Source: an uncultured Nitrosomonadales bacterium
GTDB taxonomy: Bacteria > Pseudomonadota > Gammaproteobacteria > Burkholderiales > Methylophilaceae
NCBI GenBank assembly: GCA_913048465.1
Contig: CAJWVO010000008.1
Span: 1 to 64,000 of the forward strand
Length of the DNA stretch: 64,000 nt
Direction of reading: 5' to 3'
Below are positions 1-64,000 of the stretch, one piece after another. The translations under genes were made by a program, and so were the position numbers. Every line of letters starts with the position of its first letter. The stretch's first letter is position 1. The notes beneath the pieces are model-generated. The model was not told the DNA's origin, made no database searches, and saw only the letters and a program-made list of their open reading frames with translations.

Positions 1-54
1 CTGCAGGTTTAGCCACTGCTTTCTTAGCTGCAGGTTTAGCCACTGCTTTCTTAG
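1..54 (-). repeat. 27-bp tandem repeat coding KKAVAKPAA
   Basis: Positions 1-27 and 28-54 are identical 27-base units and continue past the window edge. Each unit codes nine residues of the Ala/Lys-rich tail. Perfect identity at the DNA level, not only the protein level, suggests recent unit duplication, so copy number may vary between strains. Confidence 0.85.
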
Positions 55-97
55 CAACCTCAACAGCTTTTGCAAAAATTGACTTTTTCTCTGCCAT
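1..97 (-). CDS. Histone H1-like Ala/Lys/Pro-repeat protein (N-terminal part)
   Basis: Only the first 32 codons lie in the window; the gene runs off the left edge. Translation starts at the ATG at 97-95, with an AAAGGAAA ribosome-binding site just upstream. After a short head (MAEKKSIFAKAVEVA) the product becomes a KKAVAKPAA repeat. Such Lys/Ala/Pro tails are typical of bacterial histone H1-like DNA-binding proteins and also of tails on some phasins or ribosome-associated proteins. A nucleoid role is therefore a guess from composition; the rest of the protein is not visible. Confidence 0.6.
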   Translation of the reverse strand, partial: MAEKKSIFAKAVEVAKKAVAKPAAKKAVAKPA

Positions 98-144
98 GTA
101 TTTTCCTTTTCAAATGAACCGCGAAAGTTTACTCTATTTTCGCT

Positions 145-172
145 AAAAAAAATAGCTATAAACTATTTTTTT
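145..172 (-). terminator. Possible hairpin terminator at the end of folD
   Basis: On the minus strand an A-rich arm (172-163), a 7-base loop and the complementary arm (155-147) run into a U stretch ending near 145. The stop codon of folD lies in the loop. The stem is almost entirely A-U, so its strength is doubtful, but the position right at the gene end fits a rho-independent terminator. Confidence 0.4.
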
Positions 173-1004
173 GAGCATCCAGAGTATTGCTCATCAGTGT
201 AGCTACCGTCATTGGGCCGACTCCACCTGGGACTGGCGTTATGAATGAGGCATTATTTTTAGCTACCTCAAATTCAACATCACCAATAAGTTTGTCACCC
301 ACTCGATTTATGCCAATATCAATGACAACCGCACCCTTTTTAATCCAAGAGCCCTTAACCATTTCTGGCCTCCCAACCGCTGCAACAACGATATCCGCAT
401 TGTAAACTTTGTCCTGAATATTTTGTGTTTTGCTATGACACTGGGTCACCGTTGCGCCAGCTAGCAGAAGTTCAAAAGCCATTGGTCGCCCAACATGATT
501 CGATGCTCCAACCACTACAGCATCTTTACCTGATGCTTCTATCTGCATAGCTTGTAGCATTTTAATAACACCATAAGGCGTGCATGAACGAAACTTTGGT
601 TGACGCATGGCTAGTAATCCTAAGTTGATCGGATGGAATCCATCGACATCCTTATTAGGAGAAATAAGATCAAGAATTCGATCCTCATCTAATGGATCAG
701 GTAATGGTGATTGAACGAGAATACCATCCACAGCTGAATCATTATTTAAATCATCAATTAATTTTTCTAATTCACTTTGTGATGTTGTGGCCGGTAGGTC
801 ATAAAATAAAGATTTAATGCCAACCTTTTCACACGCTCTTCTTTTATTATTTACGTATACAGTTGACGCAGGATCATCTCCTACGAGAACAACGGCAAGG
901 GCTGGATTTCTAATGCCGTCTTGTTGTCTTTTAGCAATTTCTTCCTTCAATTCTTCAAGAAGATTATTGGCAATAAGTTTCCCATCGATTAGTTTAGCTG
1001 TCAT
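156..1004 (-). CDS. folD: Methylenetetrahydrofolate dehydrogenase / cyclohydrolase FolD
   Basis: Bifunctional cytosolic enzyme that oxidises 5,10-methylene-THF with NADP and hydrolyses the methenyl product to 10-formyl-THF. At 282 residues it is the usual family length. The catalytic pair Tyr50/Lys54 (YVNNK), the DGFHP motif (121-125), the nucleotide-binding GASNHVGRP (166-174) and the C-terminal [10 protein letters not shown] signature are all visible. The start is ATG with a GGTGG-type ribosome site. It supplies formyl-THF for purines and for the Fmt formyltransferase encoded at 26.7 kb; in methylotrophs it can also carry C1 oxidation flux. It stands alone, divergent from the tRNA cluster. 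Confidence 0.97.
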
Positions 1005-1071
1005 AAATTCACCACCAAATTGATTGATTATATATAAATACCTTTAATTTTTCCATTTTGGGATTTACCAT

Positions 1072-1100
1072 TTGACCAAATAACCAAATTGCGCTATATT
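1072..1100 (+). promoter_or_regulatory. Sigma-70 promoter of the tRNA cluster
   Basis: TTGACC at 1072-1077 and TATATT at 1095-1100 are separated by 17 bases. The predicted start near 1107 is only about two bases before tRNA-Pro, so the 5' leader would be very short. Confidence 0.75.
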
Positions 1101-1108
1101 TGCGCGTT

Positions 1109-1185
1109 CGGGGTGTAGCGTAGCCTGGTAGCGCGCCTGCTTTGGGAGCAGGATGTCGGGAGTTCGAATCTCTCCACCCCGACCA
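1109..1185 (+). tRNA. tRNA-Pro (anticodon UGG)
   Basis: A 77-base cloverleaf with a seven-pair acceptor stem (CGGGGUG/CACCCCG), an anticodon stem CCTGC/GCAGG around loop TTTGGGA, a GTTCGAATC T-loop and an encoded CCA tail. The anticodon reads UGG. It is first in a Pro-Arg-His cluster that resembles the argX-hisR-leuT-proM cluster of enterics. Confidence 0.97.
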
Positions 1186-1239
1186 TTTTTACACATACTT
1201 TTAGAGTATACTTGTAGCAAGCTTTATTATTACGTTAAG

Positions 1240-1316
1240 CTGCCCGTAGCTCAACTGGATAGAGCAACGGCCTTCTAAGCCGTAGGTTACAGGTTCGATT
1301 CCTGTCGGGCAGGCCA
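1240..1316 (+). tRNA. tRNA-Arg (anticodon UCU)
   Basis: A 77-base cloverleaf: acceptor CTGCCCG pairs with CGGGCAG, the anticodon stem ACGGC/GCCGT encloses CTTCTAA giving anticodon UCU, the T-arm has GTTCGATTC, and CCA is encoded. It lies 54 bases after tRNA-Pro with no obvious separate promoter. Confidence 0.96.
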
Positions 1317-1324
1317 ATTTCATT

Positions 1325-1401
1325 GGTGGCTGTAGCTCAGTTGGTAGAGTCCAGGATTGTGATTCCTGTTGTCGTGGGTTCGAACCCCATCAGCCACCCC
1401 A
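1325..1401 (+). tRNA. tRNA-His (anticodon GUG)
   Basis: A 77-base tRNA with the histidine-specific extra G at position -1 (1325) opposite discriminator C (1398). The acceptor is GTGGCTG/CAGCCAC, the anticodon loop TTGTGAT gives GUG, and CCA is encoded. It starts 8 bases after tRNA-Arg, so both are very likely processed from one transcript. moeB begins 26 bases downstream and may share that transcript. Confidence 0.97.
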
Positions 1402-1427
1402 AATTCTAGTTTATAATCAAAATAATA

Positions 1428-2192
1428 ATGAATGATCAAGATTTAGAAAGATATGGTAGACATATTTTACTACCTGAAGTCGACTATGATGGCCAACAAA
1501 AGCTTTTAGACAGCCATGTCTTGGTAGTTGGATTAGGCGGTCTCGGATCACCAGCATCTATTTATCTTGCTTCGTCTGGTATTGGTGAATTAACCTTATG
1601 TGATTTTGATAAAGTTGAATTATCAAATTTGCAAAGGCAAATAGTTCATACAGAGGATATGCTTCAAATCAATAAAGCTCAGTCAGCTAAAAGTTTTATT
1701 TCATCTATAAATTCAAATATTAATATTAATGTTGTGGATAAAAAATTGAGTGAAAATGCATTTGATTTGTATGTAAAAAAAAACTCAGTTGATGCAATCT
1801 TAGATTGTTCTGATAATTTTCAAACCAGATATAGTGTAAATAAAGTAGCCTTTAAAAATAAAATTCCTCTTATCTCTGGTTCAGCTATTCGATTTGAAGG
1901 CCAGCTCGCCATTTTTGATTTTAGAGATAACAGTTCAGCTTGCTATGAATGTTTGTTTCCTGACAATGGCGAAGAAAATGAATTGAGATGCGCTGATCAT
2001 GGAATACTTGCACCAGTGGTTGGCATCATTGGTGTAATGCAATCTCTAGAAGCAATTAAAGTACTATTGAATCTGAACCCTATTAAAAATAAGCTCAGGA
2101 TCTTTGATGGTAAAAGTAATGAATGGAAAACAATCTCATTTAAAAAAGATAAAGAATGTGCAATCTGCTCATCTTCATCCGATCATTCTTAA
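1428..2192 (+). CDS. moeB: MoeB/ThiF-family sulfur-carrier adenylyltransferase
   Basis: E1-like cytosolic enzyme that adenylates the C-terminal Gly-Gly of a sulfur-carrier protein (MoaD for molybdopterin, or ThiS). The Rossmann motif GLGGLG is at 35-40, the acidic DFDKVELSNLQRQ segment follows, and Zn-binding pairs CYEC (172-175) and CAIC (244-247) are intact; Cys188 is the likely catalytic-position cysteine. At 254 residues there is no rhodanese extension, as in E. coli MoeB. moaC at 46.0 kb supports a molybdopterin role, but no moaD or thiS is adjacent, so the carrier is unproven. No clear ribosome site precedes the ATG. Confidence 0.82.
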   Translation: MNDQDLERYGRHILLPEVDYDGQQKLLDSHVLVVGLGGLGSPASIYLASSGIGELTLCDFDKVELSNLQRQIVHTEDMLQINKAQSAKSFISSINSNININVVDKKLSENAFDLYVKKNSVDAILDCSDNFQTRYSVNKVAFKNKIPLISGSAIRFEGQLAIFDFRDNSSACYECLFPDNGEENELRCADHGILAPVVGIIGVMQSLEAIKVLLNLNPIKNKLRIFDGKSNEWKTISFKKDKECAICSSSSDHS

Positions 2193-2218
2193 AAGCATCA
2201 TGATAAAATAGCTCCCTT

Positions 2219-5026
2219 ATGCAAGAATTAGAAAAATCCTTTAATCCATCATCAATAGAGTCCAAATGGTATGCCTTCTGGGAGCAAAAAGGTTATTATC
2301 AATGTGGATTAGATGAAGAAAAAAAAGATAATTTTTCAATTTTATTACCACCTCCGAATGTCACTGGAACACTTCACATGGGGCATGGCTTTAATCAAAC
2401 TTTAATGGATAGTTTGACTAGGTATCATCGCATGAGAGGATCTAATACTTTGTGGCAGCCAGGAACAGATCATGCGGGCATTGCAACTCAAATAGTTGTT
2501 GAAAGACAATTGGATCAACAAAATATTTCACGACATGACTTAGGACGTGAAAAATTTATTGAGAAAGTTTGGGAATGGAAAGAGGAGTCCGGGGGTAAAA
2601 TAACTGAACAAATGAGGAGGCTTGGCACCTCGCCTGACTGGAGTCGTGAAAGATTTACCATGGATGAAGGTTTGTCCAAAAGCGTTAATCAGGTCTTTGT
2701 GAAATTATATAATGATGGACTCATTTATCGTGGGAAGCGTTTAGTTAACTGGGATGTTAAGTTACAAACCGCTGTATCTGATCTAGAAGTAATTCAAGAA
2801 GAAGAAAATGGTCATTTATGGCATATCGATTATCCTCTTGCAAATAATCAAGAAGAAAAATTAACCGTTGCAACAACAAGGCCAGAGACAATGCTCGGTG
2901 ATGTAGCCGTGATGGTTCACCCAGATGACGACCGCTATAAAAACCTCATTGGTTCAAATGTAATCCTCCCTCTGATCGGCAGAGAGATCCCAATTATTGC
3001 TGATGAGTATGTTGATATGGAATTTGGAACAGGAGTTGTAAAAGTCACCCCTGCACATGACTTCAATGACTACGAAGTGGGCAAAAGACATTCATTAGAC
3101 ATGATTAATATAATGAGCCTTGATGGCTTCATTAATGACAATGGCGGAGAGTTTAAAGGGCTGGAAAGATTTGAAGCGCGTAAAAAAATTGTCGAGAGTC
3201 TCAAAGAGCAAGGCAATCTAAATAAGGTAGAAGATTATCGATTAAAAATTCCGCGAGGTGATAGAACTAACGTTGTTATAGAACCACTTCTCACGGACCA
3301 ATGGTTTGTGGCAATGAGTAAGCAGGTGAGTGATAGTCCAAGCATTGCAGAGGAGGCATTGAATGTTGTAAATACTGGTGAGGTAAAGTTTTACCCTGAT
3401 AATTGGAAGAATACCTACAACCAGTGGTTAGAAAATATTCAAGACTGGTGTATCTCTCGACAGCTCTGGTGGGGACATCAAATCCCTGCATGGTATGGAC
3501 CCAATGATGAGATCATTGTTGCTCACGATAAAGAAGAAGCGCAAAAAATTGCGACTGAAAAAGGTATTGATCCAAAAAATTTACAGCAAGATAATGATGT
3601 GCTTGATACATGGTTTTCATCTGCCTTGTGGCCATTTTCGACATTAGATTGGACCCCTGAATATCCAAGCATATCTAATGCTGTGATTGATAAATACCTG
3701 CCCTCATCTGTTTTGGTAACAGGTTTTGACATTATTTTCTTTTGGGTAGCGCGAATGGTTATGCTAACGAAATACGTTACTGGAAAAATTCCATTCAAAC
3801 ATGTATATGTGCATGGGCTGATTCGAGATTCAGAAGGTCAAAAGATGAGTAAGTCGAAAGGTAATGTCCTTGATCCTATCGATTTAATTGATGGAATTGA
3901 TCTAGAAAAATTAATTGATAAAAGAACCTATGGATTAATGAATCCAAAACAAAAAGAATCAATCGCCAAACGAACTAAAAAAGAATTTCCTGATGGAATT
4001 TTAGCCTATGGAACGGATGCGCTACGATTCACTTTTGCCAGTTTAGCTTCACCAGGCCGAGATATAAAATTTGATTTGAATCGGTGTGAGGGTTATCGAA
4101 ATTTTTGTAACAAGATTTGGAATGCGTCTCGGTTTGTTTTAATGAACTGTCCAAACGATGATAATGGTTTTGAACAATGTACAGATGGCTTCATGAATTT
4201 CTCTCAAGCTGACCGATGGATTACATCAATTTTTCAAAATACATTAAAAAATATCGAGTCTAATTTTGAGAATTACCGTTTTGACTTAGCGGCTCAAGAA
4301 ATGTACCAATTCATCTGGGATGAATATTGTGATTGGTACCTTGAAGTGGCGAAGGTGCAATTAAATAACTCTAATTCTGAAGCAACCATTCGAGGGACCA
4401 AAAGAACGCTTCTAGGGTTATTGGAAAATATTCTTAAAATGGTCCATCCTATGATGCCATTTATATCAGAAGAAATTTGGCAGATTATTTCTCAGAAAAC
4501 GGGCACGCATTCTGAAACTATTATGTTGCAAAGCTATCCTCTATCCAGAGAGAAAAAAATTGATAAGGATGCGGAAGCATGGATGCAAACTCTAAAAAAT
4601 ATGGTGGAAGAGTGCAGAAAATTAAGAGGAGAGATGAACATTTCTCCTGCAGAAAAAGTACCACTTCTTATTATTGGCAATGCAGAAGCTATTCAGTCGT
4701 ATCAAGATTATTTAGTTCAGCTTGCTAAACTCGAATCTGTTAGCATCGTTGATAGTTTTGAAAAAATTGATGCCCCAGTTTCAATCGTCGGTGAATATAA
4801 ATTGATGCTTAAAGTTGAAATTGATGTTGCCGCGGAAAAGCAAAGATTGCAAAAAGAAATAGATAAGTTAACGATAGAGTTGAAAAAAGCTGATGGTAAA
4901 TTAGCAAATCAATCGTTTATAGAAAAGGCACCGGAGAGTGTAATAATTCAAGAAAAAGAGAGACAAAAAAAATTCTCGGAAGACTTACAAAAATTTAAAG
5001 AACAACTATCTAGATTAGACAGCTAG
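2219..5026 (+). CDS. valS: Valyl-tRNA synthetase ValS
   Basis: Charges tRNA-Val in the cytosol and edits mischarged threonine. This is a class I synthetase of 935 residues with the HIGH-type motif HMGH (53-56) after PPPNVTGTL, a CP1 editing domain (about 190-390), KMSKS (542-546), an anticodon-binding domain, and the C-terminal coiled-coil arm typical of ValS (about 870-935). The ATG lies 26 bases after the moeB stop, so the two may be cotranscribed. The 3' end overlaps the convergent tusA by four bases. Confidence 0.98.
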
Positions 5027-5259
5027 CCCTTTAATATCCGAATGATGAAGGTTTCATTTTCACTTCGATCATCAATAAACTCATGATCAGTATATTCACA
5101 AAAAGCTTTAAGATCTTTAACCGCATTTTTATCTGTAGCGATAATTTTTAAAATCTGACCTTTTTCAATATTCCTTAAAGCTTTTTTTGTGGAAAGGAGA
5201 GGCATTGGGCATTTCTGCCCAATGGCATCTAACTTTACTTCGTTGCGATTTTCACTCAT
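5023..5259 (-). CDS. tusA: TusA/SirA-family sulfur transferase
   Basis: Small (78 residues) cytosolic persulfide carrier. It has the family signature GQKCPMPLL with reactive Cys17 and the CPxP motif. E. coli TusA passes sulfur from IscS to the TusBCD relay for tRNA 2-thiouridine; other members serve molybdenum-cofactor or sulfur-oxidation pathways. Its ATG overlaps the stop of the bacterioferritin-like gene (ATGA), so the pair is translationally coupled. No tusBCDE is nearby, so the acceptor is unknown. The 3' end overlaps valS. Confidence 0.85.
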
Positions 5260-5702
5260 TTATTGAATGGTTCCATATCACCAGGATTTCTTAACATCTT
5301 GTCAACTTCACCTAAATGTAATTCCTCATTGTAAATCATCTCTCTGGCATATTCCTCCAACATCACCGAATGGCCCTCAACGAGTTTCAATAAATCTTTA
5401 TATGAGTTCAAAGCTGACATCTCATGGTCTAAAGATTCTCTTAAGATATCACCTATATCATGGTTCTCAGTTTCTAATAAAGGGCCAATTGCAAGAGATG
5501 GGTGTCCACCAAGATTGGTAATTACCTCCCCAGCTTTATTTGCATGGTCAAGAGATTCAGTGGCTTGATCTCTTAGCCATGAAATGATTGGAATACGACT
5601 ATATCCATAGACCATTAGGCTGTAATGTGTATAGCGAACCACACCTGCCAGTTCTAATTCTAGTATTTTGTTAAGTGCATCAATAATTTTTTTGTTATCC
5701 AT
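5256..5702 (-). CDS. Bacterioferritin-like four-helix di-iron protein
   Basis: A 148-residue ferritin-superfamily protein. By eye it aligns with bacterioferritin: Glu17 in the first helix, an EELH (ExxH) motif in the fourth helix, and DHE in the third. Where E. coli Bfr has E51-M52-x-H54, this protein reads ESLDH (49-53). His is kept, but the bridging Glu is shifted or replaced by Ser and the haem-ligand Met is Leu. It is probably a non-haem cytosolic iron-handling protein; ferroxidase activity is uncertain. It is coupled to tusA downstream and sits in a minus-strand run with the MAPEG and ROK genes. Confidence 0.75.
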   Translation of the reverse strand: MDNKKIIDALNKILELELAGVVRYTHYSLMVYGYSRIPIISWLRDQATESLDHANKAGEVITNLGGHPSLAIGPLLETENHDIGDILRESLDHEMSALNSYKDLLKLVEGHSVMLEEYAREMIYNEELHLGEVDKMLRNPGDMEPFNK

Positions 5703-5779
5703 GATAAATTCCTAATGTTAAATTTAAGGTGATTTAAACATAAAATCAAAAAGGTTGCAGAAACAAGAATGATTGTTAT

Positions 5780-6172
5780 TTAGATTCTTATTAGAAAACT
5801 AACAATATTTAGAACAGCCATTGCAATCATGGTCCAAAAGGTAAACTTCATTCCTTGAACCCGCTGTTTTAGATCCATAGTTTTTTTCAGAAAGGATTTT
5901 GCATGGATAATCCTGCCATAGGTAAAACTAATACCAGCTATAAATATAATTGAGAAGTGAATTTTATTTAATTCCATACATGCCATCATGATTAATCCAA
6001 GAGGAACATACTGACCGAAATTTGAGTGGGCTGCAATGGCTTGTTCAAGCTCTTTATTTTTTGCAAACCCTAACGCAATTTTATTTTTACGTCTTATTTG
6101 GATGACATTTTTAGCTAAGTAGTAAAATAAAAAAAAGAGTATCGAACTAAATAAGGCAGTTACAGGAATCAT
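5780..6172 (-). CDS. MAPEG-family membrane protein
   Basis: A 130-residue integral membrane protein with about four helices. The conserved MAPEG features are present: a first helix followed by a basic RRKNK loop, then Glu and AAHSNFGQYVPLGL (a variant of the RAHxNxxExxP motif), and GRIIHAKSF later. The family includes microsomal glutathione transferases and bacterial proteins of unknown substrate. I chose ATG 6172 (MIPVTAL) because the longer start at 6262 would overlap the ROK gene by 41 bases and adds a non-membrane head. Substrate is unknown. Confidence 0.75.
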   Translation of the reverse strand: MIPVTALFSSILFFLFYYLAKNVIQIRRKNKIALGFAKNKELEQAIAAHSNFGQYVPLGLIMMACMELNKIHFSIIFIAGISFTYGRIIHAKSFLKKTMDLKQRVQGMKFTFWTMIAMAVLNIVSFLIRI

Positions 6173-6221
6173 GTTAAGTCTCTTAAAAATTATGAGTAAA
6201 TTATATTCAAATATAGTTTTA

Positions 6222-7100
6222 TTACAACAGAGCTGCTCCATAAACTCCAGCAGAGTCCCCAAGCTTATTCATGACAATTGGTGTCTTGAAAGATTCAGAA
6301 AATACATACTTTTGAATTTCCTCAATACCGTCGTTATAAAGATTTGCCAAATTAGACAACCCACCGCCTAAGACAATAATATCTGGGTCAATGCTATTAA
6401 CGATATTGGCAACAGCCCTTCCAAAATTATTCATAAACCCATCAAAAATTTGCATTTCAAGCCCATTCTTATTTTTATTGTTCAGAAACTCTTTAGCAGA
6501 ATAATTAATTCCATAATTTTTTAACTGTGTTTCTATCCCGCCACCTGATATGTAGGTTTCTACACACCCTCTTTTGCCGCAATAGCATTCATTACCATCA
6601 GGATAAAGAACGGAGTGGCCCCATTCACCTGAAATTAAATTTGGACCCAAGCGTAATTGATTGTTAAACACAAAACCACCTCCGCAACCCGTCCCCATAA
6701 TAATTCCAAATACCAGCTCATGATCTTTGCCAGCACCCAGGGTTGCTTCAGCTAGAGCGAAACAATTTGCATCATTTTCGATATTGACATTGTGATTAAG
6801 TTTTTCTTCAATCATTGTAAGCAAGGCAGTGCCATTTAGGCATGTGGTATTCGAATTCCTTAGTAGATTTGTGTCAGGCGCAATGGAACCGGGAGTGCAA
6901 ATTCCGACTGAAAAGTCATCTGATTCAAACACATTTAGTGCTTGGTTATAAATTTTTGATATTTGGCTAATGATATGATCAGGACCCTTTTCGGCTTCAG
7001 TTGGAATTCGATCTCTAAATATTGGTAATTGATCCTCTAATACAATCGTTTCAATTTTTGTACCACCAAGATCAATCCCGATATTAAATTTTTCTTCCAT
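6222..7100 (-). CDS. ROK-family sugar kinase
   Basis: A 292-residue cytosolic kinase. The N-terminal phosphate loop NIGIDLGGTKIE, the central GTGCGGGFV, and the ROK zinc motif with its conserved His (WGH) followed by CYCGKRGCVETYISG are all intact. ROK kinases of this length phosphorylate glucose, fructose or N-acetyl-hexosamines; I cannot choose the substrate from sequence. There is no DNA-binding N-terminus, so it is not a NagC/XylR-type repressor. It is first in a minus-strand run that continues into the MAPEG gene 49 bases downstream. Confidence 0.88.
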   Translation of the reverse strand: MEEKFNIGIDLGGTKIETIVLEDQLPIFRDRIPTEAEKGPDHIISQISKIYNQALNVFESDDFSVGICTPGSIAPDTNLLRNSNTTCLNGTALLTMIEEKLNHNVNIENDANCFALAEATLGAGKDHELVFGIIMGTGCGGGFVFNNQLRLGPNLISGEWGHSVLYPDGNECYCGKRGCVETYISGGGIETQLKNYGINYSAKEFLNNKNKNGLEMQIFDGFMNNFGRAVANIVNSIDPDIIVLGGGLSNLANLYNDGIEEIQKYVFSESFKTPIVMNKLGDSAGVYGAALL

Positions 7101-7155
7101 CGAAAAAATATATTTTTAAATTAAAGTTTGGTCAAGTTTTTGTTAGTATTGTTTT

Positions 7156-7338
7156 ATGGATTATATTTATCAATTAATAGCTGTAATCTTTTTTTTCTTT
7201 ATTTTTAAACATTCATGGGATGGCTACAAAGAATATAAAGTTGCCAATGATGAGAGAAAATCTGAAATTAAAAGAATGTGGCTACTCTTTTTAGTTATCG
7301 CAATTATTTTTATCTATATCTTTTTTAGTGATAGATAA
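7156..7338 (+). CDS. Small two-helix membrane protein, unknown
   Basis: A 60-residue protein with a hydrophobic segment at about 4-20, a charged middle (KEYKVANDERKSEIKR) and a second hydrophobic segment at about 42-57. I do not recognise a family. The layout of two helices joined by a charged loop, and the clean position between the ROK gene and the next small membrane gene on the same strand, favour a real gene. No strong ribosome site is visible. Confidence 0.5.
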   Translation: MDYIYQLIAVIFFFFIFKHSWDGYKEYKVANDERKSEIKRMWLLFLVIAIIFIYIFFSDR

Positions 7339-7369
7339 TCAATTTCTTTCTTTATAAAATTTAACTTGA

Positions 7370-7588
7370 ATGGATCATATGATGATTAAGTGGATAAGTA
7401 CGGCACTTGTTTTAACAGGAATTCTTCTAACCAATTTAAATATTTATCCTCTAAATATTTATTTTCATGGTTTAGGAGTAATTGGATGGACGATAGTGGG
7501 TTTTCTTTTCAGAGATAAAGCAATTCTTGTCAATTTTGGTTTGCAAATCCCTTTATTTGTACTTGGTTTTTTTAAAACAATAATTTAG
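7370..7588 (+). CDS. Small membrane protein, unknown
   Basis: A 72-residue, mostly hydrophobic protein with a KWISTALVLTGILLTNLNIYP head, a GxIGWT turn and a conserved-looking FRDKA/VNF segment before the last helix. It resembles short uncharacterised membrane proteins found in marine bacteria and cyanobacteria, but I cannot name a family with certainty. It begins 31 bases after the preceding small membrane gene, so they may form a two-gene unit. A downstream ATG at 7379 is an alternative start. Confidence 0.5.
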   Translation: MDHMMIKWISTALVLTGILLTNLNIYPLNIYFHGLGVIGWTIVGFLFRDKAILVNFGLQIPLFVLGFFKTII

Positions 7589-7633
7589 ATAATTATTTTA
7601 TATTCAAGAGAGATTAATAGACTAAAAAAAGAG

Positions 7634-7709
7634 TGGTGGCCAGAGACAGAATCGAACTGTCGACACGAGGATTTTCAGTCCACTGCTCTACCAACTGAGC
7701 TATCTGGCC
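7634..7709 (-). tRNA. tRNA-Phe (anticodon GAA)
   Basis: A 76-base cloverleaf on the minus strand with acceptor GGCCAGA/TCTGGCC, anticodon loop CTGAAAA giving GAA, a GTTCGATTC T-loop, discriminator A and an encoded CCA. It stands alone between the small membrane genes and the btuM gene. Confidence 0.97.
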
Positions 7710-7751
7710 AATTTTGAACGTGAAATTATATCAAATAATGATAATGAAAGG

Positions 7752-8312
7752 CTAACTTCTTTGTATGAATTTTAAGAAATAGTTTCTGAGATCAAGTTGA
7801 TATAAAGAATAGACAATGGATCCGTATACTAGGTTAGGTATCAAATAAGCAGGGAAATAATTCCAACCATACTGAATTGATGTGAAGAATGAAGGATTTC
7901 CAAATCTATCGGAGAACATGTAGTAAGTATTTGTTGAGATGATAAAAGCAAATGTTGTGCTGACAAAAACTATCACAAAAAATGTGTTGAATTTAATATC
8001 GTAATTTTTAATTAACTTACCAGCGAAAAACATTACAAGGTATGTTGGAATCAGCCCCCAATAACCATCCGTTAAACAAAATGCCAAGCTGTTATCAAAA
8101 AAACCAGAACCAAAATCAATAACTGCGGTGAGAATAAAAAATACACAAAAAAGTAAGATAGAGGGTATGAATAGACCTAAATATAAAAAGATAATTAAAC
8201 TAGCATCAGGAATTGAAAACTCAGTTAAAAAATGACTACCTCTTGTGAGAAACATCAAAAAGATTAAGAAACTCACCAAAAGTAGATTATTTTTACTAAA
8301 TACTTGCATCAT
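7752..8312 (-). CDS. btuM: BtuM-type solitary cobalamin transporter
   Basis: A 186-residue inner-membrane protein with about six helices. Its RGSHFL...IPDASLIIF segment and AFCLTDGYW segment match what I recall of the BtuM family, ECF S-component-like vitamin B12 importers that work without an ECF module. Cys79 falls at the position of the cysteine (Cys80 in the Thiobacillus protein) reported to bind and decyanate cobalamin. Context is strong: its ATG overlaps the btuB stop (ATGA) and both lie under a cobalamin riboswitch. No btuCDF genes are near, which agrees with a solitary importer. Confidence 0.85.
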   Translation of the reverse strand: MMQVFSKNNLLLVSFLIFLMFLTRGSHFLTEFSIPDASLIIFLYLGLFIPSILLFCVFFILTAVIDFGSGFFDNSLAFCLTDGYWGLIPTYLVMFFAGKLIKNYDIKFNTFFVIVFVSTTFAFIISTNTYYMFSDRFGNPSFFTSIQYGWNYFPAYLIPNLVYGSIVYSLYQLDLRNYFLKFIQRS

Positions 8313-10285
8313 ATTTCAACTTCCATTCCGATAAACCATGTTCTTCTAAAATTAAACGGGTATATTGCACCATAGGTATCATCTGTATATGTTCTTATAC
8401 CATTTTTTTGATTAAAAATATTATTAATTGAAGCAAAAATACTCATTGACGAAAATTGAGAAATGTTTTTCAAGCTATATTTAACGAATGCATTGGTTGA
8501 CTCATAAGATGGGGACATCATATTGGCATTATTGTTAAAATCATCAAAAATATAATTCCTATCTCGCCATACATGATTAACTGAAGCGTTCCAATTATCA
8601 TAATCATAGTGGATTGCTAAATTAATTGAGTTTTTTGGCACACCTGGTAATGATTTTCCACTTGGGAATGTTGTGCTGTCTGTATCATTTAAAATTTTAG
8701 CAATCGTATAGCTGTAGTTAAATTTAAGATTAAATCTATCATTAAGTTTGCGCATTAAAAAAACTTCATAACCATATTTATTAGTGCGGTCGATATTCTC
8801 ATTCTGATAACTCGTTGGGTTAAAAACAATTTCATTATCAAGATCAGCATAAAATGTACTAATTTTTAATTTTTGTTTCGGATCAATATAATTTAAGCCC
8901 AAATTAATTGTCCTACTTTGCATCGGTTTAATATTTGGATTTAAGGTATCGTAGTTCCCAGTTCCAAAGTTATAAGGAAGCATGCGGTCAATATCTTGTG
9001 ATTGCATGCTTTTGGAAAAATTAGAAAATAAGTTAACTTGATTATTCAAAATATAATTTAACCCAGTTTCAAACATGGATAGACGGTCAGACTGATCAGT
9101 GTTAATACTAGTGTTATTGAATTTGGTGATTACTCTTTCTGTTCTTGCCCCATAAGTAATGGACAATTTATCATCATCATCAAGAGAATGTTTTGCTTGT
9201 AGGTAGATTGCCTCATTTTGTTTGTTGGCCTGGTTGACTGGAGTTTGTGAGTTGCGATATGCGTTTAATTCTCTTTCGCTGATAGACATTCCGGATGTTA
9301 AATTAAAACCTTTACCAGAGTAATCAAGCTCAAGTCCATTAACAATTGCGCTTGTTTTTCTTAAGTTAGTCGCGTAATCCCTGGCATCATATTTCTTTCT
9401 TTGCCCCTGGTGATAGACTTTAACAGAAAAGTTATCTGAAAAATGAGTTATGTAATCTAATCCCCAGATATCGTCGTTGTAATCGAACTCGTTATACTGT
9501 CCTCCACTACGAGACGGGTCTTTATTAAACTGAAGCCTGGTCAGGGCTGCTGGAAAAAGAGAGTTAGATTCCGTATTGGAGTATTTGAAATTAATCTGAG
9601 AATAATTATCCAGTTCATAGCTTAACTTAATAGTTTGGTTGCTCGACTTACTCTTATCTTTGTTGCCTCTTGAATCTTTTTGACTATAACCGTCATTACT
9701 CTCGTAACTTGATGAAAAAGAAATAGAAAAATTGTCAATTATCTTTCCTGTGGTAAACGAGTGATTCTTTTGACCAAAATTACCGTATGCAGATGAGATC
9801 CTTGTTTTGTCATGATTTTTGGTATAGATATTTATTGACCCTGCGTTGGACCCGTCTCCATGAACAACAGATCCGCTGCCTTTTAAAATTTCAATTCGAT
9901 CGATATCTTTAGTATTAATAGTTCCTAAAAAACCTGGTGCCATATCAATATTATTGATCCGATACCCATCCACATTGACAACAATATTTTGAAATCCATT
10001 TTCTAGTCCATAGCCTCTCATATCAATGGATGGCGCAGCTTTGTTCCCAGAGTAGGATGAAACATTGAGTGAGGATTTATTTGATAAAAAATCAAAGAGG
10101 TTATTGGTCCCAGAATTTATTATTTCTTCGTGATCATAGACCTCAACATGATGAGTGGAGTTACTTTCTGAGGTATAGAATTTATTCGAATAAACAATCA
10201 CTTCATCAGTATTAAGTTCCTCTGAATAAATTAATGAAGAATAAAAGCTGAAAATAGCAATTAAAAAATTCTTAAAGTTACGCAT
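8309..10285 (-). CDS. btuB: TonB-dependent cobalamin receptor BtuB
   Basis: Outer-membrane beta-barrel receptor of about 658 residues that imports vitamin B12 using TonB energy. It has a signal peptide (MRNFKNFLIAIFSFYSSLIYS), a TonB-box-like DEVIVYSN, a plug domain with DRIEILKGSGSVVHGDGSNAGSI variants, and a barrel ending in an aromatic C-terminus (TWFIGMEVEI). I chose the ATG at 10285 because a GGGAGGG ribosome site lies five bases upstream and the signal peptide starts there; an upstream start at 10321 is unlikely. Regulation by the upstream cobalamin riboswitch identifies the substrate. btuM is coupled downstream. Confidence 0.93.
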   Translation of the reverse strand: MRNFKNFLIAIFSFYSSLIYSEELNTDEVIVYSNKFYTSESNSTHHVEVYDHEEIINSGTNNLFDFLSNKSSLNVSSYSGNKAAPSIDMRGYGLENGFQNIVVNVDGYRINNIDMAPGFLGTINTKDIDRIEILKGSGSVVHGDGSNAGSINIYTKNHDKTRISSAYGNFGQKNHSFTTGKIIDNFSISFSSSYESNDGYSQKDSRGNKDKSKSSNQTIKLSYELDNYSQINFKYSNTESNSLFPAALTRLQFNKDPSRSGGQYNEFDYNDDIWGLDYITHFSDNFSVKVYHQGQRKKYDARDYATNLRKTSAIVNGLELDYSGKGFNLTSGMSISERELNAYRNSQTPVNQANKQNEAIYLQAKHSLDDDDKLSITYGARTERVITKFNNTSINTDQSDRLSMFETGLNYILNNQVNLFSNFSKSMQSQDIDRMLPYNFGTGNYDTLNPNIKPMQSRTINLGLNYIDPKQKLKISTFYADLDNEIVFNPTSYQNENIDRTNKYGYEVFLMRKLNDRFNLKFNYSYTIAKILNDTDSTTFPSGKSLPGVPKNSINLAIHYDYDNWNASVNHVWRDRNYIFDDFNNNANMMSPSYESTNAFVKYSLKNISQFSSMSIFASINNIFNQKNGIRTYTDDTYGAIYPFNFRRTWFIGMEVEI

Positions 10286-10286
10286 A

Positions 10287-10334
10287 AAGCCCTCCCAGAC
10301 TGAATCATGAAGATTAAGCACCGATAGGAGGCTT
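10287..10334 (-). promoter_or_regulatory. Ribosome-site-sequestering hairpin of the btuB leader
   Basis: On the minus strand AAGCCTCC (10334-10327) can pair with the btuB ribosome site GGGAGGGCTT (10296-10287), leaving one bulged G. This gives a plausible translational off-switch directly downstream of the cobalamin aptamer. The pairing is seen in the sequence; the switching is inferred. Confidence 0.6.
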
Positions 10335-10354
10335 AATACTCACCCGTATAAAAA

Positions 10355-10512
10355 TAAAGATTGGCCGGTATCCGGACTCAAGAGACAAAATATAACGTCT
10401 TCCCAAGAAAAATCTCAGTGACATGTTGTTATATCCACACTCTATTACCGTTGCGGGGGCAGTATTGGTTTTTCACCAATTTCCCGATTATGCCTAAATT
10501 TAGGCCACCAAC
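10355..10512 (-). promoter_or_regulatory. Cobalamin (AdoCbl) riboswitch
   Basis: Read on the minus strand, the leader contains the classic cobalamin aptamer: GGTGAAAAACC followed by CTGCCCCCGCAACGGTAA (10462-10445) and the B12-box-like GAGTCCGGATACCGGCC (10379-10363). Order and spacing match the family consensus. It precedes btuB and btuM and should repress them when cobalamin is plentiful. Confidence 0.96.
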
Positions 10513-10515
10513 AAC

Positions 10516-10543
10516 TTGACTATAGCATATGAATAACTATAAT
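10516..10543 (+). promoter_or_regulatory. Sigma-70 promoter before the Cys/His-rich protein
   Basis: TTGACT (10516-10521) and a perfect TATAAT (10538-10543) are separated by 16 bases. A start near 10550 would coincide with the second in-frame ATG of the next gene. Confidence 0.65.
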
Positions 10544-10870
10544 CACACAATGGTTTTAAGAAAGATTGCATTTTTTGCATTAATTACCATTGTATTTATG
10601 CAATGGACAACTCTACAACATGACGTCGATCATATGCATGAGGTCTTTTATGTCGCTCATTGTGAAGATGAAAAAAAAGAGGACAGCAAGGAACTTAACC
10701 ATTGTGAAAATTGTAGTATTTTTAATCATCTTGCCCACGCTATTTCAAATGATGATCACACTTTATTGAATAAACAATTAAATTCAACTTTAAATAATAG
10801 CTACAGAATATTTGCTTTTACGCATTTCTATAGCATCAATTCCGTTAGGGGCCCACCACAAATCTCTTAA
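10529..10870 (+). CDS. Small exported Cys/His-rich protein, putative metal handling
   Basis: Up to 113 residues with a hydrophobic N-terminal segment (about 10-27, RKIAFFALITIVFMQWTT) that looks like a signal or anchor. It is followed by a His/Cys-rich region (DHMHE, AHCED, NHCENC, HLAHA) able to bind a transition metal. No named family is recognised with certainty; small proteins of this kind often precede zinc or copper uptake genes. The TATAAT at 10538 lies inside the first codons, so the real start may be the ATG at 10550 (106 residues). The ZnuD-like receptor follows by 32 bases on the same strand, suggesting an operon. Confidence 0.7.
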   Translation: MNNYNHTMVLRKIAFFALITIVFMQWTTLQHDVDHMHEVFYVAHCEDEKKEDSKELNHCENCSIFNHLAHAISNDDHTLLNKQLNSTLNNSYRIFAFTHFYSINSVRGPPQIS

Positions 10871-10902
10871 AAAATAATTTTTAATTTTTTTGGAGAAAAC
10901 AA

Positions 10903-12999
10903 ATGCAACACAAATACAAGCTTTTAAGCTTAGGCGTGCTTTTAGCCCTAAACGCCATAACTTATGCGGATGAGCAATTAGATTTGCCAGTTACCCCAGT
11001 AACCGCTAATCCTTTGGGAGTTAGCTCAGATGAATTCGTCATCCCTTTCTCAGTCTTAAATGGGCGGAGTTTAGACGTCAGGAGGGGAAATAACCTTGCT
11101 GATACCCTAGAAGATACCCCAGGAATTTCCTTTTCTAACTGGGGACCTATGGTCGGAAGACCAATCATCCGAGGTATGGACGGTGACCGAATCCGTATCA
11201 TGAGAAATGGTATTAATTCTATTGACGTATCATCATTTAGTACAGATCACGCAGTCCCTATTGACCCTATGGTTATTGAACAAATAGATGTTATTCGAGG
11301 TCCTGCAACTGTCCTTTATGGGGGGGGAACCATCGGTGGGGTAATAAACGCGATAGACCATCGAATCCCAAGACAAAAAATTTCTGGTGCGACCGGTCGA
11401 GCAATAACTCGATTTGGAGGAGCTAACAGCGAACGAAGCTCTGCGGTAGTTGGAGATATTGGTATTGGAAATTTGGTTATTCACCTCGACGCCTATACCA
11501 GAAAAACAGGTAATCTCAACATATCAGGCTATTCAGTATCCAGCAGATTAGCTCGCTCTGATTCAGAGGTTAGTCGAAATTCATATGGTAAAAAAGGCCA
11601 ATTGAGAAATTCGGGTTCCGATTCTGATGGCGGTGCGCTAGGTGCATCATACTTCTTTGATAAGGGTTATATCGGTATGTCGTATGCGAAGCATGATAGT
11701 GAAATTGGGAATCCACTTACAACCACAGGTTTTTTTGATCAGGAAACTAGTCGTTGGGACCTGCATTCTGAGTTTCATGATATTGATATTTTTGATTTTT
11801 TTAACCATTTTAAGTTTAAGATGGCCCACACCGACTATAAGCATGACGAACACCATGAGCCTGGTGAAATTGAGGCAACATTTGAAAATCGCGGTCTGGA
11901 TGGAACTTTGGAATTAGGTCATCATGCTATCGCTGGCATAAGTGGTGTGGTCGGATTTCACTTTGATAACTCAACCTTCAAGCAACCCAATGGAGTTCTG
12001 TTACCAACTGCTAATACTGATTCACAATCTGTATATATTTATGAAGAGCTTCCAATCGATGAACATAAACTTACATTGGGATTGAGAAGGGGAAATCACG
12101 ATGTTAAAAGAAATGCTTTTACAGGTGATGGAGGTTGTAGTATTTCTTATACTGATTCTGATGATTGTGATGCCTCCGGTGGTGCTGAGGATGATCAGTC
12201 TTTCGGTGAAACAGAAAAAACATTTCAGACCAACAATGCTGCTATCGGAGGTGTTTATAAGATTAACCAAAATTGGTCTTTAAATTCCAATTTGGCACAT
12301 TCTGAAAGAGCGCCAGCATTTTTCGAGTTATTCCCTTATGGTGCTCACCATGCGACTGAGCAAGTCCACAAAGGAAATGAAAATCTTAACACCGAGCTAT
12401 CCAATTCGATAGACTTTAAAGTTAATTGGAAAAATAATGGACACTATTTCAATGTTGGTCCTTACTACACGAAATTTAATCGTTTCATAGGATTATTTAA
12501 CACGGGTAACGAGCTCTATCACCTTCATGAGGGAGAGGAAGAGGCTGAAGCAATGAGTGTATTTCAGTATCGTTCGGTTGGAGCAACATTTAAAGGGTTA
12601 GAGTTTGATGGAAACTATCAAATTAATGACCAGTTTAATTTTTCTTACAAGGGTGACTATGTTCGCGCCGAACAGGATAACGGAGATGATTTACCAAGGA
12701 TTTCTCCACTCCGATTGGGCGCGGGTGTTTCCTATGAAAAAAATCGATGGTATGCAAGGTTGGATATCTTAAGAGCATTTGCTCAAGACAATATTGCTGC
12801 CCATGAATTAAAAACTGATGGGTACACTAATGTGACAGCTTATGCGGCATATCAGTTTCCGATTGAATATAATCTGCAGTTCTTTGTGAAAGGCCATAAT
12901 TTGCTTGATCAAGAAATACGTGATCATGCTTCTTTTATGAAGGATAAGTTTTTAAGGCCAGGCCGGTCAGTTCTATTCGGATTGAGAGGAGAATTTTAG
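10903..12999 (+). CDS. znuD: ZnuD-like TonB-dependent receptor (probable zinc uptake)
   Basis: A 698-residue outer-membrane receptor. It has a signal peptide (1-22), an N-terminal plug with IIRGMDGDRIRIMRNG and IEQIDVIRGPATVLYGGG, and a 22-strand-type barrel ending in FGLRGEF. Extracellular-loop regions are His/Glu/Asp-rich (DEHHEPGE; HHATEQVH; HLHEGEEEAEA), and the ERAPAFFELFPYGAHHAT segment is like ZnuD receptors for zinc. The adjacent Cys/His-rich protein supports metal transport. No Zur box was recognised and copper or another metal is possible. The 3' end overlaps dgkA by four bases. Confidence 0.8.
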   Translation: MQHKYKLLSLGVLLALNAITYADEQLDLPVTPVTANPLGVSSDEFVIPFSVLNGRSLDVRRGNNLADTLEDTPGISFSNWGPMVGRPIIRGMDGDRIRIMRNGINSIDVSSFSTDHAVPIDPMVIEQIDVIRGPATVLYGGGTIGGVINAIDHRIPRQKISGATGRAITRFGGANSERSSAVVGDIGIGNLVIHLDAYTRKTGNLNISGYSVSSRLARSDSEVSRNSYGKKGQLRNSGSDSDGGALGASYFFDKGYIGMSYAKHDSEIGNPLTTTGFFDQETSRWDLHSEFHDIDIFDFFNHFKFKMAHTDYKHDEHHEPGEIEATFENRGLDGTLELGHHAIAGISGVVGFHFDNSTFKQPNGVLLPTANTDSQSVYIYEELPIDEHKLTLGLRRGNHDVKRNAFTGDGGCSISYTDSDDCDASGGAEDDQSFGETEKTFQTNNAAIGGVYKINQNWSLNSNLAHSERAPAFFELFPYGAHHATEQVHKGNENLNTELSNSIDFKVNWKNNGHYFNVGPYYTKFNRFIGLFNTGNELYHLHEGEEEAEAMSVFQYRSVGATFKGLEFDGNYQINDQFNFSYKGDYVRAEQDNGDDLPRISPLRLGAGVSYEKNRWYARLDILRAFAQDNIAAHELKTDGYTNVTAYAAYQFPIEYNLQFFVKGHNLLDQEIRDHASFMKDKFLRPGRSVLFGLRGEF

Positions 13000-13364
13000 A
13001 AAAAAATAATGATGAGCCAAACCGCAAAGAGATTGATTAGGCTAAGAAAAACAGCAGCACTGCCCATATCTTTAGCCCTCTTTGCGAGTTTGTGTTTTTC
13101 TAAACTAATACGATCTACGGTCGCCTCGATTGCAGAGTTTAATAGTTCAACAATAGGAACAAGCAAGGTAGAAAAAATAAGCAACACAAGCTCAATACCG
13201 TTGGTTGATATATGAATAGCTAGAGGAACCAGAATAAGAGTCATAAACACCTCTTGTCTGAAAGCATCCTCTTTCTTAAAAGCAACTTTAAATCCAACAA
13301 AAGAATAACCAATGGCATTGATGAGTCTTTTGATGCCTGTCTTTCCTTTAAAAGGACTTTCCAT
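12996..13364 (-). CDS. dgkA: Diacylglycerol kinase DgkA
   Basis: Inner-membrane trimeric kinase that recycles diacylglycerol, released by osmoregulated-glucan and lipid A metabolism, to phosphatidic acid. At 122 residues it has the family length. The catalytic/ATP segments AFRQE and [13 protein letters not shown] are intact, followed by [12 protein letters not shown] and three hydrophobic helices. I chose ATG 13364 because an AGGA site lies seven bases upstream; a GTG four codons earlier (13376) is unlikely. Divergent from yggX. Confidence 0.95.
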
Positions 13365-13418
13365 GTTATTCCTCACTTGATAGAATTTGCACTCATTATA
13401 AATGAATGTGAGAAAAAA

Positions 13419-13691
13419 ATGGCAAGACTTGTAAACTGTGTAAAGTTAGGAAAAGAAGCAGAAGGGTTAGATTTCCCTCCATACCCTGGTGAATTGGGAA
13501 AAAAGATTTTCGAAAATGTCTCTAAAGAAGCATGGGCCGAATGGTTAAAACATCAAACCATGTTGGTTAATGAAAATCGCTTAAGCTTAATTGATCCAGA
13601 GGCAAGAAAGTATTTAACCCAACAAACTGAAAATTATTTTTTTGGATCTGGCGCAGACCAGGCTGAGGGTTACGTCCCACCAAAAGAATAA
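13419..13691 (+). CDS. yggX: YggX-family Fe(2+)-trafficking / oxidative protection protein
   Basis: A 90-residue cytosolic protein with the whole YggX pattern: [27 protein letters not shown] head (Cys7 conserved), [17 protein letters not shown] core, and a [12 protein letters not shown] tail. YggX protects iron-sulfur enzymes and supports iron trafficking under oxidative stress in enterics. The start is set by homology at the ATG 13419; a longer in-frame extension to 13254 runs antisense through dgkA and is not credible. Confidence 0.95.
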
Positions 13692-13702
13692 ATCAAGTTA
13701 GC

Positions 13703-14404
13703 TTAAGATTTTAGTTCTTTTTTAATCTCTTTGGTTGAAAGATGACGCACGTCGGAACCTTTGACCCAGTAAACTATATGTTCTGAAATATTTTCTGCAT
13801 GGTCCCCAATTCTTTCAACTGCTTTTGCAACGTAAACTATCTCAAGTGCAGTTGAAATATTTCTAGGATCTTCCATCATCAAGGTAAGTTGACTACGCAT
13901 ACAGGACTGGTAAATTTCGTCAACGGATTGATCATCTTTGATGATCGATAAGATCGCATCCGGATCCATCCTTGTAAAAGAATCTAGAGCAGTGTGCAGC
14001 ATTTCGGATACTAATTTCTGCATGGATTTAATATTAGTTAAGCTCGGTTTAGACATACGATCATTTTCAAAGATACGTTTTGCAGCCCTCGCAATTTTAG
14101 CTGCCTCATCACCAATACGTTCTAGATCAGTAGTTATTTTTTGTACAGTGAGAACAAACCTGAGATCTGCTGCCACCGGCGTTCTTTTCACCAAAACTAA
14201 TTCACAGTTCTCATCAATGCTGGTTTGAAGATCGTTAACGTCTTCATCCCTATTAATAATTTTATCTATTAATTTTGAATCAGCATCTTTTAAACATGTG
14301 ATGGCATCTTTAATTTGTTCTTCAACAATTCCACCCATCTCCATGACCTGAGCACGCAGACCTTCAAGCTCCTTGTCGAATTTTGAAAATGTATGAATTG
14401 CCAT
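13703..14404 (-). CDS. phoU: Phosphate-transport regulator PhoU
   Basis: A 233-residue all-helical cytosolic protein with two PhoU repeats; each shows the metal-binding ExxxD-type pattern (first repeat DLERIGDEAAKIA, second AVERIGDHAENISE). PhoU links the Pst phosphate transporter to PhoR/PhoB and restrains phosphate uptake. No pst or pho genes lie beside it here, so it is detached from the usual pstSCAB-phoU operon. The ATG has an AAGGA ribosome site. Confidence 0.95.
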   Translation of the reverse strand: MAIHTFSKFDKELEGLRAQVMEMGGIVEEQIKDAITCLKDADSKLIDKIINRDEDVNDLQTSIDENCELVLVKRTPVAADLRFVLTVQKITTDLERIGDEAAKIARAAKRIFENDRMSKPSLTNIKSMQKLVSEMLHTALDSFTRMDPDAILSIIKDDQSVDEIYQSCMRSQLTLMMEDPRNISTALEIVYVAKAVERIGDHAENISEHIVYWVKGSDVRHLSTKEIKKELKS

Positions 14405-14443
14405 GTGTATTCCTTTAAAAATTATCTTTCAAATTAAATAATA

Positions 14444-15103
14444 CTATTTTTTTATTATTTTCACACCCTCTGTGGTCGCTAACAAAAGGGTGTTTGCTGG
14501 TCGAGCTGCAAATAATCCATTAGTCACCACGCCCACAATCTGATTAATTTTTGCTTCAATTGCAATCGGATCTGAGATCACGAGATTATGCACATCAAGA
14601 ATGACATTGCCATTGTCGGTTGTAAAATCTCTGAGCACAGGATTGCCCCCAAGCCTGGTTAATTCTCTAGCAACATAGCTTCTTGCCATAGGGAGTACTT
14701 CAACTGGCAGAGGAAACTTGCCGAGCACATCGACGTACTTTGATTCATCACAGATGCAAATAAAGTCTTTGGCATTTGCTGCAACAATTTTTTCTCTTGT
14801 TAATGCACCTCCGCCACCTTTTAACATGTGCATATGCTCGGTAATTTCATCCGCACCATCCACATAAATTTCCATACCATCCACACTATTTAAATCGAAT
14901 ACTTGAATATCATGGTCTTTTAATCTATTGGCTGTAGCTTCACTGCTGGCAACTGCGCCATCAATCTTATGTTTCACCTTTGCTAATTCATCAATAAAGA
15001 AATTTGCTGTAGATCCAGTGCCTACACCAATAATTCCAGATTCAACATACTTTACTGCTGCCTTTGCTACTTGTTGCTTTAATTCATCTTGCGTGAATGC
15101 CAT
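14444..15103 (-). CDS. rpiA: Ribose-5-phosphate isomerase A
   Basis: A 219-residue cytosolic enzyme interconverting ribose-5-phosphate and ribulose-5-phosphate in the pentose phosphate pathway; in methylotrophs it also serves ribulose-monophosphate regeneration. Signature segments [26 protein letters not shown] and [14 protein letters not shown] (active-site Glu and Lys) are intact and the length is typical. The ATG has a GAAGGGAAG site. It lies 39 bases upstream of phoU on the same strand. Confidence 0.97.
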
Positions 15104-15206
15104 TCTCTTCCCTTCAATGTATCTTAAAGATTATATTAAAAATTTTGATTACAATGATACACCTCTGTAGAATGAAATTAAAATACTAAAGATATATGAC
15201 AGTAGT

Positions 15207-16730
15207 ATGAAAATAGATTTAAAACAGCTAAAAAAATCCATTGATCGTGTAAATAATTACAACGTGGTCAAAAAAACACCTCTTCAAAAGTTAGAACAAC
15301 TCTCACAACGATTTGATAATAATATTTTTGTGAAACGAGAAGATCTGCAGTTAATCCACTCGTTTAAAATTCGTGGCGCCATGAATAGATTTTCTAAGTT
15401 AACTAAAAAAAATCTCAATAACGGTGTGATTGCTGCTTCTGCTGGAAATCATGCCCAAGGTGTGGCGTTAAGTGCAAAAAAAATTAAATGTCGAGCCGTT
15501 ATTGTCATGCCAGAAATTACTCCCCTAATTAAGGTGGAGGCTGTTAAGAGTCATGGGGCTGAAGTAGTGTTACACGGCGATAACTTTGCTGCTGCCATGG
15601 CACATGCCTTTGAATTAGCTGAAGAAGAAAAATTAACATTTCTACATCCCTATGATGATCTAGATGTCATTGCCGGACAAGGCACTACTGGTAAAGAAAT
15701 CCTTGATCAATTTAATAAACCTATCCATGCCATCTTTTGTTGTGTTGGGGGTGGTGGTCTAGTATCTGGTGTAGCGGCTTATATCAAATCAGTTAATCCA
15801 AAGATAAAGGTTATTGGAGTCGAAGCTAAGGGAGCTGAGGCAATGACCAAATCATTAAAAGCGAACAAAAGAGTTAACTTAAAACAGGTGGCCTTGTTTG
15901 CAGAGGGCGCTGCTGTCAAGCAAGTGGGGGAACATAACTTTGAGTTATGTAAACAGCTTGTTGATGAAATGATTGTTGTAGACAACGATGCAATCTGTGC
16001 GGCAATAAAAGATATGTTTGAAGATACTCGTACTGTTCTTGAGCCAGCTGGCGCACTAGCTTTAGCAGGTATGAAACAGTACATAGAAAAAAATAAACTA
16101 TCAAAGGAGAATATGATTGGTATCGCTTCTGGGGCGAATATGAATTTTGATCGACTTCGTTTTGTTTCTGAACGAGCAGAGATTGGCGAGCAAAGGGAAG
16201 CGATCATTGCAGTGACAATCCCAGAAAAACCAGGTGCGTTTAAAAGTTTTTGTGAAAAGATTGGCAAGAGAAATATTACAGAGTTTAATTATCGATACTC
16301 AAATAAGAAAAATGCTCAAATTTTTACTGGTATCAGCATCAGTGACCCCTCTGAAGTAAGATCAATCATTAATTCTTTGGGTGCCGCTGGATTAGAAGCC
16401 ATTGACTTGACTGCTAATGAAATGGCGAAATTACATTTGAGACACCTGGTGGGGGGGCGTGCACCGCAGGCAAAAAATGAATTAATTTATCGTTTTGAGT
16501 TTCCTGAACAGCCTGGTGCCTTGATGAATTTTTTAGGTCACCTGAATAAGGGCTGGAATATTAGTTTATTTCATTACCGTAATCACGGAGCGGATACAGC
16601 TAGAGTGCTGGTGGGTATCCAAGTCCCTGCTAGACAAAAACAAACTTTTAAAAAGTTTTTAAGTCAATTAGGTTATCCTTATTGGGATGAATCAGAAAAC
16701 CCTGGATATAGCCTTTTCTTAGGCAATTGA
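15207..16730 (+). CDS. ilvA: Biosynthetic threonine dehydratase IlvA
   Basis: PLP enzyme converting threonine to 2-oxobutanoate, the first step to isoleucine. At 507 residues it is the long biosynthetic form: a catalytic domain with PLP lysine 54 in SFKIRGA and a Gly-rich phosphate loop (CCVGGGGLVSG), then two ACT-like regulatory domains (about 325-400 and 420-500, each beginning with an F-x-x-P-E-x-P-G-A pattern) for isoleucine/valine control. It is transcribed alone, divergent from rpiA. Confidence 0.97.
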   Translation: MKIDLKQLKKSIDRVNNYNVVKKTPLQKLEQLSQRFDNNIFVKREDLQLIHSFKIRGAMNRFSKLTKKNLNNGVIAASAGNHAQGVALSAKKIKCRAVIVMPEITPLIKVEAVKSHGAEVVLHGDNFAAAMAHAFELAEEEKLTFLHPYDDLDVIAGQGTTGKEILDQFNKPIHAIFCCVGGGGLVSGVAAYIKSVNPKIKVIGVEAKGAEAMTKSLKANKRVNLKQVALFAEGAAVKQVGEHNFELCKQLVDEMIVVDNDAICAAIKDMFEDTRTVLEPAGALALAGMKQYIEKNKLSKENMIGIASGANMNFDRLRFVSERAEIGEQREAIIAVTIPEKPGAFKSFCEKIGKRNITEFNYRYSNKKNAQIFTGISISDPSEVRSIINSLGAAGLEAIDLTANEMAKLHLRHLVGGRAPQAKNELIYRFEFPEQPGALMNFLGHLNKGWNISLFHYRNHGADTARVLVGIQVPARQKQTFKKFLSQLGYPYWDESENPGYSLFLGN

Positions 16731-16815
16731 TATACAGGAATATATCCTATTGAAATTTTTAATAATTTCACTAAAAATAATTTAAAATTAGATTTAAATA
16801 AAGTTAGGAGATTGA

Positions 16816-17865
16816 ATGAAGTATTTAGCAGCTTTTTTATTTGTAGTCTTAGTTTCATGTGGTGCACCTGAAACTCCAAAGGCATATGTCACTTCTCAAA
16901 AAGGAGGCGTATCCGTTATTGATATTGAATCCAAAGAGGTGATTAATGATATTGATATTCAATCTTCAGGTCCAAGAGGCATAGGCATATCTCAAGATGG
17001 AAAGTATCTGATTACAGCGAATAAAGGCGATGCCAATTTAAGTATCATCGACCGAGAAAGTGGCAAGCTTGTTTCTCATGTTGAGGTTGGTAAAAATCCT
17101 GAATTCATTCGAGTGTTTGGGGATTTAGTATTTGTTTCTACCGAGCCAGCATCATCCGGTAAACCACCAGCACAAAATGATCATGCAGCGAAAGATGATG
17201 ATGACGATGATGATGACGATAAGACGCCAGCGCAAATTGCTGTCGTGGATATTAAGAGTGGAAAAAAGCTGAGAGAGATTGAAGGTGGGCCAGAGACTGA
17301 GGGAATTGAATTCAATAAGGATGGCACACAGATCATCGTCACCAATGAGGCTGATAATACGGTGACTATTCATGACCTCCAGTCAGGAGAGTTATTGAAA
17401 ACTTTTGATGTGAAACCATATGGCGACAGACCGAGAGGGATCAAGATGTCACCGAAAGGTAATATTTTTGTATCAACCTTAGAGCATAGCGATAACTTTG
17501 TTGTTCTAGACCAAGAATACAATCACTTACAAACCGTTGATACAGGCAAGAACCCTTACGGGGTAGCGTTTGATTCAACCGGCGATCGATTATTTGTGGC
17601 ATCCAGTAAATCTAAGCTTCTCGAAGTGTTTGAAACTGAAGGATTTGCGAAAATTAAGGATATTCCGCTCGAGGGTAAAAGATGCTGGCACTTTACGTTT
17701 ACACCAAATAATGATGAATTACTTTTAGCATGTGGCAGATCTGATGAGCTCATTGTCGTTGATATGAAGAGTCTTGAGGTCACAGGTTCAATTCCAGTAT
17801 CTGGGATCCCATGGGGTGTAGTGACTTACCCAAAATCAATTGGAAGTCTTGACGACGTTAGATAA
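16816..17865 (+). CDS. YVTN beta-propeller lipoprotein, PQQ-catabolism type
   Basis: A 349-residue lipoprotein (lipobox before Cys15) built of YVTN/beta-propeller repeats; recurrent PRGI..S.DG and NPYGVAF segments are visible. It resembles the PQQ-dependent-catabolism-associated beta-propeller proteins found with quinoprotein alcohol dehydrogenases, which fits a methylotroph, but no dehydrogenase or pqq gene is in the window. An unusual insert at about 115-138 contains nine consecutive Asp (127-135) flanked by Pro/Ala/Lys. A good TTAGGAG ribosome site precedes the ATG. The 3' end overlaps the EVE gene by eight bases. Confidence 0.8.
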   Translation: MKYLAAFLFVVLVSCGAPETPKAYVTSQKGGVSVIDIESKEVINDIDIQSSGPRGIGISQDGKYLITANKGDANLSIIDRESGKLVSHVEVGKNPEFIRVFGDLVFVSTEPASSGKPPAQNDHAAKDDDDDDDDDKTPAQIAVVDIKSGKKLREIEGGPETEGIEFNKDGTQIIVTNEADNTVTIHDLQSGELLKTFDVKPYGDRPRGIKMSPKGNIFVSTLEHSDNFVVLDQEYNHLQTVDTGKNPYGVAFDSTGDRLFVASSKSKLLEVFETEGFAKIKDIPLEGKRCWHFTFTPNNDELLLACGRSDELIVVDMKSLEVTGSIPVSGIPWGVVTYPKSIGSLDDVR

Positions 17866-18313
17866 TATTAATTTGATTGATATAGTTCCACTCATCCTCT
17901 GTTAAAGGGGTAATTGATAAACGGTTTCCCCTTTGCAGAATTCTCAATGTTTCTAATTGTTGATGTTGTCTCAATTCATTCAAGCTGACCAGTGGAATTT
18001 TTTTTACAAAAGCAACATCCACATTGACCCACCTCGGATTTTTTGGGTCTGATTTGGGGTCATGGTATTTGTGGCCTTCAATAAACTGCAATTTATCAGG
18101 ATAGGCTAATTTGGAAACCTTCATTATGCCAACAATGCCCGGTTCTTTGCAGTTCGAGTGGTAAAAAAAGGCAAGGTCCCCGATTTGCATATCGTCTCGC
18201 ATGAAGTTTCGCGCTTGATAATTTCTTATGCCATACCAATCTATACTGCCGTCCCGTTCAAGATCGTCAATTGAGTAATCCGAAGGTTCTGATTTCATGA
18301 GCCAATATTTCAT
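17858..18313 (-). CDS. EVE-domain (PUA-like) protein
   Basis: A 151-residue single-domain protein beginning MKYWLMKSEPSDYSIDDL, followed by WYGIRNYQARNFMRDD, GDLAFFYHSN and PGIVGIMKVS, all hallmarks of the EVE domain. EVE folds are related to PUA and YTH domains and are thought to bind modified bases in RNA or DNA. The cellular role of such stand-alone forms is not established. It converges on the propeller gene and is divergent from the DUF2237 gene. Confidence 0.92.
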   Translation of the reverse strand: MKYWLMKSEPSDYSIDDLERDGSIDWYGIRNYQARNFMRDDMQIGDLAFFYHSNCKEPGIVGIMKVSKLAYPDKLQFIEGHKYHDPKSDPKNPRWVNVDVAFVKKIPLVSLNELRQHQQLETLRILQRGNRLSITPLTEDEWNYINQINII

Positions 18314-18351
18314 TTATACTAATCCTAATTAAATAAATAGTAATTTTAACG

Positions 18352-18714
18352 ATGATGCAAAAGAATGTAAAAGGGACCAATCTGCAAGTATGTAGCCTAA
18401 ATCCAAAAACTGGTTTTTTAAGAAATGGTTTATGTGAACAGTGTGATTCTGATCAAGGAAATCACACAGTCTGCGCAGAAGTAAGTGATGAATTTTTAAT
18501 TTTCTCTAAAGCTTTAGGGAATGACTTATCTACTCCGAGACCAGAATTTCAATTTGCAGGTTTAAAGCCTGGGGACCGTTGGTGTTTATGCGCAAGCCGA
18601 TGGCTTGAAGCTGCAGAAGCCGGTATGGCTCCACCAGTTATTTTAGAAGCCACAAATGAAAAATGTCTTGAAATAATTGATATTGCTGATTTGGAGTACC
18701 ACAGCCTAAGATAA
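18352..18714 (+). CDS. DUF2237 family protein
   Basis: A 120-residue protein that matches the DUF2237 pattern: NVKGTNLQVCS, PKTGFLRNGLCE, GNHTVCAEVSDEFLIF, GNDLSTPRPEF, LKPGDRWCLCASRWLEAAEAG and APPVILEAT. Several conserved cysteines (in VCS, CEQCD, VCA, CLC) suggest metal or redox chemistry, but no function is established for the family. The two tandem ATG codons (18352, 18355) leave the exact start open. 6S RNA ends about ten bases after its stop on the other strand. Confidence 0.9.
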   Translation: MMQKNVKGTNLQVCSLNPKTGFLRNGLCEQCDSDQGNHTVCAEVSDEFLIFSKALGNDLSTPRPEFQFAGLKPGDRWCLCASRWLEAAEAGMAPPVILEATNEKCLEIIDIADLEYHSLR

Positions 18715-18724
18715 ATTTACTTTA

Positions 18725-18899
18725 CTGTTGCCTAGACTAGCATCTAGAACCAAAGGTTCAGGTGGTAAAAGTCTATGATGCTTTAGGTTTGTTAACAAGA
18801 GCCCTTAAGAGGTTACCCAATTGTAACAATCTCACCACACCAGATGAACTTCAACCGATGCTAATGACTAGTTCAAAGAATATATAGCCTAAGCAACAG
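18725..18899 (-). ncRNA. ssrS: 6S RNA
   Basis: On the minus strand the ends CTGTTGC and GCAACAG pair to close a long imperfect hairpin of about 175 bases. Near the 3' side CACCTGAACCTTTGGTTC mirrors the CACCTTGAACCAAGGGTTC element of E. coli 6S RNA. It lies immediately downstream of zapA on the same strand, the conserved proteobacterial location. 6S RNA mimics an open promoter and inhibits sigma-70 RNA polymerase in slow growth. The exact ends are approximate. Confidence 0.93.
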
Positions 18900-18910
18900 T
18901 AAGACAAACT

Positions 18911-19201
18911 TTATTGATGATTACTTAAAGCTTGGTCCAAAATTTTATCAAAATTGTTCAATTTTTCTTGGACTAATTTTAATTGCGTTAGATTTTCTGG
19001 GTTGTTATTAGTTGATTCGTGAATGATATTAAGGGACGCCATCAGTAAAAGTCTGTCAAATCCTGTTACTCCCGACTCTTTGAGTTGATCAACCTTTTGA
19101 TTAAGATGATTCGCCGATTGTAAAAGAGCTTCCTCCTCACCATCGGGGCAGTTAATCTGGAAGTCACGACCTAAAATATTTATCTCAACAACTTTGCTCA
19201 C
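18911..19201 (-). CDS. zapA: Cell-division protein ZapA
   Basis: A 96-residue FtsZ-associated protein that cross-links protofilaments at the Z-ring. The N-terminal ILGRDFQINCPDGEEEALLQSA segment and the DRLLLMASLNIIHE helix are typical, followed by a C-terminal coiled coil. It starts with GTG (19201-19199), which overlaps the upstream stop as GTGA, so it is translationally coupled to the coiled-coil gene before it. 6S RNA follows by 11 bases. Confidence 0.95.
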   Translation of the reverse strand: MSKVVEINILGRDFQINCPDGEEEALLQSANHLNQKVDQLKESGVTGFDRLLLMASLNIIHESTNNNPENLTQLKLVQEKLNNFDKILDQALSNHQ

Positions 19202-19401
19202 AACAACTCCTCAGTAGGTATTTGCCCAAGTAGATTTTCTAATTTTTGAGAGGCCTCATGAATTTTTAAATTCAAACTTTTGATGGTTTCATCTTGGTTA
19301 TTAATTTTATCTTTCAGAACCTTATTTTCTTCCTGTAAATCATTTAAAAGATTTACGATAGTCTTGAGCTTCTGTTCGATGATATCCAAGTCTTGTTTCA
19401 T
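19198..19401 (-). CDS. Short coiled-coil protein upstream of zapA (TIGR02449/ZapB-like)
   Basis: A 67-residue, almost entirely heptad-repeat protein (LKTIVNLLNDLQEENKVLKDKI...). Such short coiled coils precede zapA in many beta- and gammaproteobacteria (TIGR02449 family) and resemble ZapB, which binds ZapA at the division site. The function here is inferred from location and coiled coil only. It is coupled to zapA by a four-base overlap. Confidence 0.82.
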   Translation of the reverse strand: MKQDLDIIEQKLKTIVNLLNDLQEENKVLKDKINNQDETIKSLNLKIHEASQKLENLLGQIPTEELL

Positions 19402-19432
19402 TTTTTTACTATAAGTGATTATTGGACTTGGA

Positions 19433-20320
19433 TCAATCTATCTTTTTTTTGGATCTAGGATGGGCTTGATCATAAATTTTAGATAGATGCTGAAAATCTA
19501 GATGGGTGTATATTTGTGTGGTAGAAATATTTGAATGCCCTAAAAGCTCTTGAACCGCCCTCAAGTCTTGACTCGATTGTAAAACATGGCTGGCAAAACT
19601 ATGACGTAAAAGGTGGGGATGAATATTTTCTGGGATATTATTTTTTTGAGCCCAAAACTTCAGTCGGTATTGAATTGCACGTGCAGTTAATTTCTTTCCT
19701 TGTTGATTAAGGAACAAAAATTCAGTATCCACGAGCTTGTTTAATTTATTCCTTTGCAGAGTCCATAAGTTCAATGCTTCAACGGCTTTCCTGCCCAGGG
19801 GAACAATTCTAAATTTGTTTCCTTTACCTAATACCTTTAATGTTTGTTCACTGGTATCAATATCGCTAAGATGTATATTAACCAGTTCAGTCAATCTCAA
19901 ACCTGAGGAGTAAAAAAATTCAAGAATCGCCCGATCCCTTGTATCAATGAAATTAGTTTGAGGAATATTTATCAGATTAAATACTTGGTCAATGGAAAGC
20001 GTTTGTGGCAGTTTCTTCTGTGATTTCGGAGCTTTGATTCCTGATGTTGGATCATATTTCATTAGTTGGGATTTATTTAAAAATAAAAAACAACTCCTCC
20101 AGGAAGATAAAATTCGAGATAAAGATTTCCCACTTAATCCAGATGCATGGAGTTTGGAAAGTGATAAACGAATATCTTCAGAATTAAATTCTGTTAGTTT
20201 TTTGTCATTGATTAGTATTAGTCGATTGATATCATTCTGATAATTTTTTATCGTGAGCTCACTTAATCTTTTTTCAAACTTTATATAGTTTAAAAACTGA
20301 TTCAGTAATTCATTGCTCAT
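19433..20320 (-). CDS. xerC: Tyrosine recombinase XerC
   Basis: A 295-residue site-specific recombinase that with XerD resolves chromosome dimers at dif. All catalytic residues are present: Arg142, Lys166, His236, Arg239, His262 and nucleophile Tyr271. An N-terminal SAM-like core-binding domain covers about 1-85. Its location directly after dapF (ATGA overlap) identifies it as XerC rather than XerD or a mobile integrase. The DUF484 gene that usually separates dapF and xerC is absent. Confidence 0.95.
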   Translation of the reverse strand: MSNELLNQFLNYIKFEKRLSELTIKNYQNDINRLILINDKKLTEFNSEDIRLSLSKLHASGLSGKSLSRILSSWRSCFLFLNKSQLMKYDPTSGIKAPKSQKKLPQTLSIDQVFNLINIPQTNFIDTRDRAILEFFYSSGLRLTELVNIHLSDIDTSEQTLKVLGKGNKFRIVPLGRKAVEALNLWTLQRNKLNKLVDTEFLFLNQQGKKLTARAIQYRLKFWAQKNNIPENIHPHLLRHSFASHVLQSSQDLRAVQELLGHSNISTTQIYTHLDFQHLSKIYDQAHPRSKKKID

Positions 20321-21132
20321 AGATCAATTATGCCCTCAAAGACTATCGATGCATCTCCCTTTAAGAGAATATGGTTATTAGTAGTAGTTTGGGTATATAT
20401 TGAGCCACCTGGCATGTTAACTTTGACTAAAGAGTTTTCAACTTTTTTAAGATTTATTGCAGCAATGGAGGCAGCACAAGCACCGGAACCGCATCCAAGG
20501 GTTAGGCCTGAGCCACGTTCATACACAACTAATTTTATTTCGTTACTGTTGATAATTTCACAGAAACCCACATTTACACTATTAGGAAAAAGAGAGGATC
20601 CTTGAACACTCTTTCCAGTTCTTACGGCATCAACATCTTTGAGACTATCAACAAAAAATACGATGTGGGGGTTCCCTATATCAATATATATCCCTTGGAT
20701 TTCTTCAGTGTTTTTATCAGAAAATATCTTAAAAAATAATGATGGTTTATTTTTCATACCAATAGAAAATGTTCCCATATCAACTGAAATAAGTTCATCA
20801 TCTTTCGTTAAGGAAATCGAGCCATTAATAGTTAGCGCAGTAATTGGATTTTTTGAGGATATCATATGATGTTGGATGTATTCATAAAAACAACGAGCTC
20901 CATTTCCACAATGCTCCACTTCGGATCCATCTGCATTAAAGATACGGTATCTAAAATCAACTGCTGAGTTATCACTTTGTTCAATTATTAATAGTTGGTC
21001 AAAACCAATACCAAAATGACGATCTGCTAACTTAGCAATTTGAGCTTGGTTGAGATTGTACGCTTGGTCGATTTGATTAATGACGATGAAATCATTTCCA
21101 ATCGCCTGCATTTTAGTAAATGGTATCTTCAT
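20317..21132 (-). CDS. dapF: Diaminopimelate epimerase DapF
   Basis: A 271-residue cytosolic enzyme converting LL- to meso-diaminopimelate for lysine and peptidoglycan. Both catalytic cysteines are present: Cys75 in EHCGNGARC and Cys214 in LTLGCGSGACA. It overlaps lpxL upstream and xerC downstream by ATGA each, forming a coupled lpxL-dapF-xerC operon. Confidence 0.98.
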   Translation of the reverse strand: MKIPFTKMQAIGNDFIVINQIDQAYNLNQAQIAKLADRHFGIGFDQLLIIEQSDNSAVDFRYRIFNADGSEVEHCGNGARCFYEYIQHHMISSKNPITALTINGSISLTKDDELISVDMGTFSIGMKNKPSLFFKIFSDKNTEEIQGIYIDIGNPHIVFFVDSLKDVDAVRTGKSVQGSSLFPNSVNVGFCEIINSNEIKLVVYERGSGLTLGCGSGACAASIAAINLKKVENSLVKVNMPGGSIYTQTTTNNHILLKGDASIVFEGIIDL

Positions 21133-21953
21133 GACTTGGGTAACTTATATCTTCTGTAATTCCATAAATATTGTTCAGGAGAAGTTTTTACAATTGTTTC
21201 AATATACGTATCAATTTTTTTTGTCGTGACTGAACCCTTAAATTCAAATAATTCAATTTCAAAACCTGATCCCATTTTGAGCCGTCTCCCGATTGCAAAA
21301 ATTATTGGAGCTTTAGTAAGTGTATGTAATTTTTGTACCAATGTCATGGTGTAAACTTTTTGATTAAAAAAATTAGACCACTCGCCATGACCCTCTGGAG
21401 GGACTTGGTCCGGAAGTATGCCAACTGCTTCACCATTTTTAAGTGCTTTAAGTATCTGTTTCATGCCTCCTAATTCAATATTCACGGGAGTAACAAAATT
21501 TTTATTTCTGCCTTGGTATATCAGCTGATCAATCCATTTTCTACCGGTTGGCTTATACATCACTTTAATAGGTGAAAAAAGCCCATAATATTGAGCTGTG
21601 ATCTCAAAGGAGCCGATGTGGGGCGTTAAAAAAATAATACCTTTATTTTTAGATTTTAATCTTTTAATGAGATCCCAATTTTTTGTTCTTACAACCAATC
21701 TTTTGATTCGTGTGTTGGATGCAAACCAGATGCTAAATGACTCCATTAGAGCCATACCAATATGCATTGCATTTGAGATAATCAAATTTTTTGTAGCAAT
21801 TTTTCCGGAGACGATATGGCTTTGGTTGATGTGCTTTTCCGTTCGTTCACGAAATTTAGCATCTAATAAATACATCAGGAGACCTAGGACGCAACCGAGG
21901 AGATGAATGGCAATCAGTGGAAGGAAAAAAAAGACTTTTAAAACAATGTTCAT
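21129..21953 (-). CDS. lpxL: Lipid A biosynthesis acyltransferase (LpxL/HtrB family)
   Basis: A 274-residue inner-membrane-anchored late acyltransferase adding a secondary acyl chain to Kdo-lipid A. It has an N-terminal hydrophobic anchor (about 5-30), the HxxxxE catalytic motif at 112-117 (HIGSFE), and the GILPDQVPPEGHGEW region. Many betaproteobacteria have two tandem copies here; only one is present. First gene of the lpxL-dapF-xerC operon, divergent from metK. Confidence 0.93.
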   Translation of the reverse strand: MNIVLKVFFFLPLIAIHLLGCVLGLLMYLLDAKFRERTEKHINQSHIVSGKIATKNLIISNAMHIGMALMESFSIWFASNTRIKRLVVRTKNWDLIKRLKSKNKGIIFLTPHIGSFEITAQYYGLFSPIKVMYKPTGRKWIDQLIYQGRNKNFVTPVNIELGGMKQILKALKNGEAVGILPDQVPPEGHGEWSNFFNQKVYTMTLVQKLHTLTKAPIIFAIGRRLKMGSGFEIELFEFKGSVTTKKIDTYIETIVKTSPEQYLWNYRRYKLPKS

Positions 21954-22024
21954 CAGTATTTAATAATAACCTTAAATCTGTTATTCTAGCGCGAATATTT
22001 AAATATTTAGATTGATTACAAAGT

Positions 22025-23167
22025 ATGAATGATTATTTTTTTACCTCTGAATCGGTTTCAGAGGGTCATCCTGATAAGGTTGCTGATCAAATTTCAGATG
22101 CCATTTTAGATGCTATTTTAGAACAAGATCCACTGGCTCGTGTGGCTGCCGAGACTTTGACAAATACTGGGCTAGTGCTGTTAGCTGGTGAAATAACTAC
22201 CAAGGCGCGCGTTGATTATATAAAGGTTGCTAGGGAAGTCATTAAAGATATTGGATATGATCATCCTGAAAAAGGAATTGATTATAACGGCTGCTCTGTT
22301 CTGGTTGCCTATGATGAACAGTCACCGGATATTGCTCAAGGGGTAGATCAAGCAAATGATGATCCCTTAGATCAAGGAGCTGGAGATCAGGGGTTGATGT
22401 TCGGTTATGCTTGTGATGAAACGGCATCTTTGATGCCACTGCCAATTTGGTTATCACATCAACTAGTCAAAAAGCAGTCAGAGATGAGAAAGTCTGGAAA
22501 GCTATCGTGGTTAAGACCAGATGCAAAATCGCAGGTGACCTTAAAATATCAGAATAATACCCCCGTGGCGATAGATACAATTGTGTTATCAACGCAACAC
22601 GATCCTGATGTCTCTCAAAAAGATATTCATGAAGCTGTTACTGAAGAGATCATCAAGCCAACACTTCCTGGTGATATTGATACAACTGCTACTAAATTTT
22701 TAATCAACCCAACTGGAAAATTTGTCATTGGTGGACCTCAAGGAGATTGCGGTCTGACAGGTAGAAAGATTATTGTGGATACTTATGGAGGCGCAGCTCC
22801 ACATGGTGGTGGGGCCTTCTCAGGCAAAGATCCTTCAAAAGTTGACCGCTCTGCTGCATATGCTGCACGATACGTTGCAAAAAATATCGTAGCTAATGGT
22901 CTTGCATCCAGATGTCTAGTCCAGTTATCCTATGCGATTGGGGTTGCCCAGCCTACTTCGATTATGGTTGATACCTTTGGAACAGGAAAGGTTTCTAATG
23001 AGGAGATGGTTAAAATAATAAGAGAGAATTTTGATTTAAGGCCTAAAGGTATTGTTCAGATGTTAGACCTGTTGAGGCCCATTTATAGAAAAACTGCAGC
23101 TTATGGCCATTTTGGCCGTGATGAAGACTCTTTTTCTTGGGAAAAAACGGATAAAAAATTAACATAA
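22025..23167 (+). CDS. metK: S-adenosylmethionine synthase MetK
   Basis: A 380-residue cytosolic enzyme making SAM from methionine and ATP. The [17 protein letters not shown] head, [12 protein letters not shown] and [16 protein letters not shown] signatures are intact. It is followed by an SAH riboswitch, ahcY and metF, giving a compact methyl-cycle block. No SAM riboswitch is evident in its 70-base upstream region. Confidence 0.99.
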
Positions 23168-23175
23168 ACAACAAC

Positions 23176-23204
23176 TTAACTTTTTAAAAAATTTCAAGTA
23201 TAAT
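23176..23204 (+). promoter_or_regulatory. Sigma-70 promoter of ahcY
   Basis: TTAACT (23176-23181), a 17-base spacer and TATAAT (23199-23204). The expected start near 23211 coincides with the first base of the SAH aptamer. Confidence 0.7.
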
Positions 23205-23210
23205 CTTACC

Positions 23211-23312
23211 TGTCGAGGAACGTTGCGAGATTCTTTCCCAGGCTCGACAATCTAAACTGCGTTCACCTAACCTTGCCAGTCAAGGCTTCAGGTGAAGAAG
23301 CCAGCTGGTCAC
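23211..23312 (+). promoter_or_regulatory. S-adenosylhomocysteine (SAH) riboswitch
   Basis: The leader shows the SAH aptamer: GTCGAGGAACGTTGCGA, CCCAGGCTCGAC closing the first stem, a second hairpin AACCTTGCCAGTCAAGG, and TTCACCT/AGGTGAA pairing, ending with GCCAGCTGGTCAC. It lies 31 bases before the ahcY start. SAH riboswitches switch expression on when SAH accumulates, matching the SAH-degrading enzyme encoded next. Confidence 0.93.
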
Positions 23313-23342
23313 TTATTAATTTTAAATTTAAAGGATAAATTT

Positions 23343-24761
23343 ATGAATAACGTGACAGAATCTAACATTCAATTGGATCATGTTGTTGCAGATATCAATC
23401 TTGCTGAATTTGGTCGCAAGGAAATATCAATTGCTGAAAAAGAAATGCCTGGACTTATGGCCATCCGTGAAGAATATAAATCATCCCAGCCTCTAAAGGG
23501 TGCTTTAATCACTGGCTCATTACACATGACGATTCAAACCGCAGTTTTGATTGAAACATTAGAGGCGCTAGGAGCTAGAGTTCGATGGGCTTCCTGCAAT
23601 ATTTTTTCAACTCAAGACCATGCTGCAGCAGCCATTGCAAAAAATGGCACTCCTGTGTTTGCTTTTAAAGGGGAAAGTTTAGATGACTATTGGGACTTCA
23701 CACATCGAATTTTTGAATGGCCAAATGGTGAATATTCAAATATGATTCTGGATGATGGTGGAGATGCTACTTTATTACTGCATTTAGGAGTGAAGGCACA
23801 ACAAGATCAATCTGTTCTAGATAATCCTCATAGTGAAGAAGAGACGGCACTATTTAAGGCGATCAAAAATAAACTTGCTGAACATCCAACTTGGTACAGT
23901 GACAGAATTAAACATATAAAGGGAGTTACTGAAGAAACGACTACTGGTGTGCATAGACTTTATCAAATGCATAAGGATGGCGAGCTTGCTTTTCCAGCAA
24001 TCAATGTCAATGACGCTGTGACCAAATCTAAATTTGATAATTTATATGGTTGTCGTGAGTCTTTGGTGGATGCTATAAAAAGGGCAACCGACGTTATGAT
24101 CGCTGGTAAAGTTGCAGTTGTTGCAGGTTATGGTGATGTTGGTAAAGGATCTGCACAAGCATTAAGAGCGTTATCGGCTCAGGTTTGGGTAACTGAAGTT
24201 GATCCGATTTGTGCATTGCAGGCGGCTATGGAAGGTTATCGAGTCGTTACAATGGACTATGCAGCTGAGCACGCTGATATTTTTGTGACCGCGACTGGAA
24301 ATTATAATGTGATCAATCATGATCATATGTTACGTATGAAAGATGAGGCGATTGTTTGCAATATTGGCCATTTTGATAATGAGATTGATGTTGCTAGCAT
24401 AGAACAATACACTTGGGAAGAAATTAAGCCACAAGTGGACCATGTTATTTTCCCAAACGGTAAAAAAATAATTTTATTAGCTAAAGGAAGATTGGTTAAT
24501 TTAGGTTGTGCAACCGGACATCCTAGTTATGTAATGAGTTCTTCTTTTGCCAATCAGACTATTGCGCAAATTGAGTTATTTAAAAATACTCAAGACTATC
24601 CAGTTAATGTGTATACGCTTCCTAAGCATTTAGATGAGAAAGTTGCTGTGCTGCAATTAAAAACTCTAAATGTTCAACTGAGCAAGTTAACTGAGGAGCA
24701 GGCAAAATATATTGGGGTTAATGTAGACGGGCCTTTCAAACCAGACCATTACAGGTACTAA
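23343..24761 (+). CDS. ahcY: S-adenosylhomocysteine hydrolase AhcY
   Basis: A 472-residue NAD-dependent cytosolic enzyme that cleaves SAH to homocysteine and adenosine, removing the inhibitor made by methyltransferases. Signatures are [16 protein letters not shown], the NAD-binding [17 protein letters not shown] and the C-terminal PDHYRY. I chose ATG 23343, which has AAAGGA upstream; an in-frame start at 23292 lies inside the riboswitch and is rejected. metF starts on the base after its stop. Confidence 0.98.
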
Positions 24762-25592
24762 ATGAAAGCAAGCTCATTTAGTTTTGAATTTTTTCCTCCT
24801 CGAACTCAAGAGGGGGAGGAAAAATTAAAGAGAACATTAAAGGACTTGTCAGAATTTAATCCTGAGTTTTTTTCCGTTACATTTGGTGCTGGTGGCTCGA
24901 CTAAAGATAAGACAATTGGTATTGTTCAATCCATCAAAAATGATGGTTACAATGCGGTTCCACATATCTCATGCATCACTTCAACGAAAGATGAAGTGTT
25001 AGACCTCATTACAAGTTATAAAAATAAAGGTATCAATCGTTTGGTGGCCTTGAGAGGAGATAACCCATCGGGTATTGCTGGGTATGGGGATTTCCATCAC
25101 GCTAGTGATTTAGTTGAATTTATTAGAACTAATACTGGCGACTATTTTCATCTGGACGTTGCAGCCTATCCTGAATTTCATCCAGAATCAGCAAGTTCTA
25201 TTGATGACTTGAAAAATTTTAAGACTAAGGTTGATGCCGGTGCTAATTCAGCTATTACTCAATTCTTTTTTAACGTGGACTCGTACTTTAAGTTCATTGA
25301 AGAGTGTGAACAGTTAAATATCAGTATTCCTATCGTTCCTGGAATTATGCCTATTTATAACATCAAGCAACTGTCAAGATTTGCTCAAACTTGTGGGGCT
25401 GAGATTCCCAGATGGCTTAAATATAAATTAGAATCCTATGGGGATGATATTGAGTCGCTACGTGAATTTGGTATCGATTTCATTTCTGAATTATGTGAGA
25501 CCCTTCAACAGTTTGGCGTAGAGTCATTTCACTTCTATACACTCAATGAGTGCGGGATTGTTTCGAAAGTATTAAAAAATATTTCTGATTAA
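24762..25592 (+). CDS. metF: 5,10-methylenetetrahydrofolate reductase MetF
   Basis: A 276-residue FAD enzyme that reduces methylene-THF to methyl-THF, the methyl donor for homocysteine methylation. Family motifs FEFFPPRTQEG, SVTFGAGGSTKD, ALRGD and the FFFNVDSYFKF segment are visible. Its ATG directly abuts the ahcY stop with no gap, so translation is probably coupled and both obey the SAH riboswitch. Confidence 0.97.
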   Translation: MKASSFSFEFFPPRTQEGEEKLKRTLKDLSEFNPEFFSVTFGAGGSTKDKTIGIVQSIKNDGYNAVPHISCITSTKDEVLDLITSYKNKGINRLVALRGDNPSGIAGYGDFHHASDLVEFIRTNTGDYFHLDVAAYPEFHPESASSIDDLKNFKTKVDAGANSAITQFFFNVDSYFKFIEECEQLNISIPIVPGIMPIYNIKQLSRFAQTCGAEIPRWLKYKLESYGDDIESLREFGIDFISELCETLQQFGVESFHFYTLNECGIVSKVLKNISD

Positions 25593-26057
25593 CTAGTGTA
25601 CTGCACCATTTTTCGGATTGAAAAGTGCGTCTTCAACAAACAAGTATTCGTTTTCCCGACCAAAATGCCATAAAGTCATCATGACGATCCATTTTAATTC
25701 ATCTAGGTTAACGTCAGTTTGATCAACAGCCATTGCTCGATCAATAATGATCTCTCTTTCTGCAGGTGATAAGATGGTTGCCTTTTCAAGGAAGATCAGG
25801 AAACCAATGCCTTCATTATTAATTTTTTCATACTCTCTCTTGGAGTAAATTCTTGATTTAAGACCTGATTCATTAATCTTCTTATCATTAATTTTTTCTG
25901 ATAAAACTTTTAATGTGGCAAACCAATCTATAGCAAATTCTATCTCTTTATACTCAAATCCAGCCTCTTCTAATTCAGTGGTCATCTTTGATAAGTCAGA
26001 AACATTATGTTGGGATGAAAGGTAATTTTCAAATACGTAGACTAATAAATCAAACAT
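25593..26057 (-). CDS. smg: Smg family protein (DUF494)
   Basis: A 154-residue protein matching Smg: the MFDLLVYVFENYL head, EEAGFEYKEIEFAIDWF, and a C-terminal DELKWIVMMTLW-type segment. Function is not established; in many genomes it lies between dprA and topA near def-fmt. Here def-fmt is adjacent but divergent, and dprA and topA are absent. A strong AGGAGAAAG ribosome site precedes the ATG. Its stop touches the metF stop with no spacer. Confidence 0.92.
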   Translation of the reverse strand: MFDLLVYVFENYLSSQHNVSDLSKMTTELEEAGFEYKEIEFAIDWFATLKVLSEKINDKKINESGLKSRIYSKREYEKINNEGIGFLIFLEKATILSPAEREIIIDRAMAVDQTDVNLDELKWIVMMTLWHFGRENEYLFVEDALFNPKNGAVH

Positions 26058-26207
26058 ATCTTTCTCCTAAATAAAATTTATTTGAATTAAAGAGTGAAAA
26101 AAAGTGGGTCTCTAAGAGAGTATAATATTGATAATAAAACTTATAAGATATAAAACTATTCACTATCTTTTAATTTACAGTATTAAGAATAAAATGCAAG
26201 TAAAAAT

Positions 26208-26708
26208 ATGGCTTTATTAAAAATCTTAAAATACCCTGATCCAAGGCTTCATAAAATTGCTGAGATTGTAGAAGTTTTTGACGAATCAATAGAAAAGCTA
26301 GTCAAAGATATGGCTGAAACTATGTATGAATTAAAAGGAATTGGCTTAGCAGCGACCCAGGTTGATGTTCATCAAAGAATTATTGTGCTTGATATAAGTG
26401 ATGATAAAAAAGATCTATTGATATTAATTAATCCCAAGGTAATAAGATTTGATGGGCACCAAGAATACGATGAAGGTTGCTTATCAGTTCCAGGTTTTTT
26501 TGAGACGGTTAAACGGTATGAAAATATTACAATTAGTTATCAAGACCTGAGTGGGAATTCAAATACATTGGAAGCTGATGGCTTATTGTCGGTATGTATT
26601 CAACACGAGATGGACCATCTTGTTGGTAAAGTCTTTGTTGAATATTTATCCCAATTAAAGCAACAAAGAATAAAGAAAAAAATAAGTAAATTAAGTAGAG
26701 CTGGTTAA
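26208..26708 (+). CDS. def: Peptide deformylase
   Basis: A 166-residue Fe(2+)/Zn(2+) hydrolase removing formyl groups from nascent proteins. All three motifs are present: GIGLAATQVD (45-54), EGCLSVPG with metal ligand Cys91, and QHEMDHLVG with His133, Glu134 and His137. First gene of def-fmt-rsmB-DUF4390-ntrY-ntrX; it overlaps fmt by one base (TAATG). Confidence 0.98.
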   Translation: MALLKILKYPDPRLHKIAEIVEVFDESIEKLVKDMAETMYELKGIGLAATQVDVHQRIIVLDISDDKKDLLILINPKVIRFDGHQEYDEGCLSVPGFFETVKRYENITISYQDLSGNSNTLEADGLLSVCIQHEMDHLVGKVFVEYLSQLKQQRIKKKISKLSRAG

Positions 26709-27643
26709 TGTTGAAAATAGTATATGCAGGTACTCCAGAATTTGCATTTCCATGTCTAAAAAAAATAAATGAATCGGATATGGAAATCATTGCTGTATTG
26801 ACTCAACCTGATCGGCCAGCAGGGAGGGGGATGAAAATAAAAGAGAGCCCCATCAAAAAATATGCAAAAGATAAGCAATTATTATATTTTCAACCAGAAA
26901 AAATTGAAGAGGAGTTTACAAAGTCTATTAAAGAGTTAAGGCCGGATGTTTTGATTGTTGCAGCTTATGGAATTATCCTGCCAAAGCACTTTATTGATAT
27001 ATTTCCAAAGAAAGCCTTTAACATTCATGCATCTATTCTCCCAAAATGGAGGGGAGCGGCACCAATTCAAAGGGCAATAATGCATGGAGACGATCAGATT
27101 GGTGTAACCATTATGGAGGTTGTTGAAAAGTTAGATGCAGGTAAAATTTTTTTAAAAAATAGTTTTGATAGAGATCCCAATAAAACATCAGGAGATTATT
27201 TTGAAATTCTCGCAAATGATGGAGCTGATTTAATGATGCAGCATCTTAACAATATTCAATTAGGCTTGCCTACAGAATCAATAGTTCAAGATGAAGAAGA
27301 AGTGACTTATGCAAAAAAAATAATCAAAAGTGAGGCTTATTTGAATTTAGAAAATAAGGCAGAAAGTATTGTGAATAGAGTTATGGCACTAAATCCATTT
27401 CCAATATCAAGAATTTCTTTCAGGCAGAAAGAGGTAAAAATTTTTCATGCTGAGTTAACCAATATTTCATCAATTGAAGATCAGCCAGGCAGTATTAATT
27501 TATCAGAAGATTTATTAGTTGCCACAAGTGATTTTTACATAAAAATAAACTCTATTCAGATCAGCGGCGGGCAAATATTAACGGGAAAAAAGTTTATTAC
27601 AAATTATCAATTAAAAACAGCTGAAAAATTTTCTAATGTATAA
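26708..27643 (+). CDS. fmt: Methionyl-tRNA formyltransferase
   Basis: A 311-residue cytosolic enzyme that formylates initiator Met-tRNA with 10-formyl-THF. It has the N-terminal catalytic domain with NIHASILPKWRGAAPIQRA (catalytic Asn/His) and GVTIMEVVEKLDAG, and a C-terminal OB-type domain. It is coupled to def upstream and overlaps rsmB downstream by eight bases. Confidence 0.98.
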   Translation: MLKIVYAGTPEFAFPCLKKINESDMEIIAVLTQPDRPAGRGMKIKESPIKKYAKDKQLLYFQPEKIEEEFTKSIKELRPDVLIVAAYGIILPKHFIDIFPKKAFNIHASILPKWRGAAPIQRAIMHGDDQIGVTIMEVVEKLDAGKIFLKNSFDRDPNKTSGDYFEILANDGADLMMQHLNNIQLGLPTESIVQDEEEVTYAKKIIKSEAYLNLENKAESIVNRVMALNPFPISRISFRQKEVKIFHAELTNISSIEDQPGSINLSEDLLVATSDFYIKINSIQISGGQILTGKKFITNYQLKTAEKFSNV

Positions 27644-28874
27644 GGATTTAGTCCAAGCAGCAAAAATATTATCTGATCTATGCAGTGGTAGGAAAATTGA
27701 CAGTTTATTTGATCGGTTTTTAAAAGAAGAAAATAACAAAAATTTTATTAAAGATATTGTTTACGGCAGTGTTAGGGATTTCTATCTTAACGATTATATT
27801 TTAAAAAAATATGTGAAAAAAGATATCAAAGATCATTTAATTAGATGTCTGCTGATGAATACAATATATCAAATAAACCATCAGTCAAAAACTGAGTTTA
27901 CAGTTGTTAATGAATCTGTTAAAGCTGCAAAAAAAATAAATAATAATTTTTATAATTTGGTAAATGCTGTCCTGAGAAATTTTTTAAGAGAAAAAGATAA
28001 ATTTATTGCGCCAGATGAAATGGATATAAGATATTCATATCCACAATGGTGGGTTAACGATCTTGTGAAAGAGTACCCGAATGATTTCGAAGCTATTTTA
28101 GCAATTGGAAATACTCGAGCAACAACTGTTATTAGAATTAATCAAAGACAAATCTCTTTCAATGACTACATAGATCTTTTAGAACAAGCAAATATAGATT
28201 ATGAATTAACTCTGGACGACCAATACATTCAAATAAATAATATAAAAGATATAACTATGCTGCCCGGTTATGAGAGAGGTAATTTTTATGTTCAAGATCC
28301 AGCTGCACAATTAGCGTGTAATTTTCTTGATTTAGAAAACGGTATGAATGTTCTTGATTTATGCTCCGCACCTGGAGGAAAAGCCACCCATATTCTAGAG
28401 AGATTCGATGTTGACCTAGACTGCCATGATATTTCAAAAGAGAGGATTAAACTTATAAAAAGTAATATGAAAAGATTGCAATTAAAAGCTAATATTATCG
28501 ACAAAATAGAAAATAAAAAACGATATGATCGAATATTGATAGATGCCCCATGTTCAGGATCCGGAGTAGTCAGAAGAAATATTGATATAAAATTAATGCG
28601 TAAACAAAAAGATATTGAAAAATTTGGTAATCAACAACTTAAGTTGCTTGAAGAGGGGTGGAAAATTTTAAAAAGTGGTGGAAAATTACTTTATGTAACT
28701 TGTTCTATTTTCAAATATGAGAATGAAAATATTGTAATGAGATTCCTATCAAAAAATAAGAATGCTTCAAGTCAAGATATCGAAATTCCAAATGGTTTTA
28801 AATACAAAAATACACAACTCATTCCCAATCAATTTCATGATGGTTTATATTTTAAAGTCTTTAGTAAAAATTAG
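27636..28874 (+). CDS. rsmB: 16S rRNA m5C967 methyltransferase RsmB (Sun)
   Basis: A 412-residue methyltransferase with an N-terminal NusB-like RNA-binding domain (about 1-130) and a C-terminal SAM-binding domain. LDLCSAPGGKATHILE is motif I, DAPCSGSGVVRRN holds one catalytic Cys, and VTCSIFKYENE holds the second. Located after fmt as in many proteobacteria. A second RsmB-like protein is encoded at 52.6 kb. Confidence 0.95.
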   Translation: MYKDLVQAAKILSDLCSGRKIDSLFDRFLKEENNKNFIKDIVYGSVRDFYLNDYILKKYVKKDIKDHLIRCLLMNTIYQINHQSKTEFTVVNESVKAAKKINNNFYNLVNAVLRNFLREKDKFIAPDEMDIRYSYPQWWVNDLVKEYPNDFEAILAIGNTRATTVIRINQRQISFNDYIDLLEQANIDYELTLDDQYIQINNIKDITMLPGYERGNFYVQDPAAQLACNFLDLENGMNVLDLCSAPGGKATHILERFDVDLDCHDISKERIKLIKSNMKRLQLKANIIDKIENKKRYDRILIDAPCSGSGVVRRNIDIKLMRKQKDIEKFGNQQLKLLEEGWKILKSGGKLLYVTCSIFKYENENIVMRFLSKNKNASSQDIEIPNGFKYKNTQLIPNQFHDGLYFKVFSKN

Positions 28875-29358
28875 TTTTGCTTGGATAGTTTTTTCAAATA
28901 TATCTTATGCAGACATTATTGTTGATGAAAAAAATTTAGATTCGATCAAAATTAAATATTTTTTAGATTACGAATTAGATAATGATTTAAAAAAAATTAT
29001 AGATAAAGGTATAACCATTCAGATTTTAGAAACAATCATTGTAAAAAGAAAAAATAAATATTTCTTTGATAATGTTGTGTTCAAAAAAACTAAAAATATA
29101 AAAATTGAATATCATCCTTTAATTAAAAAATTCTACTTTTTTGAAGAGAATGAAAAATTTTCATTTGCAGAACTTAATGAACTAGTAATTTTTATCAATA
29201 AGCCGAGGTACTTAACAATAGAAAATCCCCAGGATTCTAAAAATAAAGTGCTTACAATAACCTGGGAGATTGATCAAAAAAATCTTCCAAAAAGTTTACA
29301 ATTAAGTTTAAAAAAACCGAATTGGATGATGATAAAAAGTTTAAGGCATAATTTATGA
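28837..29358 (+). CDS. DUF4390 exported protein
   Basis: About 173 residues with an N-terminal signal peptide (MVYILKSLVKISFAWIVFSNISYA) and a beta-rich body. Its position between rsmB and ntrY is the standard betaproteobacterial arrangement for DUF4390. Function is unknown; an effect on NtrY sensing is only a guess from synteny. The start is uncertain (ATG 28837 or 28840) and lies within the end of rsmB, giving about 38 bases of overlap. Its stop overlaps the ntrY start. Confidence 0.78.
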   Translation: MMVYILKSLVKISFAWIVFSNISYADIIVDEKNLDSIKIKYFLDYELDNDLKKIIDKGITIQILETIIVKRKNKYFFDNVVFKKTKNIKIEYHPLIKKFYFFEENEKFSFAELNELVIFINKPRYLTIENPQDSKNKVLTITWEIDQKNLPKSLQLSLKKPNWMMIKSLRHNL

Positions 29359-31445
29359 GATACCTTCTTACTTCAGCATTAGTAATAAGTTTATCGCTAT
29401 TAGTTATTTTAATAAGATCGCTATCAAATTCTGACTTTATTTCTAGCGAAACTTTTCAATTACTTTTAAAAATAAATTTAGCATTTGTGGTTCTGTTATT
29501 TATATTTATTGCATTACAAGTTTATCGATTATTTAAGGAGGTTAAAAAAGAAGTCACTGGCAGTAGACTGACATTAAGGTTGGTCATTTCCTATAGCATT
29601 ATGATTATAGTTCCATTGATGGTTCTGTATTTTGTATCAGTGAATTTTTTAACTAAATCAATAGAGTCTTGGTTTAATGTTCGAGTTGAGTCTGCGTTAG
29701 AAAGTGGATTAAATATTGGTCAAAAGACACTAGACATCTTAAGAAAAGATGTTGAGCTGAAGTCAAGAAGTATCAGTTATTCATTATCAAATTCTGAAAT
29801 TAAAGAATTTAACCCAGTACTTTCCGATCTTACTGAAAAATTTGATATTTATGATGCCATGATAATCGATGAAGAAAGTCGAATTATGGCTATTTCATCA
29901 AAAGATAATATCGACATTGATTCAGTGTTGCCTGATGAACAAGATTTGATTCTTGCAAATACTGGCTTTCACGGAAAGATAGATATCACTCAAGAAAATA
30001 TTATTTTTTTAAAAACATTCCAGCCTTATATTTCAATTGATGACAAAATACAGAAGAAATTTTATTTAATCATTACACAAAAAATTCCTGAAAGTCTTTC
30101 ACAGGCTGCGTTATCTGTTGAGTCTGTCTTTGAGGATTATCAAGCATTAACTTTTAGTAGGAACTCATTAAAGGTAATTTATCAAATAACATTAAGTATT
30201 ATCCTTTTCTTGGCAATCCTTCTTTCAATATCATTAGCTCTTTATTTCAGTAGAAGATTTACAATGCCTTTATCAATCTTATCTGAAGCAACACAAAGTA
30301 TTGCAAAAGGTAATTTCAAGAAAAAAATACCAGATCAGGGAAAAGATGAGCTGGGAATGTTAGTGAGGTCATTTAATACAATGACAACTAAGCTTGAAAG
30401 TGCCAATAAGACGCTTGAACTTAATAGGCAAAGAATTGAGTCATCAAGAAATTTCTTAGAAGGCATTATTAACAATATGTCATCGGGGATCATTGTTTTA
30501 GACCCAAAAAGTAATATAAGGCTTGCAAATAAACTAGCTTCAAGACTTCTGGGATTTAATCTAGAGTTACTAATCGGTCAAAGGTTTAACCAAATTTTAG
30601 AACATGGGGTTCAATTTGAAGAAATAGTAACATTGATAAATAAAAGCAAAGATAGCTATAAAGAAAAAGTACTTACGTTGAAATTTAAAAGACGAATTTT
30701 ATCGATTCAGTTAACAGAACAGGGAACTGGAAAAAATAAAAATAAAATTATATTAATTGATGATATCTCTGAAATTACAGCTGCACAAAGAAATGAAGCC
30801 TGGTCTGAAGTAGCAAGACGGCTCGCACATGAAATAAAAAATCCATTAACTCCGATTCAGTTATCTGCGGAAAGAATTGATCATAAATTCTCAAAACAAT
30901 TAGAAAAAAAAGATCAAACTATCCTGAGTGACATTACGAAAACCATCGTTAATCAGGTGGATGCTATCAAAAAAATGGTAAATGAGTTTACTGAATATTC
31001 AAGATCGCCAGAATTAACAAAATCAGAAATCAATTTGGTTGATTTATTGTATGAGCTAGTGAATTTGTTTCAAAAAGAAGATTTAAAAATAATGATATCA
31101 TCTAGATCAAAAAAAATTAATTTTTCTTGTGATGAAATAAAAATTAGACAAGTTTTTGTAAATCTTATAAACAATGCATATGAAGCAAAGAAAGAAGATA
31201 ATTTATGTGAAATTGAGATAAGGCTGAGAAAAACAAAAAATGCTGTGATTCTTAATTTCATTGATAATGGTTCCGGTGTCAATGATGACATAAATATTTT
31301 TGAGCCTTATGTGACGACTAAAAAAACTGGTACTGGATTAGGTCTAGCTGTTGTGAAAAAAATTATTGATGAGCATGATGGATCTATCACTATTAAAAAT
31401 AATAAAATATCAGGGGCAAATGTAGAAATACACTTTAGCTATTAA
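29355..31445 (+). CDS. ntrY: Nitrogen-regulation sensor histidine kinase NtrY
   Basis: A 696-residue membrane sensor kinase. Two to three N-terminal transmembrane helices (to about 105), a periplasmic sensing region, another helix near 275-295, HAMP (about 295-350), PAS (about 365-455), HisKA with LAHEIKNPLTPIQLSAERI (phospho-His near 490) and HATPase with INNAYEA, DNGSGV and GTGLGLAVVKKI. All catalytic boxes look intact. Cotranscribed with ntrX. In related bacteria NtrYX acts in nitrogen, redox or envelope responses. Confidence 0.95.
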   Translation: MRYLLTSALVISLSLLVILIRSLSNSDFISSETFQLLLKINLAFVVLLFIFIALQVYRLFKEVKKEVTGSRLTLRLVISYSIMIIVPLMVLYFVSVNFLTKSIESWFNVRVESALESGLNIGQKTLDILRKDVELKSRSISYSLSNSEIKEFNPVLSDLTEKFDIYDAMIIDEESRIMAISSKDNIDIDSVLPDEQDLILANTGFHGKIDITQENIIFLKTFQPYISIDDKIQKKFYLIITQKIPESLSQAALSVESVFEDYQALTFSRNSLKVIYQITLSIILFLAILLSISLALYFSRRFTMPLSILSEATQSIAKGNFKKKIPDQGKDELGMLVRSFNTMTTKLESANKTLELNRQRIESSRNFLEGIINNMSSGIIVLDPKSNIRLANKLASRLLGFNLELLIGQRFNQILEHGVQFEEIVTLINKSKDSYKEKVLTLKFKRRILSIQLTEQGTGKNKNKIILIDDISEITAAQRNEAWSEVARRLAHEIKNPLTPIQLSAERIDHKFSKQLEKKDQTILSDITKTIVNQVDAIKKMVNEFTEYSRSPELTKSEINLVDLLYELVNLFQKEDLKIMISSRSKKINFSCDEIKIRQVFVNLINNAYEAKKEDNLCEIEIRLRKTKNAVILNFIDNGSGVNDDINIFEPYVTTKKTGTGLGLAVVKKIIDEHDGSITIKNNKISGANVEIHFSY

Positions 31446-31447
31446 TT

Positions 31448-32692
31448 ATGGCAAATAAATCAACAATTCTTATCATTGATGATGAAAAAGATATCCGAGA
31501 GTCCTTATCAGAAATATTACTTGATGAGGGTTATGAAACATGTTTAGCGGCAGATGCAAATGAAGCAAGAAAATTAATAAAGCAAAAAAATAATGTAGAT
31601 ATTATTTTGTTAGATATTTGGATGCCTGACTGCGATGGAATTACTTTGCTCAAAGAACTAAAGATCAGTCAAAAATTAAAACAACCTATTATTATGATGT
31701 CAGGTCATGGAACAATAGATACAGCGATTGAGGCGACCAAAAATGGCGCCTTTGATTTTATTGAAAAGCCAATTTCACTGCACAAAGTTTTGAAAGTTTT
31801 GAATGATGCAATTAATGAGTCATTAGATTTTAATACCTTGTCCATCGAGTTTCTAAAAAATAATAAAGATAAAGAGTTGTTTGATTTATTTGAAAAGCTA
31901 GACGAAAAGGAAAATCATCATTTTTTTAAAACTAATTGTAAAGATGCCCTTTATTCTTTTTTATCTTCAAATAAAGATCAAGTATTTAAGATTGATCAAT
32001 CATCAATAAAAAAAATTGATAACTGCGAATCTTTTTTAGCAGAAAAGAAAAATTCTTTAATAATTTTTGAAAATTTTTCTGATTATAATGAAAATGCCAT
32101 ATCGATATTTAAGATCATTGAATCCAAGACAAAAAAATATAATGTAAAAATAGCTATTAATAGTGATGTTGATTTAACAGAAGAATATAAACATAAAATT
32201 AATTTCTCAGATTTTTATATTACTGACTTTAAAGTCTTTGGCCCGCATGATGAGGATAAGCTTATCAAATCAGCTAAAGAAATTCTTACTTATCATTTAA
32301 ATTTTGTTTCAAACAAAATTTATAAGGAGTTTGATATTACTTTTTTAAACAAAATTAGATCGGATAAAAATTGTTATGACATTTTATATCTTGATCAGAT
32401 TATCAGAAATTGCTTAAAATCTGCTCATGGAGAAATCATTGATGAGGAAGACTATCTCAATGCTATTAAATTAAGCCCAGTTGATTTACATGAGCTTACA
32501 AAGCAAAGTAATCCTATTGAGCATCTTTATGACTTTGAGCTTAAAAGTGCAAGAGAAGAATTTGATAAACTTTATTTGAAACATCATTTGGATAACAACG
32601 TAAGCATGAAAGACTTATCAATGGTTTCTGGTGTTGAAAGAACTCATCTTTATAGAAAACTAAAACAACTAGGACTTAAAAATTCAAAGTAA
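31448..32692 (+). CDS. ntrX: NtrX-type response regulator with eroded AAA+ domain
   Basis: A 414-residue regulator. The receiver domain (1-120) is intact with Asp10/11, phospho-acceptor Asp56 and Lys107. The C-terminus (about 378-414) is a Fis-type helix-turn-helix (KDLSMVSGVERTHLYRKLKQLG). The middle, which should be a sigma-54 AAA+ activator domain, lacks a recognisable Walker A (GESGTGK), GAFTGA and Walker B/DE signature and is Lys/Asp/Phe-rich. It probably still binds DNA and is phosphorylated by NtrY, but ATP-driven activation of sigma-54 polymerase looks lost. Two bases separate it from ntrY; its 3' end overlaps xthA by 17 bases. Confidence 0.88.
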   Translation: MANKSTILIIDDEKDIRESLSEILLDEGYETCLAADANEARKLIKQKNNVDIILLDIWMPDCDGITLLKELKISQKLKQPIIMMSGHGTIDTAIEATKNGAFDFIEKPISLHKVLKVLNDAINESLDFNTLSIEFLKNNKDKELFDLFEKLDEKENHHFFKTNCKDALYSFLSSNKDQVFKIDQSSIKKIDNCESFLAEKKNSLIIFENFSDYNENAISIFKIIESKTKKYNVKIAINSDVDLTEEYKHKINFSDFYITDFKVFGPHDEDKLIKSAKEILTYHLNFVSNKIYKEFDITFLNKIRSDKNCYDILYLDQIIRNCLKSAHGEIIDEEDYLNAIKLSPVDLHELTKQSNPIEHLYDFELKSAREEFDKLYLKHHLDNNVSMKDLSMVSGVERTHLYRKLKQLGLKNSK

Positions 32693-33446
32693 GCATTATC
32701 GGCGCGTGGTCTGAAGGCCTCTCTAATTTTCTATAATCGCTCAGAATACTGAAGTCTTTTAAAAAATTATTTAAATCATGCGAAGCAAGTATGTGGTCAA
32801 TTCTTAATCCAAGGTTTCTTCTAAAGGCTGCCATCCTATAGTCCCACCAAGTAAATCCTGGTTCATTTTTGTTTAGATGGCGATGAGTGTCGATGAAATT
32901 ACAATCAATGATTTCTTTAAATAAATTTCTTTCAATATTGCTAGTAAGAACAGTCCCAACCCATTTTTCAGGATCATGACAATCAATGTCATCTGGAGCA
33001 ATATTAAAATCTCCCATCAATAATGAATTAGAATTTTTTGTTTTAATAAATTTTAAAAGAGCATTAACCCAAGATTGTTTATAAATAAATTTATCGCTAT
33101 CTAATGATTGGCCGTTAGGAAAATATCCATTCATTATTAGAATCTTTCTATCATCAAACTTTACCTCAGCAGAAACAAACCTTTTTTGCTCATCTTGAAA
33201 ATTAGGAATATTTAACAAAACATTTTCATATGGGAGTTTAGTTATTATAGCGACCCCATTGAATGTTTTTTGACCAGTGAAGATAGATTGATAACCAAGT
33301 TTATTAAAAGATTCAATTGGAAAGTTTTCATCTTGAGACTTTGTTTCTTGTAAAGAAATAACATCAGGATTATGTTTATTAATTATATCTATAAGTTGGT
33401 CATATCTAATCTTTAATGAATTGACATTCCATGAAATGATTATCAT
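32676..33446 (-). CDS. xthA: Exodeoxyribonuclease III (AP endonuclease)
   Basis: A 256-residue DNA-repair nuclease acting at abasic sites and 3' blocked ends. Motifs are complete: IISWNVNSL (Asn7-type), SLQETKSQDENFP (metal-binding Glu), LLMGDFNIAP, RIDHILAS and PSDHAPIML (catalytic His). It overlaps prlC upstream by four bases (ATGA). Confidence 0.96.
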   Translation of the reverse strand: MIIISWNVNSLKIRYDQLIDIINKHNPDVISLQETKSQDENFPIESFNKLGYQSIFTGQKTFNGVAIITKLPYENVLLNIPNFQDEQKRFVSAEVKFDDRKILIMNGYFPNGQSLDSDKFIYKQSWVNALLKFIKTKNSNSLLMGDFNIAPDDIDCHDPEKWVGTVLTSNIERNLFKEIIDCNFIDTHRHLNKNEPGFTWWDYRMAAFRRNLGLRIDHILASHDLNNFLKDFSILSDYRKLERPSDHAPIMLTLNF

Positions 33447-35464
33447 GCAGCAAGTCCATTATGTCTCAACAAAGCTTCTACAGAAGGTTCTCTACCTTTA
33501 AATTTTATAAATGACTCCTTTGCTGACCTTGAACCACCAACACTTAAAATTTCTTTTCTAAATCTGGCGCCAACATCTTTGCTTAATACCCCATTATTTT
33601 CAAATTCTTCGAACACATCTGCTGATAACACTTCCGCCCATTTATAACTGTAGTATCCAGCAGCATACCCACCTGCAAAAATGTGGCTAAAACTATGAGG
33701 AAATCGATTCCAGTGAGGAGGGCGAACAACTGCAATCTCATCTCGTACGGACTCAAGGGTACTTATAACATCTAAATTATCTGGATTACCTTCCATGTGA
33801 ATTAACATATCAAATAATGCAAATTCGATCTGACGAAGAGACTGCATTCCTGATTGAAAGTTTTTACTTGCTATGAGTTTTTTAAATAATTCTTTTGGCA
33901 TGGATTCTTTGGTATGAATATGTTGAGTCATATTCTTTATCACATTCCAATCCCAACAAAAATTCTCCATAAATTGGCTGGGTAATTCAACGGCATCCCA
34001 TTCAACTCCCTTAATTCCAGAAACATTAAACTCAGAAATTTCGGTTAGAAGATGGTGAAGCCCATGGCCACATTCATGAAATAGTGTAATCACTTCATCA
34101 TGTGTAAATAATGCTGGATTATTTCCTATGGGTGATGAAAAATTACATGTGAGATAAGCAACCGGGTAATCAATATTTTCATTAAATTTAGTTTTTGAAA
34201 TACATTCATCCATCCATGCGCCACCTCGTTTATTTTTACGTGCATATAGATCAAGATAAAAAGAACCTATGATTTTATTGTCTTGTAATAACTCATAATA
34301 CTTTACATCTTTGTGCCAAATTGCTGCTTTTGACTCGATAATATCAATATCATATAAATTTTTAATTACGTTAAACAAACCTTCAAAAACTTTATTCTCA
34401 GGAAAGAATTGTTTTATCTCTTGGTCGTTGATATTGTATTTATCTTGTTTGATTATTTCAGAATAAAATGCTACATCCCAGGCTTCAAGGTCTTCAACTC
34501 CATCTTTTTTTGCAGTTTCTTTAAGTTCCTCAAAATCTTTTAAACCATATGGTTTCGCTTTGTTGGATAAGTCTCTTAAAAAAGAACAAACTTCATTTGG
34601 GTTGCTTGCCATTTTCCTATCAATACTTAACTCGGCATAATTATTAAATCCTAACAATTTTGCAATGCTTGCACGATGGCTAAGAATATCTTTGATGATG
34701 GTTGTATTATCAAATTTTTTATCAGAAAACTCTGATGCTTTTTTGGCATAAGCTTCATACATTTCTTTTCTTAGATTTCTATTTTTGGCATACTGAAGAA
34801 TAGGAACATAACAAGGAAAATGAAGAGTGAAAGTGTGACCTTTATGATCATTTTCATTTGCTAAGGACTTTGCAGACTCAAGGATATCTTCAGGTATGCC
34901 ATCTAGCAAACTTTCGTCAGTAATATTTAATGTATAGTTGTTGGTTTCGTCTAAAACATTTTCTTCAAATTTTGATGCTAATTTTGCTAGTTTTGATCGT
35001 AATTCTTTAAACACAGTTTTTTTATCTTCATCGAGATCTACTCCACCAAGTTTAAAGTCTTTAATTTCATCATTAATTATTTTTTGCTGAATTGCATCCA
35101 AAGATTCAAAAATGGCAGATTTTTTTAATTCTTTATACAAATTAAAGATTTTTGTATTTTGCGATAAGTTTGAGTAATACTCTGTGATGAGCTCACGACA
35201 TTTATTATATTCACCTCGGTATAGGTCAGAATTCATTACTGAATTTAGATGGCCAATTTGTGACCAAGCATTACTAAGTTTGTAATCTAGAAGGCTTAAC
35301 TCATCAACAAATTTATAGTCAATTTCAGAAATATCATAACTTTCCATCTCTTTTATTTTAGTTTTATTTTCATTGATGATTGCTGAAATTGCTGGATAGA
35401 TATGTTCCGCTTTAATTTGGTCAAAGACTGGTAAGTCTATTTGTTCTAAAATAGGATTGTTCAT
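33443..35464 (-). CDS. prlC: Oligopeptidase A (M3 metallopeptidase)
   Basis: A 673-residue cytosolic zinc peptidase degrading short peptides, including cleaved signal peptides. The zinc motif HECGHGLHHLL is present, with the third ligand Glu downstream in the GVEWDAVELPSQFMENF segment. Length and all-helical layout fit PrlC. Downstream xthA is coupled; ptsI ends four bases upstream of its start. Confidence 0.95.
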   Translation of the reverse strand: MNNPILEQIDLPVFDQIKAEHIYPAISAIINENKTKIKEMESYDISEIDYKFVDELSLLDYKLSNAWSQIGHLNSVMNSDLYRGEYNKCRELITEYYSNLSQNTKIFNLYKELKKSAIFESLDAIQQKIINDEIKDFKLGGVDLDEDKKTVFKELRSKLAKLASKFEENVLDETNNYTLNITDESLLDGIPEDILESAKSLANENDHKGHTFTLHFPCYVPILQYAKNRNLRKEMYEAYAKKASEFSDKKFDNTTIIKDILSHRASIAKLLGFNNYAELSIDRKMASNPNEVCSFLRDLSNKAKPYGLKDFEELKETAKKDGVEDLEAWDVAFYSEIIKQDKYNINDQEIKQFFPENKVFEGLFNVIKNLYDIDIIESKAAIWHKDVKYYELLQDNKIIGSFYLDLYARKNKRGGAWMDECISKTKFNENIDYPVAYLTCNFSSPIGNNPALFTHDEVITLFHECGHGLHHLLTEISEFNVSGIKGVEWDAVELPSQFMENFCWDWNVIKNMTQHIHTKESMPKELFKKLIASKNFQSGMQSLRQIEFALFDMLIHMEGNPDNLDVISTLESVRDEIAVVRPPHWNRFPHSFSHIFAGGYAAGYYSYKWAEVLSADVFEEFENNGVLSKDVGARFRKEILSVGGSRSAKESFIKFKGREPSVEALLRHNGLAA

Positions 35465-35468
35465 ATTA

Positions 35469-37181
35469 TTAATTATTGAGATTATTGATTAAATTTTCAA
35501 TTTCAATTTTATCGTGAGTATTCAGGATTTTCTTGGCTTTCGATTTTAATTTTGAAAACTCAGATTCTAAGATTACTTTTTTTACTTTCAGTAAGCTAGA
35601 TGGATGCATTGAAAAATTTGTTAAACCAAGCCCAATAAGTAATTTAGTTAACTTAGGATCTCCTGCCATTTCACCACAGAGAGACACTTCGATACCTGCT
35701 TTAGTTCCTGCATCTATTACCACTTTAATTAATTTAAGAAGCGCAGGGTGGGATGAATCATACAAATGAGATACAGCATCATCTGTTCTATCAACGGCTA
35801 AAGTATATTGAATCAAGTCATTTGTACCAATTGAAAGAAAGTCTAATTGAGAAGCAAAACTTTCAGCATCAATGGCTGCTGCGGGTACTTCAATCATTCC
35901 TCCAATTAGCGTTTTGGGATTGAATTTTTTTCTTTCTGAAGTAAGTATATCTTTTGCTCGCTCAATTAATAGTTTTACTTGCCTGAGCTCGTTATCAGAA
36001 CTCAGCATTGGTATTAATATTCTAATGTCACCGTAATGTGAGGCTCTAAGTAATGCTTTAATCTGTGTGATAAAAACATCAGGCTCTGCTAAACAGAATC
36101 TTATAGCTCTTAGACCTAAAGCAGGATTCTGATTTGTATTTGGCATATGCTCAATAACTTTATCACCACCTGAATCTAGTGTTCTAATAGTGATTGTTTT
36201 ATTAGGTAACGCTTTTGTTAAGTTTCTATAAATTGTGAATTGCTCATTTTCATCGAGCATACGATGTTTATCCATAAAAATAAATTCAGTTCTAAATAAT
36301 CCAACACCCTTTGTATTATTTTCCATTACAGGTTCAATATTATTAGTATCTTCAATATTTACATATAAATTTACAGACACTTTATCAATGGTTTTTGATG
36401 TGAGTTTTTGTAGATTAAGTAATTTTTTACTTTCTAATTCATATAAGTTTTGTTTTAACTTATATTCATTTATAACTTCATCGGTTGGATCAATAATTAC
36501 GCAGCCATGGTCTCCATCAACAATTAAATTATCACCGTTTGATATCAAGTTTTTAGCATTTTGTGTTCCAACCACTGAGGGTATATTGATACTTTTAGCT
36601 AGAATAGCAGTATGAGATGTGGTTCCTCCAATATCTGTAACAAACGCAATATTGTTGCTATTTTTAAATTTAAGAGCATCTGAAGGAGAAATATCATGTG
36701 CAACGATAATTCTATTTTTATCATTAGACAATTGTCTAGATTCATGACCGATTAAATATTTAATCAATGTTTCACAGACTTGATAAATATCATTTTTTCT
36801 TTCACGAATGTAATTATTCTCAATTGAATTAAATTTATTAATGATTTCTTCCATTTGAACTTTTAATGCCCACTCAGCATTTTGCTTAGATTTTTTAATA
36901 AGTTCTAATGGATTTTTGGAAATTTTTGGGTCATTAATTATGGCTAATTGCACATCGATGAATGATCCATATTCACCCATTTTATTTTTTTTTAGCTCTT
37001 TCTTTAAACCTAATAACTCACTCTTAAGTTTTTTAATAGCTCGGTTAAAACGTTTAATTTCATTTGTAATATTTTTCTCAGTGATAGTATATGGTTCGAC
37101 CTCATTTAATGCATGAGCTAAGATATAAGCTTTACCAATTGCTACACCTGAGCTGACAGGGATACCTGAGATAATTAACAA
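35469..37181 (-). CDS. ptsI: PTS enzyme I (PtsI, nitrogen-type system)
   Basis: A 570-residue phosphotransferase taking phosphate from PEP to HPr. Active-site His190 lies in GGTTSHTAILAKS; the PEP-binding GLFRTEF, LRAIRFCL and SLCGEMAGDP segments are intact. It lacks the N-terminal GAF domain of PtsP. It starts with TTG (37181-37179) on the base after the ptsH stop, with GGGGAAA upstream as ribosome site. No sugar permease gene is near, so the system is probably regulatory. Confidence 0.95.
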   Translation of the reverse strand: MLIISGIPVSSGVAIGKAYILAHALNEVEPYTITEKNITNEIKRFNRAIKKLKSELLGLKKELKKNKMGEYGSFIDVQLAIINDPKISKNPLELIKKSKQNAEWALKVQMEEIINKFNSIENNYIRERKNDIYQVCETLIKYLIGHESRQLSNDKNRIIVAHDISPSDALKFKNSNNIAFVTDIGGTTSHTAILAKSINIPSVVGTQNAKNLISNGDNLIVDGDHGCVIIDPTDEVINEYKLKQNLYELESKKLLNLQKLTSKTIDKVSVNLYVNIEDTNNIEPVMENNTKGVGLFRTEFIFMDKHRMLDENEQFTIYRNLTKALPNKTITIRTLDSGGDKVIEHMPNTNQNPALGLRAIRFCLAEPDVFITQIKALLRASHYGDIRILIPMLSSDNELRQVKLLIERAKDILTSERKKFNPKTLIGGMIEVPAAAIDAESFASQLDFLSIGTNDLIQYTLAVDRTDDAVSHLYDSSHPALLKLIKVVIDAGTKAGIEVSLCGEMAGDPKLTKLLIGLGLTNFSMHPSSLLKVKKVILESEFSKLKSKAKKILNTHDKIEIENLINNLNN

Positions 37182-37451
37182 TTATTTCCCCTCACCAAAT
37201 AAATTATTAATTAATTTTTCTATTGACTCTAATGCTTTTTTCTCATCGACGCCGCTTATTTTGATGGTGAAAGAATCATGAATTCCAATTGATAGGAGGA
37301 GAATGTCCATCATATTTTTACAATCAATAATTTGATCATTAAAGATAATTTCAATCTTTGATTTAAACTTAGCAGCTTCAATTGATAATTTGTTTGAAGC
37401 TCTTGCGTGAAGGCCTAGTTCATTCTTGATAGTAAGATTTTTTTTTATCAT
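37182..37451 (-). CDS. ptsH: HPr phosphocarrier (nitrogen-type)
   Basis: An 89-residue phosphocarrier. Phosphorylatable His15 lies in NELGLHARASNKL. The regulatory Ser46 of classical HPr is Asn here (DCKNMMDILLLS), so HPr kinase control cannot operate at that residue, consistent with the absence of hprK nearby. Coupled to the EIIA gene upstream (ATGA) and abutting ptsI. Confidence 0.95.
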   Translation of the reverse strand: MIKKNLTIKNELGLHARASNKLSIEAAKFKSKIEIIFNDQIIDCKNMMDILLLSIGIHDSFTIKISGVDEKKALESIEKLINNLFGEGK

Positions 37452-37828
37452 AAAAAATTAATGATGGATTTGTTTCCACATTTAATAATTTCATCCAACA
37501 TGATTTGTATGTCATTTGTTTTTAATGTAACGGCTTTCATTAACATTGGCAAATTCAATCCTGATATGGCATAAACATTCTCTTGCGATGTATATTTTTT
37601 GACGATATTGCTAGAAGAGGCGCCATATAAGTCTGTAAGTATTATTATCTCGCAATCTTTATTTTTATTAACGTATATATCAAGCTCTTTTCTTGTTACA
37701 TCAATATCTGAAGAATTTAAAGAAATAATATCAATTATGTTGTTACAATTTTTTTGTAAATTCTTCTCAACACACTCAACAAGTGATTGACCAAGATTGC
37801 CATGAGTAATTAATAAAAATCTAAACAT
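37448..37828 (-). CDS. EIIA of the mannose family (stand-alone)
   Basis: A 126-residue cytosolic PTS protein. It starts MFRFLLITHGNLGQSLVE with phospho-acceptor His9, as in ManX IIA domains. Stand-alone EIIA(Man) proteins sit between rapZ and ptsH in many betaproteobacteria, with no IIB, IIC or IID partners; they act as phosphate sinks or regulators. With ptsN absent from the locus this is the only visible output of the chain. Overlaps rapZ by eight bases. Confidence 0.9.
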   Translation of the reverse strand: MFRFLLITHGNLGQSLVECVEKNLQKNCNNIIDIISLNSSDIDVTRKELDIYVNKNKDCEIIILTDLYGASSSNIVKKYTSQENVYAISGLNLPMLMKAVTLKTNDIQIMLDEIIKCGNKSIINFL

Positions 37829-38663
37829 CTAATTCTCGATGAAAAGTTGATACATGCAGATCATTATTATTATTTTTAATAATATTTGCAATTTCCTCTG
37901 TTATAAAGACTGACCTATGTCTTCCTCCTGTGCATCCAAATCCAATTGCAAGATATTTTCTTCCTTGGAGCCCATATTTTTTTATTCGTGGTCTCAAAAA
38001 AGACGAGATATCTTGAATCATTTCTTTGGTGTCTTCGAATTCTAGTAAGTATTTTTTAAGAGGCTTATCTAAACCTGTAAGGTTTTTAAGATCATCTTTA
38101 TAAAATGGGTTTGGTAATTCTCTTACATCAAAAATAAAATCAATATCTAATGGAATTGCTTTTTTAAAAGCGAAAGATGATAGGTGAATATGAAAACTTA
38201 ATTTTGAATCGATAAGATCATTTATTTTTATATTAAGTGACGTTAAATTAAGATTGCTGGTATCAATATGAATATAATCGTCCTCTATCAAACTTAAAAT
38301 TTCTTGATCTTTAACTATGGCTTCTCGTAAGCCTGTCTTATTTTTACTAAGTGGATGCTTTCTTCTGGACTCATTAAATCGTTTGATAATTTGTTCAAAA
38401 CTTGCTGTTAAAAAAATCAACTTAAATGAAATTTTTAAAAGTTTTAATTCTTCTAATATTTCTGGAAGCATTTCAATATTGAGAGATCGACTATCAATAC
38501 TTATTGCAATTGATTTGATTTGGTTATTTTCTAGATCTTGAATTGCATTGGGTAAAAGTTTGGCAGGCAGGTTATCAATACAATAAAAGTTATTATCTTC
38601 AAAAGTTCTTAGGGCATTCGTTTTACCTGCACCAGACAATCCTGTAATGATATATAAATTCAC
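37821..38663 (-). CDS. rapZ: RNase adapter protein RapZ
   Basis: A 280-residue nucleotide-binding protein. Walker A GLSGAGKT is at 8-15, and the C-terminal domain has GFGCTGGRHRSVFI. In enterics RapZ directs RNase E to GlmZ and so controls glucosamine-6-phosphate synthesis; in other bacteria the target is less clear. It starts with GTG four bases after the hpf stop. Usually hprK or ptsN lies between hpf and rapZ in betaproteobacteria; both are missing. Confidence 0.94.
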   Translation of the reverse strand: MNLYIITGLSGAGKTNALRTFEDNNFYCIDNLPAKLLPNAIQDLENNQIKSIAISIDSRSLNIEMLPEILEELKLLKISFKLIFLTASFEQIIKRFNESRRKHPLSKNKTGLREAIVKDQEILSLIEDDYIHIDTSNLNLTSLNIKINDLIDSKLSFHIHLSSFAFKKAIPLDIDFIFDVRELPNPFYKDDLKNLTGLDKPLKKYLLEFEDTKEMIQDISSFLRPRIKKYGLQGRKYLAIGFGCTGGRHRSVFITEEIANIIKNNNNDLHVSTFHRELDV

Positions 38664-38666
38664 AAT

Positions 38667-38990
38667 TTATTGGTTATGCTTTCTAACAACCCCCTCATAC
38701 TGGTGGTGATCTTTTGCCTTTTCTTTAATTTTAATAACTTGTCTATCTATTTTGTGAATCAAATCATCTATAACTTTGTACATGTCTGATCCAGATGCGT
38801 CGCTGAAGATTTCGTTATGCATAAGATGTAATTTACATTCAGCAATGTGATTATGATTTTCTGTTTTTAAAATAAACTTAACATCAGTTATATTTTCAAA
38901 ATGCCTTGTTATTTTATTAAATTTTTCATGAATTAGTGATTCAAGAGCTTCAGTAATTTCAATGTTTTGGCCTGTGATTGTAATATCCAT
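38667..38990 (-). CDS. hpf: Ribosome hibernation-promoting factor (short HPF)
   Basis: A 107-residue short HPF/YfiA-type protein (MDITITGQNIEITEALESLI) with the beta-alpha-beta-beta-beta-alpha fold implied and a basic tail. It binds the 30S decoding region in stationary phase. Its place directly after rpoN is conserved in proteobacteria. The length excludes the dimerising long form. Confidence 0.94.
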   Translation of the reverse strand: MDITITGQNIEITEALESLIHEKFNKITRHFENITDVKFILKTENHNHIAECKLHLMHNEIFSDASGSDMYKVIDDLIHKIDRQVIKIKEKAKDHHQYEGVVRKHNQ

Positions 38991-38994
38991 TTAT

Positions 38995-40263
38995 TTAAGC
39001 ACCTTTCTTTCGTTTTGAGGCAGATAATATCCCCAGTTGTTCACGATATTTGGCAACTGTTCTTCTACTGATTGTAATATTTTCTTTGTCAAGTGTTAAG
39101 AGAATTTGAGAATCAGACAATGGTTTGGCTTTATCCTCATCTCTAATAATAGCTTTAATTTTATCTAATATAGTTTTGTTCGAAGTATTGTTAACCTCAT
39201 TTATGAAAAAATATTTTAATTCAAAAATACCATGAGGCGTTTCAATGAATTTATTATTTATAATTCTACTAACGGTTGATTCATGAATCTCCAGTTCATT
39301 CGCAATTGTTTTAATATTTAAAGGAGACTTTAGAATATTTTCATTTAAAAACTCTTTATGGTGAGAGAAGATAGAATTAACAACCCTGATAATATTAATT
39401 TTTCTATAATTTAAATTCTTTATGAACCACTTTGCTTGATTGTATGAATCTTTATCATTAATCTCATCTTTTTTTAAATTAAATAATCTAAGAGAGTCAT
39501 AATTATTTTTTAGTGAAATATTAAATTTATTTCCATTATTTTTTATGATTATATCTGGGGTGATAAATTGAGATGTATCTGATGAGAGATAAGCAAGCCC
39601 AGGTTTTGGATTAAGGGACACTATAAACTCATTGCATTTAATTATGTGATCAGGTGGAAGGTCTAGATTTTTCGCAATTTTTTTGAAATTCTTATTTGCT
39701 AAGTCTACTAAATAATTTTCAATAATTTTTTTTGAGTCTAATACAACTTGATTTCGAATAAATTGATCAAGTTGAAAGATCAAACATTCTTTTAAGTTTC
39801 TGGCACCAATACCTGGAGATGAAATAGTATTTAAGTTCAAAATAAGATTCTTAATTTTTTTATTGGCATTGCCAGGATCAAGAGCTAATTCTCTAATGAA
39901 GAAATCATAATCTTCCTTCAAATAACCGTTGTCATCAATATAATCAATAATTAATCGCGCTAATACCTCATCCTCATAATCAAGTCCTAAATCAAATAAA
40001 TTATTTAATAAATAATCCTTAAGACTAAATCCATAAATATTATTTTCTGAAATATTTTCTTCATTATTTTCAATAACACTAGTGGAATAATTAAGATTAA
40101 TTTTTTCTGAATCATCAAGCTGTAAGTAAGGATTCTTGGATAAAAAGTCATTAATTAATAATTCAATTTCAATTTCATTAGATTTCAGTAAATTAACTGA
40201 TTGTTCAATATTTGGCGATAACTTAAGTGAATTTTTGAGTGTTAAATGAGCGCTTAATGCCAT
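38995..40263 (-). CDS. rpoN: RNA polymerase sigma-54 factor RpoN
   Basis: A 422-residue sigma-54, shorter than the common 470-500. Region I (1-50) is present but low in the usual Gln residues; the core-binding middle and the C-terminal DNA-binding region with a helix-turn-helix (ANELEIHESTVSRIINNK) and the RpoN box (SRRTVAKYR, about 399-407) are kept. It should still recognise -24/-12 promoters. Such promoters need an AAA+ activator; the only candidate in this window, NtrX, has lost that domain. Between lptB and hpf, as usual. Confidence 0.95.
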   Translation of the reverse strand: MALSAHLTLKNSLKLSPNIEQSVNLLKSNEIEIELLINDFLSKNPYLQLDDSEKINLNYSTSVIENNEENISENNIYGFSLKDYLLNNLFDLGLDYEDEVLARLIIDYIDDNGYLKEDYDFFIRELALDPGNANKKIKNLILNLNTISSPGIGARNLKECLIFQLDQFIRNQVVLDSKKIIENYLVDLANKNFKKIAKNLDLPPDHIIKCNEFIVSLNPKPGLAYLSSDTSQFITPDIIIKNNGNKFNISLKNNYDSLRLFNLKKDEINDKDSYNQAKWFIKNLNYRKINIIRVVNSIFSHHKEFLNENILKSPLNIKTIANELEIHESTVSRIINNKFIETPHGIFELKYFFINEVNNTSNKTILDKIKAIIRDEDKAKPLSDSQILLTLDKENITISRRTVAKYREQLGILSASKRKKGA

Positions 40264-40265
40264 AT

Positions 40266-40988
40266 TTAAAGAGAAAAATCTTGGCCTAAATAAATATTTT
40301 TTACATTTTCATTTTCTACAATTTCATTGGGTGTGCCAGAAGTAAAAATTTTACCTTGATTGACAATGTAAGCTCTATTACAAATGCCAAGTGTTTCACG
40401 AACACTGTGGTCTGTTATGAGAATCCCAATGCCTCGGGAGGATAAAAATTTAATGATTTTTTGTATATCTAAGACTGCAATTGGATCAATTCCAGCAAAT
40501 GGTTCATCAAGCAGAATGAATTTTGGATTCGTTGCAAGGCACCTTGCAATTTCAACCCTTCTTCTTTCTCCACCTGATAGAGAAATAGCAGAATTTTTTC
40601 TGATATGTTCTATGCCAAGTTCATTGAGAAGTAGATTAAGCTTTGTTTTAGTATCATCTTTATTTAATTTTCTTAACTCCAAAATGGAGATGATATTTTC
40701 TTCAACATTCATTTTTCTGAAAATGGATGGCTCTTGAGGAAGGTAGGCAAGACCTAGTTGTGAGCGAACATGAATGGGTTTTTTTGTAATATTGGTATTA
40801 TCAACTAATATTGATCCATGTTCAGGTTGAATTAAACCCACGATCATATAGAAGGATGTGGTCTTTCCAGCGCCATTAGGACCTAATAAACCAATAATTT
40901 CCCCACTAGATATTTCTAGAGAAATATCTTTAACAACATCTTTATTTTTATAACTTTTCTTTATATTTTGTATTCTTAAAGTCGTCAT
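40266..40988 (-). CDS. lptB: LPS export ABC ATPase LptB
   Basis: A 240-residue ATPase driving LPS extraction with LptF and LptG (encoded at 60-62 kb). Walker A GPNGAGKT (36-43), Q-loop (LPQEPSIF), signature [16 protein letters not shown] and Walker [13 protein letters not shown] are all present. Two bases after the rpoN start on the same strand; it follows lptA by one base. Confidence 0.98.
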
Positions 40989-40989
40989 T

Positions 40990-41499
40990 TTATTTCTTAT
41001 CAGGACGAATAATAGCCCGTGTTCTTCCCTTTTTTAATTCTTCTCCATCTTTTGTTTTAGTATTTCCTGACATTGCCTGCGCAAACTCTGAGCTTGCATC
41101 GTACATTATGTAATCACCGATAACTAAATCATTTCCTTTTTTTACACGTGCTTTGCTATACAAGTGTATCTTATCCATATTTCCATCATACTCGATCCTT
41201 AAAGCTTGTCCTTCAATGTAATCATCACTTCCTTCCATTTTTTGTTTAAAGGTTGTGGGTTTTCCTTCTGAGGTGGAGTGTTGAAAACCTTGTTTGTCTT
41301 CTCTGATAATCAATTTATCACCTCGAATAATTAATGTCCCTTGCTGTAAAATGACATCTCCAGAATAGGTGCTAATATTTTTTGAGTCATCAATTATCAA
41401 TTCATCTGAATCAATAATAATTGGCTGATCTTTGTCAGCTTTGTCAGCAAAAGAAAAGAAAGATAAAAATAATATTATGTAAATAAATTTATTTGTCAT
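40990..41499 (-). CDS. lptA: LPS transport periplasmic protein LptA
   Basis: A 169-residue periplasmic beta-jellyroll protein of the LPS bridge. It has a signal peptide ([18 protein letters not shown]), then repeated strands with [23 protein letters not shown], typical of OstA/LptA. It overlaps lptC by 11 bases and precedes lptB. Confidence 0.93.
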
Positions 41500-42055
41500 A
41501 ATGAACTCTCACAGAATCATATATTTTTATGATTCCAGTTTTTTTATTATAGTTAAAACCTACTCCATCAATTTCTATATTTGGCTCCTGAATAATTTTA
41601 ATTTTTTGATCCGAAGATAAAATTTCTTTATCTGGCACGATTGTGATTTCATTAGACAATAATTTCATTACTTTTTTTGATTTGGTTTCGTACCTTATCA
41701 TCTGTGCATCATCAAGCATTTTTATTTTTTCACCATTTTCATAAATAACGCCTTTGTTACTTATTAAATCTAAAACTTTTTTCTTTTCTTCAAATTTTTT
41801 AAATACTGGTTTCTTTAAAATTGATTCATCACTGTAAGAAAAATAATTCATCTGTATAGCTTCTAGAGAAAAATTTAAGTTTCCAAGATCATCTGTTTGT
41901 TTAGAGATAAAATTTTTTAAAAAATACTCTGGATTATTAGTTAATTTTTTTTCTTCAATATTCAATTCTTTTTTTACCTCATTATTAAGCCAGAATGAAA
42001 TAATTGAAATTATTACAAGAAAAATCATTGTAAAAAAAATTGAATATTTACTCAT
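41489..42055 (-). CDS. lptC: LPS export protein LptC
   Basis: A 188-residue bitopic protein: one N-terminal transmembrane helix (about 5-24) and a periplasmic jellyroll linking LptFG to LptA. Sequence is divergent, as usual for LptC, so the call leans on length, topology and position between kdsD and lptA. The kdsC gene normally found between kdsD and lptC is missing. Confidence 0.88.
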   Translation of the reverse strand: MSKYSIFFTMIFLVIISIISFWLNNEVKKELNIEEKKLTNNPEYFLKNFISKQTDDLGNLNFSLEAIQMNYFSYSDESILKKPVFKKFEEKKKVLDLISNKGVIYENGEKIKMLDDAQMIRYETKSKKVMKLLSNEITIVPDKEILSSDQKIKIIQEPNIEIDGVGFNYNKKTGIIKIYDSVRVHYDK

Positions 42056-42058
42056 TAA

Positions 42059-43030
42059 TTAAATGACTTTATTTATCAATAAATCTTGGAAATTAATTAC
42101 ACCTACAAGATTATCTCTGTTATCAACAACAACTAAACTGGATATTTTATTTTTTTCCATTAATTCTGCTGCAGATGTTGCTAAATTATGCTCATTAATA
42201 AAAAAAGGATTAGTACTCATCCACTTTGAAATTTCATCTGAAATAGATGCTTCTTGCAAAATTGATCTTCTCAGATCTCCATCAGTAAAGATACCTAAAT
42301 ATTTTAATTTATCAGCCACAACGGCATAACCTACTTTTTTTTCTGTGATTAATTTAATAGTTTGTTTTAGACTATCACCGGGATTAACAACAGGTACTTC
42401 ATTAACACTTCTCATAACCTCTTTAATTTTTATAAATTTATTTTTTCCTAAAGCACCACCAGGGTGGGATTTTAAAAAATCTTCAGCTGTGAAACCTTTT
42501 AATTGGAGTAAGGAAATAGCAATTGCATCTCCAATGGCTAACATAAGTGCTGAACTTGCGGTAGGAGCCAAACCTAAAGGACATGCCTCGGTGGATACCT
42601 TTGAAGAAATATGGTGATCAGCATATTTGGCAATTTCAGATTTTTCATTACTAGTAATAGCAACTATTGACGCTCCTATTCTTTTTATACTTGGAATGAG
42701 GTTATAGATTTCATCGCTTTCACCAGAATTTGATAAAAAAATAACAATATCATCATGAGTTATCATCCCGAGGTCGCCATGACTTGCTTCACCTGGGTGC
42801 ATAAAAAATGCAGGAGATCCTGTGCTAGACAAAGTTGAGGCAATTTTGCCTGCTATATGACCAGACTTACCCATTCCGCTTAAGATGATTCGTCCACTAC
42901 ATTCGCTTAGTTTAATAATTATGTCGGCAAAATTTTCATCGATGAATTTTTGAGCATTATTGATTTCTATTGATTCAATTTCTAAGACTTTTTTTGCAGA
43001 GTCGGTGATTATTTGTTTTATATCATTCAT
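42059..43030 (-). CDS. kdsD: Arabinose-5-phosphate isomerase KdsD
   Basis: A 323-residue cytosolic enzyme making arabinose-5-phosphate for Kdo. An N-terminal SIS domain (SGMGKSGHIAGKIAST, HPGEASHGDLGM, and CPLGLAPTASS) is followed by two CBS domains (about 205-323). First gene of the minus-strand kdsD-lptC-lptA-lptB-rpoN run. The ATG at 43030 is used; an alternative ATG lies at 43026. Confidence 0.96.
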   Translation of the reverse strand: MNDIKQIITDSAKKVLEIESIEINNAQKFIDENFADIIIKLSECSGRIILSGMGKSGHIAGKIASTLSSTGSPAFFMHPGEASHGDLGMITHDDIVIFLSNSGESDEIYNLIPSIKRIGASIVAITSNEKSEIAKYADHHISSKVSTEACPLGLAPTASSALMLAIGDAIAISLLQLKGFTAEDFLKSHPGGALGKNKFIKIKEVMRSVNEVPVVNPGDSLKQTIKLITEKKVGYAVVADKLKYLGIFTDGDLRRSILQEASISDEISKWMSTNPFFINEHNLATSAAELMEKNKISSLVVVDNRDNLVGVINFQDLLINKVI

Positions 43031-43077
43031 AATTATCTTTATTATAGTTAATTAAATCTTAAATATAAATTTATTAA

Positions 43078-45048
43078 ATGTATTCATCTATAGAATTAAT
43101 AATCCTTCTTCTGTTTTGTTCTGTTGGGCTGGTTGCACTTTTAAGAAATGCAAAGCTTCCACCTATGATTGCTTACTTCCTTGTCGGCCTGATATTAGGA
43201 CCTAGTGGATTGGCAGTTTTAACTGATTCGGAATCGAACCGTCATCTAGCGGAATTTGGAATCGTTTTCTTAATGTTCACTATTGGTCTTGAGTTTAGTT
43301 TACCCACACTAAACTCGATGAGAAAGATTCTTTTTGGTGTAGGTTTAACTCAAGTTGGAATTACGCTTTTGATATCAACTATGCTAGCAATGTTTGTTGG
43401 ATTGAGCCTTATTGATGGTTTTGTTGTAGGAGCAGCTGTTACTATGTCCTCAACTGCAATCGTCTCAAAAATTCTTATGGAGAGATTGGATTTAAATACC
43501 AGGCACGGAAAATTATCGATAGGAATTTTGTTATTTCAGGACTTAGCCGTTATCCCCGTTTTAATTTTAATCTCAACGCTTGCAAATCCAAATTTTGATC
43601 TATTTCAATCATTTTCTATAGTTCTAATCAAAGCAACAATTCTTTTTGTGATTGTTTTCTGGGTTGGAAAACCAATTCTAAATTGGTGGTTTGGAATCAT
43701 CGCGAGGCAAAAATCAAGTGAGCTTTTTGTTTTGAATGTTCTTATGGTCACACTTATATTTGCTTATGTAACGGATTATTTTGGACTTTCCTTTGCATTA
43801 GGTGCTTTCGTGGCAGGGATGCTCATTTCAGAAACACACTATAGATTTCAAGTTGAATCAGATATAGCTCCATTCAGAGATATTTTACTAGGATTATTTT
43901 TTATCACTATTGGAATGATGCTAAATTTAAATCTGCTTTTTTCAAATATTTTGTTGATTTTAAGCTTTTTATTAATCCTTATCTTATTCAAGTCAACACT
44001 TATTGCTCTTTTAATTAAAATTTTTGGTTATGAGACAGGTGTTGGGATAAGGACCGGAGTCATTTTAGCCCATGCTGGAGAATTTAGCTTTGTTATTCTG
44101 GCCCTGGCACAACAAGAGAGAATACTTAATGATTTTGTTTCTCAGGTTGTGCTTGCAGTGGCTTTGCTTTCAATGCTTCTTGCACCATTTATTATTCAAT
44201 TTAACGGAAGAATTGCTAGAAAATTATCTAAAACCTATTTAAAAAATAGTCAGGATAATATAAATAATATTGAAGAGCTCGGACATAAATTCAATGATCA
44301 TGTAATTTTGTGTGGATTTGGAAGAAGCGGACAATACTTATCAAGATTTCTTTCCGAGGAAAACATCCCATATATTGCAGTTGATATAGATATGACAAGA
44401 GTAAATGATGCTGCTACAGCAGGTGAAAATGTAGTCTATGGTGATGCCAGTAGATTGGAGGTTCTTAAAGCAGCTGGTATTGATAGCGCTAAGGGGTTAA
44501 TAGTGACTTACGCAGACGACAGGGCTTCTGAGAAAGTTTTAACAGTTGTTAGAAGTTACAATAAAGATATTCCTGTGATTGTAAGAACATTGGATGAAAG
44601 CGGCCTAGAAAAAATAAGAGCCGCTGGGGCAAATGAGGTTGTTCCAGAAGTTCTTGAGGGAAGTTTGATGTTGGCGTCACATGCGTTAGTAATTTTTGAT
44701 GTTCCTCTGTCAAGAGTAATTAAAAAAATAAGAGAATTTCGTGAATCAAAATATAAGATTTTTAAGGGCTATTTTAAGGGCATCTCTGATGAAAAGGATG
44801 ATTTAATAAATCAACACCAACTTCACTCAATTGAGATAAAGAATAAAAGTTTTCTTAATGGAAAACTATTGTCTGATATTCCTCTTGAAGAGTATGGTAT
44901 CTCTATTCATCATCTAAGAAGACCTAATATGCTTGAAGATATAGAACCAAGAGATGATTTGAGATTAAATACAGGTGATGTTGTAGTGGTCTTAGGCCAT
45001 TTTGAAGAAATAAGATTATTTGAAAATTATTCTTTAAATGGAAAATAA
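43078..45048 (+). CDS. Kef-type K+/H+ antiporter (CPA2) with TrkA domains
   Basis: A 656-residue inner-membrane transporter. About 12-13 helices (1-385) form the Na/H-exchanger fold; then a RCK/TrkA-N NAD-binding domain (HVILCGFGRSGQYL, about 415-530) and a TrkA-C domain (about 570-650). The family exports K+ under electrophile or pH stress. It is related to KefB/KefC and to the YbaL-type antiporters; I cannot assign which. Divergent from kdsD. Confidence 0.9.
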   Translation: MYSSIELIILLLFCSVGLVALLRNAKLPPMIAYFLVGLILGPSGLAVLTDSESNRHLAEFGIVFLMFTIGLEFSLPTLNSMRKILFGVGLTQVGITLLISTMLAMFVGLSLIDGFVVGAAVTMSSTAIVSKILMERLDLNTRHGKLSIGILLFQDLAVIPVLILISTLANPNFDLFQSFSIVLIKATILFVIVFWVGKPILNWWFGIIARQKSSELFVLNVLMVTLIFAYVTDYFGLSFALGAFVAGMLISETHYRFQVESDIAPFRDILLGLFFITIGMMLNLNLLFSNILLILSFLLILILFKSTLIALLIKIFGYETGVGIRTGVILAHAGEFSFVILALAQQERILNDFVSQVVLAVALLSMLLAPFIIQFNGRIARKLSKTYLKNSQDNINNIEELGHKFNDHVILCGFGRSGQYLSRFLSEENIPYIAVDIDMTRVNDAATAGENVVYGDASRLEVLKAAGIDSAKGLIVTYADDRASEKVLTVVRSYNKDIPVIVRTLDESGLEKIRAAGANEVVPEVLEGSLMLASHALVIFDVPLSRVIKKIREFRESKYKIFKGYFKGISDEKDDLINQHQLHSIEIKNKSFLNGKLLSDIPLEEYGISIHHLRRPNMLEDIEPRDDLRLNTGDVVVVLGHFEEIRLFENYSLNGK

Positions 45049-46027
45049 TTTGAAAATCAACATAATTGGTGGTGGAATTATTGGTTGTATTCAAGCGATT
45101 GAATTAAACAAGTTGGGCCACCAAGTGACAATTTATGAGAAAGATACAATTGGCTCAGGGTCATCAATTTACGGAGCTGGTATCTTATTTCCACTTCTTC
45201 CTAATTATTATTCATCCGAGGTGTTTGACTTAATAGATAAATCTAAGAAATATTATTTAGAATTGAGTGAAATACTTAATTCACAATTTGACATTAATAT
45301 CGAATATTTAAGATCAGGAATGACCGTTATCCTTGATGATTTAAGAGATATTGAGTTATGGTTAATAAAAAATAAATTATCATTTTCAACAGAAAAATTT
45401 AGATCATCTAACGCAATTACGATAGATGATGTGTATCAGATCAATCCAAAAAAATTAATCCTAGGCCTGCAAAAATATCTAGATTATCTTGGGATACAGA
45501 TTCTTGAAAATAATTTGATTAGTACTGACTTGAAGAGTAATTTTATTGATATTAATGGAAAAAAAATTTCAGGCGATAAGTTTATTTTAGCCTCAGGTGC
45601 TTGGACTCAGGACTTAGATAATGATATGCGAGATAAAATCTTCCCAGTCAGAGGCCAGCTCATCGAATATAAAAATACCAATCATATTCAACTTGACCAT
45701 ATTTTATTCAAAGATGGTTTTTATCTTCTACAAAGAAAGAATGGTGCATTAATTGCAGGGAGTACATTAGAAAATGTTGGTTTTGATGATAATTTAACCG
45801 ATCAAGATTTAGAGTTGCTTAAGAAAAATGCGGAGAAAATTATTCCGGAATTATGTGAACTTGAAGTTATAAATCATTGGTGTGGATTTAGGCCTGGCTC
45901 AAAGGATAACATTCCCATTATTGTTCAGGATAAAAAAATAAAGGAAAAATTTTATAACGTTGGTCATTATAGATACGGAATCTCAATGGCTCCAGCATCA
46001 GTAAATAAATTAATTAGTTTATTTTGA
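45038..46027 (+). CDS. thiO: Glycine oxidase ThiO / FAD-dependent D-amino-acid oxidase
   Basis: A 329-residue flavoenzyme with the FAD-binding INIIGGGIIGCIQAIEL head and GSGSSIYGAGILFP, then RGQLIEY and a GFRPGSKDNIPI tail. In thiamin synthesis ThiO oxidises glycine to dehydroglycine for the thiazole. No other thi gene is in the window, so other amine or D-amino-acid substrates are possible. It overlaps the antiporter gene by 11 bases; a TTG start at 45050 would remove the overlap. Confidence 0.8.
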   Translation: MENNLKINIIGGGIIGCIQAIELNKLGHQVTIYEKDTIGSGSSIYGAGILFPLLPNYYSSEVFDLIDKSKKYYLELSEILNSQFDINIEYLRSGMTVILDDLRDIELWLIKNKLSFSTEKFRSSNAITIDDVYQINPKKLILGLQKYLDYLGIQILENNLISTDLKSNFIDINGKKISGDKFILASGAWTQDLDNDMRDKIFPVRGQLIEYKNTNHIQLDHILFKDGFYLLQRKNGALIAGSTLENVGFDDNLTDQDLELLKKNAEKIIPELCELEVINHWCGFRPGSKDNIPIIVQDKKIKEKFYNVGHYRYGISMAPASVNKLISLF

Positions 46028-46495
46028 TGATGTTTCCCAGTCACCAGATTTACCACCTGTTTTTTTTAATAGCTTAATATCGGTTATTCGCATATCTTTA
46101 GAAATACCTTTACACATGTCATAAATCGTGAGTAAAAATGAATTCACAGCAACTAAGGCTTCCATCTCCACCCCAGTTTTATGAGAAGTTTTGACACTGG
46201 CGAATGCTTCAATTATTAAATTTTCTTCCTGGAGGTCAAAATTGATATCAATGTAATCTAAGGGAATTTGATGACATAATGGAATAATAGCCTCAGTCAT
46301 TTTTGCAGAATTTATTCCCGCTATTTTAGCTACTGTAAATACATCCCCCTTTTTTATTGAATCTTTTTTGATGGCTTCTAAGATTTCTGGTGTAATGTGA
46401 ATAACTCCAGATGCTAATGCGGTGCGAGTTGTTGTCTTTTTATCAGAAATATCAACCATAGTTGCATTTCCATTTTTATCTAAATGAGTTAGCAT
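46019..46495 (-). CDS. moaC: Cyclic pyranopterin monophosphate synthase MoaC
   Basis: A 158-residue cytosolic enzyme of molybdenum-cofactor synthesis. Motifs MVDISDKKTTTRTALA, KIAGINSAKMTEAIIPLCH and KTGVEMEALVAVNSFLLTIYDMCK (catalytic Lys/Asp) are intact. It stands alone, overlapping thiO by nine bases at its 3' end; moaA is not nearby. With MoeB at 1.4 kb it shows the cell makes molybdopterin. Confidence 0.97.
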   Translation of the reverse strand: MLTHLDKNGNATMVDISDKKTTTRTALASGVIHITPEILEAIKKDSIKKGDVFTVAKIAGINSAKMTEAIIPLCHQIPLDYIDINFDLQEENLIIEAFASVKTSHKTGVEMEALVAVNSFLLTIYDMCKGISKDMRITDIKLLKKTGGKSGDWETSSK

Positions 46496-46521
46496 TAAGT
46501 AAGCTCCTTATAGAGTATCGG

Positions 46522-47949
46522 ATGAATTTACCCAAAAATTTTTTTATAATTTTTCTAATATTTAGCCACCTATCATGGGCTAATAATTTACCTGATCTGG
46601 GCGAGTTTAGTGATCAATTTATCTCTCCATATCAAGAAAAAATGATAGCTAGGGAAATATTATATCAAGTTCATTCTAGTCCAGAGGTAGTTCAGGATGA
46701 AGAAATAAATGATTATCTTAATTACCTTGGGGACAAACTAGTATCAAACAGCGATGCTCCGCAAAAAGACTTTACTTTTTTTGTGTTAAAAGATGACGCT
46801 ATAAATGCTTTTGCAATGTTAGGAGGCTTAATCGGAGTTCATACGGGTTTATTTATAAGCGCAGATAACGAGTCTGAGATAGCAAGTGTCCTTGGGCACG
46901 AAATTGCTCATGTGACTCAAAAACATTTGCAAAGAGTCATTGCCAAACAAGATAGGGATAAGTATAAAAGTATTTTTTTACTTGCATTAGGTCTGTTAGC
47001 TGCAAGATCAAATCCTCAAGCAGCTGCGGGTGCGATGATGGCATCACAGGCGATGAACATACAGAATTTTTTAGATTATACCAGGGAGCATGAGCAAGAA
47101 GCTGACCGTATTGGCATCGATATCTTGTATAAGTCTGGATATAACGTTGGTTCGGCTGTAGATTTCTTCAATACTCTTCAAAAGGGAAGCAGATATTCTT
47201 CTTCTGCTCCTTCTTACTTGAGAACGCATCCAATAACCTCAGATCGTATTTCAGATATCAGCGATCGTTTAAAGGATTATCCCTACAGATACACCAATAA
47301 TAGTAACTATTTTCATTTTATTCGTGGAAAAGTTCGAGCTCTATACTCGAATGAGAACAACATAAAAACTTTTGAAAAAAATATTAAAAATAAAACTTAT
47401 GTTAACTTGGAGGGGGAGCAATATGCCCTAGCTCTTGCTTACCTAAAAGATAAAAAAATTAATGATGCAGAAAAAATATATTCCAATTTACTAAAAGAAA
47501 AAAATCCTCTCATTGATAATCTTAAGATTGATATTCTATTGCAAAAAAATGAGTTTGCAGAGGCCAAGCAAGAACTCGAAAAGCTTTTAATAAAACAACC
47601 TTTCTATAGAGCGTTTGTTTATCGTTTGGCTGAGGTAAATCTATCCTTGGGTAATTATTCTGAGGTGAAAGAGATGATAGAGCAATATATCTTTAAATAC
47701 AGGTCTGATCCAAATTTGTATAAGTTTTTGGCGAAAGCATTCAAAGGTCTGAATAAGGATATCGAGTACCATGAAAATATGGGTGAGTATTTTTATTATC
47801 AATACAACTTAAAGGATGCCATTGTCCAATTCGGTATTGCAAAGAATATACGAAGTAATGATTTTTATGCTAAGTCCCGAGTCGAATCGAGATTAAAACA
47901 ACTTCAAGCAGAACAAATAATGCTGGAAGAGGGAAGAAAAAACAAATAA
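46522..47949 (+). CDS. M48 metalloprotease with TPR repeats (BepA-like)
   Basis: About 475 residues. Signal peptide (MNLPKNFFIIFLIFSHLSWA), M48 domain with LGHEIAHVTQKH (HExxH) and third ligand in EHEQEADRIG, a hydrophobic hinge AMLGGLIGVHTGLF, then C-terminal TPR repeats (about 300-475). This is the BepA/YfgC layout of periplasmic proteases that supervise LptD and barrel assembly. I chose ATG 46522 for the signal peptide; a longer in-frame start at 46462 would overlap moaC. Confidence 0.9.
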   Translation: MNLPKNFFIIFLIFSHLSWANNLPDLGEFSDQFISPYQEKMIAREILYQVHSSPEVVQDEEINDYLNYLGDKLVSNSDAPQKDFTFFVLKDDAINAFAMLGGLIGVHTGLFISADNESEIASVLGHEIAHVTQKHLQRVIAKQDRDKYKSIFLLALGLLAARSNPQAAAGAMMASQAMNIQNFLDYTREHEQEADRIGIDILYKSGYNVGSAVDFFNTLQKGSRYSSSAPSYLRTHPITSDRISDISDRLKDYPYRYTNNSNYFHFIRGKVRALYSNENNIKTFEKNIKNKTYVNLEGEQYALALAYLKDKKINDAEKIYSNLLKEKNPLIDNLKIDILLQKNEFAEAKQELEKLLIKQPFYRAFVYRLAEVNLSLGNYSEVKEMIEQYIFKYRSDPNLYKFLAKAFKGLNKDIEYHENMGEYFYYQYNLKDAIVQFGIAKNIRSNDFYAKSRVESRLKQLQAEQIMLEEGRKNK

Positions 47950-48055
47950 CTAATAATAAGTTTTATTTATCAAAAATATAATAATAATTAATTATACATA
48001 TATAAAATAATCGCCTAAAATACAAACTCAATTTATTTTTATTAGGAGAGTTCGT

Positions 48056-48622
48056 ATGTCTTCATTAATTAATACACAAGTAAAACCATTTAAAGCACAA
48101 GCTTTTCACAATGGTAAATTTGTTGAAGTAACAGAAGAAACATTAAAAGGGAAATGGAACGTTTTCGTATTCTATCCAGCTGACTTTACATTCGTTTGTC
48201 CAACTGAGCTTGGTGATGTAGCTGATCACTACGAAGAGCTTCAGAAGATGGGTGTTGAAGTGTACAGTGTATCTACAGATACTCACTTTACTCACAAAGC
48301 ATGGCATGACGCTTCAGAAACCATCAAAAAAATTACATACCCAATGCTAGGTGATCCAACAGGTGCAATTTCAAGAAACTTTGACGTGATGATCGAAGAA
48401 GAAGGGCTTGCATTAAGAGGAACTTTTATTATTGATCCTGATGGCGTTATCAAAACAGCTGAAGTGAATGATCTAGGTATCGGTCGATCAGCAGCAGACC
48501 TTGTTAGAAAAGTACAAGCTGCACAACATATTGCTGCAAATCCTGGACAAGTATGTCCAGCATCTTGGAAACCAGGTGCTGAAACTCTTGAACCATCTCT
48601 TGATCTTGTAGGTAAGATTTAA
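48056..48622 (+). CDS. ahpC: Alkyl hydroperoxide reductase subunit C (AhpC)
   Basis: A 188-residue typical 2-Cys peroxiredoxin that reduces H2O2 and organic peroxides. Peroxidatic Cys48 lies in [12 protein letters not shown] and resolving Cys167 in GQVCPASW. A strong TTAGGAG ribosome site precedes the ATG. Codon use is less A/T-extreme than its neighbours, as expected of a highly expressed gene. A terminator-like hairpin separates it from ahpF. No OxyR site is obvious. Confidence 0.98.
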
Positions 48623-48630
48623 TTTAATTT

Positions 48631-48659
48631 GGGACTTGGTCTAAACTGAGTCCCTTTTT
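48631..48659 (+). terminator. Hairpin terminator/attenuator between ahpC and ahpF
   Basis: GGGACT (48631-48636) pairs with AGTCCC (48649-48654); inner pairs extend the stem to about ten with a four-base loop, followed by TTTTT (48655-48659). It lies nine bases after the ahpC stop and 19 before ahpF, so it likely lowers read-through. Confidence 0.8.
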
Positions 48660-48678
48660 CAATTTTTAGAGGAACATT

Positions 48679-50235
48679 ATGGCTTTAGATCAAAATATTA
48701 AAAATCAATTATCAACTTACATGGCTAAGATTGAAAATCCCATTGAGATTGTATATTTTGAAAATGAAAGCGATAAGTCTGCTGAAATGGTCGATTTATT
48801 GACAGAAGTAGACACGATGTCTTCAATGATTTCGATCAAAAAGGGAGAGTACTCAACCCATAGAAGTCCTTCATTCCAAGTTAACCAGCCTGATTATGTA
48901 ACCGGAATCGTTTTCGCTGGCATCCCTATGGGCCATGAATTTACTTCATTCATCTTGGCTATCTTGCAGGTAGGAGGATACCCTTTAAAAATTGAAAAAG
49001 AATTAATTGAGCAGATTAAATCAATAAGTGGCTTATATAAATTTGAGACTTATATTTCTTTGAGTTGTCATAACTGCCCTGATGTTGTTCAGGCTTTAAA
49101 TGTCATGTCCCTTCTTAATCCAAATATCACACACACGATGATTGATGGCGATGTCTATCAAGACGAAGTCAAAAATAAAAAAATCATGTCTGTGCCGACC
49201 ATTTTTTTAAACAATGAAGAGTTTTATCAAGGTCGAATGGAGTTAGAGGAGATTGTTGCTAAAATTGATTCTCGCAGTGATTCTATTGAATCAGAAAAAT
49301 TAAATAAAAAAGAAGATTTTGATGTTCTGATTGTTGGTGGTGGCCCTGCCGGAGCTTCTTCAGCTGTTTATTCAGCAAGAAAGGGAATTAAAACAGGCAT
49401 AGTGGCTGAGAGATTTGGCGGACAAGTCATGGATACGCTTGGTATCGAAAATTTTATTTCAGTCAAGGCAACAGAGGGCCCTAAACTTGTTAAGGCGCTT
49501 GAGGAGCATGTGCTCGATTATGAGGTTGATGTAATGAATCACCAGCGAGCGAAGAAAATTCATATTTCCAAAAATAAAGAGGAAAAATTTGAGCTAGAGT
49601 TAGAAAATGGGGCTAAATTAAAATCCAAGACATTAATCTTATCAACTGGGGCAAGATGGAGAGAGCTTGGAGTTCCTGGAGAAACAGAATTTAAAGGAAA
49701 AGGGGTAGCTTACTGTCCTCACTGTGATGGTCCTTTATTTAAGGGTAAACATGTTGCAGTTATAGGGGGTGGAAATTCAGGCGTTGAGGCAGCAATTGAT
49801 TTAGCTGGTATTGTTGGTCACGTCACCTTATTTGAATTTATGCCCGATTTAAAAGCTGATCAGGTCTTACAAGATCGATTATATTCATTGAAAAATGTTG
49901 ATGTGATCTTAAATGCCCAGACCAAGGAAATTTTTGGTGACACAAAAGTCTCAGCAATTAAATACATAAATAGATACTCACAGGAAGAGAAAGAGCTTGC
50001 TCTGGAAGGGGTATTTATTCAAATTGGCTTGATTCCAAATACGGATTGGTTAAAAGATGATATTAAATTAAGCCAGTATGGAGAAATAGAGGTCAATGAT
50101 CATGGTGAAACTTCTGTTCCAGGAATTTTTGCTGCGGGTGATGTGACGACCGTTCCATATAAACAAATTATCATTGCCATGGGTGAGGGATCAAAAGCAG
50201 CCCTTGGGGCTTTTGATTATCTGATCAGAAACTAA
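48679..50235 (+). CDS. ahpF: Alkyl hydroperoxide reductase subunit F (AhpF)
   Basis: A 518-residue flavoprotein disulfide reductase regenerating AhpC with NAD(P)H. It has an N-terminal double-thioredoxin domain with CHNC (Cys130/Cys133), FAD-binding [15 protein letters not shown], a second redox CPHC (about 345-348), and NADH-binding [17 protein letters not shown]. Full length, so not a plain thioredoxin reductase. The ATG has a GAGGAA site. Confidence 0.98.
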
Positions 50236-50841
50236 TTAAATTATATTTTCTCTTTGTAAGTCTTTTATGAGATTAATGGTAATGGCTCTTTTGGATTTGA
50301 GCGACCACTCGTCCAGAGCTTGAAATGTATTAATCAAGGTGTGAAGATCTCGCCTTAGGTGACGAAGACAGTAATTGATCACCTTGTCCTCAATGTGGTA
50401 ACCGTTTTCTTGCGACTTAATTTTTATGATTTGAAATTTATCTTCATCTGTAAGCGGGGATAGATTAAGAACCAAACCCCATTTTAATCGGCTATGTAAA
50501 TCCTCATCAATTCCATTGAGTTCGTCTGGTGATCGATCGCAGGTGATAATGAGCTTCTTGTTTTGCGATTTGATGTCATTTATTAACATGAAGAGCTCTC
50601 TGTACTGATCATGGTTGAATTGTTGTATATCTTCAATTTTCTTGATATTGGTATTAGTTAAGGAATCTATTAAATGACTTTTTCCTGATCCTTCAGGACC
50701 CCATAAAAAAACAAGTTGCGTTGAATCTGAATCATTATTAAATGCCTCAAGAGATGAGACAATTTCAATATTTTTTCCAGCAACAAAATTTGCAAAATTT
50801 TTTTGTGGCACGGGAAGAATGTTTAGTAACAATTGATCCAT
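50236..50841 (-). CDS. hda: DnaA regulatory inactivator Hda
   Basis: A 201-residue DnaA-paralogue AAA+ protein that with the sliding clamp stimulates ATP hydrolysis by DnaA to prevent over-initiation. An N-terminal clamp-binding motif QLLLNI (3-8), Walker A GPEGSGKS (48-55) and the DLHTLINTFQALDEWS sensor region are visible; there is no DNA-binding domain IV. Its end directly abuts ahpF. Divergent from purM, as in many proteobacteria. Confidence 0.9.
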   Translation of the reverse strand: MDQLLLNILPVPQKNFANFVAGKNIEIVSSLEAFNNDSDSTQLVFLWGPEGSGKSHLIDSLTNTNIKKIEDIQQFNHDQYRELFMLINDIKSQNKKLIITCDRSPDELNGIDEDLHSRLKWGLVLNLSPLTDEDKFQIIKIKSQENGYHIEDKVINYCLRHLRRDLHTLINTFQALDEWSLKSKRAITINLIKDLQRENII

Positions 50842-50914
50842 GAAATATATCTTGGTAAATAAAAATGAGTTAAAATTCAGTAATAAATAATTCTACTACA
50901 AGCCAGGAAATCAA

Positions 50915-51964
50915 TTGTCTGAAAAAAAAACTATTCCCAATAAAATTGACTATAAATCTTCCGGTGTCGACATTGATGCGGGAGAGAGTTTGGTTGAAAG
51001 AATCAAGCCATTTGCCAAAAAAACTTCTAGACAAGAACTCTTAGGTTCGATTGGTGGGTTCGGATCACTTTTTGAAATTCCATCTGGATATAAAAACCCC
51101 TGCATGGTATCTGGAACAGATGGCGTTGGAACAAAACTAAAACTTGCAATTGAATTAGATCAGCACAATACAATCGGACAGGACCTAGTTGGAATGTGTG
51201 TAAATGATATTTTAGTGCAGGGGGCAGAGCCTTTATTCTTCTTAGATTATTATGCTTGTGGAAAGCTTGAGGTTGACCAGGCAGCGAGTGTAATTGAGGG
51301 TATTGCAAGAGGCTGCGAGTTATCAGGATGTTCATTAGCCGGGGGTGAAACAGCTGAGATGCCTGGTATGTACAATGAGGGCGATTATGATTTGGCTGGC
51401 TTTGCTGTCGGGATAGTTGAAAAGAATGAAATCATTGATGGAAGAGATATAAAAGATGGCGATGTGTTACTAGGCTTGAAATCATCAGGACCACATTCCA
51501 ACGGGTATTCATTGATAAGAAAAATTATTGAAAGTCATGGTATTAATATTCATGATCAAATTGGCGAACAAACTATCGCCACCCTGTTGATGGAGCCGAC
51601 TCGTCTGTATGTCAAATCAATTTTAAACTTGAAAAAAGAAGTAAAAATCAAGGCAATGTCACATATCACAGGAGGTGGATTAACTGAAAATCTTCCCAGA
51701 AGCTATCCTAATTCTTTTAAAGCACAGATCGATCCTAAAAGCTGGAAGATGCCTTCGATATTTGAATGGATTATGGAAAAAGCAAATCTAAATATTGAAG
51801 AAATGTATCGAACTTTCAATTGTGGTATCGGATTTGTTGTTATAGTCGACTCATCAGATGTACCTATGGCTAGAGAAATACTTGAAGCTAATGGCGAAGA
51901 AGTAACTCAACTCGGACAAATTGAAAAGCGAGAGTCGAATGAGAATTTGGTCACTTATATTTAG
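50915..51964 (+). CDS. purM: Phosphoribosylaminoimidazole synthetase PurM
   Basis: A 349-residue purine enzyme closing the imidazole ring of AIR. Signatures [53 protein letters not shown] and [15 protein letters not shown] are intact. It starts with TTG (50915), preceded by AGGA; no in-frame ATG precedes the conserved N-terminus. purN, its common partner, does not follow; instead a DUF3108 gene overlaps its 3' end. Confidence 0.97.
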
Positions 51965-52631
51965 CCTACTACTTAGTCACTCTATCCTTGCTAAGGATTT
52001 ACCTAATTCAATTAACATTACATATGATCTAAGTTTTGAAAAGAAATCTCTGGGCTCTATTGATGTTAAATACAGGAAAGATAAGAATCGATATAAGATA
52101 ATTGCATCATCAAGTTTCCTTGGTGCCATGAACCTTTTAGGAAACTATCAATTGATTAGCAGCGGTCATATCAAAGGTAATCATTATTTCCCGGATTCGA
52201 TTGTGCGAAAAAATTTAAAAAAGGATAAACAAACAATAACGACAATTGATTACAAAAAAGAACTAATTCAAATACAAAGTGAAAAAAAATCAAAGGAATA
52301 TCAATTAAAAAAAGGGACTCAAGACGTATTGAGTTATTTTTTTGAGTTTAATGGTTTTGAGATGTTAGAAGAAAATCATTCATTTTTTATCTTAGACTCC
52401 CATGAGTATAAAAAATATACGTACCGAAAAATTAAAGAAGAAAATCTTAAAATAAATGATCGATTTATAGAATGCATCAAATATCAGGGGAGAGTGAATG
52501 ATGAAGAATTGACACATGATATTTGGCTTTCAAAAAAAAATCATATCCCAGTGAGAATTATCACACCCACGCCAATTGGGCTGGTGGTTGACCAGGTAAT
52601 CTCAAAAGGGAATATCTTTAACTTATTGTGA
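51939..52631 (+). CDS. DUF3108 exported protein
   Basis: About 230 residues with a signal peptide ([18 protein letters not shown]) and a beta-rich body: [20 protein letters not shown] and DVLSYFFEF, then [18 protein letters not shown]3108 proteins are periplasmic and commonly follow purM/purN in betaproteobacteria; the function is unknown. I chose ATG 51939, which begins the signal peptide, giving 26 bases of overlap with purM. Confidence 0.82.
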
Positions 52632-52641
52632 GCCCAATATT

Positions 52642-53904
52642 GTGAATATATTTTTATTTAAAAAGATTTCATCCGCACTTCAAGATCATCTAAATTCAGA
52701 GTATCCAGCAGATTCCAATCTCAGTTATTTTTTTAAGAATAATACTAATTTGGGCGTCAAAGAAAGAAGCGAGGTTGCAGAGACATACTACGGGATCATT
52801 CGAAATAAGCTCTTATATGAAAACCTAATGCAATCAAGCCAGCCAGAGAATTTAGTCGTTGCGCACTTGATCATCGAGAAAAGTTATTCCGATGAAGAGA
52901 TTAAGGTTCTATCCCCAGACTTTACTATTTCATCGCAAGCCATAAAAGATAAATTAAAGAAAATAAGTGATCTATGGATCCGCTATAGCCTGCCTGAATG
53001 GATCTTTCGTAAGTTAGCAGTATCATATGATGAAAAAAAAATAAAACTAGTGCTTAATAAATTAACCTCACCGTCTTATCTTGACGTCAGGGTTAATACA
53101 ATAAAAGAAAAATCTAGAGAAGTTATAATTAAGAACCTTAAAGATAATTTATCAATCAATCCAAAAAAAATAACTGCGTCAAATCTAAGCCCAATTGGAG
53201 TTCGTCTGCCTAGAGGATCGCAAATACAAAACTTACCAATTTTTAAAGATGGTTTAATAGAGGTTCAGGACGAGGGAAGTCAAATTTTATCCTTCATAGT
53301 TGATGCTAATAGAAAACATATGGTGGCAGATTTTTGTGCAGGGGCAGGTGGAAAAACTCTTGCTCTTGGGGCGATGATGTCTGGTTCAGGCCGTCTTTAC
53401 GCATTTGATGTGAATGATAAAAGGTTAACGAATTTGAGAAAAAGATTAAAACGATCTGGACTCTCTAATACTGTGTGCCATCATATCAATAATGAAAATG
53501 ATATCCGTATTAAGAGATTGCGGGGAAAGTTTGATCGAGTTCTGGTTGATGCTCCTTGCTCTGGGCTTGGAACAATTAGAAGAAATCCAGATCTTAAATG
53601 GAAACATGACCTGGATTCTATTTTTGAGATGCAAAAAAAACAATTAAATATTCTCACGGCAGCTTCTAAATTAACTAAGTTAGGCGGAAGACTTATTTAC
53701 GCGACCTGCAGCTTTATGCCAGAGGAAAACGAAGATGCTGTAAATAGTTTTTTAGAAGATAATTCAGGTTTTAAGGTCATGAGCATTCAGCCCATACTCG
53801 ATAAGTATGATATTGCAGTAAGTACAGGCGACTTTTTCAAAACTAAATTTGACGAGCATGATATGGATGGATTTTTCGCAGCTGTATTAGAGAGAGTGAA
53901 CTAA
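52642..53904 (+). CDS. RsmB/NOP-family RNA m5C methyltransferase (second copy)
   Basis: A 420-residue SAM methyltransferase with an N-terminal RNA-binding region and a Rossmann domain: VADFCAGAGGKTLALG (motif I), DAPCSGLGTIRRNPDLKW (Cys) and YATCSFMPEENEDAV (catalytic Cys). It differs from the rsmB of the def-fmt operon and is the type usually seen after DUF3108 in betaproteobacteria; its RNA target is not known. It starts with GTG (52642) and overlaps the next gene by one base (TAATG). Confidence 0.9.
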   Translation: MNIFLFKKISSALQDHLNSEYPADSNLSYFFKNNTNLGVKERSEVAETYYGIIRNKLLYENLMQSSQPENLVVAHLIIEKSYSDEEIKVLSPDFTISSQAIKDKLKKISDLWIRYSLPEWIFRKLAVSYDEKKIKLVLNKLTSPSYLDVRVNTIKEKSREVIIKNLKDNLSINPKKITASNLSPIGVRLPRGSQIQNLPIFKDGLIEVQDEGSQILSFIVDANRKHMVADFCAGAGGKTLALGAMMSGSGRLYAFDVNDKRLTNLRKRLKRSGLSNTVCHHINNENDIRIKRLRGKFDRVLVDAPCSGLGTIRRNPDLKWKHDLDSIFEMQKKQLNILTAASKLTKLGGRLIYATCSFMPEENEDAVNSFLEDNSGFKVMSIQPILDKYDIAVSTGDFFKTKFDEHDMDGFFAAVLERVN

Positions 53905-55124
53905 TGAGGACGCTTAATCAAAGGATTGGTATAGCAGTTATTTTAGCCATTCTATTGGGCCTTATTTTTCGTCAATATCAATCATTTCAGTTGGTTGAAT
54001 TTGTTACCCCAATCTTAGAATTAATTGGTGAAGTCTTTATTCTGCTGCTCAAGATGATCATGGTCCCTTTAATCTTCTTTTCATTAACAAGTAGTATTTC
54101 CTCTTTGAAAAAAAATAAAAGCTCTCAGCTATTGTGGAAGGGGGCTATATTTTATTATTTGTCGACGATGGTTGTTGCAGTCATCTTGATGATGGTTGTA
54201 ATGAATTTATTTCAAGACAACCTGGGAGGAAGTCAGTTCGTGTTAGAAGGCAATGAGCCCCAGTCGATATTCAATTCTGTAGAAACACACTCAGTTAAAG
54301 ACTCCATTAAGTCACTCATAAAGAATCCATTTGAGGCATTATCACAAGGAAATATAATGGCCGTCGTTATTTTTGCGATATTTTTTGGTATAGCGTTGAG
54401 GTCAGATAATGAACATGTCAAGAAAGTAAAAATATGGGTGGATGGGATTTTTGAAGTGGTAATGAATATAGTCAATAGCATTATGAAGATCGCCCCAGTG
54501 GGAGTATTTGCTTTACTAAGTCTTCTGATTATCCAACAAGAATTAAGTATGTTTTATCAGATTGGTTATTTTATTGTCCTTGTTATTGGGGTCATAACAT
54601 TCCATGGGGTAATATTTTTACCACTACTTTTAAAAGTATTTTCAAACGAGAGCATAAAAAGTTTTTGGCAGGGTATCAAAAATGTGCTTATAACGGCTTT
54701 CGCCACAAGCTCATCCGCAGCAACCCTTCCAGTGACCATGAGTACCCTAGAAAATGATTTCAAGCTAAATAAAAAGGTCTCTCGATTTATGCTTCCATTG
54801 GGAGCGACCATAAATATGGATGGGACTGCACTTTATGAAGCCGCGGTGGCGTTATTTGTAGCCAGTATGGTTGGGGTAAATCTGGGCTTGTATGACCAAA
54901 TTTTTCTAGTCTTTTTAGCAATGGCAGCCTCTATTGGAGCTCCAGCTATTCCGAGTGCAGGGATGGTAACCTTGGCCATCGTGCTCAGTGCTCTAAATCT
55001 TCCTGTGGAGTATGTGGCAATCTTTATCCCAATAGACCGACTTATTGATACGTTTCGAACCACTGTGAATGTGGAGGGAGATGTTATTGGTGCCCTAATT
55101 ATAGATAAGCACTTTAAGTCTTAA
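53904..55124 (+). CDS. Dicarboxylate/amino-acid:cation symporter (DAACS family)
   Basis: A 406-residue inner-membrane transporter with eight or more helices. Conserved segments: KMIMVPLIFFSLTSSI, the re-entrant loop TAFATSSSAATLPVTM, GATINMDGTALYEA and the C-terminal IDRLIDTFRTTVNVEGD. These define the GltP/DctA/SstT family for glutamate, aspartate or C4-dicarboxylates. Coupled to the preceding methyltransferase. The substrate cannot be fixed from sequence. Confidence 0.93.
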   Translation: MRTLNQRIGIAVILAILLGLIFRQYQSFQLVEFVTPILELIGEVFILLLKMIMVPLIFFSLTSSISSLKKNKSSQLLWKGAIFYYLSTMVVAVILMMVVMNLFQDNLGGSQFVLEGNEPQSIFNSVETHSVKDSIKSLIKNPFEALSQGNIMAVVIFAIFFGIALRSDNEHVKKVKIWVDGIFEVVMNIVNSIMKIAPVGVFALLSLLIIQQELSMFYQIGYFIVLVIGVITFHGVIFLPLLLKVFSNESIKSFWQGIKNVLITAFATSSSAATLPVTMSTLENDFKLNKKVSRFMLPLGATINMDGTALYEAAVALFVASMVGVNLGLYDQIFLVFLAMAASIGAPAIPSAGMVTLAIVLSALNLPVEYVAIFIPIDRLIDTFRTTVNVEGDVIGALIIDKHFKS

Positions 55125-58100
55125 TTTTTTTAATCAGCTCAGAGGATAGTGAGTAGGCTGCTGGAATTACAATTAGCGTTAGTAGCGTTGAAGAAATCAT
55201 GCCTCCTATTATTGCTACAGAGAGGGGTCCGTTCTCTTCAGATCCTGCCCCTACACCAAATGCAGCTGGTAGAAGAGCAAGAATTAAAGTCAAAGATGTC
55301 ATCAACACAGGTCTGAGTCGAACCGGACATGCGAGTATCAATGCTTCATCCACTTTTTTACCTTTTTGGATATGATGGTTAGTTAGATCAACCAATAAGA
55401 TTGAATTTTTAGCTACAAGGCCAACAAGTAGGACGAGTCCAATCATCGAATAAATATTCAAACTATTTCCCGTAAGCCATAAAAGAAAAACTCCGCCAAT
55501 AATTGCCAGGGGCTGAGCAAGCATCACAATAAACGGCTGGAAAAAAGAGTTGAATAAACTGGAGAGAACCATATATAGTAAAACAGTGGCTAGAGAAAAG
55601 ATAAATATAATATTCGAAAATGTCTTACCAAATTCTTTTGCCTGGCCAGAATATTTGATTGAGTATTCACTCGGTATGATCTGGTTACTAATATTTTCAA
55701 TATTATCGATAGCCTCACCAAGCGGGATACTTGGGTTGGTATAAAAATTGGCCGCATACTGTAATTCTTCTCGACCTATAATGGCTGGGCCCAATTCTTC
55801 CTTAAACTTCGTAAAATTATCAATCCTGACCAGCTCACCCGATTTTGATCTCACATAAATTTTGTTAAGGTCCTGGATATTTTCAAATGAGCCCTCCTTG
55901 GCTTTTACTCTAATTTCATATCTTTGGCCATCTCCAGGATCGTCATTATATTTTGCAATGTCATAGCCATTACTGAGAATAGAAACACTATCTGCAATCT
56001 GTTCAGCTGATATCCCAAATGAGGCTGCTTTTTCACGATCAATATCGAGGATCATTTGTGGTAAATTTAGTTGGAGGTCCAGATCAATGTTACCCATGCC
56101 ATTGATGAGTGATAATTTTTCATTTAACTGGTCTGCCAAATTAGAAACATTTTCAATTCCAGGACCAATTAGGGAGAATTGTAATTTTTCTGACCGATTT
56201 CCTCTAGCAATAGACACTCCTGCAGGGAAAGCTCTTACCCCAGATAGTGATGCTAAATCTTTTTTAAGAAGCTCCATGATCTCTGTTTGGCTTCTATCCC
56301 GCTCTCCTTTTTCTTTTAAGCGAATACTGATGTATCCTCTATTTACCTGGCCTCGACTTCCCAGACCAACAGATGAAAAGACGCTGGCAATCTCAGAATC
56401 ATATTTTTGAATAACAGACTCTATTTCAATTAATTTACTGACGGTATAATCCATGTTTGACCCAAGTGGAGTTTTAAAGGTCACGGTGAAGCGACTCTCG
56501 TCAGTCTCGGGAACAAATTCTTTCTTGGCTGCTTTAAAAAAGAATCCAGATGTTAAAACAATTAGTAATGTAATGAGTAAGATTTTTAACCTGTGCTTGA
56601 GAACGTATTGAAGAGCATGTTTGTAGTTTCGTTCCAGCTTTTCAAAAAAAGAATTTAAAAAATTAAAATAATTTTTTTTAGCATCTTGTTTGTTAAGATA
56701 CCTCGAGCAGAGCATAGGCGTCAGAGTGAGAGATACCAAAAGAGAGACAATGATTCCTACCGTAACAACAACCGCAAAGGACTCAAAGAACTTACCAATA
56801 ATCCCGTCCATATAAATGACTGGAGCAAAAATACTGATCAAGGCAAGGGATGAGGCGAGGACGGCAAATACCACCTCACGACTCCCTTTGATGGCAGCCT
56901 CGATATTATTTTTTTCAATTTTCTGATGCCTAAAAATATTTTCCAGTACAACAATAGCATCATCAACAACTACTCCGATCAAGAGAATCAGCGCTAAAAG
57001 CGTCATGCTATTAAATGTATAACCAAAGAAATACATCACCGCTATTGCACCAAATAGAGAAATAGGAATCGCTGCTGAAATAATAAATGTTGAACGGATT
57101 GATTGGAGGAATATAAATACAACCAGGGCCGCTAAAAGGGTTCCCTCAATGATGTGGTCGATGAGTGAATTGATCATTTCTTTAATAAAAATTGAATCGT
57201 CTGTAGATACATCAAGATTAAGTCCTGGGGGTAGGTTAGGACGAATTTCTGTATCAATCTTCTCCTTGACTTTATCAATGATTTGCACTGTATTAGAGTT
57301 TGCTACCTTGATAATGCCTAGCCCAATGGAGGGATTAAAATTGTAGCGCGCTATCTGACGATAATCAGTCAGCCCATCTTCAATAACAGATATATCTTTT
57401 AACTTGATGCTCGTTTTATCTCGATGGCTGACAACCAAATTTTCTAAATCTTTTACCTTATGAAATTCAAGATCAAGCTTAAACATTTTTTCAGACTGAT
57501 TTCTAACCAGATATCCACCCGGTAGCTGGATATGTTCTTTTTTAAAAGCAGACTTGAGGTCTTGTGCAGTGACATTTAGGGATGCCATCTTTTCAAGGTC
57601 AATATTGACGCGAATAGTTCGATCTCGTCGCCCACCTAACCGAACTTCTCCGACACCATCAATCGTCTCGATTTTCTTTTTGAGAATATTATTTGCATAT
57701 AAGTTAAGTTGTTGTGTGGTCCTGTCACCTGTTAGACCTAACCACATAATGGGGCTTGCGTTTGTTTCCACCTTCCTCACTACAGGCGGAACAATATCAT
57801 CAGGCAGCCTCCGGCTTAATTGACTGACTTTGGATTGGACTTCATTGAAGGCAACTTCAATGTCTTTATCCAATTCAAAGGTTATCGTTACTACAGAGAC
57901 TCCGGGAGAAGATTGTGATTTAATTGATTCAATTCCGGTGACGGTATTTACAGCGGTCTCAATCAGATTGGTAATAGAGGAGTCAATAATTTCAGGATTA
58001 GCACCTTCAAGCGTGGTTGTGACTGAGAGTACTGGAAATTCGATCATCGGAAAACGATCAACTCCAATTTTTTGGTAACCTATGTAGCCGAAAAGGATGA

Positions 58101-58161
58101 AGATAAACGAAATCATCCAGGCAAACACATGTCTTCTAATTGAAATTTCAGGCAGGGTCAT
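55114..58161 (-). CDS. RND multidrug/efflux transporter, inner-membrane pump (AcrB/MdtB-like)
   Basis: A 1015-residue RND pump with 12 predicted helices in two repeats and large periplasmic loops after TM1 and TM7. The proton-relay Asp pair appears in LIGVVVDDAIVVLENIFRH (TM4). It belongs to the hydrophobe/amphiphile (HAE) type rather than the metal type. The adaptor gene overlaps upstream by 14 bases. No TolC-type channel gene is in the window. The 3' end overlaps the symporter by 11 bases. Confidence 0.94.
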   Translation of the reverse strand: MTLPEISIRRHVFAWMISFIFILFGYIGYQKIGVDRFPMIEFPVLSVTTTLEGANPEIIDSSITNLIETAVNTVTGIESIKSQSSPGVSVVTITFELDKDIEVAFNEVQSKVSQLSRRLPDDIVPPVVRKVETNASPIMWLGLTGDRTTQQLNLYANNILKKKIETIDGVGEVRLGGRRDRTIRVNIDLEKMASLNVTAQDLKSAFKKEHIQLPGGYLVRNQSEKMFKLDLEFHKVKDLENLVVSHRDKTSIKLKDISVIEDGLTDYRQIARYNFNPSIGLGIIKVANSNTVQIIDKVKEKIDTEIRPNLPPGLNLDVSTDDSIFIKEMINSLIDHIIEGTLLAALVVFIFLQSIRSTFIISAAIPISLFGAIAVMYFFGYTFNSMTLLALILLIGVVVDDAIVVLENIFRHQKIEKNNIEAAIKGSREVVFAVLASSLALISIFAPVIYMDGIIGKFFESFAVVVTVGIIVSLLVSLTLTPMLCSRYLNKQDAKKNYFNFLNSFFEKLERNYKHALQYVLKHRLKILLITLLIVLTSGFFFKAAKKEFVPETDESRFTVTFKTPLGSNMDYTVSKLIEIESVIQKYDSEIASVFSSVGLGSRGQVNRGYISIRLKEKGERDRSQTEIMELLKKDLASLSGVRAFPAGVSIARGNRSEKLQFSLIGPGIENVSNLADQLNEKLSLINGMGNIDLDLQLNLPQMILDIDREKAASFGISAEQIADSVSILSNGYDIAKYNDDPGDGQRYEIRVKAKEGSFENIQDLNKIYVRSKSGELVRIDNFTKFKEELGPAIIGREELQYAANFYTNPSIPLGEAIDNIENISNQIIPSEYSIKYSGQAKEFGKTFSNIIFIFSLATVLLYMVLSSLFNSFFQPFIVMLAQPLAIIGGVFLLWLTGNSLNIYSMIGLVLLVGLVAKNSILLVDLTNHHIQKGKKVDEALILACPVRLRPVLMTSLTLILALLPAAFGVGAGSEENGPLSVAIIGGMISSTLLTLIVIPAAYSLSSELIKKIKT

Positions 58162-59221
58162 TTTGTTTAAGGACTATGTTTGCATCATTAGTCAGATAAC
58201 CAGCACCATCGACAATGATTTCCTTATCAGCCTCTAGACCATCAATAATTTCAATCCAACCATCTTGAGTGATACCCGTCTTTACATTCCGCGCAACAGC
58301 TTTGCCGTTGACTGCTTCATAAACGACACTACCTGATGGCCTTAATACAACTGATGGTTCTGGAACAGAGACAGAGTCTTTTTTATCAAATACAATGGTC
58401 CCTTTCACACTCGCACCAGCTTGCCAGTCATCTTGTTTTTCGATATCGGCAATTACATCAATTGATCGACTGTCCGCAACAATTTGTGGTTTGAGTTCTT
58501 GGATTACCGTAGTGTATGGAATGTTGGTGGTGGGTGTCTCTAGTTTTATATCAATCCCAGGTTTTAAAATATGTGCTAATTTTTCTGGGAACATTACATG
58601 CGCGCGGAGTTTCTTATTGTTGATGATCTGATAGAGTGGGTCACCAATTTTTACATAGTCACCAATTGAAATAATTTGCTTCTCAATTTTTCCAGATATC
58701 GGTGCAAAAATTTTAGTTCGACTATTATTTAACTTAGCAATCTCTAGTCGAGCTTCTGCAGAATTAAGTTCTTCCTGAGTCTCTTCAATTTGGACCTCAA
58801 TAGTTTCAAGCGCATTTGGGGAAATAAAATTTTCATCAACCAACTTTAAATTACGCTCGTATGTGATTTTTTGATTACTTAATCTCGCCTTTAATTTCTT
58901 AACCTCTGCTTCAGAGAGTGACAATTGATAACTGGTATCCGCATTATCAACTTCGGCCATCATCTGTCCTTTTTTAACGGTTGTTCCTGGGCGAACAAAA
59001 ATCTTCGTAATCTTTCCAGCAACTTCAGAGGCTACAGTAGGATCTATGATTCCTTCGATGCTCCCTATAGCAGATTCTTGATACCGAAATTCCATCATCT
59101 TTGATTTTGTTGTGGTAACGTAAATGTCTTTTGATTTGCTATCTTTATTTTCAGGCTCACTAGTTTTACTGCATGATACCAGCAGGCAGATAAAAAATAG
59201 GGTAAGTAGATTAAGTTTCAT
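58148..59221 (-). CDS. RND efflux adaptor (membrane fusion lipoprotein)
   Basis: About 357 residues: lipobox LLVSC (Cys17), a lipoyl/barrel-sandwich hybrid, an alpha-helical hairpin (about 90-160), then beta-barrel and membrane-proximal domains with GDYVKIGDPLYQI and TGITQDGWIEIIDGL. Such proteins bridge the RND pump to an outer-membrane channel. The ATG at 59221 overlaps the ampD stop as TAATG, which decides the start over an upstream one at 59239. Confidence 0.92.
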   Translation of the reverse strand: MKLNLLTLFFICLLVSCSKTSEPENKDSKSKDIYVTTTKSKMMEFRYQESAIGSIEGIIDPTVASEVAGKITKIFVRPGTTVKKGQMMAEVDNADTSYQLSLSEAEVKKLKARLSNQKITYERNLKLVDENFISPNALETIEVQIEETQEELNSAEARLEIAKLNNSRTKIFAPISGKIEKQIISIGDYVKIGDPLYQIINNKKLRAHVMFPEKLAHILKPGIDIKLETPTTNIPYTTVIQELKPQIVADSRSIDVIADIEKQDDWQAGASVKGTIVFDKKDSVSVPEPSVVLRPSGSVVYEAVNGKAVARNVKTGITQDGWIEIIDGLEADKEIIVDGAGYLTNDANIVLKQNDPA

Positions 59222-59757
59222 TATTTTATTTTTTTCCAATCAAACAAAGGTCCTGGGTCAGTTTTTCTGCTGGGCGCAATATCTGAATGACCAACAACAT
59301 CTTGGATATTGTATTCTTTTTTCAGACATCCGAGTAACTCTATTAGTTTAATATATTGATCATCTTCATAGGGGGTTTCGTCGTCACCTTCAAGCTCAAT
59401 ACCGATTGAAAAATCATTACAGTTTTCTTTTCCTTGATAATGTGATTCTCCAGCATGCCATGCACGATCATTGCATGAGACAAATTGAATAAGCTCCCCA
59501 GTCCTCTTTATAAGGAAATGAGCGGAGACTTTTAAATCCTTAATTTGTAAAAAATAAGGATGTGCATCAACATCCAACTGATTCAGAAAAAAATCTTCGA
59601 TGTAATTATTATTATAGACGCCAGGAGGGAGGCTAATGGAGTGAATCACAATAATATGTTCTGGTGTATTTACAGGCCTAGAATTAAAATTAGGTGAGAC
59701 AAGATGTTTACACTCTGAATACCAGCCGTCAGCACAAAAAAAATTGTTTTGCTTCAT
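59221..59757 (-). CDS. ampD: 1,6-anhydro-N-acetylmuramyl-L-alanine amidase AmpD
   Basis: A 178-residue cytosolic zinc amidase recycling peptidoglycan fragments. Zinc ligands fall in IVIHSISLPPG, the VGHSDIAPSRKTDPGPLFDW tail (His and Asp), and substrate-binding in RAWHAGES. No signal peptide, as expected of AmpD versus AmiD. Heads the ampD-adaptor-RND operon; coupling a peptidoglycan-recycling enzyme with a pump is a conserved proximity at best. Confidence 0.95.
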   Translation of the reverse strand: MKQNNFFCADGWYSECKHLVSPNFNSRPVNTPEHIIVIHSISLPPGVYNNNYIEDFFLNQLDVDAHPYFLQIKDLKVSAHFLIKRTGELIQFVSCNDRAWHAGESHYQGKENCNDFSIGIELEGDDETPYEDDQYIKLIELLGCLKKEYNIQDVVGHSDIAPSRKTDPGPLFDWKKIK

Positions 59758-59812
59758 AGTAATAGTAATTATAATTGATTAGCATTTCTTAATTAACTTA
59801 CAAGGAAAAAAT

Positions 59813-60091
59813 ATGCACTTTTTTGATGGAATTATTTTTGGGATCATCGATAACGGAGTTTTAATTATCGGTGCACTATTTGGACTAAGTATAGAAAAAT
59901 ACCTACCAAAATATTTTCATAAAGGAATTGGAACTGTATTTGGTGCAGGGATTGGAAATGCTGTGAGTGACTTCCTCGGAGGAGTTCCGATTGCAATCGA
60001 TTTCGCATGGGGTACCTTTGTCGGTTGCATGGCAACATTAATTTTTATCCCCATCTTTGTTGAAATAAAAAAAAGAAAATCAAAATTGTAA
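59813..60091 (+). CDS. Small Gly-rich membrane protein, unknown
   Basis: A 92-residue hydrophobic protein. Two or three helices (about 8-25, 43-60, 64-82); the middle one is Gly/Ala-rich (GTVFGAGIGNAVSDFLGG), the C-terminus is basic (KKRKSKL). I do not recognise a named family. An ACAAGGA ribosome site precedes the ATG, which supports a real gene. Divergent from ampD. Confidence 0.65.
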   Translation: MHFFDGIIFGIIDNGVLIIGALFGLSIEKYLPKYFHKGIGTVFGAGIGNAVSDFLGGVPIAIDFAWGTFVGCMATLIFIPIFVEIKKRKSKL

Positions 60092-60103
60092 GCAATCAAA
60101 TTG

Positions 60104-60508
60104 ATGATTTATATAAGGTTACTTGTTGTTTTACTCTATGAGCTCCTCCTCCTCATTGCTATCTCTTTTGTCGTTGGCTTCTTATTTCTAATTTTTTTTG
60201 ACAGTTTTGAAAATGATCTCTTAAGATATCTGCACCAGTTATTTATATGGGCCGCTTGGGGCGCTTATTTTGTCATTAGTTGGAAAAAGTTTGGACAGAC
60301 ACTACCGATGCGTTCATGGAAATTTAAAATCAACTTGGAGAGCAATAGCTATAAATATTTATTATTGCGTTACATTAAGGTGTCAATATTTTGGATTTTT
60401 TTCCCATTCAATTTTTTAGCTGTGATATTTTTAAAAAATAAATTTTTACATGACATCAAAACCCAAAATCAGATTATTGACGTTCGAAATAAACCATCAA
60501 ATAAATAG
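60104..60508 (+). CDS. RDD-family membrane protein
   Basis: A 134-residue protein with three hydrophobic segments (about 5-35, 45-65, 85-110). A RLLVVLLYELLLL helix, WKKFGQTLPMRSWKFKI and LLRYIKVS fit the RDD family, whose members are suspected transporters or ion-handling proteins but are mostly uncharacterised. The first RDD Asp is Glu (YELL). The start at ATG 60104 is preferred over TTG 60101. It overlaps lptG by 35 bases. Confidence 0.75.
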   Translation: MIYIRLLVVLLYELLLLIAISFVVGFLFLIFFDSFENDLLRYLHQLFIWAAWGAYFVISWKKFGQTLPMRSWKFKINLESNSYKYLLLRYIKVSIFWIFFPFNFLAVIFLKNKFLHDIKTQNQIIDVRNKPSNK

Positions 60509-61541
60509 CAATTCCTAGGATAAACAATGATGGTGCAATGGCGGTTAGTAAAGGTTCCCAATCATTGAGGACGCCAATGTGGCGGATCATCGAGTTCATG
60601 ATTTGATAAACAATCCCAAAGATTATCCCTAAAAACATCTTTAAATATTTACCACCTGAACGCTCTTGAAAAAAACCAAAAGGAACTGAAAATAAAATCA
60701 TAATGATAGGCATTATTGGCTGGATAATTTTCTCCCAAAACGATACTTCATACCTTGATGTTGTTTGATTATTCTTTTTTAGATAATTAATAAAATCATT
60801 GAGATCAAAAACAGACATCCGGTCCGGTGAAATAAGCAATACATTCATCATCTCAGGTTTGATCATGGATTTCCATGTACCAGACGAGATATTTCTAACA
60901 TCAAAACCCTCTTCAAGAATAAAAGATTGTTTAATTTCTTCTAGTTCCCATATGCCATTTTGGTACTTTCCCTTCTTTGCATCAACAATGGATCGTAATG
61001 AGAAATCATTATCAAATTCATAGATATGAATATCTCTTAATGAGGCATCTGGGAGAACATTCTCAATGTTGACAAAATTATTGCCATCCTTCATCCAAAC
61101 ACCAGACTTAAAATCTGTCGTGACCGAACCATCGGTCGAGCTTATTTTAATCTGTTGTGCATTTTTCTCACTAATGGGTGTAATCAAATTACCTACTAAA
61201 AAAGTCATCGCACTAAAGAACAATGAAACTAAAATGAGTGATGAGGCGATTTTTTTAATTGACATGCCACTTGTTCTCATCACCACTAATTCTGAATTCC
61301 CAGAGAGTTGACCTACCGTAAACATTGCACCAATTAGGCAAGACAAAGGAATAATTTCATATAAATGACCGGGCATGCTTAGAGTAATAAATACAATAAT
61401 TTTTGAGAGGTCATATTTGCCAGAATTGAGATTTCCAATCTCTTGTAAAAAGTCAAAAAAAGCGAACAGAAAGACAAGTCCGATGGCTACAAGGCTAATA
61501 TTGATAAAAAATTCAAAATTTATATACCGCGCCAGTTTCAT
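60474..61541 (-). CDS. lptG: LPS export permease LptG
   Basis: A 355-residue inner-membrane subunit of LptB2FG. Six helices flank a periplasmic jellyroll domain (about 130-265); AMFTVGQLSGNSELVVMRTSGMS is the conserved coupling region. Follows lptF with an ATGA overlap, so it is second in the lptF-lptG operon. Confidence 0.96.
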   Translation of the reverse strand: MKLARYINFEFFINISLVAIGLVFLFAFFDFLQEIGNLNSGKYDLSKIIVFITLSMPGHLYEIIPLSCLIGAMFTVGQLSGNSELVVMRTSGMSIKKIASSLILVSLFFSAMTFLVGNLITPISEKNAQQIKISSTDGSVTTDFKSGVWMKDGNNFVNIENVLPDASLRDIHIYEFDNDFSLRSIVDAKKGKYQNGIWELEEIKQSFILEEGFDVRNISSGTWKSMIKPEMMNVLLISPDRMSVFDLNDFINYLKKNNQTTSRYEVSFWEKIIQPIMPIIMILFSVPFGFFQERSGGKYLKMFLGIIFGIVYQIMNSMIRHIGVLNDWEPLLTAIAPSLFILGIAIYLMVYFERQ

Positions 61542-62641
61542 TTTTTCCGTCTCAGATTTCTTACTTTTGATGGCAGTAGAGGTAGATTAAGATTCCTTCT
61601 CATCATCAGATAGCTAGCAATTAGGATGATTAATAGATGAACAATTGACCCACCAACATAAGGATTTAATATACCGAGATTGATATAACTCTGAGTCACA
61701 CCCATCAGATTGTTATAGATAGCAAAAATCAAAATCGCAATGATGATATTGACAGACCTTCCTGACCTTGGGTTAATAAAACTTAGTGGTATAGCCAAGA
61801 TTATTAAAACTATTCCCGATATGGGTAATGAAACTCTCCAGATAAATTCTGCAATCTCACGATTCCCTTTTGTCAGAAGAAGGAGGAGTGTTGGCATCGC
61901 TTCAACTTGTTTCACATCAATAATAGGCGGTAGCTTTTTTTCGACCAAGAAACCATAGTCACTAAATTTTATTTCTGTGAAATGATTATTTTCATGATTT
62001 ACTTCGTAACGTTTTCCTTTTTTAAGAACAATGTATTCATCATCCGTATTTGTTGAAACTCGACTGCCTTCATTTGAAACAATGATCCCAAGTTTTCCAT
62101 TTTGCTCAGATTGAACAAAAACATTTTTTACTTTCGAGCCTAAATCACTAAAACCCTCAACATAGAAAACCCTGTCTTTACTTTTTGATTCTTTAAAAGA
62201 TCCAGGTGAAATAGTCGCTAATTCATCTCGATTTTTCAGACCAGCCTTGTATTCTTCGGATTTTTGAACAGCCCATGGACTCAAATACAGGCTCAAAAAG
62301 CCTATCAACAAAATTATAGGTAATGAAAAGAAAAGAATAGGCCTGATGAAGCTGGTTAAGCCTAATCCTGAACTGAACCAGATCATCATCTCACTGTCTC
62401 TAAACCATCTGCTCAATGTTAATAGAATTGTTAAAAAGAGTGTGAGAGTGAGTAAGATCGGTAGATATTTTAGTAAACTAAATATCAATATAGTTAGAAT
62501 GGAATCATTGGGTATAATACCTTTCGATGCAAGCCGAAAAACAATAACGCCACGTTGAGCAACAACGATACCGGATAAAATTAGTATTGTTGAGAGAGAG
62601 TTGAAAAATAACTCATTTTTTAATTTGTTTTGATATAACAT
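61538..62641 (-). CDS. lptF: LPS export permease LptF
   Basis: A 367-residue partner of LptG with the same six-helix plus jellyroll layout; RWFRDSEMMIWFSSGLGLTSFIRP is the conserved coupling region and SPWAVQKSEEY opens the periplasmic domain. Divergent from pepA with only 16 bases between start codons. Confidence 0.95.
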   Translation of the reverse strand: MLYQNKLKNELFFNSLSTILILSGIVVAQRGVIVFRLASKGIIPNDSILTILIFSLLKYLPILLTLTLFLTILLTLSRWFRDSEMMIWFSSGLGLTSFIRPILFFSLPIILLIGFLSLYLSPWAVQKSEEYKAGLKNRDELATISPGSFKESKSKDRVFYVEGFSDLGSKVKNVFVQSEQNGKLGIIVSNEGSRVSTNTDDEYIVLKKGKRYEVNHENNHFTEIKFSDYGFLVEKKLPPIIDVKQVEAMPTLLLLLTKGNREIAEFIWRVSLPISGIVLIILAIPLSFINPRSGRSVNIIIAILIFAIYNNLMGVTQSYINLGILNPYVGGSIVHLLIILIASYLMMRRNLNLPLLPSKVRNLRRKK

Positions 62642-62657
62642 TTATTAAGGATACTGT

Positions 62658-64000
62658 ATGAAATTTGATATTACCTCAACCGAAAAAATTACCCATTCAT
62701 CGGATATTATCATATTAGCAATTGATGATAAAAATAACCTTATTAATGGGAATGGTATCAGTAAGGTTGATGAATCTCTAGTAAAAAAATCTTTAAAAAA
62801 AGATGTTCTCGGCCAGCCTGAGGGGGATACGGTAATTCTTAATGATTCAACTGGATCTAGACAATACCTTTTACTTCGCATTACTGATCTTCAGAATATG
62901 AGTACCAAAAGAATGGGCGAGATTTTTAATAAGACGTTCGCACATTTATCAAAATTGTCTTTTAAGACTGTCCAAATGTGTTTGTGTAAGTTTGCTGGAA
63001 CTGAAGTTGGAGCTGAGGAAGCTGTTAAGTTATATGTTAGAGCATCTTTACATAATTTCTACAAGATCAATGCAGTCAAAAGCAAGAAAGTTTCTCAGGC
63101 TATCGTCAAGAATATAATCCATCTTAATAAAAAGTATCTTAAAGAAGCAAAACTTGGTCTCAAGTTGGGTCAGGCGATTGCTGATGGGGCCAATCTAACC
63201 AAGGATCTCGGTAATTTACCACCGAACTATTGCACCCCGACATACCTAGGTTCTGTAGCAAAAAAAATAGCTAAAGATAATCAGATGAAGGTTAAGGTGC
63301 TTGGAAAGACAGAAATTACCAAGTTGAAAATGGGTTCATTTCTATCTGTTGCAAAAGGTAGTCGCGAAGAGCCAAGGTTTATTGTTCTTGAGCATATGAG
63401 GGGTAGTAGGAGTCAAAAACCTATTGTTCTAGTCGGCAAGGGCATTACTTTCGATGCAGGTGGGATATCCTTGAAACCTGGGTTAAATATGGATGAAATG
63501 AAATGGGACATGGGTGGTGCCGCAACCGTATTGGGCGTGATGCATACTGTTGGCCAACTAAAACTTCCATTAAATATTGTGGCTTTGGTACCTAGTTGTG
63601 AGAATTTACCTGACGGTTTGGCTGTAAAGCCAGGAGATGTGGTGACAAGTATGTCTGGACAAACGATAGAGATTTTAAATACCGACGCTGAGGGACGATT
63701 AATCTTATGCGATGCCTTAACTTATGCTGAAAGGTATAAGCCTGATTCAGTGATTGATGTGGCAACATTAACTGGGGCATGTGTTATTGCTTTAGGCCAC
63801 GAAGCAAGTGCGGTGTATTCAAATTTAGATTCTTTGGCTGATGAGTTAATTAGTGCAGGGGAAAAAGCAAATGATCGAGCATGGCATATGCCACTGTGGG
63901 ATGAGTACCAGCCATTACTGGACAGTAACTTTGCCGATATGGCGAATATTGGTGGACGTGCTGCCGGAAGCATCACAGCAGCATGCTTTTTATCTCGCTT
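62658..64000 (+). CDS. pepA: Leucyl aminopeptidase PepA (3' end outside window)
   Basis: Starts at ATG 62658 with AAGGA upstream and stays open to the window edge (about 447 codons; the family is about 480-500). Hexameric two-metal M17 peptidase; in E. coli it also binds DNA at Xer sites and carAB. Metal and catalytic motifs LVGKGITFDAGG and NTDAEGRLIL are intact; the N-terminal domain covers about 1-160. Confidence 0.96.
   Translation, partial: MKFDITSTEKITHSSDIIILAIDDKNNLINGNGISKVDESLVKKSLKKDVLGQPEGDTVILNDSTGSRQYLLLRITDLQNMSTKRMGEIFNKTFAHLSKLSFKTVQMCLCKFAGTEVGAEEAVKLYVRASLHNFYKINAVKSKKVSQAIVKNIIHLNKKYLKEAKLGLKLGQAIADGANLTKDLGNLPPNYCTPTYLGSVAKKIAKDNQMKVKVLGKTEITKLKMGSFLSVAKGSREEPRFIVLEHMRGSRSQKPIVLVGKGITFDAGGISLKPGLNMDEMKWDMGGAATVLGVMHTVGQLKLPLNIVALVPSCENLPDGLAVKPGDVVTSMSGQTIEILNTDAEGRLILCDALTYAERYKPDSVIDVATLTGACVIALGHEASAVYSNLDSLADELISAGEKANDRAWHMPLWDEYQPLLDSNFADMANIGGRAAGSITAACFLSR

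Follow-up and report, generated by a model that had tools for sequence, protein, structure and literature searches.

A riboswitch-led operon of a BtuB-like receptor and BtuM as a probable minimal vitamin B12 import unit in an OM43-clade genome, and BtuM relatives without the axial cysteine

Results

The minus strand of the window, by which we mean the whole 64,000-nucleotide stretch of DNA analyzed, carries a cobalamin riboswitch aptamer (10346-10527), a putative expression platform (10283-10345), a gene for a BtuB-like TonB-dependent outer-membrane receptor of 658 amino acids (8309-10285) and btuM (7752-8312), whose product is an S-component-like B12 importer of 186 amino acids in which Cys79 takes the axial-ligand position. 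The original prediction of a riboswitch-receptor-btuM unit is borne out for all three parts, and so is the coupling of the two genes, as their coordinates place the btuM ATG over the receptor TGA in a four-base ATGA overlap. The same overlap is found in four related loci (L002, L003, L004 and L006; in L003 the overlapping btuM ATG is an in-frame ATG within a longer ORF) and the riboswitch model RF00174 matched in all 16 related loci, making chance a poor explanation of the unit. In 12 of the 16, the RF00174 match shares the btuM strand and precedes a receptor-sized ORF and btuM; it is on the strand opposite btuM in L005 and in L008, L009 and L011 (Methylobacillus). Judged by sequence comparison, the riboswitch/btuM locus is old within the family.

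The source genome (G000; 1.2 Mb in 46 contigs with a completeness of 88.36%, so that absences there are not final) is that of an OM43-clade Methylophilaceae. The closest named relatives by BtuM identity are LSUCC0717 (94%), KB13 (87%) and LSUCC0665 (87%), of which KB13 is described as an OM43 strain (PMC9004378).

The 186-amino acid protein was compared with PDB sequences and structures. Since no Pfam or NCBIfam model matched up to an E-value of 1, the profile test likewise used PDB sequences. A sequence search returned one distinct sequence, the "Cobalamin ABC transporter" of 8c7p and 8ovv (E 6e-17), entries whose titles give "Tagless BtuM" with cyano- and hydroxocobalamin; a 17-row BtuM profile, the window's row included, gave an E-value of 1.1e-27. 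6FFV, which we take to be the first BtuM entry in the PDB, was not a separate match in either search. An AlphaFold2 model (mean pLDDT 80.0) retrieved tagless BtuM 8ovv with Foldseek (E 4.9e-05, TM 0.78) and aligned with the solved BtuM at a Z-score of 19.6 (rmsd 2.7 over 170 residues, about 25% identity), ahead of the ECF S-components, which scored 12.0 and below. The predicted fold is thus the six-helix, S-component-like fold of the BtuM family. Sequence and model together confirm that the protein belongs to this family, as the original prediction had proposed.

In pairwise alignment, H27, D66, C79 and Y84 correspond to H28, D67, Cys80 and Y85 of the characterized BtuM of Thiobacillus denitrificans (residue numbers from PMC6072759), and all four are invariant in the 17 rows of the alignment. 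Cys79 stands in the motif AFCLTDGYW as predicted and is aligned to the axial-ligand Cys80. The two proteins share fold and axial cysteine and are of similar length (PMC6072759; 8c7p, 8ovv), though R153 of the studied BtuM is replaced by Y148 here. The T. denitrificans protein was reported to restore B12-dependent growth of Escherichia coli lacking btuF, btuC and metE (Rempel et al. 2018, PMC6072759).

The receptor ORF spans 8309-10321 on the minus strand, with translation probably beginning at the 10285 ATG, behind GGGAGGG. The product has the beta-barrel (PF00593, E 2.3e-36) and plug (PF07715, E 1.6e-15) domains of TonB-dependent receptors, both above the Pfam cut-offs, in keeping with the predicted outer-membrane receptor. 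Its identity as BtuB is another matter: against the NCBI B12-receptor equivalog TIGR01779 it scored 64.4 bits where the cut-off is 599.7, so the name rests on context. Riboswitch-linked receptors of relatives are also below this cut-off (L006, 64.1 bits; L007, 113.1 bits), and among PDB sequences the receptor had no match up to an E-value of 0.001. We therefore infer a TonB-dependent receptor that is BtuB-like by context and would have B12 as its ligand.

The predicted cobalamin riboswitch matched RF00174 over the full model (positions 1-189) at 112.6 bits (E 2e-27; gathering score 31.5), although it runs 15 bases farther than originally drawn. It is the single RF00174 match found in the 46 contigs of the 88%-complete source genome. 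Between aptamer and start codon, GGGAGGG (10290-10296) precedes the receptor ATG and an upstream GCCUCC could pair with it. The region 10283-10345 folds at -21.9 kcal/mol (z -1.61), with 15 of 200 shuffles equal or better; the leader as a whole folds no better than shuffles (z -0.89). A predicted stem sequestering the ribosome site is thus modestly better than shuffles and suggestive only. A terminator scan of the leader found none, leaving a transcriptional switch without support, and translational control of the receptor gene by the riboswitch appears the better guess.

The demand for B12 was surveyed in 17 genomes encoding BtuM, among them the small genomes of the source (G000) and of five relatives (G001-G005). 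MetE (PF01717) is encoded in 8 of the 17 and had no match in G000-G005. The one B12-binding-domain match of G000 lies in a frame that NCBIfam TIGR02082 names MetH (1273.6 bits on 973 amino acids). The top-scoring match to this domain sits in a frame of 1250-1251 amino acids in G001-G003 and G005 and of just 359 in G004, a fragmentary record, and is joined by a second match in G002 and in G004. NrdJ, the adenosylcobalamin-dependent ribonucleotide reductase, is found in G000 at 580 bits (cut-off 399.95). The NrdJ model has a single match in each of G000-G005 and a second, lower-scoring match in 8 of the 11 other genomes, as is expected of another reductase class; judged from these matches, G000-G005 had none for a class I reductase. 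Given NrdJ without a class I match, no MetE match and the MetH identified in G000, imported B12 looks, from gene content, doubly essential, for methionine and for deoxynucleotide synthesis.

In T. denitrificans and most other hosts btuM is reported to adjoin btuR (PMC6072759). BtuR as the trap of imported B12 does not fit the genomes studied here, as PF02572 was without a match in G000-G005 (3 of the 17 BtuM genomes have one) and a PduO-type adenosyltransferase is present, as it is in all 17. The PduO-type enzyme is therefore the likely candidate to replace BtuR as a metabolic trap.

The unit was predicted to work without BtuC and BtuF, and this agrees with the genomes: FecCD (BtuC-type) had no match in the 88%-complete source genome, the one genome covered by this search (its control scored in 13 of 14), and Peripla_BP_2 (BtuF-type), present in 8 of the 17 BtuM genomes, had none in G000-G005. 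BtuCDF, which performs the same task and has BtuB as its partner, is accordingly unmatched by either model in the source genome. A conventional B12 ABC importer might lie in the unassembled part of that genome, with BtuM as an auxiliary; the completeness of 88.36% leaves space for one, and "putative cobalamin transporters", named no further in the text concerned, are annotated in all isolates of OM43 and its pelagic kin in the family (PMC6794327). As none of the five related genomes has a Peripla_BP_2 match, and LSUCC0717 and LSUCC0665 among them are titled complete genomes, we consider this very unlikely. Less likely still is transport by a reduced ECF-type complex in which BtuM has an orphan EcfT-like membrane protein as its partner. 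BtuM had been predicted to act alone, and no CbiQ/EcfT match in the source genome exceeded the cut-off, but one weak EcfT-like match was found (G000:C6:5744-6175; 18.7 bits, cut-off 25), an orphan 198-amino acid gene between a FimV-domain gene and what is presumably truA. CbiQ matches exceed the Pfam cut-off in 5 of the 17 BtuM genomes. Across 399 sampled genomes of the order, an EcfT-like protein is encoded in 134 (9 of the 134 matches being weak, with E above 1e-9) and BtuM in 69, so that BtuM, which had been thought rare, is not so in this order. Both occur in 42 genomes, BtuM alone in 27 and the EcfT-like protein alone in 92, a co-occurrence above chance (odds ratio 4.0, p 5e-07, uncorrected for kinship). 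However, an EcfT-like protein missing from 27 of 69 BtuM hosts, 4 of the 27 belonging to the same family, is not a required partner and was rejected as such, a helper role being possible. Moreover, all nine CbiQ matches (L018 and L030-L037; L036, in a different context, was excluded from alignment A2) stop at or before position 154 of the 216 in the profile, and no ATPase gene adjoins the EcfT-like gene among the ORFs of the 3.4-kb stretches. BtuM is also reported to occur, one exception aside, in organisms without an ECF module, and the studied BtuM functions in E. coli, a host without one (Rempel et al., PMC6072759).

The remaining question is what the receptor and BtuM carry. Instead of intact cobalamin, their main natural substrate could be another cobamide or a precursor, for instance cobinamide, which the studied BtuM is reported to bind with sub-micromolar affinity (PMC6072759). 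In the larger Methylophilaceae relatives L007-L017, which also have the riboswitch and btuM, at least one BluB-, BtuF- or CobU-like ORF adjoins btuM in 11 of 11; a domain scan identified BluB, a Peripla_BP_2 protein and CobU in L008, and the ORFs of the other ten were recognized by their first residues and resemblance to those of L008. In contrast, no such ORFs are found beside btuM in the stretches listed for the window and L002-L006. Pelagic Methylophilaceae, OM43 included, are moreover described as lacking the cobalamin pathway, so that a precursor could hardly be finished (PMC6794327). We regard a substrate other than cobalamin as unlikely for the OM43 locus, if less so than either alternative importer, and keep to intact cobalamin imported by BtuM alone as the preferred reading.

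Among the 399 genomes BtuM was found at 76 places in 69 genomes. Of these, 75 were counted at the column of the axial cysteine, the window's own copy (L048) included, and L163, which covers the C-terminal part only, was set aside. Cysteine occupies the column in 69 and is replaced in 6. Two of the six are in the window's own family, His in G407 and Pro in G238. Both of these genomes are single contigs of 1.3 Mb and belong to one genus, whose members G268 and G171 retain the cysteine. The other four, three with Tyr and one with Thr, are in another family, where G335 keeps it. In the 75-row BtuM tree, which left out L163 and L048 and in which some rows (the window and L056 included) were flagged for long branches and unusual composition, the starred branches force two label changes, meaning that the cysteine was lost twice. 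The axial cysteine of BtuM has been called invariably conserved, and C80S abolishes growth rescue (Rempel et al., PMC6072759). Based on the sequences compared here, it may not be a defining trait of the family.

The loci of G407 and G238 (L167 and L168) have a riboswitch, a receptor-like ORF and btuM in that order, are syntenic with the window and, like the window, are flanked by genes that we take to be phoU, rpiA and ilvA. H27, D66 and Y84 are retained in both the His and the Pro form. With dN at 0.17 and dS at 0.49 between the two, sequence divergence argues against their decay, although the ratio of 0.35 exceeds that of the Cys pairs compared (0.11-0.19). In base-off B12 enzymes, the axial ligand is usually His. 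For the Thr form (L174), riboswitch and receptor-like ORF adjoin and btuM is on the opposite strand. The three Tyr forms, with no RF00174 match within their 16-kb stretches, may have changed function. No paper on a cysteine-less BtuM was found in the literature searched, which was without the 2024 BtuM decyanation paper cited in PMC12713380.

Discussion

The unit supports the interpretation first given to it, and we put the probability of a minimal B12 import operon that regulates itself at somewhat under nine in ten. What the analysis shows are the parts themselves, BtuM by homology and by fold, and a gene content in which MetH, NrdJ and a PduO-type enzyme are matched but FecCD, BtuF-type proteins, MetE and a class I reductase are not. 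Transport, regulation, energetics and trapping would then be as follows. When adenosylcobalamin runs low, the riboswitch would keep the ribosome site before the receptor gene accessible. Cobalamin would be drawn across the outer membrane by the BtuB-like receptor with TonB energy, and BtuM alone would bind it base-off via Cys79 and move it over the inner membrane, probably toppling like an S-component and letting the vitamin through by facilitated diffusion. In the cell, MetH would take cobalamin for methionine synthesis and the PduO-type adenosyltransferase would make adenosylcobalamin for NrdJ and for the riboswitch, such that the cell traps the vitamin by using it. The receptor and BtuM look like the main, perhaps the only, B12 route of the cell.

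Much of this is made of known parts. BtuM itself is known, and the OM43 strain H5P1 has already been reported to carry one cobalamin riboswitch upstream of btuB, the relevant text leaving btuM unmentioned (PMC9004378). The parts are ordinary and it is the genome that is informative. What is added here is the apparent double need for B12 with a PduO-type enzyme as candidate trap, and the BtuM relatives without the cysteine.

The sequences of these relatives may mean, though this is somewhat doubtful, that in nature BtuM can import B12 without the axial cysteine and so also without decyanation. The cysteine would in that case suit one particular form of corrinoid, and BtuM proteins that have another ligand, or no ligand at all, would either import different forms or bind by a different chemistry. 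Natural cysteine-less variants make the role of the cysteine directly testable, including whether decyanation is part of import, and bear on how one small membrane protein can carry a vitamin larger than 1 kDa without ATP.

The OM43 bacteria are abundant coastal methylotrophs, and being without a B12 pathway they rely on B12 made by others. If the operon is the sole route, methionine and deoxynucleotide synthesis would hang on an RNA switch and a pair of small genes, a clean case of streamlining concentrating dependence on one importer. The locus may be of most value as a test bed in which a minimal supply line for B12 meets a double demand.

Variation at btuM loci

The axial cysteine of BtuM, Cys79 in the protein of the window, was lost twice on the tree of BtuM relatives. 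It is replaced by His in the relative from G407 (L055, C1:84481-84987) and by Pro in that from G238 (L056, C1:77619-78146), both forms being encoded within riboswitch-receptor-btuM loci. Four further BtuM relatives without this cysteine (L159-L162) have Tyr (three) or Thr (one). Some genomes of the order encode btuM twice, like G319, where the copies are tandem neighbours (L166, 3297-4576), and G132 (L165, 3616-4185 and 6695-7429), where a receptor-like ORF lies upstream of each. In both genomes, one btuM copy adjoins an ORF we take to be cobO/BtuR-like.

The receptors encoded at btuM loci also vary. Within one genus (L167-L170), those of G407, G268, and G171 are alike over their first 70 residues while that of G238 (L168) is unlike them, as if the G238 receptor had been exchanged relative to its genus. 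In a BACL14-like MAG (L005), the receptor behind the riboswitch (8803-8997) is encoded on the minus strand (6813-8665), opposite to btuM, and is split over several reading frames, reflecting either an assembly error or a pseudogene.

Divergent from the riboswitch operon of the window is a plus-strand gene pair (10529-12999) with a promoter-like site (10516-10543, 11/12 match). The first gene encodes a small protein bearing His and Cys with a weak, below cut-off match to DUF2946, and the second a ZnuD-like TonB receptor (282 bits against a cut-off of 950). Similar ORF pairs are found in the related loci L002-L004 and L006.

Other genes possibly linked to transport and B12 use

The window's own genome encodes an orphan EcfT/CbiQ-like membrane protein (L018 1336-1932, minus strand, on contig C6), flanked by a FimV-domain gene and a truA-like gene; no ATPase gene was seen beside it. 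The profile of this protein has matches in 134 of 399 sampled genomes of the order. At L113 (658-3489, minus strand), NrdJ is divided in two: the catalytic portion has 719 aa, and a second portion of 220 aa holds the C-terminal cysteines and matches positions 584-759 of PRK08665 with 51.9 bits, under the cut-off.

On the plus strand of the window (22025-25592) lie, in order, genes we take to be metK-like, ahcY-like, and metF-like, with a SAH riboswitch at 23209-23271 between the first two, which scores 39.3 bits against a gathering score of 37. MetH, using imported B12, would close this methionine cycle.
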